Of a DNA stretch of 39,108 nt, positions 1 through 39,108 are shown piece after piece. Within the stretch, counting starts at the first letter, position 1. Each line of letters begins with the position of its first letter. This DNA is from Actinomycetota bacterium. Lineage in GTDB: Bacteria > Actinomycetota > Geothermincolia > Geothermincolales > RBG-13-55-18. A program made the position numbers and the translations under genes. The DNA is taken from the NCBI GenBank assembly GCA_015711955.1, contig JACVJK010000012.1, positions 1-39,108 on the forward strand, read 5' to 3'. Under the pieces are notes generated by a model. It searched no databases, was not told the DNA's origin, and saw nothing but the letters and a program-made list of their open reading frames with translations.

Positions 1-257
1 TTTAGGGGCTGCGCCTTCGCGCCGACAGGGGCAAGCCCAGCGGAAGGAGGGGTGCACGCCGATGCGCAGGCGTTCGCCAAGGCGAAGTGGCCAAAGTGCT
101 GCGGGCCATGCTGAAGGAGCGGTGAGAGGTTTTAGGGGCTGCGCCTTCGCGCCGACAGGGGCAAGCCCAGCGGAAGGAGGGGTGCACGCCGATGCGCAGG
201 CGTTCGCCAAGGCGAAGTGGCCAAAGTGCTGCGGGCCATGCTGAAGGAGCGGTGAGA
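1..257. repeat. Two tandem copies of a 127-bp unit, period 130 bp
   Basis: Bases 1-127 and 131-257 are identical by eye, separated by the three bases GGT. The window opens inside or at the edge of a unit, so more copies may lie upstream. The period of 130 is not a multiple of three, so a reading frame crossing both copies changes frame between them. The unit carries what looks like the end of fliF. Perfect identity means either a very recent duplication or an assembly artefact. Confidence 0.9.
136..255 (+). pseudogene. fliF: 3' end of fliF (flagellar MS-ring protein), frame-disrupted and duplicated
   Basis: The frame ending in TGA at 253-255 closes with VAKVLRAMLKER. This resembles the extreme C-terminus of FliF, the MS-ring protein whose cytoplasmic tail binds FliG, and the position just before fliG is where fliF normally lies. 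The same tail occurs in the first copy, ending at 123-125. Upstream of the tail this frame has a stop at 133-135 (3-5 in the first copy). The preceding FliF-like residues (AQAFAKAK) are in another frame, so an indel seems to separate the two halves. The call rests on a short match and on context. If correct, the functional fliF end may lie upstream of the window and these copies may be debris, or the region may be misassembled. Confidence 0.35.
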
Positions 258-431
258 CCATTGGAAGAGGGGTATCGCGTGGCGGACGATGGGAGATGAT
301 CGCCTTTTTCTGGAGGGGCGACGGAAACCGACCCCAAGAGAACGAGAGGGCGTTGATGTACATGGGTGTTCGTCTTCGAGCCTTTGAGGACGGTGAGCGA
401 TGACCTTTGACGGGATGGATTAAAGGGAGGG

Positions 432-1466
432 ATGCCGATGGCGTTGGACGTCTCCACCCTCCACGGGATGAGCAACGAGAGGAAGGCAGCCATCCTCCTG
501 GTGAGTCTGGCGCCGGAGGTTGCCTCCAAGGTCATGCAGTACCTCAGCGACGAGGAGATAGAGACCCTCACCTTGCACATCGCCAACCTGACCCGGGTGA
601 GCCCCGAGGAGAAGGAGTTCGTCCTGGAGCAGTTCTACGATCGCCTGTCGGGCGGGGGGGAACTCCAAGCGGGCGGCATAGCTTTCGCCAAGGAACTGCT
701 GGAGAGGGCATTGGGCCCCCAGAAGGCCCAGATGATACTGGAAAAGTTGAGCACATCTGTTCAAGTCACCCCCCTTTCCTTCCTGCGCGACGTGGACGTG
801 AACCAGGTGGCGGCGGTGCTCCAGAACGAGCACCCCCAGACCATCGCCATCGTCCTCTCCCACATGCCCCCTAAGGAAGCGGCGCAGGTGCTCTCCACCC
901 TGCCGCAAGAGCTGGCAGTGGACGTTTCCATGCGCGTGGCCCTGATGGACCGCACCGCCCCCGACGTGCTCCACAGCATCGAGAGGGTGCTGGAGAAGAA
1001 ACTGGCCGGGGCCATGGTCCGTTCTCTGGACGAGGAATCGGCGGGAGGGGTAAAAGCCCTGGCGGAGATCCTCAACAACGTGGACCGGTCCACCGAGAAG
1101 ACCATCCTGGAGGCGTTCTCCAGCAAGAACCCAGAACTGGCCGATGAGGTGAAGAAGCTAATGTTCGTCTTCGAGGACATCGTCTCTCTGGACGACCGGT
1201 CCATCCAGAAGGTCCTGCAGGACGTGGAGACCAAGGAACTGGCCCTGGCCCTCAAGGGCACAGCCCCCGAGGTGCGGGAGAAGATCATGAAGAACCTCTC
1301 CGAGCGGGCCGCCCTGATGCTGGAGGAGGAGATGGAGTACCTCGGACCAGTGCGACTGCGCCAGGTGGAAGAGGCGCAGCAGGCCATCGTGGCCCGCATC
1401 CGGGCGCTGGAGGAGGCGGGCGAGATAGTGATCGCCAGGGGTGGCGAGGATGAGATCATCGAGTGA
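432..1466 (+). CDS. fliG: Flagellar motor switch protein FliG
   Basis: FliG is the rotor protein that links the MS ring (FliF) to the C ring (FliM) and interacts with the MotA stator to generate torque. The 344-residue length is normal for the family. The middle domain carries the EHPQT signature near residue 137, followed by the armadillo-like helices. The C-terminal torque domain contains the charged stretch SLDDRSIQKVL, equivalent to the conserved Arg/Asp motor residues. A GGGAGGG ribosome binding site lies just before the ATG at 432; a second in-frame ATG at 438 is also possible. The end overlaps fliH, as is usual in this operon. The assignment is secure. Confidence 0.97.
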   Translation: MPMALDVSTLHGMSNERKAAILLVSLAPEVASKVMQYLSDEEIETLTLHIANLTRVSPEEKEFVLEQFYDRLSGGGELQAGGIAFAKELLERALGPQKAQMILEKLSTSVQVTPLSFLRDVDVNQVAAVLQNEHPQTIAIVLSHMPPKEAAQVLSTLPQELAVDVSMRVALMDRTAPDVLHSIERVLEKKLAGAMVRSLDEESAGGVKALAEILNNVDRSTEKTILEAFSSKNPELADEVKKLMFVFEDIVSLDDRSIQKVLQDVETKELALALKGTAPEVREKIMKNLSERAALMLEEEMEYLGPVRLRQVEEAQQAIVARIRALEEAGEIVIARGGEDEIIE

Positions 1467-2214
1467 GCCCTGGGAGGCACTGGACGCCCTTTTAGGAAAG
1501 AGGGAGCTTCCCTCCCCGGAGGATAGGGTTTTCAAGAGGGTGCGTATCTCCGGGGTGTGCCGGGTTCCCTCGCCCCTTTCCGAGCAAGCGGGCGTGCGCT
1601 TGGAGGGACAGAGCCTGCCGGATTTTGGCGAACTCCTGGAGGAGGAGAGGATGAGAGCTCGGCAGGAGGGGTTGCGGGTCGGCTACGAGGAGGGTTTTCG
1701 CGAAGGGCTACGCCAGGCCGAGGCCCAGGCCCGGGATCTGGTGATGGCCGCCATGGCCTTAAAGGAAGCCATGGAGAAAGAGCGCCAAAGACTATTGGGG
1801 TCTCTGGAGCCGGAGATGGCGAGATTGGCCCTGGAGGTGGGGGAGAAACTGGCTTTGCAGCGTCTGGAGGAGGACCCGGAGGCTTTGAGGGAGATGATCC
1901 GCTCGGTGGCCTCCAGGGCTGCGGAAAAGAGAAGTCTTCGCATACGTTTGAGTCCTCGGGATCTCCACCTTCTTAGGGAGGCGGCTGACGCCTTCCCGGC
2001 CCTCGCTGAGGCGGAGGACCTGGAATTGGTGGAGGACAAAAGCCTGAAGCCGGGCGATTGCGTGGTGGAGACCGTTTTGGGGACCATCGACGCTCGCCTG
2101 GAGGTCAGGAGAAGGAGGGTGGAATCGATCCTTCTGGGCGAGGAGGGGGATCCCGCCGTGCCCATGAATTACACCGGCGAGGACCTGAACGCAGGTGGTG
2201 CCAAGGGGAGGTAG
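1450..2214 (+). CDS. fliH: Flagellar export apparatus stator protein FliH
   Basis: FliH holds the export ATPase FliI in an inactive complex and tethers it to the C ring. The protein has about 254 residues. A long, highly charged helical middle, rich in Glu, Arg and Ala, runs from roughly residue 60 to 150. The C-terminal domain shows the family pattern of a Ser/Pro-rich strand, a [13 protein letters not shown] segment and an IDAR helix. The start is ambiguous: GTG at 1441 or ATG at 1450; the ATG is chosen. It overlaps the end of fliG and stops five bases before the preferred fliI start, so translational coupling is likely. Sequence conservation in this family is low, so the operon position is part of the evidence. 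Confidence 0.9.
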
Positions 2215-2218
2215 TCCA

Positions 2219-3604
2219 GTGGTCGACGGTTTCCGGTCCCCGTTGAAGGACGAGCAAGTGGTCGATCACGAGTTCCGAATCCGGGAAGGACTGAGGAGGC
2301 GCCGAGAGAGGCTCCAGGATCTGGATCCCTTCATGTACACCGGCAAGGTGGAGAGGATGGTGGGCCTCATCGTGGAAGCCCAAGGCCCCGGAGGCACGGT
2401 GGGTGAACTTTGTCGCATACGGGATCGGGAGGGCAAAGACCTTTTGGAGGCGGAAGTGGTGGGCTTTAGGGAAGGGAAAGTGCTGCTCATGCCCTTGAGT
2501 TGGACCCACGGGGTGGGGCCGGGATGTGAGGTGCTGGCTCTGGGCAGGCCCTTGGCCGCCCCGGTGGGAACCGCCCTCACCGGGAGGATACTGGACGGAT
2601 TGGGGCGTCCCGCCGACGGGAAGCCCCTGCCTTCGGGCCTGGAGTGGAGACCGGTGGAAAACAACCCCCCGCATCCCCTTGAGCGTCGGCGCATCTCCGA
2701 ACCCTTGGGCTTGGGCGTCAAGGCCATCGACGGCCTTCTCACCTGCGGCAAGGGGCAGAGGATGGGCATTTTTTCCGGAAGCGGGGTGGGAAAGTCAACC
2801 CTTTTGGGCATGATCGCCCGCTTCACCCAGGCCGACGTAAACGTCATCGCCTTGGTGGGGGAGCGGGGTAGGGAGGTGCGGGAGTTCATCGAGCGGGATT
2901 TGGGAGAGGAAGGTCTCCGGAGGTCGGTGGTGGTGGTGGCCACCAGCGACGAGCCGGCCATGATCAGGGTGAAAGCAGCCTTGGTGGCCACCACCATTGC
3001 GGAGTACTTCCGCGACCTGGGTCTAGACGTGCTTTTCATGTTGGACTCGGTGACCCGTTTCGCCATGGCCCAGAGGGAGATCGGCCTGGCGGCGGGAGAA
3101 CCTCCCACCACCCGGGGTTATCCTCCCTCCGTATTCGCCCTGCTTCCCCGGCTCATGGAGAGGACGGGTTGCGGGAGTCGGGGGACCATCACCGCCCTCT
3201 ACACGGTTCTAGTGGAAGGAGACGACATGAACGAGCCCATCGCCGATACCTCCCGCTCCATCCTCGACGGTCACGTCGTGCTCTCCCGGGAGATAGCGGC
3301 CCGCAACCACTACCCCGCCATCGATGTGCTCCAAAGCGTGAGCAGGTTGGCGGCGGATATAGTGGAGGAACGACATCGGCAAGCGGCCGACTGGCTCCGG
3401 CGGACCCTGGCCGTCTACCGCACCAACGAGGACCTGATCAACATCGGAGCCTACCGGCCGGGCTCCAACCCGGAGATAGACCACGCCTTGCGTCATATCG
3501 ATTCCATAAACCGGTTCTTGCGCCAGGAGACGAACCGTAGCCATTCCTATGAGGAGATCGTGGAGATTCTGGTCTCCATGCACGAGGAGGCGATGAGGGG
3601 ATGA
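2219..3604 (+). CDS. fliI: Flagellum-specific export ATPase FliI
   Basis: FliI is the F1-beta-like ATPase of the flagellar type III export apparatus. Visible motifs are Walker A GSGVGKST near residue 187, the Walker B segment [10 protein letters not shown], and the family signature that includes [12 protein letters not shown]. The C-terminal helical region is complete. The frame is open back to a GTG at 2195, but the ribosome binding site AGGGGAGG at 2204-2211 best serves the GTG at 2219, which gives 461 residues. It follows fliH by a few bases and precedes fliJ after about 110 bases. The assignment is secure; the start is inferred. Confidence 0.96.
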
Positions 3605-3677
3605 AGGCACCATTCCCACTCGGGAGCGAGGCGGAGGACCCCTTCTCGACGGCTTCTCCGGACAGGACGAACGGAAA

Positions 3678-3696
3678 AAGGAGGTCGACCCTCCTT
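3678..3696 (+). other. Short hairpin containing a perfect Shine-Dalgarno-like sequence, upstream of fliJ
   Basis: The arms AAGGAGG (3678-3684) and CCTCCTT (3690-3696) are exact reverse complements around a five-base loop. The element lies 17 bases upstream of the fliJ start in the only sizeable gap between fliI and fliJ. No start codon that leads into fliJ follows it at normal spacing, because the fliJ frame has a stop at 3705-3707. It may be a stable RNA hairpin or a relic. Confidence 0.45.
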
Positions 3697-3713
3697 GCTG
3701 GGGGTGAGGGATT

Positions 3714-4199
3714 TTGAAGAAGTTCCAGTTCCGCCTGGAATCCCTGCGTAGGTTGCGGGCTGCCCGCGAAGAGGAGAGAAAAAGGACCTTCGCCGCCGCG
3801 GTTAAGTTTTATAGGAAAGAATTGGAAAGACTCGAGGAACTGAAGGATAGGGAGAGGAAAGCCCGAGAGGAGTTGGCAGAGCGTTTAGCTTCAGGCAGCG
3901 TTAGGGAGGAGATCCTCGGGCTCAGGGATTTTTTGGAAGGGATGGCCGTTTCCATAAAGTCCCAGGAGGATAGGGTGGAAGAAGCCCGGGTACGCATGGA
4001 AGAGGAAAGGCGGCTGTTGGTGGAGGCGACGCGGGAGCGTAAGGTGGTGGACAAACTGCACGAACGGGCACTTATGCGTTACCGATACGAGGTTTCCCGC
4101 GAGGAGCAAGGTTTCCTGGACGAGGTGGCGGGCGTGCGTTTCGTTGTCGGTGAGAGCTTGATTTACGAGGGAAGGCACCTTCGAAAGGAAGAGGACTGA
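3714..4199 (+). CDS. fliJ: Flagellar export chaperone/stalk protein FliJ
   Basis: FliJ is a small coiled-coil protein that inserts into the FliI hexamer and recycles export chaperones. The product has 161 residues and is nearly all predicted helix, very rich in Glu, Arg and Lys. It starts with the typical KKFQFRLESLRRLR pattern. The start must be TTG at 3714: an in-frame stop lies at 3705-3707 and a GGGGGTGAGGG ribosome binding site sits immediately upstream. The position directly after fliI is standard. Primary sequence conservation is weak in this family, so context counts. Confidence 0.88.
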   Translation: MKKFQFRLESLRRLRAAREEERKRTFAAAVKFYRKELERLEELKDRERKAREELAERLASGSVREEILGLRDFLEGMAVSIKSQEDRVEEARVRMEEERRLLVEATRERKVVDKLHERALMRYRYEVSREEQGFLDEVAGVRFVVGESLIYEGRHLRKEED

Positions 4200-4208
4200 G
4201 CCAATGCG

Positions 4209-4748
4209 GTGAGGTGGGAGGACTTGTTAGACGGAATCCAAAGGGTTCAGGCGAGGATAGCTGAGATCGAGGCTAGACTGGCGAACTTGCGCAGCCGAGA
4301 TCTCGCCGTGTCTTTCCAGGATTTGTTGGCAAGGGCCGTGGAGACCCGGATCAACCGTGTTGCCGAAGTAGCCGGTTCCACGCAGGTGGACGAGGGACGG
4401 GTGGGACGGATACAGGCCTACATGAGAAAGAGGCTTTTCCATCCTGGTTTGGCCTCCCACGCCGCTGACTTCGTGGAGGCCGCTGACCGTTACGGGATGG
4501 ACTGGCGTTTGGGAGTGGCCCTGGCCACGGTGGAGTCCTCGGGAGGGAAGAACTGCTTTCGCCCTCACAACCCCTTTGGGATTCTGGGAAGGAGCTTTTC
4601 CTCGTGGAAGGAGGCCATTTACGAGGTGAACCGCTTGGTGGCCGGGTATGGCTTCGGAAACGACTTGGTGAGGATACTGCGCAAGTACAACCCCTCGGGC
4701 GGGGAGCGTTACCTGCGCAGCGTCCTTTCCGAGATGGAGAGGATATGA
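4209..4748 (+). CDS. Lytic transglycosylase-like wall hydrolase in the flagellar operon
   Basis: This 179-residue protein has an N-terminal helical segment (residues 1-50) and a lysozyme-fold domain (about 75-175). The ATVESSGG motif places the likely catalytic Glu at residue 109, and the later NPFGI motif is typical of transglycosylases and glucosaminidases. No signal peptide is visible, so export may use the flagellar type III pathway, as FlgJ does. It starts at a GTG ten bases after fliJ and precedes an NlpC/P60 gene. The N-terminus (GIQRVQARIAEIEARL) closely matches that of the next protein (GISRVMERIRQIEARI). The likely role is opening peptidoglycan for the rod. The fold call is good; the exact bond cleaved is inferred. 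Confidence 0.8.
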   Translation: MRWEDLLDGIQRVQARIAEIEARLANLRSRDLAVSFQDLLARAVETRINRVAEVAGSTQVDEGRVGRIQAYMRKRLFHPGLASHAADFVEAADRYGMDWRLGVALATVESSGGKNCFRPHNPFGILGRSFSSWKEAIYEVNRLVAGYGFGNDLVRILRKYNPSGGERYLRSVLSEMERI

Positions 4749-4858
4749 TCACGGAATGCCTCAGGTTCATGTGGGTCTTTACGGGTTTTCGGGCGAGAGA
4801 GTGGCGGCTGAAAGGCTCGGACGAGCACGATCGTGAACGCTGAGACGGAAGGGGAGAA

Positions 4859-5383
4859 ATGGAAGGGATCTCCCGTGTGATGGAGAGGATAAGGCAAATC
4901 GAGGCCCGTATAGCCGCTCTGTCGATGGATAACCCACGGCTGGCATTGAGCACCGCGAGGGCTTCCGGGGAAGCAGTGCGCTTTTCCTCCCTGCTCGAGG
5001 AGGCCTTGGCCTCCCGAGGCGAAGAGGTGGTGAGGGAGGCCTATCGTTATCTGGGGGTACCTTACGTGTGGGGAGGGGAGACCCCCGCGGGATTCGACTG
5101 CTCTGGATTGGTGCGCTACGTGTTCCGCAAGTTCGGCGTGGACTTGCCTCATTACACGGTGAGCCAGGCTCGACTGGGAACTCCGGTGGCCCGCGAGGAC
5201 TTGAGGCCCGGCGACGTGATCTTCTTCGGGGAGAACGGGGGTCGGGGATTTCTGTACCACGTGGGCATATACGTCGGCGGAAACCGCTTCATCCACGCTC
5301 CTCACAGGGGCGACGTGGTGAAGGTTAGCGAGCTGACCGGAAGATACGCTCGCAACTATGCCTGTGCCCGACGCTACTTGTGA
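4859..5383 (+). CDS. NlpC/P60 peptidoglycan endopeptidase in the flagellar operon
   Basis: The catalytic NlpC/P60 domain spans about residues 55-174, with Cys81 in FDCSGL, His134 in YHVGIY and His146 in FIHAP, the expected triad order. This family cleaves D-Glu to diamino acid bonds in wall peptides. Residues 1-50 form a short helical domain that is clearly related to that of the preceding transglycosylase-like protein, including the following pattern of F, two variable residues, LL and an acidic or Ala residue. There is no signal peptide, consistent with delivery by the flagellar exporter. Flagellar operons more often carry FlgJ-type hydrolases, so the pair looks like a two-enzyme substitute. 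Start ATG at 4861 is out of frame; the ATG at 4859-4861 follows a GGGGAG ribosome binding site. Confidence 0.88.
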   Translation: MEGISRVMERIRQIEARIAALSMDNPRLALSTARASGEAVRFSSLLEEALASRGEEVVREAYRYLGVPYVWGGETPAGFDCSGLVRYVFRKFGVDLPHYTVSQARLGTPVAREDLRPGDVIFFGENGGRGFLYHVGIYVGGNRFIHAPHRGDVVKVSELTGRYARNYACARRYL

Positions 5384-5529
5384 AAATCCCCCCATCGGCG
5401 GGGTAGAGACCGATTGTCATGGGGATACGGTTGGGTGACGCGAGAGGAATAAAGGAGAGGGATAACCGGGCCATCAGGCCTGGTCCGGAGATAAAGGGCT
5501 CAATTGCCCGCAGGAAAGGAGGTGAGGAA

Positions 5530-7044
5530 GTGCGGAGCACAAGCATGCCGACTGCGGTCGAGATCCGGATCGCGGATGCGGCCGCGTATCGTTCCCGGTC
5601 CATCCAGGAGGCGGGAGCGGAGGCCCGGCGGTCGGGTGCCCAAGGCTCGGGGATCCCCGAGGAAATCGATTTCGCCCTCCTTTTGGGCGAGACGGAAACC
5701 TTGACCGGGGAGGCGATCCCGAAGGAGCGGGGGCGCCCCGTCGCTGGCGGTGAAGGCGGCGGTTGGGGTCTCGACGGACGTTCATCTCCCCTTACGGCGT
5801 TCGGGTCGTTTCCGCCCGGTGTCCCGGGAGTGGTCTTGGGGATGGATCACCTCGAAGTAGCCCGCTGCTCCCGTGGGGAGGATGGGTCGTGCGAGATATC
5901 GCCAGACAGAGAGGCATTCGCCCGTTTGGCGGTGTCCCGAGAAACGTGCCATCCGACGGCGGAATCGAGTACGGAGCTTGAGCTGGGTACCTTTACCGAC
6001 CAACGTCCCGACGGGGCAGCTTATCCAGAACCACTGACGGAGGGCACGAAGATCCCACTGGGGATGACAAGGGCAAGCGAGGCGGAAACCGTGCTGTCAA
6101 CGGGGTACATGGCCTCGTCCGGTGAAGCTGGCTCCGCAGCCGAACCGGAACCCCCGCTGAATTGGTTTTCGGGGGGAGCAGGAAAGGAGGCCCACGATGG
6201 CCGACAGCACGGGGAGACCCAGCAAGGCAGCTCCCCCGGGGCCAGACCTCTCCCGCGCTCTCCCGTGGTCGGGCAACCGTGGATCTCAGAAGTCAAAGCC
6301 GGTTGTGGAGGGGTTGAACGGCAGGGATCGGCGGGGACTTCGCCCACGCGGGAGACGACATCCCTCGGCGAGCTTTCAACGGCAGATGGCGATCATCTCG
6401 TCGCGGGAAATAAATGGGGTTCAGAGGTCGTTAGTGCTACCCTTGGGTCTCCCGCAGGGGAGGCGAGCCTTTCCCCCCGCTTTCCATCGGGTGCGGCCGA
6501 AGGGGGATCTGAGGGAACCGTGGCAGAACCACCTCCAGCGGTGGCCTGGGGAAGCCACGGAGACCTCGCGGCCGTTGAGGTCGAACCCCAGGTCCAACCC
6601 CCTCTACTGAAAGGGGAGTCCTCCGGGCCAGCTAAAACGGCTTCCCTGCGCTGGCAGGGGATACTGGACAGGGTGATCGAAACGGTACGTCTAGCCAAGG
6701 ACGGCGAGATCACCCAGGCCCGCGTGCGCCTTCACCCACCTCAGCTGGGGAGCCTCAAGGTGGAGGCGGAGTGGTCGGGAGCGCTTAAGTTGAGGCTGGA
6801 GGTCCAAAACCCCTTAGTCCTGCGGGAGCTGGAGAGCGGGCTCTCCGATTTGAGGCAGCACCTCCTCTCCTTGGGACTGCCCCTACAGGAACTGCAGCTG
6901 CAGCTGGGGGAGGGCACAGGGAGAGGAACCGCTCATCGCGGCGAGGGAGAAATCTCCAGAGGACCCACTTCGGTCGTGGAGGACCGGGGGCGAGCGGCGG
7001 CACCTCGCGGCTGGAGGTTAGGGGCCCTGGACCTGGTGGTGTGA
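5530..7044 (+). CDS. fliK: Flagellar hook-length control protein FliK
   Basis: FliK is the secreted ruler that sets hook length and switches export specificity. The first 360 or so residues are low-complexity, rich in Gly, Ser, Glu, Pro and Ala, as expected for the ruler region. The C-terminal domain (about residues 375-455) has the flagellar hook-length pattern ARVRLHPPQLGSLKVEAEW, followed by an amphipathic helix ending LPLQELQLQLG. The frame is open from 5419, but a near-perfect ribosome binding site AAAGGAGGTGAG (5515-5526) points to GTG at 5530, giving 504 residues. It lies between the wall hydrolases and flgD, where fliK is normally found. Confidence 0.9.
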   Translation: MRSTSMPTAVEIRIADAAAYRSRSIQEAGAEARRSGAQGSGIPEEIDFALLLGETETLTGEAIPKERGRPVAGGEGGGWGLDGRSSPLTAFGSFPPGVPGVVLGMDHLEVARCSRGEDGSCEISPDREAFARLAVSRETCHPTAESSTELELGTFTDQRPDGAAYPEPLTEGTKIPLGMTRASEAETVLSTGYMASSGEAGSAAEPEPPLNWFSGGAGKEAHDGRQHGETQQGSSPGARPLPRSPVVGQPWISEVKAGCGGVERQGSAGTSPTRETTSLGELSTADGDHLVAGNKWGSEVVSATLGSPAGEASLSPRFPSGAAEGGSEGTVAEPPPAVAWGSHGDLAAVEVEPQVQPPLLKGESSGPAKTASLRWQGILDRVIETVRLAKDGEITQARVRLHPPQLGSLKVEAEWSGALKLRLEVQNPLVLRELESGLSDLRQHLLSLGLPLQELQLQLGEGTGRGTAHRGEGEISRGPTSVVEDRGRAAAPRGWRLGALDLVV

Positions 7045-7104
7045 GGACTGACTGGTCACCGGGTTCCCGACGACGGCAATCTAATGGCGAAAGGAGGTGA
7101 TGAC

Positions 7105-7518
7105 ATGAGGGTCGAAGGATACGGGACCACTAACCCCCCACATGGGGGCGGAAAAAGCGCCGGCAACAACCGGACCGTTGATGGGTTGGGGAAGGACACC
7201 TTCCTCAAGCTTTTGGTGGCTCAACTCAGGAACCAGGATCCCTTGAAACCGATGGAGAGCCACCACTTCATAGCCCAACTGGCCCAGCTGCAGAGCCTGG
7301 AGGAGCTGCGCGCACTCAAGGAGACGCTGAGTACCTTGGCCAACCTGACCCTGGCCAATCAAGCGGCGGGCCTGCTGGGCAGGAAGGTCAGAGCCCGCGC
7401 CGATGGGGCGGAGCTCATGGGAATGGTGCAGTCCCTCCGCATCCGGGACGGCAGGGCCATACTGTGCACGGACGCGGGAGAGGTGGACCTCTCTCAGGTG
7501 GTGGAGGTCTACGCCTGA
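7105..7518 (+). CDS. flgD: Flagellar hook capping protein FlgD (short form)
   Basis: FlgD sits at the tip of the growing hook and guides FlgE assembly. The 137-residue product contains the family core KDTFLKLLVAQLRNQDPLKP followed by a helix of the FIAQLAQLQSLEEL type. It ends shortly after a small beta region, as in the short FlgD proteins of Gram-positive bacteria. An ATG at 7084 is in frame, but the perfect ribosome binding site AAAGGAGGTGA (7090-7100) serves the ATG at 7105. It precedes the small flagellar-operon gene and flgE, the classical order. Confidence 0.95.
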   Translation: MRVEGYGTTNPPHGGGKSAGNNRTVDGLGKDTFLKLLVAQLRNQDPLKPMESHHFIAQLAQLQSLEELRALKETLSTLANLTLANQAAGLLGRKVRARADGAELMGMVQSLRIRDGRAILCTDAGEVDLSQVVEVYA

Positions 7519-7534
7519 GAAGGGAGGCTCGGTG

Positions 7535-7927
7535 ATGAGAGGCATTGAAAGGATCAATGGACTGGTCGGACCGCAGGGATCGCGGGACGTCCGTCCTGAT
7601 AGGGGAGGCAAAACGGGAGATGGCTCCTTCGCCCAGGTATTGGAGGGCACCACCCTGCGTTTCAGCCGCCATGCCGCTGATCGCCTACGGCGCCGGGAGA
7701 TCCCCCTGGAAGAAGGGGACTTGAGGCGGGTGGAGCGGGCGGTGGAGGCCGCGGAGCGCAAGGGCGCGGTGCAGTCCCTGGTCTTGGTGGGGGAAGCCGC
7801 CCTCATCGTGAACCTCCCCACCCGCAGCGTGATCTCCGCTTTCCACCGCGCCAGGCTGAAGGACGGGGTGTTCACCCGCATAGACAGCGCGGTGGTGGTG
7901 GACAGGGTTAGCGAGACAGAGGAATGA
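7535..7927 (+). CDS. Flagellar operon protein, TIGR02530-like
   Basis: This protein of about 130 residues shows the pattern FSRHAADRLRRREI followed by a helix and the strands SLVLVGEAALIVNLP and RSVISAF. It matches the small conserved protein found between flgD and flgE in many Gram-positive and deep-branching bacteria. Its biochemical role is not established. The frame is open upstream to 7403, but a GGGAGG ribosome binding site at 7522-7527 supports a start at GTG 7532 or ATG 7535. Spacing to flgD is 16 bases, so it is co-transcribed. Family assignment is from remembered sequence pattern and position. Confidence 0.88.
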   Translation: MRGIERINGLVGPQGSRDVRPDRGGKTGDGSFAQVLEGTTLRFSRHAADRLRRREIPLEEGDLRRVERAVEAAERKGAVQSLVLVGEAALIVNLPTRSVISAFHRARLKDGVFTRIDSAVVVDRVSETEE

Positions 7928-8011
7928 AGGGTTGTCTCAGGTGGGCTCGCCGGACCTCCCTGGAGGAAGCGGCCCACACCAGAAGGAGGTCAAAAGGAGG
8001 TAGATGGTGCC

Positions 8012-9244
8012 ATGATGCGCTCCATGTTCTCCGGGGTATCCGGACTTCGTAACCATCAGACCATGATGGACGTGGTGGGCAACAACATCGCCAACATCAA
8101 CACCGTGGGCTATAAGTCCAGCCAGTTGAGCTTCCAGGACGCACTGTGTCAGACCCTCCGGGGTGCCCGGGCATCTGCCGGCTTCCTGGGGGGCACCAAC
8201 CCGGTGCAGATTGGCTTGGGGGTGAAGTTGGCCCTGGTGAGCACCAACTTCACCCAGGGCTCCCTTCAGAACACTGGAAGGATGACCGATCTCTCCATCC
8301 AGGGGGATGGATTCTTCATCCTCTCCGACGGGGGAGGTACTTACTACACCCGGGCGGGTTACTTCAGCTTCGACGCCCAGGGCAAGTTGATAAACCCCTC
8401 CAACGGATACGTGGTGATGGGCTGGATGGCCGACGATGCGGGGAGGATCGACACCAACGCCACCATGCAGCCCATATCCATCCCGGTGGGGCAGACCATG
8501 GCCCCCCGCGCCACCACTACCGTGCGCTTCCAGGGCAACCTGCCCGCCACCGCTGGGGTGGGGGATTCCTTCACCACCGCTATCGAGGTGATGGATTCCC
8601 AGGGCAACCGCCATACCCTGACCTTCACCTTCATCAAGACCGACGTCAACGAGTGGGCGTGGGAGGCCACCGGCCCGGCGGGCATCTCCGGGAACACCGG
8701 CACCCTGACCTTCGACGATTCCGGCGCCCTGGCCTCGGTGAGCGGGGGACCCATCCAGTTCACCCCCGCCGGGGCGGCCACCGTATCCATAACTCCCGAC
8801 TTCGGCACCGTGGGGAGCATCTCCGGGGTTACCCAGTTCGCCACCGCCTCCACGGTGGCCGCGGTGTATCAGGACGGCTTCACCGCCGGTTACCTGCAGA
8901 GCATCACCGTGAGCGACAACGGGATCATCACCGGGTTCTTCTCCAACGGCCTGAACAAGCAGCTGGCCCAGATCGCGGTGGCGGTGTTCAACAACCCGGA
9001 GGGCCTGATCAAGGTGGGAGACACCATGTACCGGGTCTCCAGCAACTCCGGCGAACCCCTGGTGGGCACCTCCGGGAGCGGCAACCGGGGGGTGATCACC
9101 GCCGGTACCCTGGAGATGTCCAACGTGGACCTGGCCCAGGAGTTCACCAACATGATCATTGCCGAGAGGGGCTTCCAGGCCAACTCCCGCATCATAACCG
9201 CCACCGACCAGATGTTGCAGGAGCTGGTGAACATCAAGAGGTAA
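8012..9244 (+). CDS. flgE: Flagellar hook protein FlgE
   Basis: FlgE polymerises into the flexible hook. The 410-residue protein begins with the flagellar rod/hook N-terminal motif GVSGLRNHQTMMDVVGNNIANINTVGYK (written here as separate elements: GVSGLRNHQ, DVVGNNIANINTVGYK). It ends with the matching C-terminal helix MSNVDLAQEFTNMII and a final QELVNIKR. The central part is a Thr-, Gly- and Ala-rich beta domain. A GDGFFIL segment near residue 100 is typical. The ribosome binding site AAAGGAGGT lies at 7994-8002; two adjacent ATG codons (8012, 8015) are possible starts. The GC-rich coding sequence is in line with its neighbours. Confidence 0.97.
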   Translation: MMRSMFSGVSGLRNHQTMMDVVGNNIANINTVGYKSSQLSFQDALCQTLRGARASAGFLGGTNPVQIGLGVKLALVSTNFTQGSLQNTGRMTDLSIQGDGFFILSDGGGTYYTRAGYFSFDAQGKLINPSNGYVVMGWMADDAGRIDTNATMQPISIPVGQTMAPRATTTVRFQGNLPATAGVGDSFTTAIEVMDSQGNRHTLTFTFIKTDVNEWAWEATGPAGISGNTGTLTFDDSGALASVSGGPIQFTPAGAATVSITPDFGTVGSISGVTQFATASTVAAVYQDGFTAGYLQSITVSDNGIITGFFSNGLNKQLAQIAVAVFNNPEGLIKVGDTMYRVSSNSGEPLVGTSGSGNRGVITAGTLEMSNVDLAQEFTNMIIAERGFQANSRIITATDQMLQELVNIKR

Positions 9245-9252
9245 AGAGGGTC

Positions 9253-9284
9253 GGGCCGGGGGCGCGCTCCTCCGCCCCCGGCCC
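9253..9284 (+). other. Perfect 12-bp GC-only hairpin between flgE and flbD
   Basis: The arms GGGCCGGGGGCG (9253-9264) and CGCCCCCGGCCC (9273-9284) are exact reverse complements around an eight-base loop, starting nine bases after the flgE stop. No T-tract follows, so it is not a classical intrinsic terminator. A stable 3' hairpin here could protect the abundant hook mRNA or cause partial transcription stop. Confidence 0.75.
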
Positions 9285-9311
9285 CCGCCCCTTCGAGGGA
9301 GGTGGAACGGG

Positions 9312-9596
9312 TTGATAGAGGTGACCAGGATCAACGATGACCCGGTGGTCATAAACGCCGAGCTCATCGAGATGATCGAGGCCCGGCCGGACACCATCAT
9401 CACCATGACCACCGGCAAGAAGATCATCGTGGCCGAGAGCGTCAGCGAGGTGGTGAGGCGGGTGATCGAGTACCGCCAGATCATCCGCCCCATCATCCGC
9501 ACCAACGTCCCCTTGGACTTCACCGAATACACGGTGGTGGAGGACCCCCAGGCGGACGTGATCGAGAAGGATAGGGGGGCGAAGGAAGGCCGCTGA
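9312..9596 (+). CDS. flbD: FlbD-family flagellar protein
   Basis: This 94-residue protein matches the small FlbD family encoded after flgE. Typical features are the opening IEVTRIND, the segment NAELIEMIEARPDTIITMTTGKKIIV written in pieces as NAELIEMIEARPDT and TTGKKIIVAESV, and a following helix EVVRRVIEYR. The family is small, conserved in many flagellar operons and functionally poorly understood; it should not be confused with the Caulobacter sigma-54 regulator of the same name. The start is TTG at 9312, with GAGGGAGGTGG upstream. The C-terminus is extended by about 20 charged residues. Confidence 0.9.
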   Translation: MIEVTRINDDPVVINAELIEMIEARPDTIITMTTGKKIIVAESVSEVVRRVIEYRQIIRPIIRTNVPLDFTEYTVVEDPQADVIEKDRGAKEGR

Positions 9597-9635
9597 GAAG
9601 CGGCTTGAAGGAGACGATCATCGGGAGGAAACGAA

Positions 9636-10469
9636 TTGGACGTAGCCACGATAGTAGGTTTGGCCATAACCTTCGGCACCTTTTTCGTGGGCATCTTCAT
9701 GTCCGGGAGCATCGGCCAGTACATAAACGTCCCCTCTTTGGTGATCGTCTTGGGGGGCACGGTGGGGGCCAGCATCCTGGCGGTGGACATGTCCACCGTC
9801 AAGGCGGTGCCGGGTATGCTGAAGCTCATCCTCAAGAAGCAGAAGGTGGACGCGCTGGGCATCCTTGCCCAGCTGGTGCGCTACGCCGAGATGGCCAGGA
9901 GGGAGGGGATACTCTCGCTGGACAAGGAGCTCAAGAACATAGAGGATCCCTTCATCCAAAAGGCAGTGCAACTGTTGGTGGACGGCACTGACCCCGAGCT
10001 CATCCGGGACATCCTGGAGACGGAGATCATATTCCTGGAGCAACGCCACCAGAACGGTATCCGCTATTTCAACATCTGCGCTTCCCTGGGGCCCGCCTTC
10101 GGCTTCTTGGGGACCCTCATCGGCCTCATCGCCATGCTGGCCAAATTGAGCGAGCCGGAGAAGCTGGGCCCAGCCATGGCGGTGGCCCTGGTCACCACCC
10201 TCTACGGGGTGATCCTCTCCAACATGGTCTTCATCCCCTTTGCCGAGAAGCTCAAGGGAAAGCACGAGGACGAGGTGCTGGTGAAGGAGATGGTGATCGA
10301 GGGAGTGATGTCGATACAGTCGGGGGACAACCCGAGGATGGTGGAGGAGAAGCTCAAGACCTTCTTGCCGCCATCGCTGCGGGAGGAGGCCTCCAAGGCA
10401 AGAGAGAAGGCCAAGAGCCCGGCGGCTGCCGGTGAAAAGGTTGAGGAGGGCGTCCTGCGGGAGGCTTAG
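9636..10469 (+). CDS. motA: Flagellar motor stator protein MotA
   Basis: MotA is the four-helix membrane subunit of the stator proton or sodium channel. Helices 1 and 2 lie near residues 5-25 and 30-52. Helices 3 and 4 lie near 150-172 and 182-205, containing the conserved Pro residues in SLGPAFGFLGT and LGPAMAVALVTTLYG. The long loop between helices 2 and 3 contains EMARREGILSLDKEL, the charged region that contacts FliG. The TTG start at 9636 is preceded by GGGAGGAA. A C-terminal tail of about 40 charged residues is predicted to be cytoplasmic. motB follows after about 30 bases. Confidence 0.96.
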   Translation: MDVATIVGLAITFGTFFVGIFMSGSIGQYINVPSLVIVLGGTVGASILAVDMSTVKAVPGMLKLILKKQKVDALGILAQLVRYAEMARREGILSLDKELKNIEDPFIQKAVQLLVDGTDPELIRDILETEIIFLEQRHQNGIRYFNICASLGPAFGFLGTLIGLIAMLAKLSEPEKLGPAMAVALVTTLYGVILSNMVFIPFAEKLKGKHEDEVLVKEMVIEGVMSIQSGDNPRMVEEKLKTFLPPSLREEASKAREKAKSPAAAGEKVEEGVLREA

Positions 10470-10502
10470 ATCGTCGGATAACTTGAGGAGGCGTGGAGAA
10501 GG

Positions 10503-11348
10503 GTGAAGAAGAACAAGAGAAGGTCCTCTGGAGGAGAGGAGGTCAACTCCACCTGGCTCCAGTCCTACGGGGACATGATCACCCTCATCCTCTGCTTCTT
10601 CGTGCTCTTGTTCTCCATGTCCACCATCGACGTGAAGAAGTGGCAGGTGGTGGCGGAGTCCCTGCAGGAGGCCCTGGGCGGTACTCCCCGGGAGGGAACC
10701 GGCCTATCCACCAGCGAGCTGCCCGCTTTGGAAGAGCTCGCTCAGAACAAGGCCGAGGAGAACCAAGAGTTACAGGAGCTCATGGAGCTCAAGAGGAAGA
10801 TCGACGAGTACGTTAAGGAAAAGGGCCTAGAGCACATGATCACCACCGAGATACAGGAGATAGGCCTGGTGGTTCGCATCACCACTGACGATGTGGTCTT
10901 CGACCTGGGAAGCGCGGTGCTCAAGCCCATGGCCATGGCATTCCTGGACCACCTGGCGCCGCTGCTCAAGGAGACCAAGTACGAGATATGGGTGGAGGGT
11001 CACACCGACGACATCCCCATCCAGCCTGGTTTCATATATCCCTCCAACTGGGAACTATCCACCGCTCGGGCTTCCTCGGTGATTCGCTACTTGATAGAGC
11101 GGTGGGGTTACGATCCGGGAAGATTGAGCGCGGCGGGATATGCCGACACCAAGCCCCGTTTTCCCAACGACTCTCCCGAGCACCGGGCCCTGAACCGGAG
11201 GGTGGAAGTGGTCATAAGGCCTCCCCGCCAGCCCAAGGTCATAAAAGTGGACCAAGAGAGCATGTCGGGGGAGGTGGAGAAGGCGGTTAGGGAGACCTTC
11301 GAGGGCGGTGGAGAGGAAAGCGCCGATCCGGAAAAACCCCCGAGGTAG
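10503..11348 (+). CDS. motB: Flagellar motor stator protein MotB
   Basis: MotB anchors the stator to peptidoglycan and supplies the ion-binding Asp. The single transmembrane helix (about residues 22-42) contains Asp24 in SYGDMITLILCFF, the expected ion-coupling residue. A helical linker follows. The OmpA-like domain occupies about residues 125-240, with VEGHTDD, NWELSTARA and NRRVEVVI motifs that bind peptidoglycan. The GTG at 10503 is preceded by a GAGGAGG ribosome binding site. No FliL gene lies directly downstream, which is unusual for this gene order. Confidence 0.97.
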   Translation: MKKNKRRSSGGEEVNSTWLQSYGDMITLILCFFVLLFSMSTIDVKKWQVVAESLQEALGGTPREGTGLSTSELPALEELAQNKAEENQELQELMELKRKIDEYVKEKGLEHMITTEIQEIGLVVRITTDDVVFDLGSAVLKPMAMAFLDHLAPLLKETKYEIWVEGHTDDIPIQPGFIYPSNWELSTARASSVIRYLIERWGYDPGRLSAAGYADTKPRFPNDSPEHRALNRRVEVVIRPPRQPKVIKVDQESMSGEVEKAVRETFEGGGEESADPEKPPR

Positions 11349-11494
11349 GGCGAGGGCCACCGAGAGCCTGGGGGATTTTGTTGAGGTTTCGGCGGAAGTA
11401 AAGGAGAGAGAAGTTAAACGTGAGGCAGGCAAGTTTTGCATCTTGCGCGGAAAAGAGAGGGAAATTTACCAGGATAGAAGGGTTTGGCCTGATT

Positions 11495-11564
11495 CGAGAG
11501 CGAGGGGGGCCGCGGATTAGGTCGTTTGTGGGCCCTGTCTACGGGATGGAACCCCTGGCTCTCG
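11495..11564 (+). other. Long imperfect inverted repeat between motB and fliM
   Basis: CGAGAGC (11495-11501) pairs with GCTCTCG (11558-11564). After one mismatch, AGGGG (11503-11507) pairs with CCCCT (11552-11556), making a 12-pair stem. Inside it, GGGCC (11507-11511) could alternatively pair with GGCCC (11531-11535). The element lies in the 256-bp motB-fliM gap, which has no convincing gene. It may be an RNA structure controlling fliM or the remains of something else. Confidence 0.5.
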
Positions 11565-11604
11565 ATGCCCTGAGGTGCCATTGACGTGAGGAGGTAGAGG
11601 AGAG

Positions 11605-12588
11605 TTGTCCGATGTCCTCAGCCAAAAGGAGATAGATGCCCTTCTGGAGAGCCTGCGCAGTGGCGAGCTGAAGGAGGAGGACCTACTGGCACAGGAGAGG
11701 TCCTACCGCACCTATGACTTCCGCCGTCCCACCAAGTTCTCCAAGGACAACCTGCGCACCGTGCACCTTCTCCACGAGACCTTCGCCCGCCAGTTCGCCA
11801 ACATGCTCACCGGTTATCTGCGCCTCACGGTGCGCGCAGCGGTGGAATCGGTGGAGCAGCTCACTTTCGAGGAGTTCATAAGATCCCTTTCCTCGCCCAC
11901 CTACATAGCCGTTTGCCACTTGGGAAGCGAGGAGAAGCCGGTTTTGGTGGAGGTGGGCTTGCCGTTGGTGTTTTCCTTGGTGGACCGCATGCTGGGAGGT
12001 CCGGGGGCGGGAAACTACGAGGAAAGGGAGCTCACCGAGATAGAGGTGGCCATCATGGAGGAGGTGATGACTCAGCTCCTGGTCTCCCTCTCCAACGCCT
12101 GGTCCATGGTTCTGGAGGTGAGGTTCAGCTTTGAGCGAGTGGAGTTCCGGCCCCAGTTCGCCCAGGTGGTTTTTCCCAACGAGATAGTCCTGAACGTTTG
12201 CGTTGGGCTGGAGCTGGGTCCCACCGAGGGCTATATCAATCTCTGTCTTCCCTATGCCTCCCTCGAAGACCTCCTCTCCGAGCTTAACGCCGAGAAGTGG
12301 CTTTCCGCTCGACCTCGAGAGTCCCAGGCCATGGGCAGGGATATGCTGTTCCGCACCGACCTGTCCACTGCCCGAGTGGAGATATCGGTGGAGTTGGGAC
12401 GGACCCGGTTGAGGGTGTCCGACCTCAGGCAGCTGCAGGTGGGCCAAGTCATCCGCCTAAACCGACGTATCCACGAGCCCGTCACCGTGATGTTGGCGGG
12501 AAGGCCCGCTTTCACCGGCTATCCTGGCACGGTGGGCAAGAGGATGGCGGTTCAGGTGGCGGAGGTGTTGTCCGAGATACCGGAGTGA
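11605..12588 (+). CDS. fliM: Flagellar motor switch protein FliM
   Basis: FliM is the C-ring protein that receives phospho-CheY and controls rotation direction. The N-terminus LSQKEIDALLESL is the CheY-binding peptide. It is followed by the CheC-like middle domain (about residues 50-230) and the C-terminal SpoA-type domain ending in the LRVSDLRQLQVGQVIRL and AVQVAEVL segments. Total length is 327 residues, as expected. The TTG start at 11605 is preceded by GAGGAGGTAGAGG. It is the last flagellar gene in the window; fliN or fliY, which normally follows, is absent here. Confidence 0.97.
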   Translation: MSDVLSQKEIDALLESLRSGELKEEDLLAQERSYRTYDFRRPTKFSKDNLRTVHLLHETFARQFANMLTGYLRLTVRAAVESVEQLTFEEFIRSLSSPTYIAVCHLGSEEKPVLVEVGLPLVFSLVDRMLGGPGAGNYEERELTEIEVAIMEEVMTQLLVSLSNAWSMVLEVRFSFERVEFRPQFAQVVFPNEIVLNVCVGLELGPTEGYINLCLPYASLEDLLSELNAEKWLSARPRESQAMGRDMLFRTDLSTARVEISVELGRTRLRVSDLRQLQVGQVIRLNRRIHEPVTVMLAGRPAFTGYPGTVGKRMAVQVAEVLSEIPE

Positions 12589-13141
12589 TCAAAAGGATGC
12601 CCGTAAAACCCCTTGATCCTCTCCCTTCGGCTTTGCTGGGCCATGGGAGTCCCTAAGTTCGACGTCGATTATCCGAGAGGCGCCCGGAGGTCGTGCCCGT
12701 AATCTCTCCTTTCTCTCTTTTTGCGTTTTGTCGTCGGATTGCGCTGGCAAGGAGGATTTGAGGGTTAAGGAGTCGAAGTACAGGCCGTTTTCGCCGCTTC
12801 CTTTGCTTTTTTTAAAAGCCGCCTGGACCTCGCTCTTTCCCCTTCCCACAGATAGCAATCTTCCTCCCTTTTGTGGGTGACCGACACCCCGATGTGCATT
12901 TTTTCTTTTCCAATTGACCTTCGTGCCCGCACTCCTGGAAAGGAGCGATTAGCCGCCCTGATCACCGGATGAATAAACGCGAGTTTTCTCGTTCTGACCT
13001 CGTCCGTAAATGTAAAGGGCTCTTGTGTTCGCCGCAAAAAAGCGCGAGTCCTCAAGGGCACGAGGAAGTGGGGTGTCCGTTCGACCTCGGGGGCGTTGAT
13101 CGCATGCCCTATAATCGAACCGGACGCAGAAAAAGGTAGTT
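12589..13141. other. 553-bp intergenic region between fliM and cmk
   Basis: Open frames here are short, on either strand, and do not resemble known proteins. The stretch holds several T-rich and pyrimidine-rich tracts and the candidate cmk promoter near its end. I see no tRNA, clear terminator or repeat. It marks the end of the flagellar operon in this window. Confidence 0.6.
13110..13115 (+). promoter_or_regulatory. Candidate -10 element of the cmk promoter
   Basis: A perfect TATAAT lies about 27-30 bases upstream of the cmk start. No convincing -35 hexamer is found at 16-18 bases distance, so the promoter is only a candidate. Confidence 0.4.
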
Positions 13142-13921
13142 TTGAAAGGAGGCGTGGGTCTCTCCGTGCCCGGGAAAAAGCCCGTGATAGCCATAGACGG
13201 TCCCGCCGGAGCGGGAAAGAGCACCGCGGCCATGGCTCTGGCCAAGGCCCTGGGCTTTCTTTACGTGGACACGGGGGCTATGTATCGAGCCCTGACCCTG
13301 GCGGCGTTGCGCCGGCGGGTGAGCCCGCATGATGGTGACGCCCTGGAAAGCCTGGCCGGGGAGGTTCGCATAGAAACGGTTTACCGACAAGCTGATGACC
13401 CCCCTTACCGGGTGCTTGTGGACGGGGAAGACGTGACGGAGGACATCCGCCGGCCTGAGGTGTCGGGCGTGGTTTCCCAAGTCAGCGCCCATCCCAGCGT
13501 GAGGAAGCGGATGACCCAGATCCAGAGGGCCATGGCCCTGAGGGGAGGGGTGGTCATGGAGGGAAGGGACGTGGGGACGGTGGTGTACCCGGAGGCGGAT
13601 GTCAAGTTCTTCATAACCGCCTCCGCGGGGGAGAGGGCCCGCCGGCGCCACCGGGAGCTCGTGAAAAAGGGGATAATGGTGACCTTGCGGGAGGTGGAGG
13701 AAGACATTAACCGCCGGGATTGCCTGGATTCCACCAGGACCACCGCGCCTCTACGGAGGGCACCCGACGCCCTGCTGGTGGACACTACCGGGATCTCTCC
13801 CGAGGAAGTAGTCCGCAGGTTGCTGGAAGCGGTGGAGATGGCCTTGGGCAAGGTGGCTACGCCGAGCGCGGAATCGATTCCGTCCCCGGAAGGAGGCGGG
13901 AAGGATGAAAACCCTCTTTGA
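13142..13921 (+). CDS. cmk: Cytidylate kinase
   Basis: Cmk phosphorylates CMP and dCMP to the diphosphates, feeding RNA, DNA and CDP-lipid synthesis. The P-loop DGPAGAGKST lies near residues 19-28 and is followed by YVDTGAMYRALTL. The central region has QRAMALRGGVVMEGRDVGT and the lid region has RRRHRELVKKG. The C-terminus has the NRRDCLDSTRTTAPLRRA segment. All are typical. The start is uncertain: TTG at 13142, GTG at 13154 or GTG at 13166; the ribosome binding site AAAGGAGG at 13145-13152 lies between them. About 25 residues extend past the usual C-terminus. It overlaps the next gene by 17 bases. Confidence 0.95.
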   Translation: MKGGVGLSVPGKKPVIAIDGPAGAGKSTAAMALAKALGFLYVDTGAMYRALTLAALRRRVSPHDGDALESLAGEVRIETVYRQADDPPYRVLVDGEDVTEDIRRPEVSGVVSQVSAHPSVRKRMTQIQRAMALRGGVVMEGRDVGTVVYPEADVKFFITASAGERARRRHRELVKKGIMVTLREVEEDINRRDCLDSTRTTAPLRRAPDALLVDTTGISPEEVVRRLLEAVEMALGKVATPSAESIPSPEGGGKDENPL

Positions 13922-15311
13922 TCCGGGGTCTTTCTCAGGACGCAAAAAGCGTGCGCTCCGGTGTTCCAGGGACTGGGAGCCTCCCGCCGTGGAGGAGGTC
14001 AGAGAGGGCTCGCCCCTGCAAGGGGCGGTGATTCCTGGCGACCGCATATTAGAGCTCAACGGCTCCCGGCCCAGGGACGTGATCGACTTCTTGGCCGCCG
14101 CGACGGAAAGGAGGATCAGGTTGCTCCTCCAGCGAGGGGGGAGGATAAAACGGGTGAGGATCAGGAAAGAAGAGGGCCTGCCCCTGGGGTTGACCTTCTC
14201 TCAACCGGTTTTCGATGGGGTTATGACCTGCCGTAACCACTGCCTATTCTGCTTCGTGGACCGTCTCCCTCCCGGCCTGCGCCCCGGGTTGTACGTGAAG
14301 GACGATGACTACCGCCTCTCTTTCCTGTTCGGGAACTTCGTGACCCTGAACAACTTGGAGAGGGAGGACATACGGCGCATCGTTAACTTACGCCTCTCTC
14401 CCCTCTACGTGTCCCTCCATTCCACCGAAGCTGCCCTACGATCCCGCCTGATGGGCGGAAACGGGGAGAGGGGGCTTGAGGCAATGAAGATCCTTGCCGA
14501 GGCGGGGATTAAATTGCACCTTCAGGTGGTGGTCTGCCCCGGGTACAATGACGACCAGGCCTTGGAGGGGACCATTTCGGGGGCCTTGGCTGCCTTCCGG
14601 CCGGTTTCCCTGGCGCTGGTACCGGTGGGGTTAGCTCATGCCGAGGGAGAGAAAAGGTTGCGTCTTCCGGGAAGGGAAGACGCCTTGAAAGTGCTGAGGC
14701 TGGTCAAGGCTTATCGTGAAAAGTCTGTGGAGGAGACGGGAGAGGGGGTGGTCCAGGCTTCGGACGAGTTTTACCTGTTGGCGGGGGAGGAAATCCCCCC
14801 TGCTGAGGAATACGATGGGTATCCTCAGCTGGAAAACGGAGTGGGAATGGTCCGCAAGTTCCTGGACGAGCTGGACGAGGAGAGAAAGAGGCTGAAAGAG
14901 AGGGCTTACTGCCTCCCGGGAACCTGCTTGCTCACCGGGAGGGCCTTCGCGCCTGTTATGGTGGAGGCCTTGGAGGGTGTTCCTGGCGCTTCTCCTGAGG
15001 TCATCGCCCCGGTTAACCGTTTGTTTGGGGAGAGCGTCACGGTGGCTGCCCTCTTGAGCGGTGAGGACGTGGTGGCGGGGATAAGGGAGAGTGGGTCGCG
15101 GCCAGAGCGGGTGTTGTTGACCGATTCCCTGCTATACGATGGACGTTTTCTGGACGGCAAGACTATACAGGAAGTGGAGATGGAAGCGGGTGCGCAGTTG
15201 CTTCCCTTGCCGGCGAGGGGGGAGGCCTTGATCAGGGCACTGGCGGGCATTCCCTGGGAGCATGAGGAAGACGGGCATCCCTCTTGGCAAGGGGGCCGTG
15301 GTATCAGCTGA
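13905..15311 (+). CDS. DUF512 protein with PDZ-like and radical-SAM-like domains
   Basis: This 468-residue protein starts with a PDZ-like segment (about residues 24-85, including GAVIPGDRILELNG). A cysteine cluster CRNHCLFCFVDRLP follows near residue 108, with the characteristic PGLRPGLYVKDDDYRLSF stretch, and then the DUF512 C-terminal half. This layout matches the family described as putative FeS/radical SAM enzyme (TIGR03279). The spacing CxxxCxxC fits a 4Fe-4S site. The function is unknown; genes of this family are often beside der, suggesting a link to ribosome assembly or translation. It starts at ATG 13905 inside the end of cmk. Confidence 0.88.
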   Translation: MKTLFDPGSFSGRKKRALRCSRDWEPPAVEEVREGSPLQGAVIPGDRILELNGSRPRDVIDFLAAATERRIRLLLQRGGRIKRVRIRKEEGLPLGLTFSQPVFDGVMTCRNHCLFCFVDRLPPGLRPGLYVKDDDYRLSFLFGNFVTLNNLEREDIRRIVNLRLSPLYVSLHSTEAALRSRLMGGNGERGLEAMKILAEAGIKLHLQVVVCPGYNDDQALEGTISGALAAFRPVSLALVPVGLAHAEGEKRLRLPGREDALKVLRLVKAYREKSVEETGEGVVQASDEFYLLAGEEIPPAEEYDGYPQLENGVGMVRKFLDELDEERKRLKERAYCLPGTCLLTGRAFAPVMVEALEGVPGASPEVIAPVNRLFGESVTVAALLSGEDVVAGIRESGSRPERVLLTDSLLYDGRFLDGKTIQEVEMEAGAQLLPLPARGEALIRALAGIPWEHEEDGHPSWQGGRGIS

Positions 15312-15486
15312 CGCCTTAAAGCGGGACATCGCGACCGAGGGCGAGCTTTGGGGAACGGATCGTCAAGAGGTGCTGGGATTGAATCCTCCAAATAAGTGGC
15401 GTCGTCGAAACGGAAAGGCGAGGGGCTTTCATAGATTCTTGGATCTCAACGGCGTGTGAACGAGCAATAAGGCGGAGGACCGAAAG

Positions 15487-16818
15487 TTGGAGCGCAGATT
15501 GCCTTTGGTGGCGGTGGTGGGCCGTCCCAACGTGGGCAAGTCCACCTTGGTGAACCGCATCGCGGGCAGGGGCGAGGCCATAGTGGAAAGGGTTCCCGGG
15601 GTGACCCGGGATCGCCTATATCTAACCGCCAGCTGGAACGGGTTGGACTTCGTGGTGGTGGACACTGGTGGAATGGAGCCAGGGGCCGATGACGGGCTGA
15701 CCCGGGCGGTGGGGGAGCAGGCCTTGCAGGCAGTGCGGGAGTCCAACCTCGTGCTCTTCGTGGTGGACGCCAAAGAAGGAGTCACCCCCTTGGACCAAGA
15801 GGTGGCGGAGGTGTTGCGACGGGAAGGAAAGCCGGTGCTATTGGTGGCCAACAAAGTGGACAACCGGAAAGAAGAGGCGCGGGCTCTGGAGTTCTACTCC
15901 TTGGGGATGGGGGAGCCCTATCCGGTCTCCGCCATGCATGGAAGGAACGTGGGCGACCTTTTGGACCTGATTACCGAGCGCCTCCCCAGAGTGGACGTGG
16001 AAGAGGAGGTGGCCGATGAGACGGTGGTGGCCATCGTGGGCAAGCCCAACGCTGGGAAATCCACCCTCTTCAACCGTCTCATCGAGGAGGAGAGGGCCAT
16101 CGTAAGCGAGGTACCCGGCACCACCCGGGACGCGGTGGACACCGTGGTGGAAAGGCAGGGCAAACGATATCGATTCATTGACACGGCGGGGTGGAGGCGT
16201 AAGTCCCGGGTGAAGGAAAAGTTAGAGTTCTTCAGCTTGGTAAGGGTCTGGAGGGCCATTGACCGAGCTCAAGTGGTGCTCTTGGTAATCGATGCCACCC
16301 AGGGCGTGACCGACCAGGACCAGCACATAGCCGCCCGCATTCAGGAGGATGGCCGGGCCTGCGTAGTGGTGCTCAACAAGTGGGACCTGATCAAGGGCAC
16401 GGGCAAGGCGCACGAGGTGGTAAAGGACGCCGAGGAAAAGCTGCATTTCGTCTCCTACGCACCCGTGATCTCGGTGAGCGGCTTGACCGGCAAGGGGGTG
16501 GAACACCTCTTTCCGATCATAGATTCGGTGAGGCAGAGTTGGGGCAGCAGGGTCAAGACATCCGCCCTGAACAGCATGTTGCGGGAGGTGTTGGAGAAGA
16601 CGCCCCCTCCCAGCAAGAAGGGAAAAAGGCTCAACATTTACTACGTTACCCAGGCTCGGACCTCGCCCCCCCACTTCGTCTTCTTCGTGAACGACCCCGA
16701 TCTGGTCAACCAGGCCTACGCCCGCTTTTTGGAGAAGAAGATCCGGGAGCTCTTCGGATTCATGGGAGCTCCCATTCGCCTCACGTTCCGTCCTCGGCCC
16801 CGCAAGACCAAGAGCTAA
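15487..16818 (+). CDS. der: Ribosome-assembly GTPase Der (EngA)
   Basis: Der is a double GTPase required for 50S subunit maturation. The first G domain has GRPNVGKSTL near residue 12, DTGGME and NKVD. The second has GKPNAGKSTL near residue 186, DTAGWRRKSRV and NKWDL. A C-terminal KH-like domain follows and ends in a Lys/Arg-rich tail. The length of 443 residues is normal. The start is TTG at 15487, after a GGCGGAGGAC ribosome binding site. A 175-bp gap separates it from the DUF512 gene and holds no convincing gene. Confidence 0.98.
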   Translation: MERRLPLVAVVGRPNVGKSTLVNRIAGRGEAIVERVPGVTRDRLYLTASWNGLDFVVVDTGGMEPGADDGLTRAVGEQALQAVRESNLVLFVVDAKEGVTPLDQEVAEVLRREGKPVLLVANKVDNRKEEARALEFYSLGMGEPYPVSAMHGRNVGDLLDLITERLPRVDVEEEVADETVVAIVGKPNAGKSTLFNRLIEEERAIVSEVPGTTRDAVDTVVERQGKRYRFIDTAGWRRKSRVKEKLEFFSLVRVWRAIDRAQVVLLVIDATQGVTDQDQHIAARIQEDGRACVVVLNKWDLIKGTGKAHEVVKDAEEKLHFVSYAPVISVSGLTGKGVEHLFPIIDSVRQSWGSRVKTSALNSMLREVLEKTPPPSKKGKRLNIYYVTQARTSPPHFVFFVNDPDLVNQAYARFLEKKIRELFGFMGAPIRLTFRPRPRKTKS

Positions 16819-16912
16819 GTGAGGAGAAGGGTTTACCAGGAAGAAGGCACCCAGGATGCTTTCTCGCCACGGCCTCGTTTTACCGCAGGAGAAACGATAC
16901 ACCTTCATGGGG

Positions 16913-16921
16913 TGTTATAAT
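16913..16921 (+). promoter_or_regulatory. Candidate extended -10 promoter upstream of plsY
   Basis: The sequence TGTTATAAT combines a TGn extension with a perfect TATAAT hexamer in the 196-bp gap between der and plsY. There is no good -35 at the usual distance, which an extended -10 can tolerate. The start of plsY is 94 bases downstream. Confidence 0.45.
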
Positions 16922-17014
16922 TCCGGGGAAATCAAGAGGATGGCATCCACTTTAACCTTTGTCCAGTGCTCATGGAAGGTTTTGGGCGATAACGATGGCG
17001 TGAGGGGGTGAAGA

Positions 17015-17647
17015 ATGGCGGCGCGGATAGCCTTATGGCTTGCGGTCAGCTACGTTGTGGGATCCATCCCCTTCGGCCTCATCTTCTCCTTGGTCCTTTT
17101 CAGGGAGGATATCCGAAGAATGGGCTCGGGCAACATAGGAGCCACCAACGTCCTCAGAAATTTTGGCCCCATCCCTTTCGTGGCGGTTCTGGCCCTGGAT
17201 ATGGGGAAAGGGGTGGCGGCGGTGCTCGGGGGGCGGGCGTTGGGCCTCGATCCCGCCTGGGCCCTCTTGGCGGGGCTTTGCTCCATAGCCGGGCACAATT
17301 GGAGCGTTTTCTTGCGCTTCAAGGGAGGAAAGGGCATAGCCACCAGCGGCGGAGTGGTGCTGGCGGCTTATCCCCCCCAGGTGATAGCGGTGGTCTTGGG
17401 AGTGTTCCTGCTTGGGGTTCTTTCCACCCGGATAATGTCAGTGGGCTCTCTTGCCGCCGCCATCGCCTTCCCGCTGGCCTCGGCGGTGATAATGTGGGGA
17501 GACCGCGCGAGCCGGTGGCCCCACATGGCGGTGGCGGGGGTGGCAGCAGCTCTGGCGATTTATCGCCACCGGGAAAACATAAGGAGACTTTTGGAGGGAA
17601 GGGAGCCGCGCATATCGCTGCGCCGTTCTCGCACCAGTGAGAGGTAA
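17015..17647 (+). CDS. plsY: Acyl-phosphate:glycerol-3-phosphate acyltransferase PlsY
   Basis: PlsY is the membrane enzyme that transfers an acyl group from acyl-phosphate to glycerol-3-phosphate, the first step of phospholipid synthesis in most bacteria. Of the three conserved motifs, MGSGNIGATNVLRNFG lies near residue 40 and AGHNWSVFLRFKGGKGIATSGG near residue 95. About five hydrophobic helices are visible over 210 residues. The tail is basic. The ATG at 17015 follows a GAGGGGGTGA ribosome binding site. gpsA, which makes its substrate, is downstream, so the two steps are genetically linked. Confidence 0.96.
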   Translation: MAARIALWLAVSYVVGSIPFGLIFSLVLFREDIRRMGSGNIGATNVLRNFGPIPFVAVLALDMGKGVAAVLGGRALGLDPAWALLAGLCSIAGHNWSVFLRFKGGKGIATSGGVVLAAYPPQVIAVVLGVFLLGVLSTRIMSVGSLAAAIAFPLASAVIMWGDRASRWPHMAVAGVAAALAIYRHRENIRRLLEGREPRISLRRSRTSER

Positions 17648-17799
17648 GTCTCTTTAGCGGATCGGTGCTCTCTTGGAAATGAGTTCGAGGAGGCCAGGTT
17701 TTCTTGGGCGAAGGCGGGTCTTCTTCCATCGACCTGCGGGGGAGGATATTCCCCTTTGCTTACTGGGGCTACGGTGAGGCGCCTATGAGGGGTGAATCT

Positions 17800-18837
17800 G
17801 TGAGGTTCTGCGTGGTGGGAGGCGGCAGCTGGGGGACAGCCATGGCTTCCCATCTGGCTCGCAGAGGGCACTCGGTGGTACTGTGGGCCCGGGAGGAGGA
17901 GGTGGTGCAAGGAATACGTCGGTCGGGGAGGAATCCCCTTTTCCTGTCGGACGTAAGCCTTCCGGATAGATTGGACGTTACCGATTCCTTGCCAGAGGCG
18001 CTCACGGGGGCCGAGGTGGTGGTGATGGCCGTGCCTTCCTGCTGGTGTGAAGAGGTGGCCCTTTCCTTGGCGCCCCATTTGCCGCCCAAGGCTGTTGTCT
18101 TGAACCTGGCCAAGGGTTTTCATTCCTCTGGCCGCAGGCTTTCAGAGGTTTTGATGGAAATCCTGAGGTTGGACCCCGATCGTTTAGCCGTGCTCTCGGG
18201 GCCTAATCACGCGGAAGAAGTGGTTCGTGAAGTTCCCTCCGCCACCGTGGTGGCATCCGCCCACTTGCCCTTGGCTCGGCGGCTTCAGGAGGAACTGAGC
18301 AGCCCCTATTTCCGGGTTTACACCAACGATGACCTGGTGGGGGTGGAAGTGGGGGGAGCTTACAAGAACGTTATAGCGGTAGCGGCCGGGGTCTTAGACG
18401 GCCTTGGCCTGGGAGACAACACCAAGGCAAGCCTAATAACCCGAGGTCTGGCCGAGATGACCCGATTCGGAGCCGCTTTGGGTGCCAACCCCATCACCTT
18501 CTCCGGACTCTCAGGGGTGGGGGACCTCATCGTGACCTGCGTGAGCAGGCATTCCCGCAACCGCGGTTTCGGGGAAAGGATAGGTAGGGGAGAGCGTGCG
18601 CAAGAAGTGTTGATGAGCTCCCGTATGGTGGTGGAAGGCGTGTTCGCGTCCCGTATCGCCGTGAAGATGGCCAAGGAGCTGGGGGTGGAGGTGCCCATTG
18701 CCGAGGTGGTACACAGGGTAATCGTGGGGGAGGTGGAACCTCGGGAGGCGGTTACCTTGCTCATGACCCGAAGGTTGAGGGAAGAAACGGAGGAGGATAT
18801 ATACAGGGCTTTCCTCTTGGGTCAGCGACAACCTTGA
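17800..18837 (+). CDS. gpsA: NAD(P)-dependent glycerol-3-phosphate dehydrogenase
   Basis: GpsA reduces dihydroxyacetone phosphate to glycerol-3-phosphate, the substrate of PlsY. The Rossmann motif VVGGGSWGTAMA is at the N-terminus, then LNLAKGF, SGPNHAEEV, and the catalytic Lys in GGAYKNVIAVAAG, followed by LSGVGDLIVTC. The frame is open from 17704, but the family normally begins a few residues before the Rossmann strand. GAGGGGTGAA at 17787-17796 serves the GTG at 17800, giving 345 residues. An ATG at 17785 is an alternative. The gap from plsY is about 150 bases and has no gene. Confidence 0.97.
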   Translation: MRFCVVGGGSWGTAMASHLARRGHSVVLWAREEEVVQGIRRSGRNPLFLSDVSLPDRLDVTDSLPEALTGAEVVVMAVPSCWCEEVALSLAPHLPPKAVVLNLAKGFHSSGRRLSEVLMEILRLDPDRLAVLSGPNHAEEVVREVPSATVVASAHLPLARRLQEELSSPYFRVYTNDDLVGVEVGGAYKNVIAVAAGVLDGLGLGDNTKASLITRGLAEMTRFGAALGANPITFSGLSGVGDLIVTCVSRHSRNRGFGERIGRGERAQEVLMSSRMVVEGVFASRIAVKMAKELGVEVPIAEVVHRVIVGEVEPREAVTLLMTRRLREETEEDIYRAFLLGQRQP

Positions 18838-19273
18838 ACAAGGCCGGGCAGCCGGACCGCACAACCGAGGCATGTATCCTGAGAACGGCACGGGGAATTT
18901 GCGTGAGAGGATACCACCGGCAAGAACGCCGGGTCGGCCTTCCTTTCAGAAAGCCTGCCTTACGGAACAGCGCGTCTTCTCGTTGGGGTAGGGGTTGGAC
19001 CCGAAGGGCTTCACTATTCAACGGAGGACAAGAGACGAAAAAGCGATGGAAAAGTTGGGATTACGTTAAGGCCAGCGAATCCCGGGCGCGCCTGAGTGGG
19101 ACAGCGCCGATCGACATCCCCATTCCCTTTCTCCGCCAGCTGTCGCTAAGAATTAGACCGCCTGCCCCGATCTCTCCACGGACCGCCCCCCGAGCGAGAT
19201 GAGCGTACCCCCATGAGGAGGCCGTGCCCTCCCTGTCACCCCGAGGCCCTACAATCCGAGCGGGAGGAAAGAG
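18838..19273. other. 436-bp intergenic region after gpsA
   Basis: No convincing gene, tRNA or terminator is seen. An open frame at 18834-19202 lacks a ribosome binding site and protein-like composition. TACAAT at 19250-19255 is a possible -10 for the next gene, with a sequence context (GCCCTACAATC) like that of the TATAAT upstream of cmk; no good -35 is present. Confidence 0.5.
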
Positions 19274-20104
19274 ATGAGGAGGTTTTTGAGGATTCTGATA
19301 TTTGCCATTCTTGGGTTCATCGTGACCGAGCTATCTGCGACTTACCTGGTGGAGCGAAGGTTGGACGAGGCCCTTGAGAGATGCACGGGCCTCGCGGGCA
19401 GCCTTCGCGTGAACTCCTTTCCGACCACCCTCTCACTGGCGCGAGGCATTTGGGGCGAAGCTCTTTGGACGTGGGAGGAGATGATGGAAGGGGAGATCCA
19501 AGGACCTGGCGGGGAGAGACGTGAGGCCTCGATGCAATGTCAGTTCAGGTTACATTTGAGGGGCTTTCGCTGGGGTGTCAACGACGCCCTCTTGGGAAGG
19601 CCTCCCGCGTTCGGAGGAGGGGAGGCGCAGTTGTGTTCCGTGTCAGTACCGAGAGAGCTACTGAGTGCTGCCAATGAGTGGCTAGATCCGGGATTTTACG
19701 AGGGCTGCGGGATAGGCGAGACACTGGAATTCATGGTCCAAGATGCGTCGCTGGCGGTCTACGCCAAGAATCTCGACTTGGACTCAAGAATTAAGGAAGA
19801 GAAGGGTAATGAGAATAACCTAAACGGCAACTTTAGTTTGTTATTCCTATGGAAACCTCGAAAATCGCCGTTGGGCAGCAGCTTGGTGGGATGTCGCCGT
19901 GTGCGTGAGAAGTTGGAGATGAGATGGGCCCTGCCCTCGGATGGACCCCGAATCAGCTCCTTCAAGGAAGAGTTAACGGTAGTTGAGGCTTTGACTCCCT
20001 ACATCGAAGGTTTAGGTTGTTGGGTTAAAGCTAAAGTAAAATGTCGTTATTTTCTGGAAAATCCCCGCCCTAAGGCCCTTGACAGACAATATTTTGTAGT
20101 TTAA
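19274..20104 (+). CDS. DUF2993 (LmeA-like) membrane-anchored protein
   Basis: The 276-residue protein starts with a hydrophobic helix (about residues 5-24), read as a signal anchor. After it comes an ERRLDEALERCTGLAGSLRV and SFPTTLSLARG pattern. This resembles DUF2993 proteins such as mycobacterial LmeA, which bind phospholipids at the outer face of the membrane. The rest is beta-rich with little recognisable detail. The start ATG at 19274 has GGGAGGAAAG upstream. Its 3' end overlaps the nrdR promoter. Base use becomes more A+T-rich toward the 3' end. The family call rests on the N-terminal pattern; a plain hypothetical secreted protein is the alternative. Confidence 0.55.
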   Translation: MRRFLRILIFAILGFIVTELSATYLVERRLDEALERCTGLAGSLRVNSFPTTLSLARGIWGEALWTWEEMMEGEIQGPGGERREASMQCQFRLHLRGFRWGVNDALLGRPPAFGGGEAQLCSVSVPRELLSAANEWLDPGFYEGCGIGETLEFMVQDASLAVYAKNLDLDSRIKEEKGNENNLNGNFSLLFLWKPRKSPLGSSLVGCRRVREKLEMRWALPSDGPRISSFKEELTVVEALTPYIEGLGCWVKAKVKCRYFLENPRPKALDRQYFVV

Positions 20105-20129
20105 AAGAATCTTAAAACACAATATGTTG
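20079..20129 (+). promoter_or_regulatory. nrd promoter with two NrdR-box-like repeats
   Basis: TTGACA at 20079-20084 and TAAAAG at 20102-20107, 17 bases apart, form a promoter. Two near-palindromes overlap and flank it: CAATATTTTG (20087-20096), inside the spacer, and CAATATGTTG (20120-20129), just downstream. Each matches the NrdR-box core CWATATATWG at nine of ten positions. They are 33 bases apart, about three helical turns, as paired NrdR boxes usually are. The sites lie 25-67 bases before nrdR, so NrdR probably represses its own operon with nrdD. Confidence 0.8.
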
Positions 20130-20153
20130 TTTCAAGCGTTTTAGGAGAGAGAT

Positions 20154-20636
20154 ATGAGGTGTCCCTTTTGTGGAGCTCCTGACACCAAGGTGGTTGACTC
20201 GCGATCTACCGATGGCGGATTGGTAATCCGCAGGCGCAGGAAGTGTCCGTCCTGTGCCAAGAGGTTCACCACCTTCGAGAGATTCGAGCAGTACCCGGTA
20301 GCGGTGATCAAGAGGAGCGGCGACAAAGAGCCTTACCGCCGGGAGAAGATATTGGCTGGCCTGAAGAAGGCATTCGAGAAGAGGCCCATCACCACGAAGG
20401 AGATAGAGGATTTGGTCTCAGAGATCGAGTGTGAGCTGAGAGAGAGGGGAGAGAAAGAAGTCCATTCCAGCATCATCGGCATGCTGGTGCTGAAGAAGCT
20501 CAAGGATCTGGACGAGGTGGCTTACCTGAGGTTCGCCTCCGTGTACAAGGATTTCAAGGACATCACCGAGTTCCAGCTGGAGCTGGGACAGCTGCTTGAG
20601 AAAAAAGAGAGAAAAGATCAGGAGGAAGAGGGATAA
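20154..20636 (+). CDS. nrdR: Transcriptional repressor NrdR
   Basis: NrdR represses ribonucleotide reductase genes when dATP is high. The 160-residue protein has the N-terminal zinc ribbon, with CPFC at residues 3-6 and CPSC at about 31-34, and RRRRKCP between. An ATP-cone domain covers about residues 49-140, with KRSGDKEPYRREKI and the ending ASVYKDFKDI. It lies 11 bases before nrdD and just after two NrdR-box-like sites, a complete autoregulatory unit. The ATG at 20154 has an AGGAGAGAG ribosome binding site. Confidence 0.98.
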   Translation: MRCPFCGAPDTKVVDSRSTDGGLVIRRRRKCPSCAKRFTTFERFEQYPVAVIKRSGDKEPYRREKILAGLKKAFEKRPITTKEIEDLVSEIECELRERGEKEVHSSIIGMLVLKKLKDLDEVAYLRFASVYKDFKDITEFQLELGQLLEKKERKDQEEEG

Positions 20637-20647
20637 GGGGGACCGTC

Positions 20648-23524
20648 ATGTCCGGAGAGACCATGCGGAGAGAGGATGGAGCAGAGGAGAGCGAAAGGGA
20701 CCACTCTTGGGAAGAGGATGGCTCCAGGAGGATATGGGTGCTGAAGCGCCGGGAAGCGGCGGAGGACACCACCGATATCGCTCTTTTGGTGAGCACATCT
20801 TCCAAAGAGGAGATCAACGTCTGGGATAAAGAGAAGATAGTGAAGTCTCTCATCCTAGAGGCTAACGCCTCCGAGGAGCTGGCCCGTGAAATCGCCGACC
20901 GAGTGGAGGAGCGCATAGTCCGAAGCAATCTCACCACCGTTACCACCTCCATCATAAGGGAGTTGGTGGACCTGGAGCTCTTGGAGAGGGGCCTGGGGAC
21001 CATGCACCAAAAACACTCCCACTTGGGATTGCCCATGTACGACGTGGAACAGATCATCACAAACCCCAACAAGGAGAACAGCAACACCACCCATAATCCC
21101 GAGTCCATCAACCTAACCCTGGCCGAGGCGATCCTCAAGGAGTTCGCGCTTCGCAAGGTCTTCTCGGAGGACGTGGCCCGGGCCCATATGGTAGGAGATA
21201 TTCACCTGCACGATCTGGGCTTCATTATTCGGCCCTATTCCTATTCCGGGGATACCGTGGTGCACTGGAGGCTTGCGGGATCCCCTCTCTCCTTCACCAC
21301 CACCATGGAGCAGCTTTACCACCTCTTTTCTGGGGAGATCTCACCCGAACCTGGGGTGAGGGTCAAATACCCCGAAAATTTGGAGATACTGGATCGGGAT
21401 GGGTGGACTCGAGTAAGGCGTTTGGTGAAGAAGGATCGGCTGGGCAAGCAGATGGTTTTCATCGCCTTAGAGGACGGGAAAAGCACCATGGTGACTTGGG
21501 ATCATCCAGTGATAACCACTGACGGAATAAAACCCGCCTCCGAGGTTTCGGTGGGGGATGAGCTTGAGGCGGTGAATACCACTGACCTGCCCGCTATAGA
21601 CCTCACCCGCATATTAGGAGTGTGCGGCTCTTCCTTCAGGTTGAGGTTCAGTACCTTGGACCTCATCCTCGCTCACCAGCGGGCGGAGGAATTGGTGGCG
21701 GAGAGCGCTAGGCTGAGAAAGGGAAATCCGACGGGGCTTTCCCCATCCCATCTCCGCCCAGCCTCGCCTCGGACCAGAAAGGTGGTCATGGTTCAACCGG
21801 TGGAGGTTCTCGATGTGTACATCTACGACGTAACCACCGATACCGGGACCCTAGTGGCGGACGGCATCTACAGCCACAACTGCGGGGGACACAGCTTAGA
21901 TTACATAAAGAAGTACGGCCTTTCCCTTCCCAACATAACCAGCACCTCAAGACCGGCCAGGCACCCGGAGGTGCTCATCGGCCACATGGTGAAGATGGCC
22001 TCCACCCTCCAATCCCATTACGCCGGGGCCATAGGCTGGGAGGCGGTGAACATGTTCTTCGCCCCCTATTTGGTGGGGTTGGAATACCAACGCATAAAGC
22101 AGCTGGCGCAGATGCTCATATACGAGTTCAACCAACTGGCGGGGGCTCGGGGAAGCCAGGTGGTTTTCACCGATTTCAACCTCTACTGGAACATACCTCG
22201 CCATTTCAGGAACACCCCCGCTATAGGCCCAGGGGGTGAATACACCGGAAAGACCTACGGAGAGTACGAAAAGGAAGCACAAGCCTTCCTCTGGGCCCTA
22301 TTCGAGGTCTACCTCGAGGGGGATGCCATGGGGAAGACCTTCGTCTTTCCAAAGCCCCTTCTCCACATCAACGATGATTTCTTCCGGACTCCGGGCCACC
22401 AAGAATTCCTGGATCTGGCGTGCCGCGTGGCCTCCAAGCAGGGCATCACCTATTTCGTATTCGACCGCGGGGATGAGGTCACCGTGTCCCAGTGCTGCCG
22501 CCTCAAGTTAAGGCTGAAGGAGAAGGACTTAGAGGAGGCCATGACCCCGGAGAAGATGCGCTTCAGCGCTTTGCAGAACATCACCATCAATCTCCCGCGC
22601 ATAGCCTATAAGGCCAACGGTTCCGATGAGATCCTCTTCCACGAACTGGAGAAGGCCATGGAGCTGGTGGTCAAGGCCCACCTGCAGAAGCGGGATTTCA
22701 TAGCTGGCCTGCTCAAGCTCGGGGTAAATGGCCCCTTGTCCCTGTTGTGCGACAGCAAAGACGGAGAGCCGTACCTGCGGATGGAGAGGCTGACCTATCT
22801 GGTGGGCCTGTTGGGACTCAACGAGATGGTCCAATATCACATAGGGGAGCAGTTGCACGAGTCGGAGAGGGCGCTCAAGTTCGGCCTGCGGGTGGTGGCC
22901 CATATGCACCTGCTGTGCAAGAAGCTGTCGGAGAAATATGGGATCAATTTGGTGCTGGAGGAGTCGCCCGCCGAATCCAGCGGCTATCGTCTGGCCAAGC
23001 TGGACATGAAGTACTATCCCGAACAAGCTTCCAAGGTGATCAAGGGAGACTTGGCCTCTGGCGAGTATTACTACACCAACAGCGTTCACCTCAACGTCGA
23101 GGCACCTATCGACTATATCGAGAGGGTGAGGAAGCAGAGCATGTTCCATCCCCTCATCGAGGCGGGGGCCATCATCCACATATGGTTGGGCGAACACGAA
23201 CCGGATCCGGCTTCCATAAAGAACTTCGTCATTAAAACCTTCTACCAGACCCAGGCAGCCCAGATAGCTTTTTCCCCGGAGTTCACCGTGTGCAACACTT
23301 GTCGCACCACCTCTCGAGGCCTGCACGACGCTTGCCCCCGCTGTGGCGAGGAAGACGTGTACGGGATCACCAGGATAGTGGGATATTTCTCCAAGATCAG
23401 TACCTGGAACAAGGGAAAGTTGGGCGAACTCAAGGATCGCGTGAGGACCGACTTGAACGGCAGGTTGGTGAGGGGCAAGAGAAGTCGGGGTGAAGGGGGT
23501 GTTCGCGAAGTCTTCGGTGCTTGA
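20648..23524 (+). CDS. nrdD: Anaerobic (class III) ribonucleoside-triphosphate reductase with intein
   Basis: NrdD reduces ribonucleotides to deoxyribonucleotides using a glycyl radical. The 958-residue precursor has an N-terminal ATP-cone (about residues 30-115) for allosteric control and then the reductase barrel. The barrel is interrupted by an intein at residues 198-411, leaving a mature protein of 744 residues. Cys616-Cys617 in SQCCRLKL marks the thiyl-radical loop. The C-terminus has a zinc site (Cys882, 885, 896, 899) and the radical Gly912 in RIVGYFS. A thioredoxin-fold gene and an nrdG-type activase follow. It starts at ATG 20648, directly after nrdR, so both share the NrdR-controlled promoter. 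The enzyme is oxygen-sensitive, implying anaerobic growth. Confidence 0.97.
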   Translation: MSGETMRREDGAEESERDHSWEEDGSRRIWVLKRREAAEDTTDIALLVSTSSKEEINVWDKEKIVKSLILEANASEELAREIADRVEERIVRSNLTTVTTSIIRELVDLELLERGLGTMHQKHSHLGLPMYDVEQIITNPNKENSNTTHNPESINLTLAEAILKEFALRKVFSEDVARAHMVGDIHLHDLGFIIRPYSYSGDTVVHWRLAGSPLSFTTTMEQLYHLFSGEISPEPGVRVKYPENLEILDRDGWTRVRRLVKKDRLGKQMVFIALEDGKSTMVTWDHPVITTDGIKPASEVSVGDELEAVNTTDLPAIDLTRILGVCGSSFRLRFSTLDLILAHQRAEELVAESARLRKGNPTGLSPSHLRPASPRTRKVVMVQPVEVLDVYIYDVTTDTGTLVADGIYSHNCGGHSLDYIKKYGLSLPNITSTSRPARHPEVLIGHMVKMASTLQSHYAGAIGWEAVNMFFAPYLVGLEYQRIKQLAQMLIYEFNQLAGARGSQVVFTDFNLYWNIPRHFRNTPAIGPGGEYTGKTYGEYEKEAQAFLWALFEVYLEGDAMGKTFVFPKPLLHINDDFFRTPGHQEFLDLACRVASKQGITYFVFDRGDEVTVSQCCRLKLRLKEKDLEEAMTPEKMRFSALQNITINLPRIAYKANGSDEILFHELEKAMELVVKAHLQKRDFIAGLLKLGVNGPLSLLCDSKDGEPYLRMERLTYLVGLLGLNEMVQYHIGEQLHESERALKFGLRVVAHMHLLCKKLSEKYGINLVLEESPAESSGYRLAKLDMKYYPEQASKVIKGDLASGEYYYTNSVHLNVEAPIDYIERVRKQSMFHPLIEAGAIIHIWLGEHEPDPASIKNFVIKTFYQTQAAQIAFSPEFTVCNTCRTTSRGLHDACPRCGEEDVYGITRIVGYFSKISTWNKGKLGELKDRVRTDLNGRLVRGKRSRGEGGVREVFGA
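21239..21880 (+). other. Mini-intein inside NrdD, Ser at position 1
   Basis: The 214-residue insert (NrdD residues 198-411) interrupts the conserved RPYC-GHSL-type segment: the flanks read GFIIRPY and then CGGHSLDYIKKYGL. Block A is SYSGDTVV, with Ser rather than the common Cys as residue 1. Block B is VTWDHPVIT, with Thr86 and His89. Block F is LDVYIYDVTTDTG, and the C-terminus is DGIYSHN with the penultimate His and final Asn, followed by Cys+1. No LAGLIDADG or HNH endonuclease domain is seen between blocks B and F, so it looks like a splicing-only mini-intein. The insert is in frame and its GC content resembles the host gene. Splicing itself is inferred. Confidence 0.93.
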
Positions 23525-23653
23525 ACGCGACTAAGGCTCAAGGTGGGCCGAAGGGATCTGCAGGAGAAATGAATAGGTTAAGGGGCGGCCGGAGACGGGT
23601 GGAACCGAAGAGGCAAGAACTCAAAGGAAAAGAGGGAGAAAGGAGGTAATGCC

Positions 23654-23902
23654 GTGGAACACCTCAAGGTCTTCGTGAAGGCAGACTGCCCCAAGTGCCC
23701 GGCGGCCAAGGAGGTGGCGGGCAAGTTTGGAGAAGTGGAGATCTACGACTTGGACGATCCGGTGGGTCTGGCAGAGGCAGCTTACTATGGTGTGCTGTGC
23801 ACACCGTCTATGGTGCTGGTGGACGAAGAGGGGCGAGAGATCCGCGCCTGGAGGTGCACCGTCCCCTCGCCGGCGGAGATAGCCGCCCACATTCATAACT
23901 GA
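23654..23902 (+). CDS. Small thioredoxin-fold protein (glutaredoxin/NrdH-like)
   Basis: This 82-residue protein starts with a beta strand (LKVFVKAD), followed by the redox motif CPKC at residues 12-15. A cis-Pro motif CTPSMVLVD follows near residue 50, and the usual thioredoxin-fold ending. The GTG at 23654 has a strong AAAGGAGGTAA ribosome binding site. It sits between nrdD and the nrdG-type gene. Some class III reductases use thioredoxin-family proteins instead of formate as electron donor, so this protein is a plausible reductant for NrdD. That role is inferred from position and motif; a general thiol-disulfide role is the alternative. Confidence 0.85.
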   Translation: MEHLKVFVKADCPKCPAAKEVAGKFGEVEIYDLDDPVGLAEAAYYGVLCTPSMVLVDEEGREIRAWRCTVPSPAEIAAHIHN

Positions 23903-24706
23903 TTGACTGATGGGAAAGGGAGACATGAAAGGCTGGTACGATTGCGGATCACGGACAAGTTATTCGAGCAGTCGATGAGAGAGATCACCAGGGACATCTA
24001 TCTCGATCGCCTATATGGCTTTCTTCCGGCCAGCATGCTTGACTGGCCCGGACGCTTGGTTTCCGTCCTCTTCGTTTCCGGTTGTAACTTCCGGTGCCCT
24101 TATTGCCACAATCCCGAATTAGTGAAACCCCAGGAAGAGGGAGGGTTCTTTTGGTCTGAGCTGGAGGGGTTTTTCAATGAGCGAGAGGGTTGGTTGGATG
24201 GGGTGGTCATAACGGGAGGAGAGCCTACCCTTTATCCGGACCTTCCGGAGCTGTGCCGCAGGCTCAAAGGAGCTGGGCTGGGGGTGAAATTGGATACCAA
24301 CGGTTCCCGCCCGGAAGCGTTGCAGCGCCTCTTGGAGGAAGGCTTGGTGGACTTCGTGGCCATGGACGTCAAAACCTCTTGGGCGCGTTATCCAATGGTG
24401 GTGCGCCGCCCATTTCCCGTGGACGAATTATCCGAAAGGCTCAAGGAGTCCGTATCTCTTATCTTGAAATGGGGAGGAGAGCACGAATTCCGCTGTACGG
24501 TGGTTCCCGATCTGGTGGAGGAAGAAGATCTGTGGGCTATAGCCGATTCGCTCAGAGGTGGCAGTAAGTTGGTGCTTCAGGCTTTCCGTTCTGAGAAGAC
24601 CTTGGATCCGGGCTGGAAGGGCAGAAAGGGATATCCCCCTGAAAGGTTGCATTTTTGGGCGGAGAAGCTGTCCGGCATCCTCCCGGTCGAGGTGCGGGGG
24701 GCATGA
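23903..24706 (+). CDS. nrdG: Anaerobic ribonucleotide reductase activating protein (radical SAM)
   Basis: The protein has the radical SAM cluster CNFRCPYCHN near residue 61, preceded by SVLFVSGC and followed by TGGEPTLYPDL, the usual SAM-binding glycine region. It reductively cleaves S-adenosylmethionine to place the glycyl radical on NrdD. At 267 residues it is longer than the short E. coli NrdG and resembles the larger NrdG2-type activases. Its position next to nrdD makes the assignment firm. The start is unclear: the frame opens with TTG at 23903, immediately after the upstream stop, without a good ribosome binding site. The true start may lie up to about 30 codons downstream. Confidence 0.93.
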   Translation: MTDGKGRHERLVRLRITDKLFEQSMREITRDIYLDRLYGFLPASMLDWPGRLVSVLFVSGCNFRCPYCHNPELVKPQEEGGFFWSELEGFFNEREGWLDGVVITGGEPTLYPDLPELCRRLKGAGLGVKLDTNGSRPEALQRLLEEGLVDFVAMDVKTSWARYPMVVRRPFPVDELSERLKESVSLILKWGGEHEFRCTVVPDLVEEEDLWAIADSLRGGSKLVLQAFRSEKTLDPGWKGRKGYPPERLHFWAEKLSGILPVEVRGA

Positions 24707-24828
24707 ACGCGGTAACCCACTTGAGTTTGGGGACATATCTATCCACTATACGAGGTGCCGGTAGATCATAGGCTATGGAATAGATAAGATGTTTGGGGAT
24801 GATATCCCCGGGAGGAGAGGTTGGCGAA

Positions 24829-25458
24829 GTGACAGATAAGGAAAAGACGGTTTCGCCAAATCCATTCGCGGAGCCCACCCGCATCCTCCGCGAGAGAGAC
24901 CCGGAGGAGATAGCCGAGACGGCGGGCCTGAAGTACACAGACGGATATATCCGCCTACCGGTATATAAGTGGGAGCTGTCCGTGTCCCATCCCGATCTCC
25001 AGATCGGGGGGCCTTCCTTCCTCACCTCCTACGTGATGCGCCTCCTCTCATTGATCTACCTGTCTAAAGCAAGGGCCAAACCCCTTTCCAATCAGTGGAT
25101 CCCTTATAGAGAGCTAAAGGACGGCCTTTTTTACGTTAAGAGCTTTCAGGAAACCGTGGAGGAAAGGATCGTCGCCCGTTTCTCAAAGGACCTGGAGACC
25201 TTAAGGCGAGCGGCGATCTTGCTGGGAGGCAGGGAGGTGGAGCAGGGAGATATGGGAGTGGTGATCCCCACCTTTCCGAGGTTGCCCTTGCTCCTAATCA
25301 TGTGGAAGGGAGACGAGGAATTCTCCTCCAGCGCTCGCTTTCTTTTCGATCGCTCCGCTGACACTTACCTAAACGCCTTTGAGCTGCGCATGCTTTGTGG
25401 GGAAGTGACGGGACACCTGATAAAGATTGCCGATGGGCGCTTGGAGGTCCCTCTGTAA
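24829..25458 (+). CDS. DUF3786 domain protein
   Basis: This protein of about 209 residues shows the DUF3786 pattern: DPEEIAETAGLKY near the start, YRELKDGLFYVKSF in the middle, then GGREVEQGDMG, PLLLIMWKGDEEF, and RFLFDRSADTYLNAFELRMLCG written in pieces as FLFDRSADTYL and FELRMLCG. The family is common in anaerobes and often near cobalamin or corrinoid enzymes; its function is unknown. The frame is open from TTG 24793, but GGGAGGAGAGG at 24810-24820 points to GTG at 24829. It is not obviously part of the nrd operon, with a gap of about 120 bases that has no clear promoter. Confidence 0.85.
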   Translation: MTDKEKTVSPNPFAEPTRILRERDPEEIAETAGLKYTDGYIRLPVYKWELSVSHPDLQIGGPSFLTSYVMRLLSLIYLSKARAKPLSNQWIPYRELKDGLFYVKSFQETVEERIVARFSKDLETLRRAAILLGGREVEQGDMGVVIPTFPRLPLLLIMWKGDEEFSSSARFLFDRSADTYLNAFELRMLCGEVTGHLIKIADGRLEVPL

Positions 25459-25531
25459 AGAACCTTCTTCTCGAGCGGGGACTCAGGATATTGGGCGGCA
25501 CTCACTGTGTTCCCGATCTCCATATAGTAAA

Positions 25532-25560
25532 TTACAAACTAAGTAACTGTTAATTATAAA
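25532..25560 (+). promoter_or_regulatory. Candidate padR promoter with overlapping palindrome
   Basis: TTACAA (25532-25537) and TATAAA (25555-25560) are separated by 17 bases in an A+T-rich patch that stands out from its surroundings. TTAC (25532-25535) and GTAA (25543-25546) form a small inverted repeat over the -35 region, which could be a PadR-type autorepression operator. The predicted transcript start would leave a very short leader before the GTG at 25575. Confidence 0.4.
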
Positions 25561-25574
25561 ATGGGGAGGTTTCG

Positions 25575-26099
25575 GTGGTCTCCCGGGTGGAGCTGATGGT
25601 GCTGGGGGTATTGGCAGAGGGGGAGGCACACGGTTACCAACTTTATCGTCATTTGGACGATCAAGGCTTTCTGCGTTGGAGCAGGGTCAGCAAGGTGGCC
25701 GTGTATAAGGCGCTGGCCAAGTTGGAAAGGGAAGGGTACCTCGTATCTCGCACCGGCAGGGAGGGCAACGCTCCCGAGAGGAAGGTCTACGCCATAACCG
25801 CCCAGGGAGAGGAAAGGTTGAGAGACTTGGTTTTTTTGGCTCTTTGCGAGGAAGAGCCTTTACGCATGGAAGAAACGATAGTGCTCCCATTCCTGAAGTT
25901 TTTGGGAAGAGACGAGGTGTTGGAGGGATTGGAAAGGAGGATTTCATATCTGAAGGCCCGATTGAAGCGTCTCCGAAGGGAGGGGGAGTTGTTAAAGGAC
26001 CTGGATGAGGGATTGAAGGACCTGATAAGAATGAAAGAGGAGGGGCGCTACCAAGAGGAGATACGCTGTCTCGAGGAGTTGCGAGAACGCTGGTCATGA
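25575..26099 (+). CDS. PadR-family transcriptional regulator
   Basis: The 174-residue protein has the PadR winged-helix domain at residues 1-85 with LMVLGVLAEGEAHGYQLYRHL, given in parts as LMVLGVLAEGEAHGYQL and YKALAKLEREGYL. A C-terminal dimerisation region of helices covers about residues 90-170. PadR proteins usually repress their own gene and a nearby detoxification, transport or aromatic-acid gene. The start is GTG at 25575, with GGGGAGG upstream. The thioesterase gene downstream could be a target, but no co-transcription is evident. The effector is unknown. Confidence 0.9.
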   Translation: MVSRVELMVLGVLAEGEAHGYQLYRHLDDQGFLRWSRVSKVAVYKALAKLEREGYLVSRTGREGNAPERKVYAITAQGEERLRDLVFLALCEEEPLRMEETIVLPFLKFLGRDEVLEGLERRISYLKARLKRLRREGELLKDLDEGLKDLIRMKEEGRYQEEIRCLEELRERWS

Positions 26100-26388
26100 G
26101 AATGAAAGGGATTCCCTTCGCACTGTCGAGGAAGGTGCGCATCCCTGCCTTTTGACGATCGGGCCCAGCGAAAAAGTGGCTCCGAATGGGGACGAATGAT
26201 ATGCGAGTCCCTGGAGAAGTTCTTGGGAAAAGAATCCCCAAGGCGAGAGGATCGGCGCGCGGGCTAAGGACGTTGCGACGAAAACAACGTCGCGTCGTGA
26301 CGTTATAGTGGCCTTGATAAGGTTTTCTGCTGGGAAGGAAATCTCTCGCGAGGCACGGTGAGCTTCGGTGGGTGGGCGGTGTTAGTCG
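26100..26388. other. 289-bp intergenic region with small hairpin
   Basis: No gene is seen. GCGACG (26275-26280) and CGTCGC (26288-26293) form a six-pair stem with a seven-base A-rich loop. TATAGT at 26304-26309 may be a -10 for the thioesterase gene, without a good -35. Confidence 0.4.
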
Positions 26389-26808
26389 ATGGGCGATGAG
26401 CATAGGATCCACGAGTTGGCTAGGGGCGATCCTTTTAGCCGGGCGTTGGGCATTGAGCTCGAGGAGATAGGGCCTGGTTATGCCCGGGTCAGCTTGCGGC
26501 TGAGCCATCAACACATGAATTTCCTGGGCTTGGTACATGGAGGGGTGATCTTCTCGTTGGCCGACGCGGGCTTTGCCGCCGCATCCAACTCTTATGGGAC
26601 CCGGGCAGTGGCGCTGCACGTGAGCGTTGATTATTTGAGGCCACCTCGTCCGGGGTCCAGGCTCGAAGCGGAAGTGAGAAAGGGAGCTCAGGCGGGAAAA
26701 ATGGGTCACTACCTAATGGAGGTGAGAGATGACTCCGGGGAGACAGTGGCCCGTCTTTCTGGGTGGGCTTATCATACCAAAAGGCCCTTGGAAGAGGGCA
26801 TTGTTTAG
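26389..26808 (+). CDS. PaaI-family hotdog-fold thioesterase
   Basis: The 139-residue protein shows the hotdog thioesterase core: residues 15-40 with FSRALGIELEEIGPGYARV, then NFLGLVHGGVIFSLADAG, where the HGG motif and acidic residue form the active site, then ALHVSVDYLRPPRPG. Members hydrolyse acyl- or phenylacetyl-CoA thioesters. The start ATG at 26389 has a weak upstream ribosome binding site (GGTGTTAG). An acyl-CoA synthetase lies convergently on the other strand about 560 bases away, which suggests, but does not prove, a shared CoA-ester role. Confidence 0.9.
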   Translation: MGDEHRIHELARGDPFSRALGIELEEIGPGYARVSLRLSHQHMNFLGLVHGGVIFSLADAGFAAASNSYGTRAVALHVSVDYLRPPRPGSRLEAEVRKGAQAGKMGHYLMEVRDDSGETVARLSGWAYHTKRPLEEGIV

Positions 26809-27371
26809 CCAGGGCCCTGACCCTCATCTGTTTTTCTCACGGTGGAAGGGGGAGCATCCTTTATAAAAGGGTTATCTTCCCGCAAGGTAGAGCGAATGAG
26901 CCATGGGGATGCACGGGTTTAAGGTGACGAGAAATCGCAAATCGCGTTTAGCAAATGGATTTTTGTAAACAATAGTAGAGCGGCATTTTTGACTCGGAAT
27001 AGACCTCCGGGGATTTTTTACCTGATTATTTGAAAAATTATTGCCTCGAAGAGAATGATGAACAGGTCACCCGTTTTAGGGTCGGGGCTTTGGTGGTGCG
27101 CCCTGTTGTTGGGTGAAATTCTTAAAGGTTAGTGCTGATTGCGCCAGGTTCAGAAAACCGCCGATAATTTATCTTATGTCAAGTATTATTTTCACGACCC
27201 TATCTCCCCCTCTCGTTTCTCTTGCATTTGAAATCCCTTGAAAAAGCGCCGCCCTTGCCGGGCGGCGGGTCGCGCCCTCATACCTCGTTCCTATATCTCT
27301 TTACTCGATCATGTCTCGCTTGAGGCCGGCGCATTAAGTGGTATTGTTACCTAAATCTCTCCTTTTGGAGA
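26809..27371. other. 563-bp A+T-rich intergenic region between convergent genes
   Basis: The region between the thioesterase and the acyl-CoA synthetase is distinctly A+T-rich from about 26930 to 27240 and has no convincing gene. The acyl-CoA synthetase terminator is at its right end. No terminator for the thioesterase transcript is obvious. Confidence 0.6.
27241..27267 (-). terminator. Intrinsic terminator of the acyl-CoA synthetase gene
   Basis: CGCCGCCC (27247-27254) and GGGCGGCG (27260-27267) form a perfect eight-pair stem with a five-base loop. Reading the minus strand, five T residues follow (27245-27241) after one C. It lies about 105 bases past the acyl-CoA synthetase stop. Confidence 0.8.
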
Positions 27372-29108
27372 TCATACCTCCATATCAGGTATGACGAGCT
27401 CCTGCGCTTGTTGCCTGAGTTCCCTACGCAGTATCTTTCCGGCCAAGCTGGCGGGAAGCTGATCCAATATCACTACCATCCTCAATCTCTTGTAAGCGGC
27501 CAATTGGCTGTTGGCATATTCCATGATCTCCTCCGGTGTGGCGGTCTCCCCCGGCTTCAACTGAACGAAAGCCACCGGAATATCTCCGTACCTTTCGTCG
27601 TATTTCCCCACCACCGCCGATTGGGCAACTTTGGGATGGGTGTTTATCACCTCTTCCAGATCCCTCGGATATACGTTATAGCCCTTGTAGATGAGCATGT
27701 CCTTCTTGCGGTCCACTATGTACAGGTAGCCGTCTTCGTCGAATTTTCCTATGTCGCCAGTGTACAGCCAACCGTCTCTAAGAACCCGGGCGGTTTCTTC
27801 GGGTTTGTTCCAGTAACCTTTCATTACCTGGGGACCCTTCACGCATATCTCTCCTATCTCCCCCACCGGCATCTCCTTCTCACCGGTCTCCGGATCCACG
27901 ATCTTGATCTCGGTGTCCTGTAAGGGCAGACCCACCGAACCCAATCGGAAACCTTCCCGGGAGGGCGGGTTGGCCGCGCAACCCATGGTGCACTCCGAGA
28001 GACCATAAGCCTCGCATATCACTCCCGGTATCTTCTCCCGCAAAGTGTTCAACAACTTGTGGGATATCGGGGCGGCTCCGGAGGCCACCAGCTTTATCTC
28101 AGAGAGGTCGATCTCCTGGAAAAGGGGATGTTCCACCAAGGCCACGAAGAGTTGGGGCGCGCCCCCGAATACGGTGGCCCGATACTTGTTAATGGCCTGT
28201 AGGTACTCGCCCGGGTCGAAGCGGGGGAACACCACCAAGGTGTTACCTCCTAACATCTGCATGGTCAAGTAGCCCACGATTCCCATGGCGTGGAACCAGG
28301 GCACGACGATGAGGGAGACCTCGGATCCCCTTCGGATGGGATGATTCTCCGGTCCATCCCCTTCTTCATAGCGGATTTGGAACTGACCATCCCTGTAATC
28401 CACGTCCCCGCCGGCGAACCAGTAGGCGAACTGGCAGCAGTTGACCACCACGTTGTAATGGGTGAGCATCACCCCTTTGGGGGTTCCGGTGGTCCCTCCC
28501 GTGTAGGCGATGTGGGCCAAGTCCTCTTTGACGTTTATCTCAACCTTAGGCGGTTCGGGGGGATGGTTCCTCACCAGGTCAGTGAAATCCACCACCCCTT
28601 CGGGGAAGGGCTGCTTGGTGAGGGGCTTGACGGGCGAATATAGTGGAGGGTAGACGTCCGCAAGACTTACCAAAATGACGTTTTTCACCGACGTGCGATC
28701 CAGGCAGCTTTGGGGCATAGAAAATAGCAGGTCCAGCCCAATGTAGGTCTCCGCGCCGCTGTCGTTTAGCTGGAACAGGAACTCCCTCTCCGCCAAGAGT
28801 GGGCTCACCGGCACAAAGATCGCTCCCACTTTAAGAAGTCCGAAGTAGGCGATGGCGAACTGGGGACAGTTGGGAAGGTGTATGGCCACCCTGTCGCCCT
28901 TCTTCACCCCCAAAGAAGTGAGTGCGGCGGCGAATCGGTCAGACAGTTGTTCCAGCTCTTGATAGGTTATCTCAGACCCCCCGAAGATTATGGCGTTTCT
29001 CCAAGGCCATCGGGAGGCTGCCGATCTCAGGATCTGGTAAATGGGGACCTCGGGATAGGATAGACTCTTGAAGACTCCTTTGGGCCAGCACTTGAAATTC
29101 TTCTCCAT
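27372..29108 (-). CDS. Long-chain acyl-CoA synthetase (AMP-forming)
   Basis: The protein activates a carboxylic acid to its acyl-adenylate and then acyl-CoA. The P-loop-like motif YTGGTTGTPKGVMLTH is near residue 215. Later come the AYGLSECTMG motif, the YTGDIG motif, DRKKDMLIYKGYNVYPRDLE, and the catalytic Lys in AGKILRREL. At 578 residues it is typical of the FadD-type family. The frame is open to 29174, but the minus-strand sequence GAGGAGGGAGG just before the ATG at 29108 decides the start. The substrate is not determined; long-chain or aromatic acids are possible. Confidence 0.94.
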   Translation of the reverse strand: MEKNFKCWPKGVFKSLSYPEVPIYQILRSAASRWPWRNAIIFGGSEITYQELEQLSDRFAAALTSLGVKKGDRVAIHLPNCPQFAIAYFGLLKVGAIFVPVSPLLAEREFLFQLNDSGAETYIGLDLLFSMPQSCLDRTSVKNVILVSLADVYPPLYSPVKPLTKQPFPEGVVDFTDLVRNHPPEPPKVEINVKEDLAHIAYTGGTTGTPKGVMLTHYNVVVNCCQFAYWFAGGDVDYRDGQFQIRYEEGDGPENHPIRRGSEVSLIVVPWFHAMGIVGYLTMQMLGGNTLVVFPRFDPGEYLQAINKYRATVFGGAPQLFVALVEHPLFQEIDLSEIKLVASGAAPISHKLLNTLREKIPGVICEAYGLSECTMGCAANPPSREGFRLGSVGLPLQDTEIKIVDPETGEKEMPVGEIGEICVKGPQVMKGYWNKPEETARVLRDGWLYTGDIGKFDEDGYLYIVDRKKDMLIYKGYNVYPRDLEEVINTHPKVAQSAVVGKYDERYGDIPVAFVQLKPGETATPEEIMEYANSQLAAYKRLRMVVILDQLPASLAGKILRRELRQQAQELVIPDMEV

Positions 29109-29531
29109 TGATACCTCCCTCCTCGTCCTTGACGAGCGGGGTCCGCCAAACGGCGAGTCGTCAATGCCGGACATGGGTTATCTCCCCGCCCATCTCCTAA
29201 CCGAGACAGCCTATTTTAAAGTTTAATACCCCCCTTGCGGATGACACAAACCCGTTTTACTGGAGGTCGGTTAGATTAAGCAGTACGACCAAATCCTCGT
29301 TATGGCAGAAAAATAATACTCTTTTCATACCGAGAGCCGATTACCCAACGCATTTCCATGTTGCAGAATCATGTTGACTTCATAGTCCAACGCCCCACCC
29401 GGAAAGCGGACGGCTGCCCGGCCGGCCGCTTTCAGTTTTTAAGTCCTGCGAAGGCAAGACATCGTAAAGGGTGTCGGCTCGCCCACTTCCACCTTAGAGG
29501 CGAGGCCAGCAAGGCGAACCTCCACCCTCGA
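29109..29531. other. Intergenic region upstream of the acyl-CoA synthetase
   Basis: About 420 bases without a recognised gene. The left part must hold the acyl-CoA synthetase promoter on the minus strand; several A+T-rich tracts near 29205-29230 are candidates. A plus-strand terminator-like hairpin lies at 29403-29440. A short plus-strand frame (29358-29591) has no ribosome binding site and no known homology. Confidence 0.5.
29403..29440 (+). terminator. Terminator-like hairpin on the plus strand, no matching gene
   Basis: AAAGCGG (29403-29409) pairs with CCGCTTT (29426-29432). Inside, after one mismatch, CGGCT pairs with GGCCG around a four-base loop. CAG and five T residues (29436-29440) follow. 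This is a good intrinsic terminator for plus-strand transcription, but the neighbouring genes on both sides are on the minus strand. Confidence 0.65.
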
Positions 29532-30107
29532 TTAAAGCGTATGCAAGTCAGAGGGTGTCTCGTGGGGCGATGCCTCAGACCTTCGAAGTAAAGGGTTGTG
29601 CCCTTGCAGTCTCTTACCCCGGAGAGTTCCGCTTATCAAGTAGGTGATCAGCAGGATCCATGGGGAGATCACGCAAAGCAGGAAACCCCGAGGGGTGCGA
29701 ACGAAGTCCAGAAGAAAACCCCCTTTCGGCAGCACCAGCCAGGCTTTTCCCACCGCATCCCTCAAGGGTACCGGCTGGAGACCGGAATCGGTCATCACCA
29801 AGGCGCAGTCCAAGCCCCTATCGTCCCTTTGGAAGCCTTGCACCTGGAAAGCGCTGTATACCCCGTCGGACTTGGGTTCCAGGAAGACCACCACGTCCCC
29901 TACCTGTAAGTTATCTCCTTCCCCGGCTTTGGGGACCACGACGTCCATCTCGGAGATGATGCCGTTTTCGTCCGAACGGCGGATGACCTTGAAGGGTTCC
30001 GCGAGGGATTGGATTATGATGAGGAAGTTGGTGAATATGGCGAAACATACCAGGGCCATCACTAAGACGAAAACGACGCGGGAAGATAATCGCTCCCTTT
30101 CCTCCAT
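29532..30107 (-). CDS. Signal-peptidase-I-like membrane protein, catalytic motif not seen
   Basis: This 191-residue protein has an N-terminal helix (about residues 11-33), a central beta-rich domain and a second helix (about 140-162). The layout and the segments QVGDVVVFLEP, GKAWLVLPKGGFLLDF and RTPRGFLL resemble S26B signal peptidases of the SipW/archaeal type. In those enzymes an SMxP segment carries the catalytic Ser before the GD strand. Here the region reads NGIISEMDVVVPKAG, without that motif. It may therefore be a non-catalytic relative or an unrelated membrane protein. Minus-strand GAAAGAGGGG precedes the ATG. The tail after the second helix is basic. Confidence 0.55.
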   Translation of the reverse strand: MEERERLSSRVVFVLVMALVCFAIFTNFLIIIQSLAEPFKVIRRSDENGIISEMDVVVPKAGEGDNLQVGDVVVFLEPKSDGVYSAFQVQGFQRDDRGLDCALVMTDSGLQPVPLRDAVGKAWLVLPKGGFLLDFVRTPRGFLLCVISPWILLITYLISGTLRGKRLQGHNPLLRRSEASPHETPSDLHTL

Positions 30108-30583
30108 CTCCAGAACCCCTCTTTCTTTTTTTGTTGGAGTTTTATCCAGGCTGTGTTATCGATACCGGACCTGTCGTGACGTATCCCCCGCGAGAACCAA
30201 ATTCACCCCGCCTGGGGGGGAAGTGGAACGAGGTATGTGGCTGGGAGGAAAGACCTCGTCTTCGGGGGCGCTTCACCCAGAAAGTTAGGTTCTTCCTGTC
30301 GAAAAAGGGGGAGATGGCCACTTCGGGCACCTACAAGAGATTCCATAATATGTGCCCTCAATTCTAAAGGACGTAAATGCGGGAAGCCGACGATGTGTGG
30401 TTTGGTCGGGAAGATCAGGCTGACTTTCACCCAAGGGCTTAAAGAGGTATGAGGAGTTGGGCTGTTGCTGTTGAGGGGGAAGGCTCAACAATCTTACCTG
30501 GGGGCAAATGCTTATATTGTCCGTTCACTGGGATCGGGGTCAATATGTCATCATCCAGGATGAAGGCCCGTACCAGATGGGGC
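30108..30583. other. 476-bp intergenic region
   Basis: Between the signal-peptidase-like gene and the response regulator I see no convincing gene on either strand. GGGCAC (30325-30330) and GTGCCC (30352-30357) form a weak inverted repeat with a long loop. No terminator for the regulator gene is obvious. Confidence 0.5.
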
Positions 30584-30958
30584 TCATATCAATTCCTCCA
30601 CCAACTGAACGAGGTCGGAGGGGTTGAAGGGCTTCACCACGTAGCGAGCTGCGCCCATCCCAAGCGCCCTTTCCCGGTCTTCGGGGGACGCTTTCACCGT
30701 GAGGACTACCACCGGTATATCCCTCGTCTTTTCGTCCCCCTTAAGCTGCTGCAGGACTTTCCACCCGTCGATACGGGGCATCATGATATCTAGGATTATC
30801 AGATCGGGAAGGCACTCCTTGGCCATTTTATATGCTTGCTCTCCTCCGATGCAGTTTACGAGCCGGTAACCACAAGGGGAAAAGTTGAGGTTGAGGAGTT
30901 TCACGATGAGCTCGTCGTCGTCCACCAGCATGATGCACTTGGAATCTGCCGGCCCCAT
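30584..30958 (-). CDS. Single-domain response regulator (CheY-like receiver)
   Basis: This receiver domain has the acidic pocket DDDE at about residues 14-17, the phosphorylated Asp in LIILDIMMPRIDG, a Thr in VVVLTVKA and the Lys in YVVKPFNP, all in canonical order. No output domain follows, so it acts by protein contact. The frame is open to 30982, but the minus-strand GGGAGG upstream selects the ATG at 30958, giving 124 residues. No histidine kinase lies in the window. It could belong to chemotaxis or another phosphorelay; flagellar genes are far away. Confidence 0.95.
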   Translation of the reverse strand: MGPADSKCIMLVDDDELIVKLLNLNFSPCGYRLVNCIGGEQAYKMAKECLPDLIILDIMMPRIDGWKVLQQLKGDEKTRDIPVVVLTVKASPEDRERALGMGAARYVVKPFNPSDLVQLVEELI

Positions 30959-31156
30959 CTTCTCTTCCTCCCGGGACATCAAAGGACATTTTCAGGGCCA
31001 GACTTCAGAGCCAGAGGCTGTCCTTTCACCAACCTCTTCTCTTGCTAGTCGGTAACCAGCAATTAGTACGCGCGATCCCCGATCATCTTATGCTTCCTCG
31101 CAGGTTATGTCTTGGCAGTCAGCATGGTGGGATTTCAAGCTTGATGTCGATAGGCC

Positions 31157-31387
31157 TCAAGCCTGTCCTTCCCCGGACTGTTTCCTGCGCACTTCTTCAA
31201 CCTTGGCGTTCAAATCCCTTATCAAGGCGTCCACGTCTATTCCGTGGGCCATGGCCCCCTGCTCGATGTTCTCGTATCGAGCCACTGCACATCCTATGCA
31301 GTGAAGTCCATGCTCCAGAAAGACCCTGATGGTCTCGGGGTTCCTTTGCACCACTTCCTGAATGGTCATGTGCTTTGTGATCTCCAA
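31157..31387 (-). CDS. DUF1858 domain protein
   Basis: This 76-residue protein begins with the pattern MTIQEVVQRNPETIRVFLEHGLHCIGC, here in parts as MTIQEVVQRNPETI and LEHGLHCIGC, matching DUF1858, the hydrid-cluster-protein-associated disulfide family. The CxxC-like pair HCIGC may bind a metal or form a disulfide. The TTG start follows a minus-strand GGGAGGTGTAGTGA. A TTGACA-containing promoter lies about 60 bases upstream. The function is unknown; the family is frequent in anaerobes. Confidence 0.9.
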   Translation of the reverse strand: MEITKHMTIQEVVQRNPETIRVFLEHGLHCIGCAVARYENIEQGAMAHGIDVDALIRDLNAKVEEVRRKQSGEGQA

Positions 31388-31423
31388 TCACTACACCTCC
31401 CTTGCGATCCCCGACGGTTTTAA

Positions 31424-31453
31424 TGTCTAGGAACATATTTTAAACCCTGTCAA
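31424..31453 (-). promoter_or_regulatory. Candidate promoter of the DUF1858 gene
   Basis: On the minus strand TTGACA (31453-31448) is followed after 18 bases by TAGACA (31429-31424). The -35 is perfect and the -10 weak. It lies about 40-65 bases before the TTG start at 31387. Confidence 0.4.
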
Positions 31454-31619
31454 CATTTTATCCCATGAGGAGGACATCCCCTCTTATGGGGAGGGACGCG
31501 GGGTACTGGCAGTATTTCTCCCCTCTGGTCAGTGATGCCGAGGCGAGCTTGGCCTTTTGCGAGGCAGCCTGCACGACCGTCGCCTGAAACATGAAAGGCG
31601 AAGATCACTATATGTACAT

Positions 31620-32138
31620 TTAATCACCGCTTTCAGTTTCACCTTCCATTTGTGGCTCTGGCCCTTCGAATTCTTCTGCTTTCCCTTGAATCCCCTCTTC
31701 CAGTTTGATGTTGTACTTCCTCAGCAGCCCCTCGAAGTCCTTCTTGTAAAAGATCTTGCACTTCACCTCAGGGTATAGTTCGCGGAGCAACCTTATCTTT
31801 CGGTTCTTCTTGGTGACCAGTTTCTGGTTCATGGTGGTGATCTCGATGTAGAGGTCGAATTCGGGAAGGTAAAAATCGGGAGTGAACTTGGCCACCGGGT
31901 TTCCTCGACTATCCCAGGCTATGTCGAAGCTTACAGGTTCGTAAAGCCATTTTATGTCGTAAAAGTCGAGGAGTCGGGCGAATTCCTGTTCGCTTCGGTG
32001 GGCGAATTTGACCTCGTCCCACTTCTTGTACTCCCCTGACGCACGTGGTCTTTCTCGATTTTTCTCCTCCCCCGCCGTCTCTTCCTCACCTACCTTTGCA
32101 TGGCCGCATGAACCGGAATCATTTCCTGATCTCCCCAC
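31620..32138 (-). CDS. PD-(D/E)XK-nuclease-like protein
   Basis: The 172-residue protein has a charged, low-complexity start (residues 1-40) and a compact domain at about 45-145. The pattern is Glu50 or Glu52 in HRSEQEF, Asp88 in FTPDFYLPE, Glu99 in YIEIT and Lys106/110 after it. This fits the PD-(D/E)XK nuclease core with a Thr in place of the usual Lys, as in some VSR-like members. The C-terminal 25 residues are very acidic. It overlaps the RlpA-like gene upstream by 20 bases, so it is translated from the same transcript. Its role is unknown; no restriction or defence genes are near. Confidence 0.6.
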   Translation of the reverse strand: MGRSGNDSGSCGHAKVGEEETAGEEKNRERPRASGEYKKWDEVKFAHRSEQEFARLLDFYDIKWLYEPVSFDIAWDSRGNPVAKFTPDFYLPEFDLYIEITTMNQKLVTKKNRKIRLLRELYPEVKCKIFYKKDFEGLLRKYNIKLEEGIQGKAEEFEGPEPQMEGETESGD

Positions 32139-33186
32139 TCAGGGGCAGAAGGACCTCGAAGGTGGTGCGGGCAACCCCTCCCAAGCCGATTTCCTTTGCT
32201 GCTCGCCACGAAAGATCGAGTACCCTGCCCGGTATAAAGGGACCCCGATCGTTCACCTGAACCACCACCTGTCTGCCGTTGAGGGTGACCAGGAGCCAGG
32301 TGCCCATGGGCAAAAAGGGATGGGCACAGGTGAAGTCGTACATGTTGAAGGGGATTCCGCTGGCGGTGGGCTTTCCATGAAAATCCGCTCCGTACCAGCT
32401 GGTGTATCCGGAGTATACGATTCCGGTCCTCTGGAAATTCGAAAGAGAAGGCATCTCGGGAACGCGTTGCCATAGCTTACCTGAGACAGGGGTGGCGACT
32501 ACGGGGTCGACCCTTGAGGCGTTGCGGGACGTCTTTATCTCCCTCAACCTGATGTTTATGTAGGTGAGCCTTTCCTCCAACTGCCGTATCTTGCGTTCCA
32601 ATCCATCTACGTCCAGGACTCCCAATAGCTCCTGCTTTTTCTGGGTCAGTTCCCTCAGGGATGCGCGCTGGAGGTTCAGTTCCTCCCTTCTCTTTTGGAG
32701 TTGATGGACTGCTCTTTCCCCCGCGTAGAGGAACCTGCGATAAGCGTGTGCTTCCCTCCATAGTGCGTCTATGTCCCTTGCTTCCAAGATCACCTCCAGC
32801 ACGTCCACTTCGCCATTTATGTACAGGGATTTAATCATACGCCTTAAACTGGCTTTTCCGGCCCTGATATCCTCCTCCAATCCGGCGATTTCCGCTTCCA
32901 AGCAAACTTTCTCCTGTTCGATCTTTTCGATTTCCTCGATTATGCTCTCTCTGTCCCCCAACGCCTTCTCCAGGCTGGCTTTCGCCTCCACCAACTCGGC
33001 AATCAGCAAGTGGGCCTCTTTTTTAAGGGTCTCCTCTTCTGTTGTGCCAAGAGCTCCTCTGTGATGAATGGGTCCTGTGGCGGTCAACAGGAAGACGATC
33101 TGCAGGGCGAAAACGAAAAGACGAAAGCGGATATTCCTATGAAAACGGTAGCCGTTGTCCCTATGGGGCGACTTATTCCAACTCAT
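32119..33186 (-). CDS. RlpA-like double-psi beta-barrel protein with coiled coil
   Basis: The protein has 355 residues. Residues 20-38 are a hydrophobic helix, probably a signal peptide or anchor. Residues 48-225 form a long coiled coil rich in Glu, Leu and Arg, with a PcsB/FtsX-partner-like appearance. The C-terminal domain (about 254-350) has TSWYGADFHGKPTASG, FLPMGTWLLVT and VQVNDRGPFIPGRVLDLS, the RlpA-type double-psi barrel. RlpA proteins are lytic transglycosylases or wall binders at the septum. The ATG at 33186 is used. The coiled coil plus wall-domain architecture suggests a cell-surface hydrolase controlled by another protein, an inference from analogy. Confidence 0.85.
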   Translation of the reverse strand: MSWNKSPHRDNGYRFHRNIRFRLFVFALQIVFLLTATGPIHHRGALGTTEEETLKKEAHLLIAELVEAKASLEKALGDRESIIEEIEKIEQEKVCLEAEIAGLEEDIRAGKASLRRMIKSLYINGEVDVLEVILEARDIDALWREAHAYRRFLYAGERAVHQLQKRREELNLQRASLRELTQKKQELLGVLDVDGLERKIRQLEERLTYINIRLREIKTSRNASRVDPVVATPVSGKLWQRVPEMPSLSNFQRTGIVYSGYTSWYGADFHGKPTASGIPFNMYDFTCAHPFLPMGTWLLVTLNGRQVVVQVNDRGPFIPGRVLDLSWRAAKEIGLGGVARTTFEVLLPLSGEIRK

Positions 33187-33274
33187 TTCTCTGATACCTT
33201 GCCAGGAGCATCATCGAGGAGGAGAGCTTGGCTTTGGCGATTGACCCACGACGCCATTTCATTTGACCCAAAAC

Positions 33275-34333
33275 TCATCCGTATCTTCCTCCCTGCATGA
33301 GGAACTTCGATTGCGCCAGCTCCTCGAGACGGGACAGCTGTTCTACCGTTCCGATGGCGATGATCACATCCCCGGCGTCCAAGCGGATGTCCTTGGATGG
33401 CTTGGTGTTGAAATTCATGCCCCGTTTTTTGACCGCCAACACCAAGGCTCCGGACACGGTGTAGATCTTGGCCTCCTCGATGGTCTTTCCGACCAGGTAG
33501 CTGTTGGGCTGAATCTCCACGTCGTCGATGCGCCACTCCAGATCCTCTACGTTGAACTCGATGTACTGACCTTTGGTCACCAAGTCGAGATAATCCCATA
33601 CCATGGGCTTGAGGAGCATGGCGGCCATTCTCCTTCCCCCGATGGAGTGGGGAGAGATGACTCGATCTGCCCCCGCTCTCCTCAATTTGGGCTCTGACTC
33701 CTCCATGTTGCAACGGCTCACAATGAACAGATGGGGGCTAAGCTCTCTAGCGGTCAAGGACACGTATAGGTTTTCCGCGTCGCTGGAAAGGGCTGTGACC
33801 AAGCCCCTGGCCCTCTCGATGCCGGCGGCCCTCAAGGCTTCGTCTGAGGTGGCATCGCTCCTTATTACCCTGTAACCCTTTTCGAATGCCCTGTCTGCGG
33901 CGACGGGATCTTTCTCGATGATAACGAATTCGGCCCCGGCCTCCGCCAAGTCCTGAGCGACGCAATATCCCACCCTGCCATAACCGCATATAATGTAATG
34001 GCTCAAGAGGCTCTCAATCTCCTTCCGCATCCTTCTCCTTCCCATGATCTCGGATACCCGGTTCTCAATCATGAATTCTACCGCACTGGCCAGGGTGTAG
34101 CCCACGGTCCCCACTCCGGTGATGATGAGCACCATGGTGAAGATCCTGCCGGCTTCGCTCAGCTCGAATATCTCGCCATACCCTATGGTGGTCACGGTGA
34201 TGATGACCATGTAGAGGGAGTCCACGAAGTTCTGCTTCTCGATGATCATGTAGCCGGCGGTCCCCAGCGTAACCACCAGGAACAGCAACAGGAAGGCCTT
34301 TTCCAGAGCCCTTAACCTATCCCTCATCTTCAA
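33275..34333 (-). CDS. Ion channel with TrkA (RCK) domains, potassium type
   Basis: The protein has two transmembrane helices (about residues 12-32 and 65-88) around a pore loop with the selectivity filter TTIGYG at residues 48-53. The RCK N-terminal Rossmann domain starts with YIICGYGRVG (113-122) and contains VIIEKDP. An RCK C-terminal domain occupies about residues 255-345. This is the MthK-type layout of a potassium channel gated by ligands on its ring of RCK domains. The start is TTG at 34333 or ATG at 34327. A perfect 16-bp palindrome lies upstream. Confidence 0.94.
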   Translation of the reverse strand: MKMRDRLRALEKAFLLLFLVVTLGTAGYMIIEKQNFVDSLYMVIITVTTIGYGEIFELSEAGRIFTMVLIITGVGTVGYTLASAVEFMIENRVSEIMGRRRMRKEIESLLSHYIICGYGRVGYCVAQDLAEAGAEFVIIEKDPVAADRAFEKGYRVIRSDATSDEALRAAGIERARGLVTALSSDAENLYVSLTARELSPHLFIVSRCNMEESEPKLRRAGADRVISPHSIGGRRMAAMLLKPMVWDYLDLVTKGQYIEFNVEDLEWRIDDVEIQPNSYLVGKTIEEAKIYTVSGALVLAVKKRGMNFNTKPSKDIRLDAGDVIIAIGTVEQLSRLEELAQSKFLMQGGRYG

Positions 34334-34456
34334 TTTGCTTCACCATAAATTAGATCTTGATATACTGTTCGGGTCGTTTTCCTCTGTCCCTTAATCCTTC
34401 ACTGAAAATATTAATCGTCTTGGAGCCGTTGGTCACTCAACCTTTCTTGTGGTGGG

Positions 34457-34472
34457 CACACCATATGGTGTG
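34457..34472. promoter_or_regulatory. Perfect 16-bp palindrome upstream of the potassium channel gene
   Basis: CACACCATATGGTGTG is fully self-complementary and lies 124 bases before the start of the channel gene, in a 205-bp gap. It is the shape of an operator for a dimeric regulator. No regulator gene is next to it, so the protein that binds is unknown. Confidence 0.5.
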
Positions 34473-34538
34473 GGAGGGACGGATAGGAGATGATAATGGA
34501 TCTTAAGACGATTCAAGACCTCTGCGCTCAGTTTTAGC

Positions 34539-35009
34539 TCACATAAAATCCTCGGGCTTCACGTCCTTCAGGAAGTCACGGAACCGTGCTATCTCCTCTT
34601 CCTCATCGCTCTGGATGAAAACGCTCGCCTCACTCAGAACGTGCTCCTCTGCGAATATGGGCACCCCCAACCTCACAGCTAAAGCTATGGCGTCGCTGGG
34701 CCTGGAATCAATGAGATATCCTTTGCCCTCCAGATACATGGTTATCTCGGCATAAAAGGTGCCTTCTCGGAGGTCGTTTATGACCACCTTTTCCACCGAT
34801 ACCCCCAGTTCTTCCAAGATGCTCTTCATCAGATCGTGGGTCATGGGCCTTGCGGTCTCTATGCCTTGGAGCGCGAATGCTATGGCCGTGGCCTCGAAAG
34901 CCCCTATCCATATGGGAAGGAACCGGTCCCCGTGCTTTTCCTTGAGGAGCACGATGGGCTGGTTCGCTGGCAGTTCCACTCTGACTCCGATTAGGGTGAG
35001 CTCTACCAT
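34539..35009 (-). CDS. DUF151 bifunctional nuclease family protein
   Basis: The 156-residue protein matches the DUF151 (bifunctional nuclease) family. Visible pieces are PIVLLKEKHGDRFLPIWIG, then EATAIAFALQG, the helix DLMKSILEELGV, and the signature YLIDSRPSDAIALAVRLGVPIF. Members were described as having RNase and DNase activity in plants and are common in bacteria, where their role is unclear. The ATG at 35009 follows a minus-strand GGGGTGTGATG. A TTGACA promoter with an extended -10 lies upstream. Confidence 0.95.
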   Translation of the reverse strand: MVELTLIGVRVELPANQPIVLLKEKHGDRFLPIWIGAFEATAIAFALQGIETARPMTHDLMKSILEELGVSVEKVVINDLREGTFYAEITMYLEGKGYLIDSRPSDAIALAVRLGVPIFAEEHVLSEASVFIQSDEEEEIARFRDFLKDVKPEDFM

Positions 35010-35041
35010 CGGACATCACACCCCAGATTTCTTATGGTTAA

Positions 35042-35068
35042 ACTATAGCACTCATTATGCCGTGTCAA
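35042..35068 (-). promoter_or_regulatory. Promoter of the DUF151 gene
   Basis: On the minus strand TTGACA (35068-35063) and TATAGT (35047-35042) are 15 bases apart. The -10 is preceded by TGC, an extended -10, which offsets the short spacer. It lies about 33-59 bases before the ATG at 35009. Confidence 0.65.
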
Positions 35069-35146
35069 TGAGATATCATGGGCTTTTTCCATATATTGCC
35101 AAAACTTTTCTTTCTTTCCGTTGTTACGGCAAGATAATTTGCTGTG

Positions 35147-35731
35147 TCATATGATCACAGGCCGACCGAATTCCAGGTCATGTCCGGTCTCGACCACTCT
35201 TATTTCCCTCAAGTTCCTTCCCCTTTCTAAGTGATCAAGGCCATATCCCACTAGGAAATCCTCCCCCACTTCGAAACCCCGATACCTGATCTCCACGGGG
35301 ACTATTCTGCGGGAGGTTCTGTCCAGCAGCGCACAAACCCTGATGTCCTTGGGATCCCTAGCACGCAAGGTCTTTAGGATGTAGTTTAGGGTTAGGCCCG
35401 TGTCAACTATGTCCTCGACCACCAAAACACATTTTCCCGTGATGCTGGACGAGAGGTCTTGGGTAATTCTGACCGGCCCCTTGACGCCTGTGGCCTGATC
35501 GAAACGGGTTATGGAGAGAAAGTCGACGGTGACCTCAAGCTCAAGGCGACGTATCAGGTCGGCGAGAAACATGAATCCGCCTTTCAACACCGTAATTGCT
35601 ACCACTCGAGCATCTTCTCCGAACTCTTTGCTATAATCGTCGCTTATCTCCCTCCCCAGCTCAGCCACCCGCCGTTTGATTTCCTCCTCGGCCAGTATGG
35701 GGTGGGATTCCACTCCTGGAAGTCTGTTCAT
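35147..35731 (-). CDS. hpt: Hypoxanthine phosphoribosyltransferase
   Basis: Hpt salvages hypoxanthine and guanine to IMP and GMP. The 194-residue protein has the PRPP-binding motif VLVVEDIVDTGLTL near residues 102-115. It has the N-terminal helix with ILAEEEIKRRVAELGREI, the KGGFMFLADL loop, and the C-terminal VGYGLDHLERGRNL segment. All are standard. The ATG at 35731 follows a minus-strand AAAGGG. In many bacteria hpt is near tilS and ftsH; here it is between a DUF151 gene and dacA. Confidence 0.97.
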   Translation of the reverse strand: MNRLPGVESHPILAEEEIKRRVAELGREISDDYSKEFGEDARVVAITVLKGGFMFLADLIRRLELEVTVDFLSITRFDQATGVKGPVRITQDLSSSITGKCVLVVEDIVDTGLTLNYILKTLRARDPKDIRVCALLDRTSRRIVPVEIRYRGFEVGEDFLVGYGLDHLERGRNLREIRVVETGHDLEFGRPVII

Positions 35732-35837
35732 TTTTTTGCCCTTTCTGGTTCGCCGTTTTTGTCCCCTTTATTCGGCGGTCTCCCCTAAACCCATTATGGC
35801 TCGCCTACCCCGATCTTCCTCCTCCGGAGCAGTGACC

Positions 35838-37253
35838 TCACAAACCAGGGATGAGCGCTTTTATAACCTTCCATGCCAAGTACATCGTGTGTGTCACGAA
35901 GCACCAAGCCCTTTTTAAGGGCCCTGGAGATGGAATGTCCCCCTCCAAAAACAAAGGAACCTCGAACTCTGTTTCACCACGACCAATCCGCAATCTACCT
36001 ACCTCGTCTCCCTTGCGGGCGGGATAAGGTATTCCAGTCTTGAAATAGCCGTCGGCAAACATGTAATCGTTAACCCTATCCCAGCGCACCGTGACCGGGA
36101 AGTCAGATCCGGTGACCACACCAACCCCACTGGGGCAATTTCCCACCTTCAGGGGCGGCAAGCGGAGGGAGGCCAATCTGAAATATAGTCGCACGAAGTT
36201 GCTAAACCCATATTCCAGGAGCAGTTCGCTCTGATTCCAGTAATCATCGCTGTGGAGTACCACTGAGATCAGCTCCATGTCGCCCTTCGCAGCGGAGGCC
36301 ACAAGGCACCTTCCCGCTTTCAGGGTGTAACCCGTTTTTATGCCGGTGGTGTGGGGATACGAGGTGAGCAGCCTGTTTTTGTTGTAATAGACCCTCGGAT
36401 GGGGGTGTCCCGGCCAAGGAATCTCGTATCTCCTAGTGGACACGATCCGCCTGAAGGCGTCCATTTGCATGGCCTTGGAAGAGATCAATGCGAGGTCATA
36501 AGCAGTGGTGAAGTGTCCCTCTTGGTCCAGCCCGTGGGGATTGGCGAACTGGGTGTCCCAGGCCCCCAGTTCTTCTGCCCTTCGATTCATCATTTCCACG
36601 AAGGCTCTCACCGAACCGCCGGCGTGATTTGCTAGTGCCACGGCGGCATCGTTGCCCGATTGTAGGAGCAGAGCATAGAGCAGCTGCTCAACGGTGAGGG
36701 TCTCGCCTGGGGAAAGCCAGCCGGAGGACTCCCCTACCCTCGCTGCCTCTTCGGTAATGACCACCCTTTCTTCCAAGGAACACCTTTCGAGTACCACCAG
36801 CGCTGTCATGATCTTTGTGGTGGAGGCCATGGGAAGACGTTCCCTCTCGTTCTTTCCATAAAGGATTTCACCGGTTAAGGGGTCCATGAGGATAGCCGCC
36901 TTGGCGGCTATATCCGGCGCCCTTTCCACGTCTTTGGGTTGGGGCAGTTCGCCTTTGGGTCCTTGGGCTAGCACCGTCAAGCTCAAGGTACGATTTTCTC
37001 CCCCTGCGAGGGAAAGGATGGTGCTCAATAAGCACAGAAAAAGGGCGATCAGAGCTATGGTCGTCGTGACGCGAAGGGGCGCCTTGGGACTTCCTCTCTG
37101 GCCTCGTCTGCGTCCATGACTGGTCCTGCTTTCCCGAAAGGGGGTCCTAAGAGTTTGGTCTAAGCGATTAGAGACCTCTGGATACGAAGCCCTTGGGAAG
37201 CCCCTTGAGTCCTCGATCTTCCTCCTAAGCCTCCGGTTTTTTCGTTCTAACAT
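35838..37253 (-). CDS. D-alanyl-D-alanine carboxypeptidase (DacA/PBP5-like)
   Basis: The enzyme trims the terminal D-Ala of peptidoglycan peptides. The catalytic Ser144 and Lys147 lie in PMASTTK, then SGN at 199-201, and KTG at 306-308. A C-terminal beta domain and a final amphipathic, hydrophobic stretch resemble PBP5 membrane anchors. Before the catalytic domain is a hydrophobic helix at about residues 63-85, preceded by an unusual 60-residue basic extension. No ribosome binding site precedes the ATG at 37253, so the extension may not be real; no clear downstream ATG or GTG offers a better start. The enzyme belongs with the window's other wall genes. Confidence 0.92.
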   Translation of the reverse strand: MLERKNRRLRRKIEDSRGFPRASYPEVSNRLDQTLRTPFRESRTSHGRRRGQRGSPKAPLRVTTTIALIALFLCLLSTILSLAGGENRTLSLTVLAQGPKGELPQPKDVERAPDIAAKAAILMDPLTGEILYGKNERERLPMASTTKIMTALVVLERCSLEERVVITEEAARVGESSGWLSPGETLTVEQLLYALLLQSGNDAAVALANHAGGSVRAFVEMMNRRAEELGAWDTQFANPHGLDQEGHFTTAYDLALISSKAMQMDAFRRIVSTRRYEIPWPGHPHPRVYYNKNRLLTSYPHTTGIKTGYTLKAGRCLVASAAKGDMELISVVLHSDDYWNQSELLLEYGFSNFVRLYFRLASLRLPPLKVGNCPSGVGVVTGSDFPVTVRWDRVNDYMFADGYFKTGIPYPARKGDEVGRLRIGRGETEFEVPLFLEGDIPSPGPLKRAWCFVTHTMYLAWKVIKALIPGL

Positions 37254-37558
37254 GGTTGGTCGGTTTGTCAGCTTTTAGCTTGCGATTCAAAGCTTACTGC
37301 TCCCGATGCCCTTCGCCCGATTTTTTTAGGCCAAAGTTTCTCTTTGGCGAATACCCATCAGTCGGGGCTGGGAAGGAATTCTCTATATATTGTCCTATAT
37401 GTTGGTTATCTCGCGCGAAAGCAAAGGTCTCTTTCCAACTCAATTCCTTTGAAATTGGGGCCGAAATATGTTCTCAACCTTCAGTTTATCCCAATGCCTT
37501 CCTGTTTCGCTGCCCATGACGGCAATCTTTGAGATAGCAAAGGATTCTCAACTCGTTC
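37254..37558. other. 305-bp intergenic region between dacA and mgtE
   Basis: No gene is seen. GCCAAAG (37330-37336) and CTTTGGC (37342-37348) form a seven-pair hairpin with a five-base loop, next to a run of seven T on the plus strand (37321-37327); on the minus strand this run reads as A, so it is not a terminator. The A+T-rich part near 37380-37410 may hold the dacA promoter. Confidence 0.5.
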
Positions 37559-37951
37559 TCATCTCAGCGGGCTTGCCAAGGTCCGCGATATCAGCACATA
37601 CAAAGGTACCGTGATCACGTTCATGAGTACCAGGGACAGCCTGGTTTGGAAAAATCTCAGAAACCCCTTTTCTCGTTGGGAAAGGATGGTGAAAACGGTA
37701 CCCGAGGCCATTCCCATTAGAAGAGAGATGACCAGGGAGATGGCTAGGGCCACTCCCATTCGCTCGTTGCCCGTGAGCAAGAGGGCTGCAAGACCCGAAG
37801 GCACCCCTATCACCAGGGAGAGTAAGGCGGCAGCCGCAAGCTCCTTTAGAGAGCTGGCGAGCAAAAGCGCTTTTTCCCACTCTTTTCCTCCCATTCCGTG
37901 CAGCAAAGCAGCCTGAGAGAAGACGCCCGCTCCCTCTCCCGCTCGCATCAC
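37559..37951 (-). CDS. mgtE: MgtE-type transporter, C-terminal membrane part (after in-frame TGA)
   Basis: These 130 residues carry three or more hydrophobic helices, with a GAGVFSQAALLHGMGG segment in the place where MgtE proteins have their conserved glycine-rich GGNxGxQ loop. The frame is the same as that of the larger upstream part; only one TGA (37954-37952) separates them and it is followed at once by GTG and ATG. Whether it is made by re-initiation, by read-through or not at all cannot be told from the sequence. It completes the membrane domain that the first part only begins. Confidence 0.7.
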   Translation of the reverse strand: MMRAGEGAGVFSQAALLHGMGGKEWEKALLLASSLKELAAAALLSLVIGVPSGLAALLLTGNERMGVALAISLVISLLMGMASGTVFTILSQREKGFLRFFQTRLSLVLMNVITVPLYVLISRTLASPLR

Positions 37952-39108
37952 TCAAGGCAGGAAGTAAGCGCATCCTATGAGGGTGAGCCAGTGGTGTCGA
38001 AATGCGGACAAGAAAAGAGTGCACGCGATGCCCGCCAGCAGCGCAGCCGACAGGCCAGGCAATCTCCCGCGGAGCATATCGCTGAATGATTCTCCCATCA
38101 TAAATCCGCCCAAGTGAGATATGTCCTCCAACGTTTCTTCCTTTAGAACTTCTATCATGTCGTCCACGGTGACTATTCCTTTTAAGACATGGTCATCGTC
38201 CACCACCGGTATGGCAAGTAGATTGTACTTGCGCATGAGGTCTGCCACCATTTCCTGATCGTCGTCCAAATGAACTGATACGACGTCTCGTTTCATGAAA
38301 TCTTCCACTCGCTTTTCCGGTGGGTTTGTGAGGAGATCCCGAAGGGAAACCACTCCCTTGAGACGGCCCTCATCGTCGAGGACGTATAGGTAGTAAAGAG
38401 TCTCTACTTCATGGGCCCTCCTTCTCAGGTATTCGACACACTCATGGGCGGTGAAATAGTCGGGAACCCCGAGGAACTCCGGCGTCATGCGCCCTCCCGC
38501 GGTGTCCTCTGCGTAACCAAGAAGCTCCCTGATAATCCTGGATTCCCTCAAACCCATGATGTTGAGGAGGGTTTCCGCCTTTTCCCGGGGCAGGACCCTC
38601 AAGATATCGGCCGCCTCGTCAGGGGGCATCAACCCCAGGATGTTGGAGGCCTTGGCGTCGCTGATGTCGCCAATGACATCCGCTTTCTTTTCCGGATCCA
38701 CCTCCGATAGGGATTCCGCGGCACTCATAACGCTTAACAGGCCCAAGAGCCTTTCCCTATATTGGGGCTCTACTTGCTCCAGTATGTCAGCCATGTCCGT
38801 GGGATGGAGCTCCTCGAGTTGAGACTGGGCGATGCGCAGCTGCAGGTCTCGGTTGGGGAGTTCCAACGGTGTCACGAACTCCCATGGGATTACCTTGTCG
38901 GGTACCATTCTCCCCAAAAGCTTGGATGCCATAACGTAAGGCCTCTCCAAGCTCAGTCTTCTAAGAAGGGCCCTAAATCCCACGTCCACCCCGGTGAGTA
39001 TGAGGCGTGAGTCGTAGCGGGAAAGTCGGACGTCGTTAACGCGTTCGACTTTCCTTCCCTTTATGTCGACTATCTGTCTATCCAGCAGGCTTTTGTTTAT
39101 TAGGAGGC
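37952..39108 (-). CDS. mgtE: MgtE-type magnesium transporter, N-terminal part, runs off the window
   Basis: The frame is open to the window end, so the true start is outside. Its first residues in view (SLLDRQIVDIKGRKVERVNDV) look like a PRC-barrel domain. The MgtE N-terminal superhelix follows, with helices such as LEELHPTDMADILEQVEP and LMPPDEAADILRVLP. Two CBS domains then include LYYLYVLDDEGRLKGVVSL and LLAIPVVDDDHVLKGIVTV. The membrane domain begins at LPGLSAALLAGIACTLFLSAF and stops at CAYFLP with TGA. MgtE is a magnesium-gated magnesium channel. The in-frame stop makes the gene either broken, sequenced with an error, or translated in two pieces. Confidence 0.85.
   Translation of the reverse strand, partial: LLINKSLLDRQIVDIKGRKVERVNDVRLSRYDSRLILTGVDVGFRALLRRLSLERPYVMASKLLGRMVPDKVIPWEFVTPLELPNRDLQLRIAQSQLEELHPTDMADILEQVEPQYRERLLGLLSVMSAAESLSEVDPEKKADVIGDISDAKASNILGLMPPDEAADILRVLPREKAETLLNIMGLRESRIIRELLGYAEDTAGGRMTPEFLGVPDYFTAHECVEYLRRRAHEVETLYYLYVLDDEGRLKGVVSLRDLLTNPPEKRVEDFMKRDVVSVHLDDDQEMVADLMRKYNLLAIPVVDDDHVLKGIVTVDDMIEVLKEETLEDISHLGGFMMGESFSDMLRGRLPGLSAALLAGIACTLFLSAFRHHWLTLIGCAYFLP

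Follow-up and report, generated by a model that had tools for sequence, protein, structure and literature searches.

A mini-intein with serine at position 1 and a catalytic host cysteine at +1 in the class III ribonucleotide reductase of an uncultured actinomycetote

The gene for the class III ribonucleotide reductase, NrdD, of an uncultured actinomycetote, with Candidatus Solincola and other Actinomycetota MAGs as its named relatives, carries an insert of 214 codons that by every available structural and comparative test is an intein. It begins with Ser and stands directly before a Cys that is at once the +1 residue of the intein and a catalytic residue of the host enzyme. We consider it likely that the insert is a functional class 1 mini-intein, the inherited relic of a homing intein, and that its splicing is constitutive. 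The DNA analyzed, referred to below as the window, is a stretch of 39,108 nucleotides (contig JACVJK010000012.1, positions 1 to 39,108), and features in it are on the forward (+) strand.

Host gene and insertion site

The ORF at 20648-23524 specifies 958 amino acids and is recognized as NrdD by PF13597 (E 1e-145) and by TIGR02487 (428 bits, cut-off 326). It sits between nrdR, the gene for the transcriptional repressor of ribonucleotide reductase genes (20154..20636; TIGR00244, 198 bits, cut-off 125), and the gene for an NrdG2-type radical-SAM activase of NrdD (23903..24706; TIGR02495, 197 bits, cut-off 131). Two palindromes resembling NrdR boxes, 33 bp apart, are present 5′ of nrdR (20084..20132; individually 20084-20099 and 20117-20132). 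They account for four matches, two sites on both strands, where 0.14 would be expected by chance, and there are no further such matches elsewhere within the window, so that ordinary transcriptional control of nrdR-nrdD via NrdR boxes is likely. The window's own genome also encodes, on contig 21 (locus L039, 904-3030), a class II ribonucleotide reductase of the B12-dependent NrdJ type, and NrdD is therefore not the sole ribonucleotide reductase of the organism.

Codons 198-411 of nrdD (21239-21880) are inserted in-frame between those for RPY and CGGHSLDY. The first is TCC for Ser1 (of SYSGDTVV), the last two are CAC AAC for His213-Asn214, and TGC for Cys+1 follows. When the whole NrdD was compared with 39 relatives, the match split exactly at query residues 197/412, and the genomes of 14 relatives have an uninterrupted RPYCGGHSL from which the insert is absent; hence this is a precise insertion into a conserved host protein and not a part of normal NrdD. 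A first-pass annotation made from the window alone had placed an intein with just these junctions and had named alignment of residues 198-411 with ordinary NrdD as the outcome that would tell against it; the alignment came out the other way. As the frame is open across both junctions and the product has a predicted HINT fold, an intron was rejected. The N-extein (20648..21238) has 197 amino acids ending in HDLGFIIRPY and no cysteine, and the C-extein (21881..23524, stop codon included) has the SQCC radical motif at 22493-22498.

A profile built from seven NrdDs with empty sites was aligned to the Thermotoga maritima NrdD structure 4coi, and RPYC fell on its residues 122-125 (MPYC), so that Cys+1 (21881..21883) corresponds to T. 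maritima Cys125. The latter, equivalent to Cys79 of the T4 enzyme and Cys175 of that from E. coli, is the cysteine of the reductive half-reaction (PMC4493059). Thus a single residue serves as the +1 nucleophile in splicing and, in the spliced product, in catalysis, and the earlier surmise that Cys+1 is a conserved, catalytic Cys was sound. Inteins are commonly inserted at active-site motifs (PMC7765530), so the placement in NrdD is expected in kind.

Fold and splicing motifs

Judged by sequence profiles alone, the case for an intein would be weak: TIGR01443, for the intein C-terminal region, is above its cut-off of 15.6 (18.7 and 16.5 bits), and TIGR01445 and PF14890 match the insert below their curated cut-offs. 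A profile of the intein family, on the other hand, matches the Pyrococcus abyssi PolII intein 2lcj with an E of 2.6e-9. The AlphaFold model of the 214-residue insert (overall pLDDT 80, rising to about 90 in the splicing parts and low in the linker) matches RadA, PolII and TFIIB inteins at E values of about 1e-8, the best being 7.6e-9, and among the 50 PDB matches listed all are inteins, bacterial intein-like domains or Hedgehog HINT domains, so the modeled fold points to HINT. A domain profile search of the insert gave no match to a LAGLIDADG or HNH homing endonuclease, which makes it a mini-intein. The description in the annotation of an intein with Ser1 and no visible endonuclease is borne out on each count.

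Block A, SYSGDTVVHWRLA (21239..21277), was located by alignment and has Ser1 at 21239-21241. Block B, GKSTMVTWDHPVIT (21476..21517), has Thr86 and His89, both invariant in all aligned members; block F, VLDVYIYDVTTDTG (21806..21847), has Asp197; and block G is the ADGIYSHN end (21857..21880), where TIGR01443 scores above cut-off, with penultimate His213 and terminal Asn214. Residues 113-180 (21575..21778) form a linker of low pLDDT in the former place of the homing endonuclease; its aligned counterpart in larger inteins is the stretch that leads up to and enters the LAGLIDADG domain. The linker includes Cys129 (21623-21625), the sole Cys of the window intein.

Ser1, Thr86, His89, Asp197, His213 and Asn214 are conserved in all aligned mini-inteins of the family; a relative in a neighboring family (genome G015) has GE in place of GD in block A. 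When all inteins at this position, here called site a, are considered, a hydroxyl residue at position 1, Thr86, His89, Asp197 and Asn214 are present in every aligned one and His213 in all except that of genome G025. Position 1, the block B Thr and His, the block F Asp, the terminal Asn and the +1 residue together assign the intein to class 1. Assignment to class 3, with its WCT set and Cys at block F position 4, was rejected because Asp197 stands there, and assignment by sequence to class 2 (the KlbA type, with Ala1 and a penultimate Ser) was rejected because of Ser1 and His213. Nor is it a ‘cysteine-less’ Ser1/Ser+1 intein, for which +1 would be Ser or Thr and motif NX [RK]-His, since here these are Cys+1 and Lys64-Lys65.

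Distribution, relatives and selection

A Ser1 mini-intein of 212-223 amino acids is present in all 15 genomes of the family and in G015. The intein tree groups them in a single clade (SH-aLRT 99), though the intein branches are long and the supports in the extein tree modest (80-88). Site a is empty in G016, of the same order, which implies one loss or a second gain, so descent has not been strictly vertical. In a wider survey of site a, covering 397 genomes sampled from the phylum, six had other inteins there (G025, G098, G276, G294, G368 and G177). These are Thr1 forms, with an ACN codon versus TCN for the Ser, and where complete they are full-size, with 380-424 amino acids; LAGLIDADG_3 was above cut-off in two of the three tested (G025 and G276, not G368). 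G025 has an intein at site a where its sister G022 (support 99) has none, as is expected of a mobile element. The emphasis placed on Ser1 in the first-pass annotation needs adjustment: Ser1 is present, yet it is unusual only when paired with Cys+1, and the Thr1 relatives had been missed.

No relatives of the mini-intein were found in viral contigs or in phage or plasmid records. When the Thr1 form was compared with phage proteins the matches were weak (23-24% identity) and mostly to annotated endonucleases, and so no vector was found. An AlphaFold model of a Thr1 intein, built on three sequences and with a pLDDT of 58, was left out of consideration. The Thr1 intein of G025 (L037, 4147-5418), which has LAGLIDADG motifs, ends in Lys-Asn and not His-Asn, so that this single intein departs twice from the usual splicing residues. 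G294 has either two NrdD copies or strain variants, on contigs 42 and 12 (L079 and L091); in both, a Thr1 intein begins at site a, and the contig end truncates the second.

Across 13 family members the two splicing parts have median pN/pS values of 0.25 (N-terminal) and 0.15 (C-terminal), against 0.64 for the linker and 0.13 and 0.07 for the two exteins; synonymous sites are highly diverged and the values are correspondingly rough. Constraint on the splicing parts beside a loose linker is as expected if splicing still works and the endonuclease is dead.

Residue pair and motif NX

An intein in GOS TerL was described in a 2023 paper as ‘the only known’ one with Ser1 and Cys+1, and the available literature, with rarity as stated in that year, treats the pair seen at NrdD as nearly unique. 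The inteins at NrdD site a are either Ser1/Cys+1 or Thr1/Cys+1. Thr is listed among the position 1 residues of class 1 (PMC5222942), and a literature search found no characterized natural Thr1 intein.

The motif NX of Ser1/Ser+1 inteins is Arg/Lys-His (PMC10189870). In the family alignment its equivalent in the window intein is Lys64-Lys65 (21428..21433); the mini-inteins of the family have Lys-Lys, G015 has Arg-Lys, and the Thr1 forms have Lys-Lys or Lys-Arg. The assignment is by motif alignment, and when sites a and b (below) are compared profile to profile the register just before block B is one residue off. Since the window intein has no His at all from residue 29 to residue 88, however, the lack of an NX His is independent of alignment register.

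A second site in NrdD, site b (ARG^S...HN^SQVVF), is empty in the window and is occupied in G003, G007, G010, G015, G018, G022 and G025 by inteins of 574-577 amino acids that are Ser1/Ser+1 and have LAGLIDADG (L031, 2297-4018, and also L032-L037); some NrdDs hold inteins at both sites. The endonuclease parts of the two kinds align well in the profile-profile comparison. All seven site-b inteins have Arg68-His69, aligned with the Arg-His of PI-PkoII, their closest solved relative. Absence of the NX His at site a, where +1 is Cys, and its presence at site b, where +1 is Ser, fits the idea in the 2023 paper that this His may help Ser or Thr at +1. The lack is not a strict rule for Cys+1 inteins at site a, as a divergent paralogue has Ser1/Cys+1 together with Arg-His. 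That paralogue, on contig 23 of G098 (L089, 1-5061 on the minus strand), has three inteins at once: the one at site a, of 250 amino acids; a full-size Ser1/Thr+1 intein at site b; and a Cys1/Cys+1 intein immediately ahead of the radical motif's CC pair (INE^CLTKD...THN^CCRL).

More than 20 genomes together provide Ser1 and Thr1, each paired with Cys+1, at one and the same site, and some of the same proteins also hold a Ser1/Ser+1 intein as internal control, so that whether the NX His serves Ser1, or Ser/Thr at +1, becomes a testable question. The same site offers an evolutionary series of empty, homing and mini forms, and the pairing of a non-thiol N-terminus with a thiol at +1 could be useful in ligation chemistry.

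Splicing and its possible control

In constitutive class 1 splicing, which we favor, Ser1 would form an oxyester with the N-extein and the acyl chain would then be handed to Cys+1, converting oxyester to thioester. Cyclization of Asn214 and an S-to-N shift would leave native RPY-CGGHSL with its catalytic cysteine restored. Replacement of Cys1 by Ser usually kills Cys1 inteins (PMC10189870), and the Ser-to-Cys acyl transfer at this natural junction is accordingly putative. The ancestor was probably a larger homing intein at site a whose LAGLIDADG domain has since been lost; once mobility was gone the mini-intein would have been inherited with nrdD in the actinomycetote family, and kept because precise deletion is rare. 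Cys at +1 would be imposed by the host active site, and position 1 may have drifted between Ser and Thr.

At site a, position 1 can be Ser or Thr with Cys+1 invariant, and Lys or Arg replaces the NX His, the proposed activator of Ser1; this might instead suggest splicing like that of class 2 inteins, which also have Cys+1 (PMC4031507). The chance of this is small: position 1 has a hydroxyl side chain in every case and is never Ala, the block F Asp is conserved, the divergent Ser1/Cys+1 paralogue retains the NX His, and where class 2 inteins have Ser as penultimate residue (PMC4031507), here His is conserved, with Lys in G025. Still harder to credit is a dead insert that does not splice, with NrdD either lost or working unspliced and the class II enzyme taking over. 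The presence of that NrdJ-type enzyme in the same genome could make NrdD dispensable; nevertheless, both exteins and both splicing parts are under strong purifying selection, all catalytic residues are conserved and the frame intact in 15 genomes, and the insert splits the protein in two exactly where its catalytic Cys lies, all of which make such a fate scarcely believable.

The first-pass annotation had proposed that splicing depends on redox state. Splicing, and with it activation of NrdD, would then occur only in a reduced cell, Cys+1 being otherwise oxidized or disulfide-bonded. Cys+1 is indeed a thiol as well as a catalytic residue, a redox switch is proven for other inteins such as M. 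smegmatis DnaBi1 (PMC6195587), and 11 of 14 aligned family members have a Cys84 two residues before the block B Thr. However, the partner cysteines described for such redox-gated inteins are in intein or extein (PMC6195587), and the alignment reveals no conserved Cys partner for the catalytic Cys in the N-extein or the window's intein. Cys84 is absent from the window and its genus; Cys129 is in the unconserved, fast-evolving linker and confined to that genus, where it is shared with the closest genome only; the intein of one member, G003, has no Cys; the N-extein is Cys-free; and the nucleophile Ser1 is not oxidizable. The associated notion that NrdD is needed only without oxygen carries little weight for this host, whose genome (79% complete) yielded neither a haem-copper nor a bd oxidase and encodes the class II enzyme, and NrdR with its boxes already offers control of the operon. 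Redox gating of the window intein is on this evidence very unlikely, and an unregulated, constitutively spliced class 1 mini-intein remains the reading that we prefer.

Comparison with known inteins

The NrdD of Methanocaldococcus jannaschii also carries an intein, and so shares its host protein family with the window intein. The same host family is shared by the intein in the NrdD of Clostridium phage c-st (PMC3653736). The closest match by sequence profile, and among the closest by fold, is to the PolII mini-inteins of Pyrococcus (Pab, 2lcj; Pho, 7oec/5bkh), which have in common with the NrdD intein the segment from block A to block B and the lack of a homing endonuclease; the NrdD intein differs in host, site and flanking residues, with identity below 20%. 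With the ‘cysteine-less’ inteins of Aes123 PolB1 (9hth), PolB16 (8cpn), PI-PkoII (2cw7) and TFIIB (5o9i) it shares Ser1, the block B Thr and His, the block F Asp, the HN end and the fold. In contrast to those Ser1/Ser+1 (or Thr+1) inteins, it has Cys+1, and Lys65 replaces the NX His. Compared by residues, the GOS TerL intein has in common with it Ser1 with Cys+1 and no NX His; the NrdD intein is however contiguous and not split, its host is NrdD and not TerL, and it belongs to an inherited mini-intein family of 16 genomes with Thr1 relatives.
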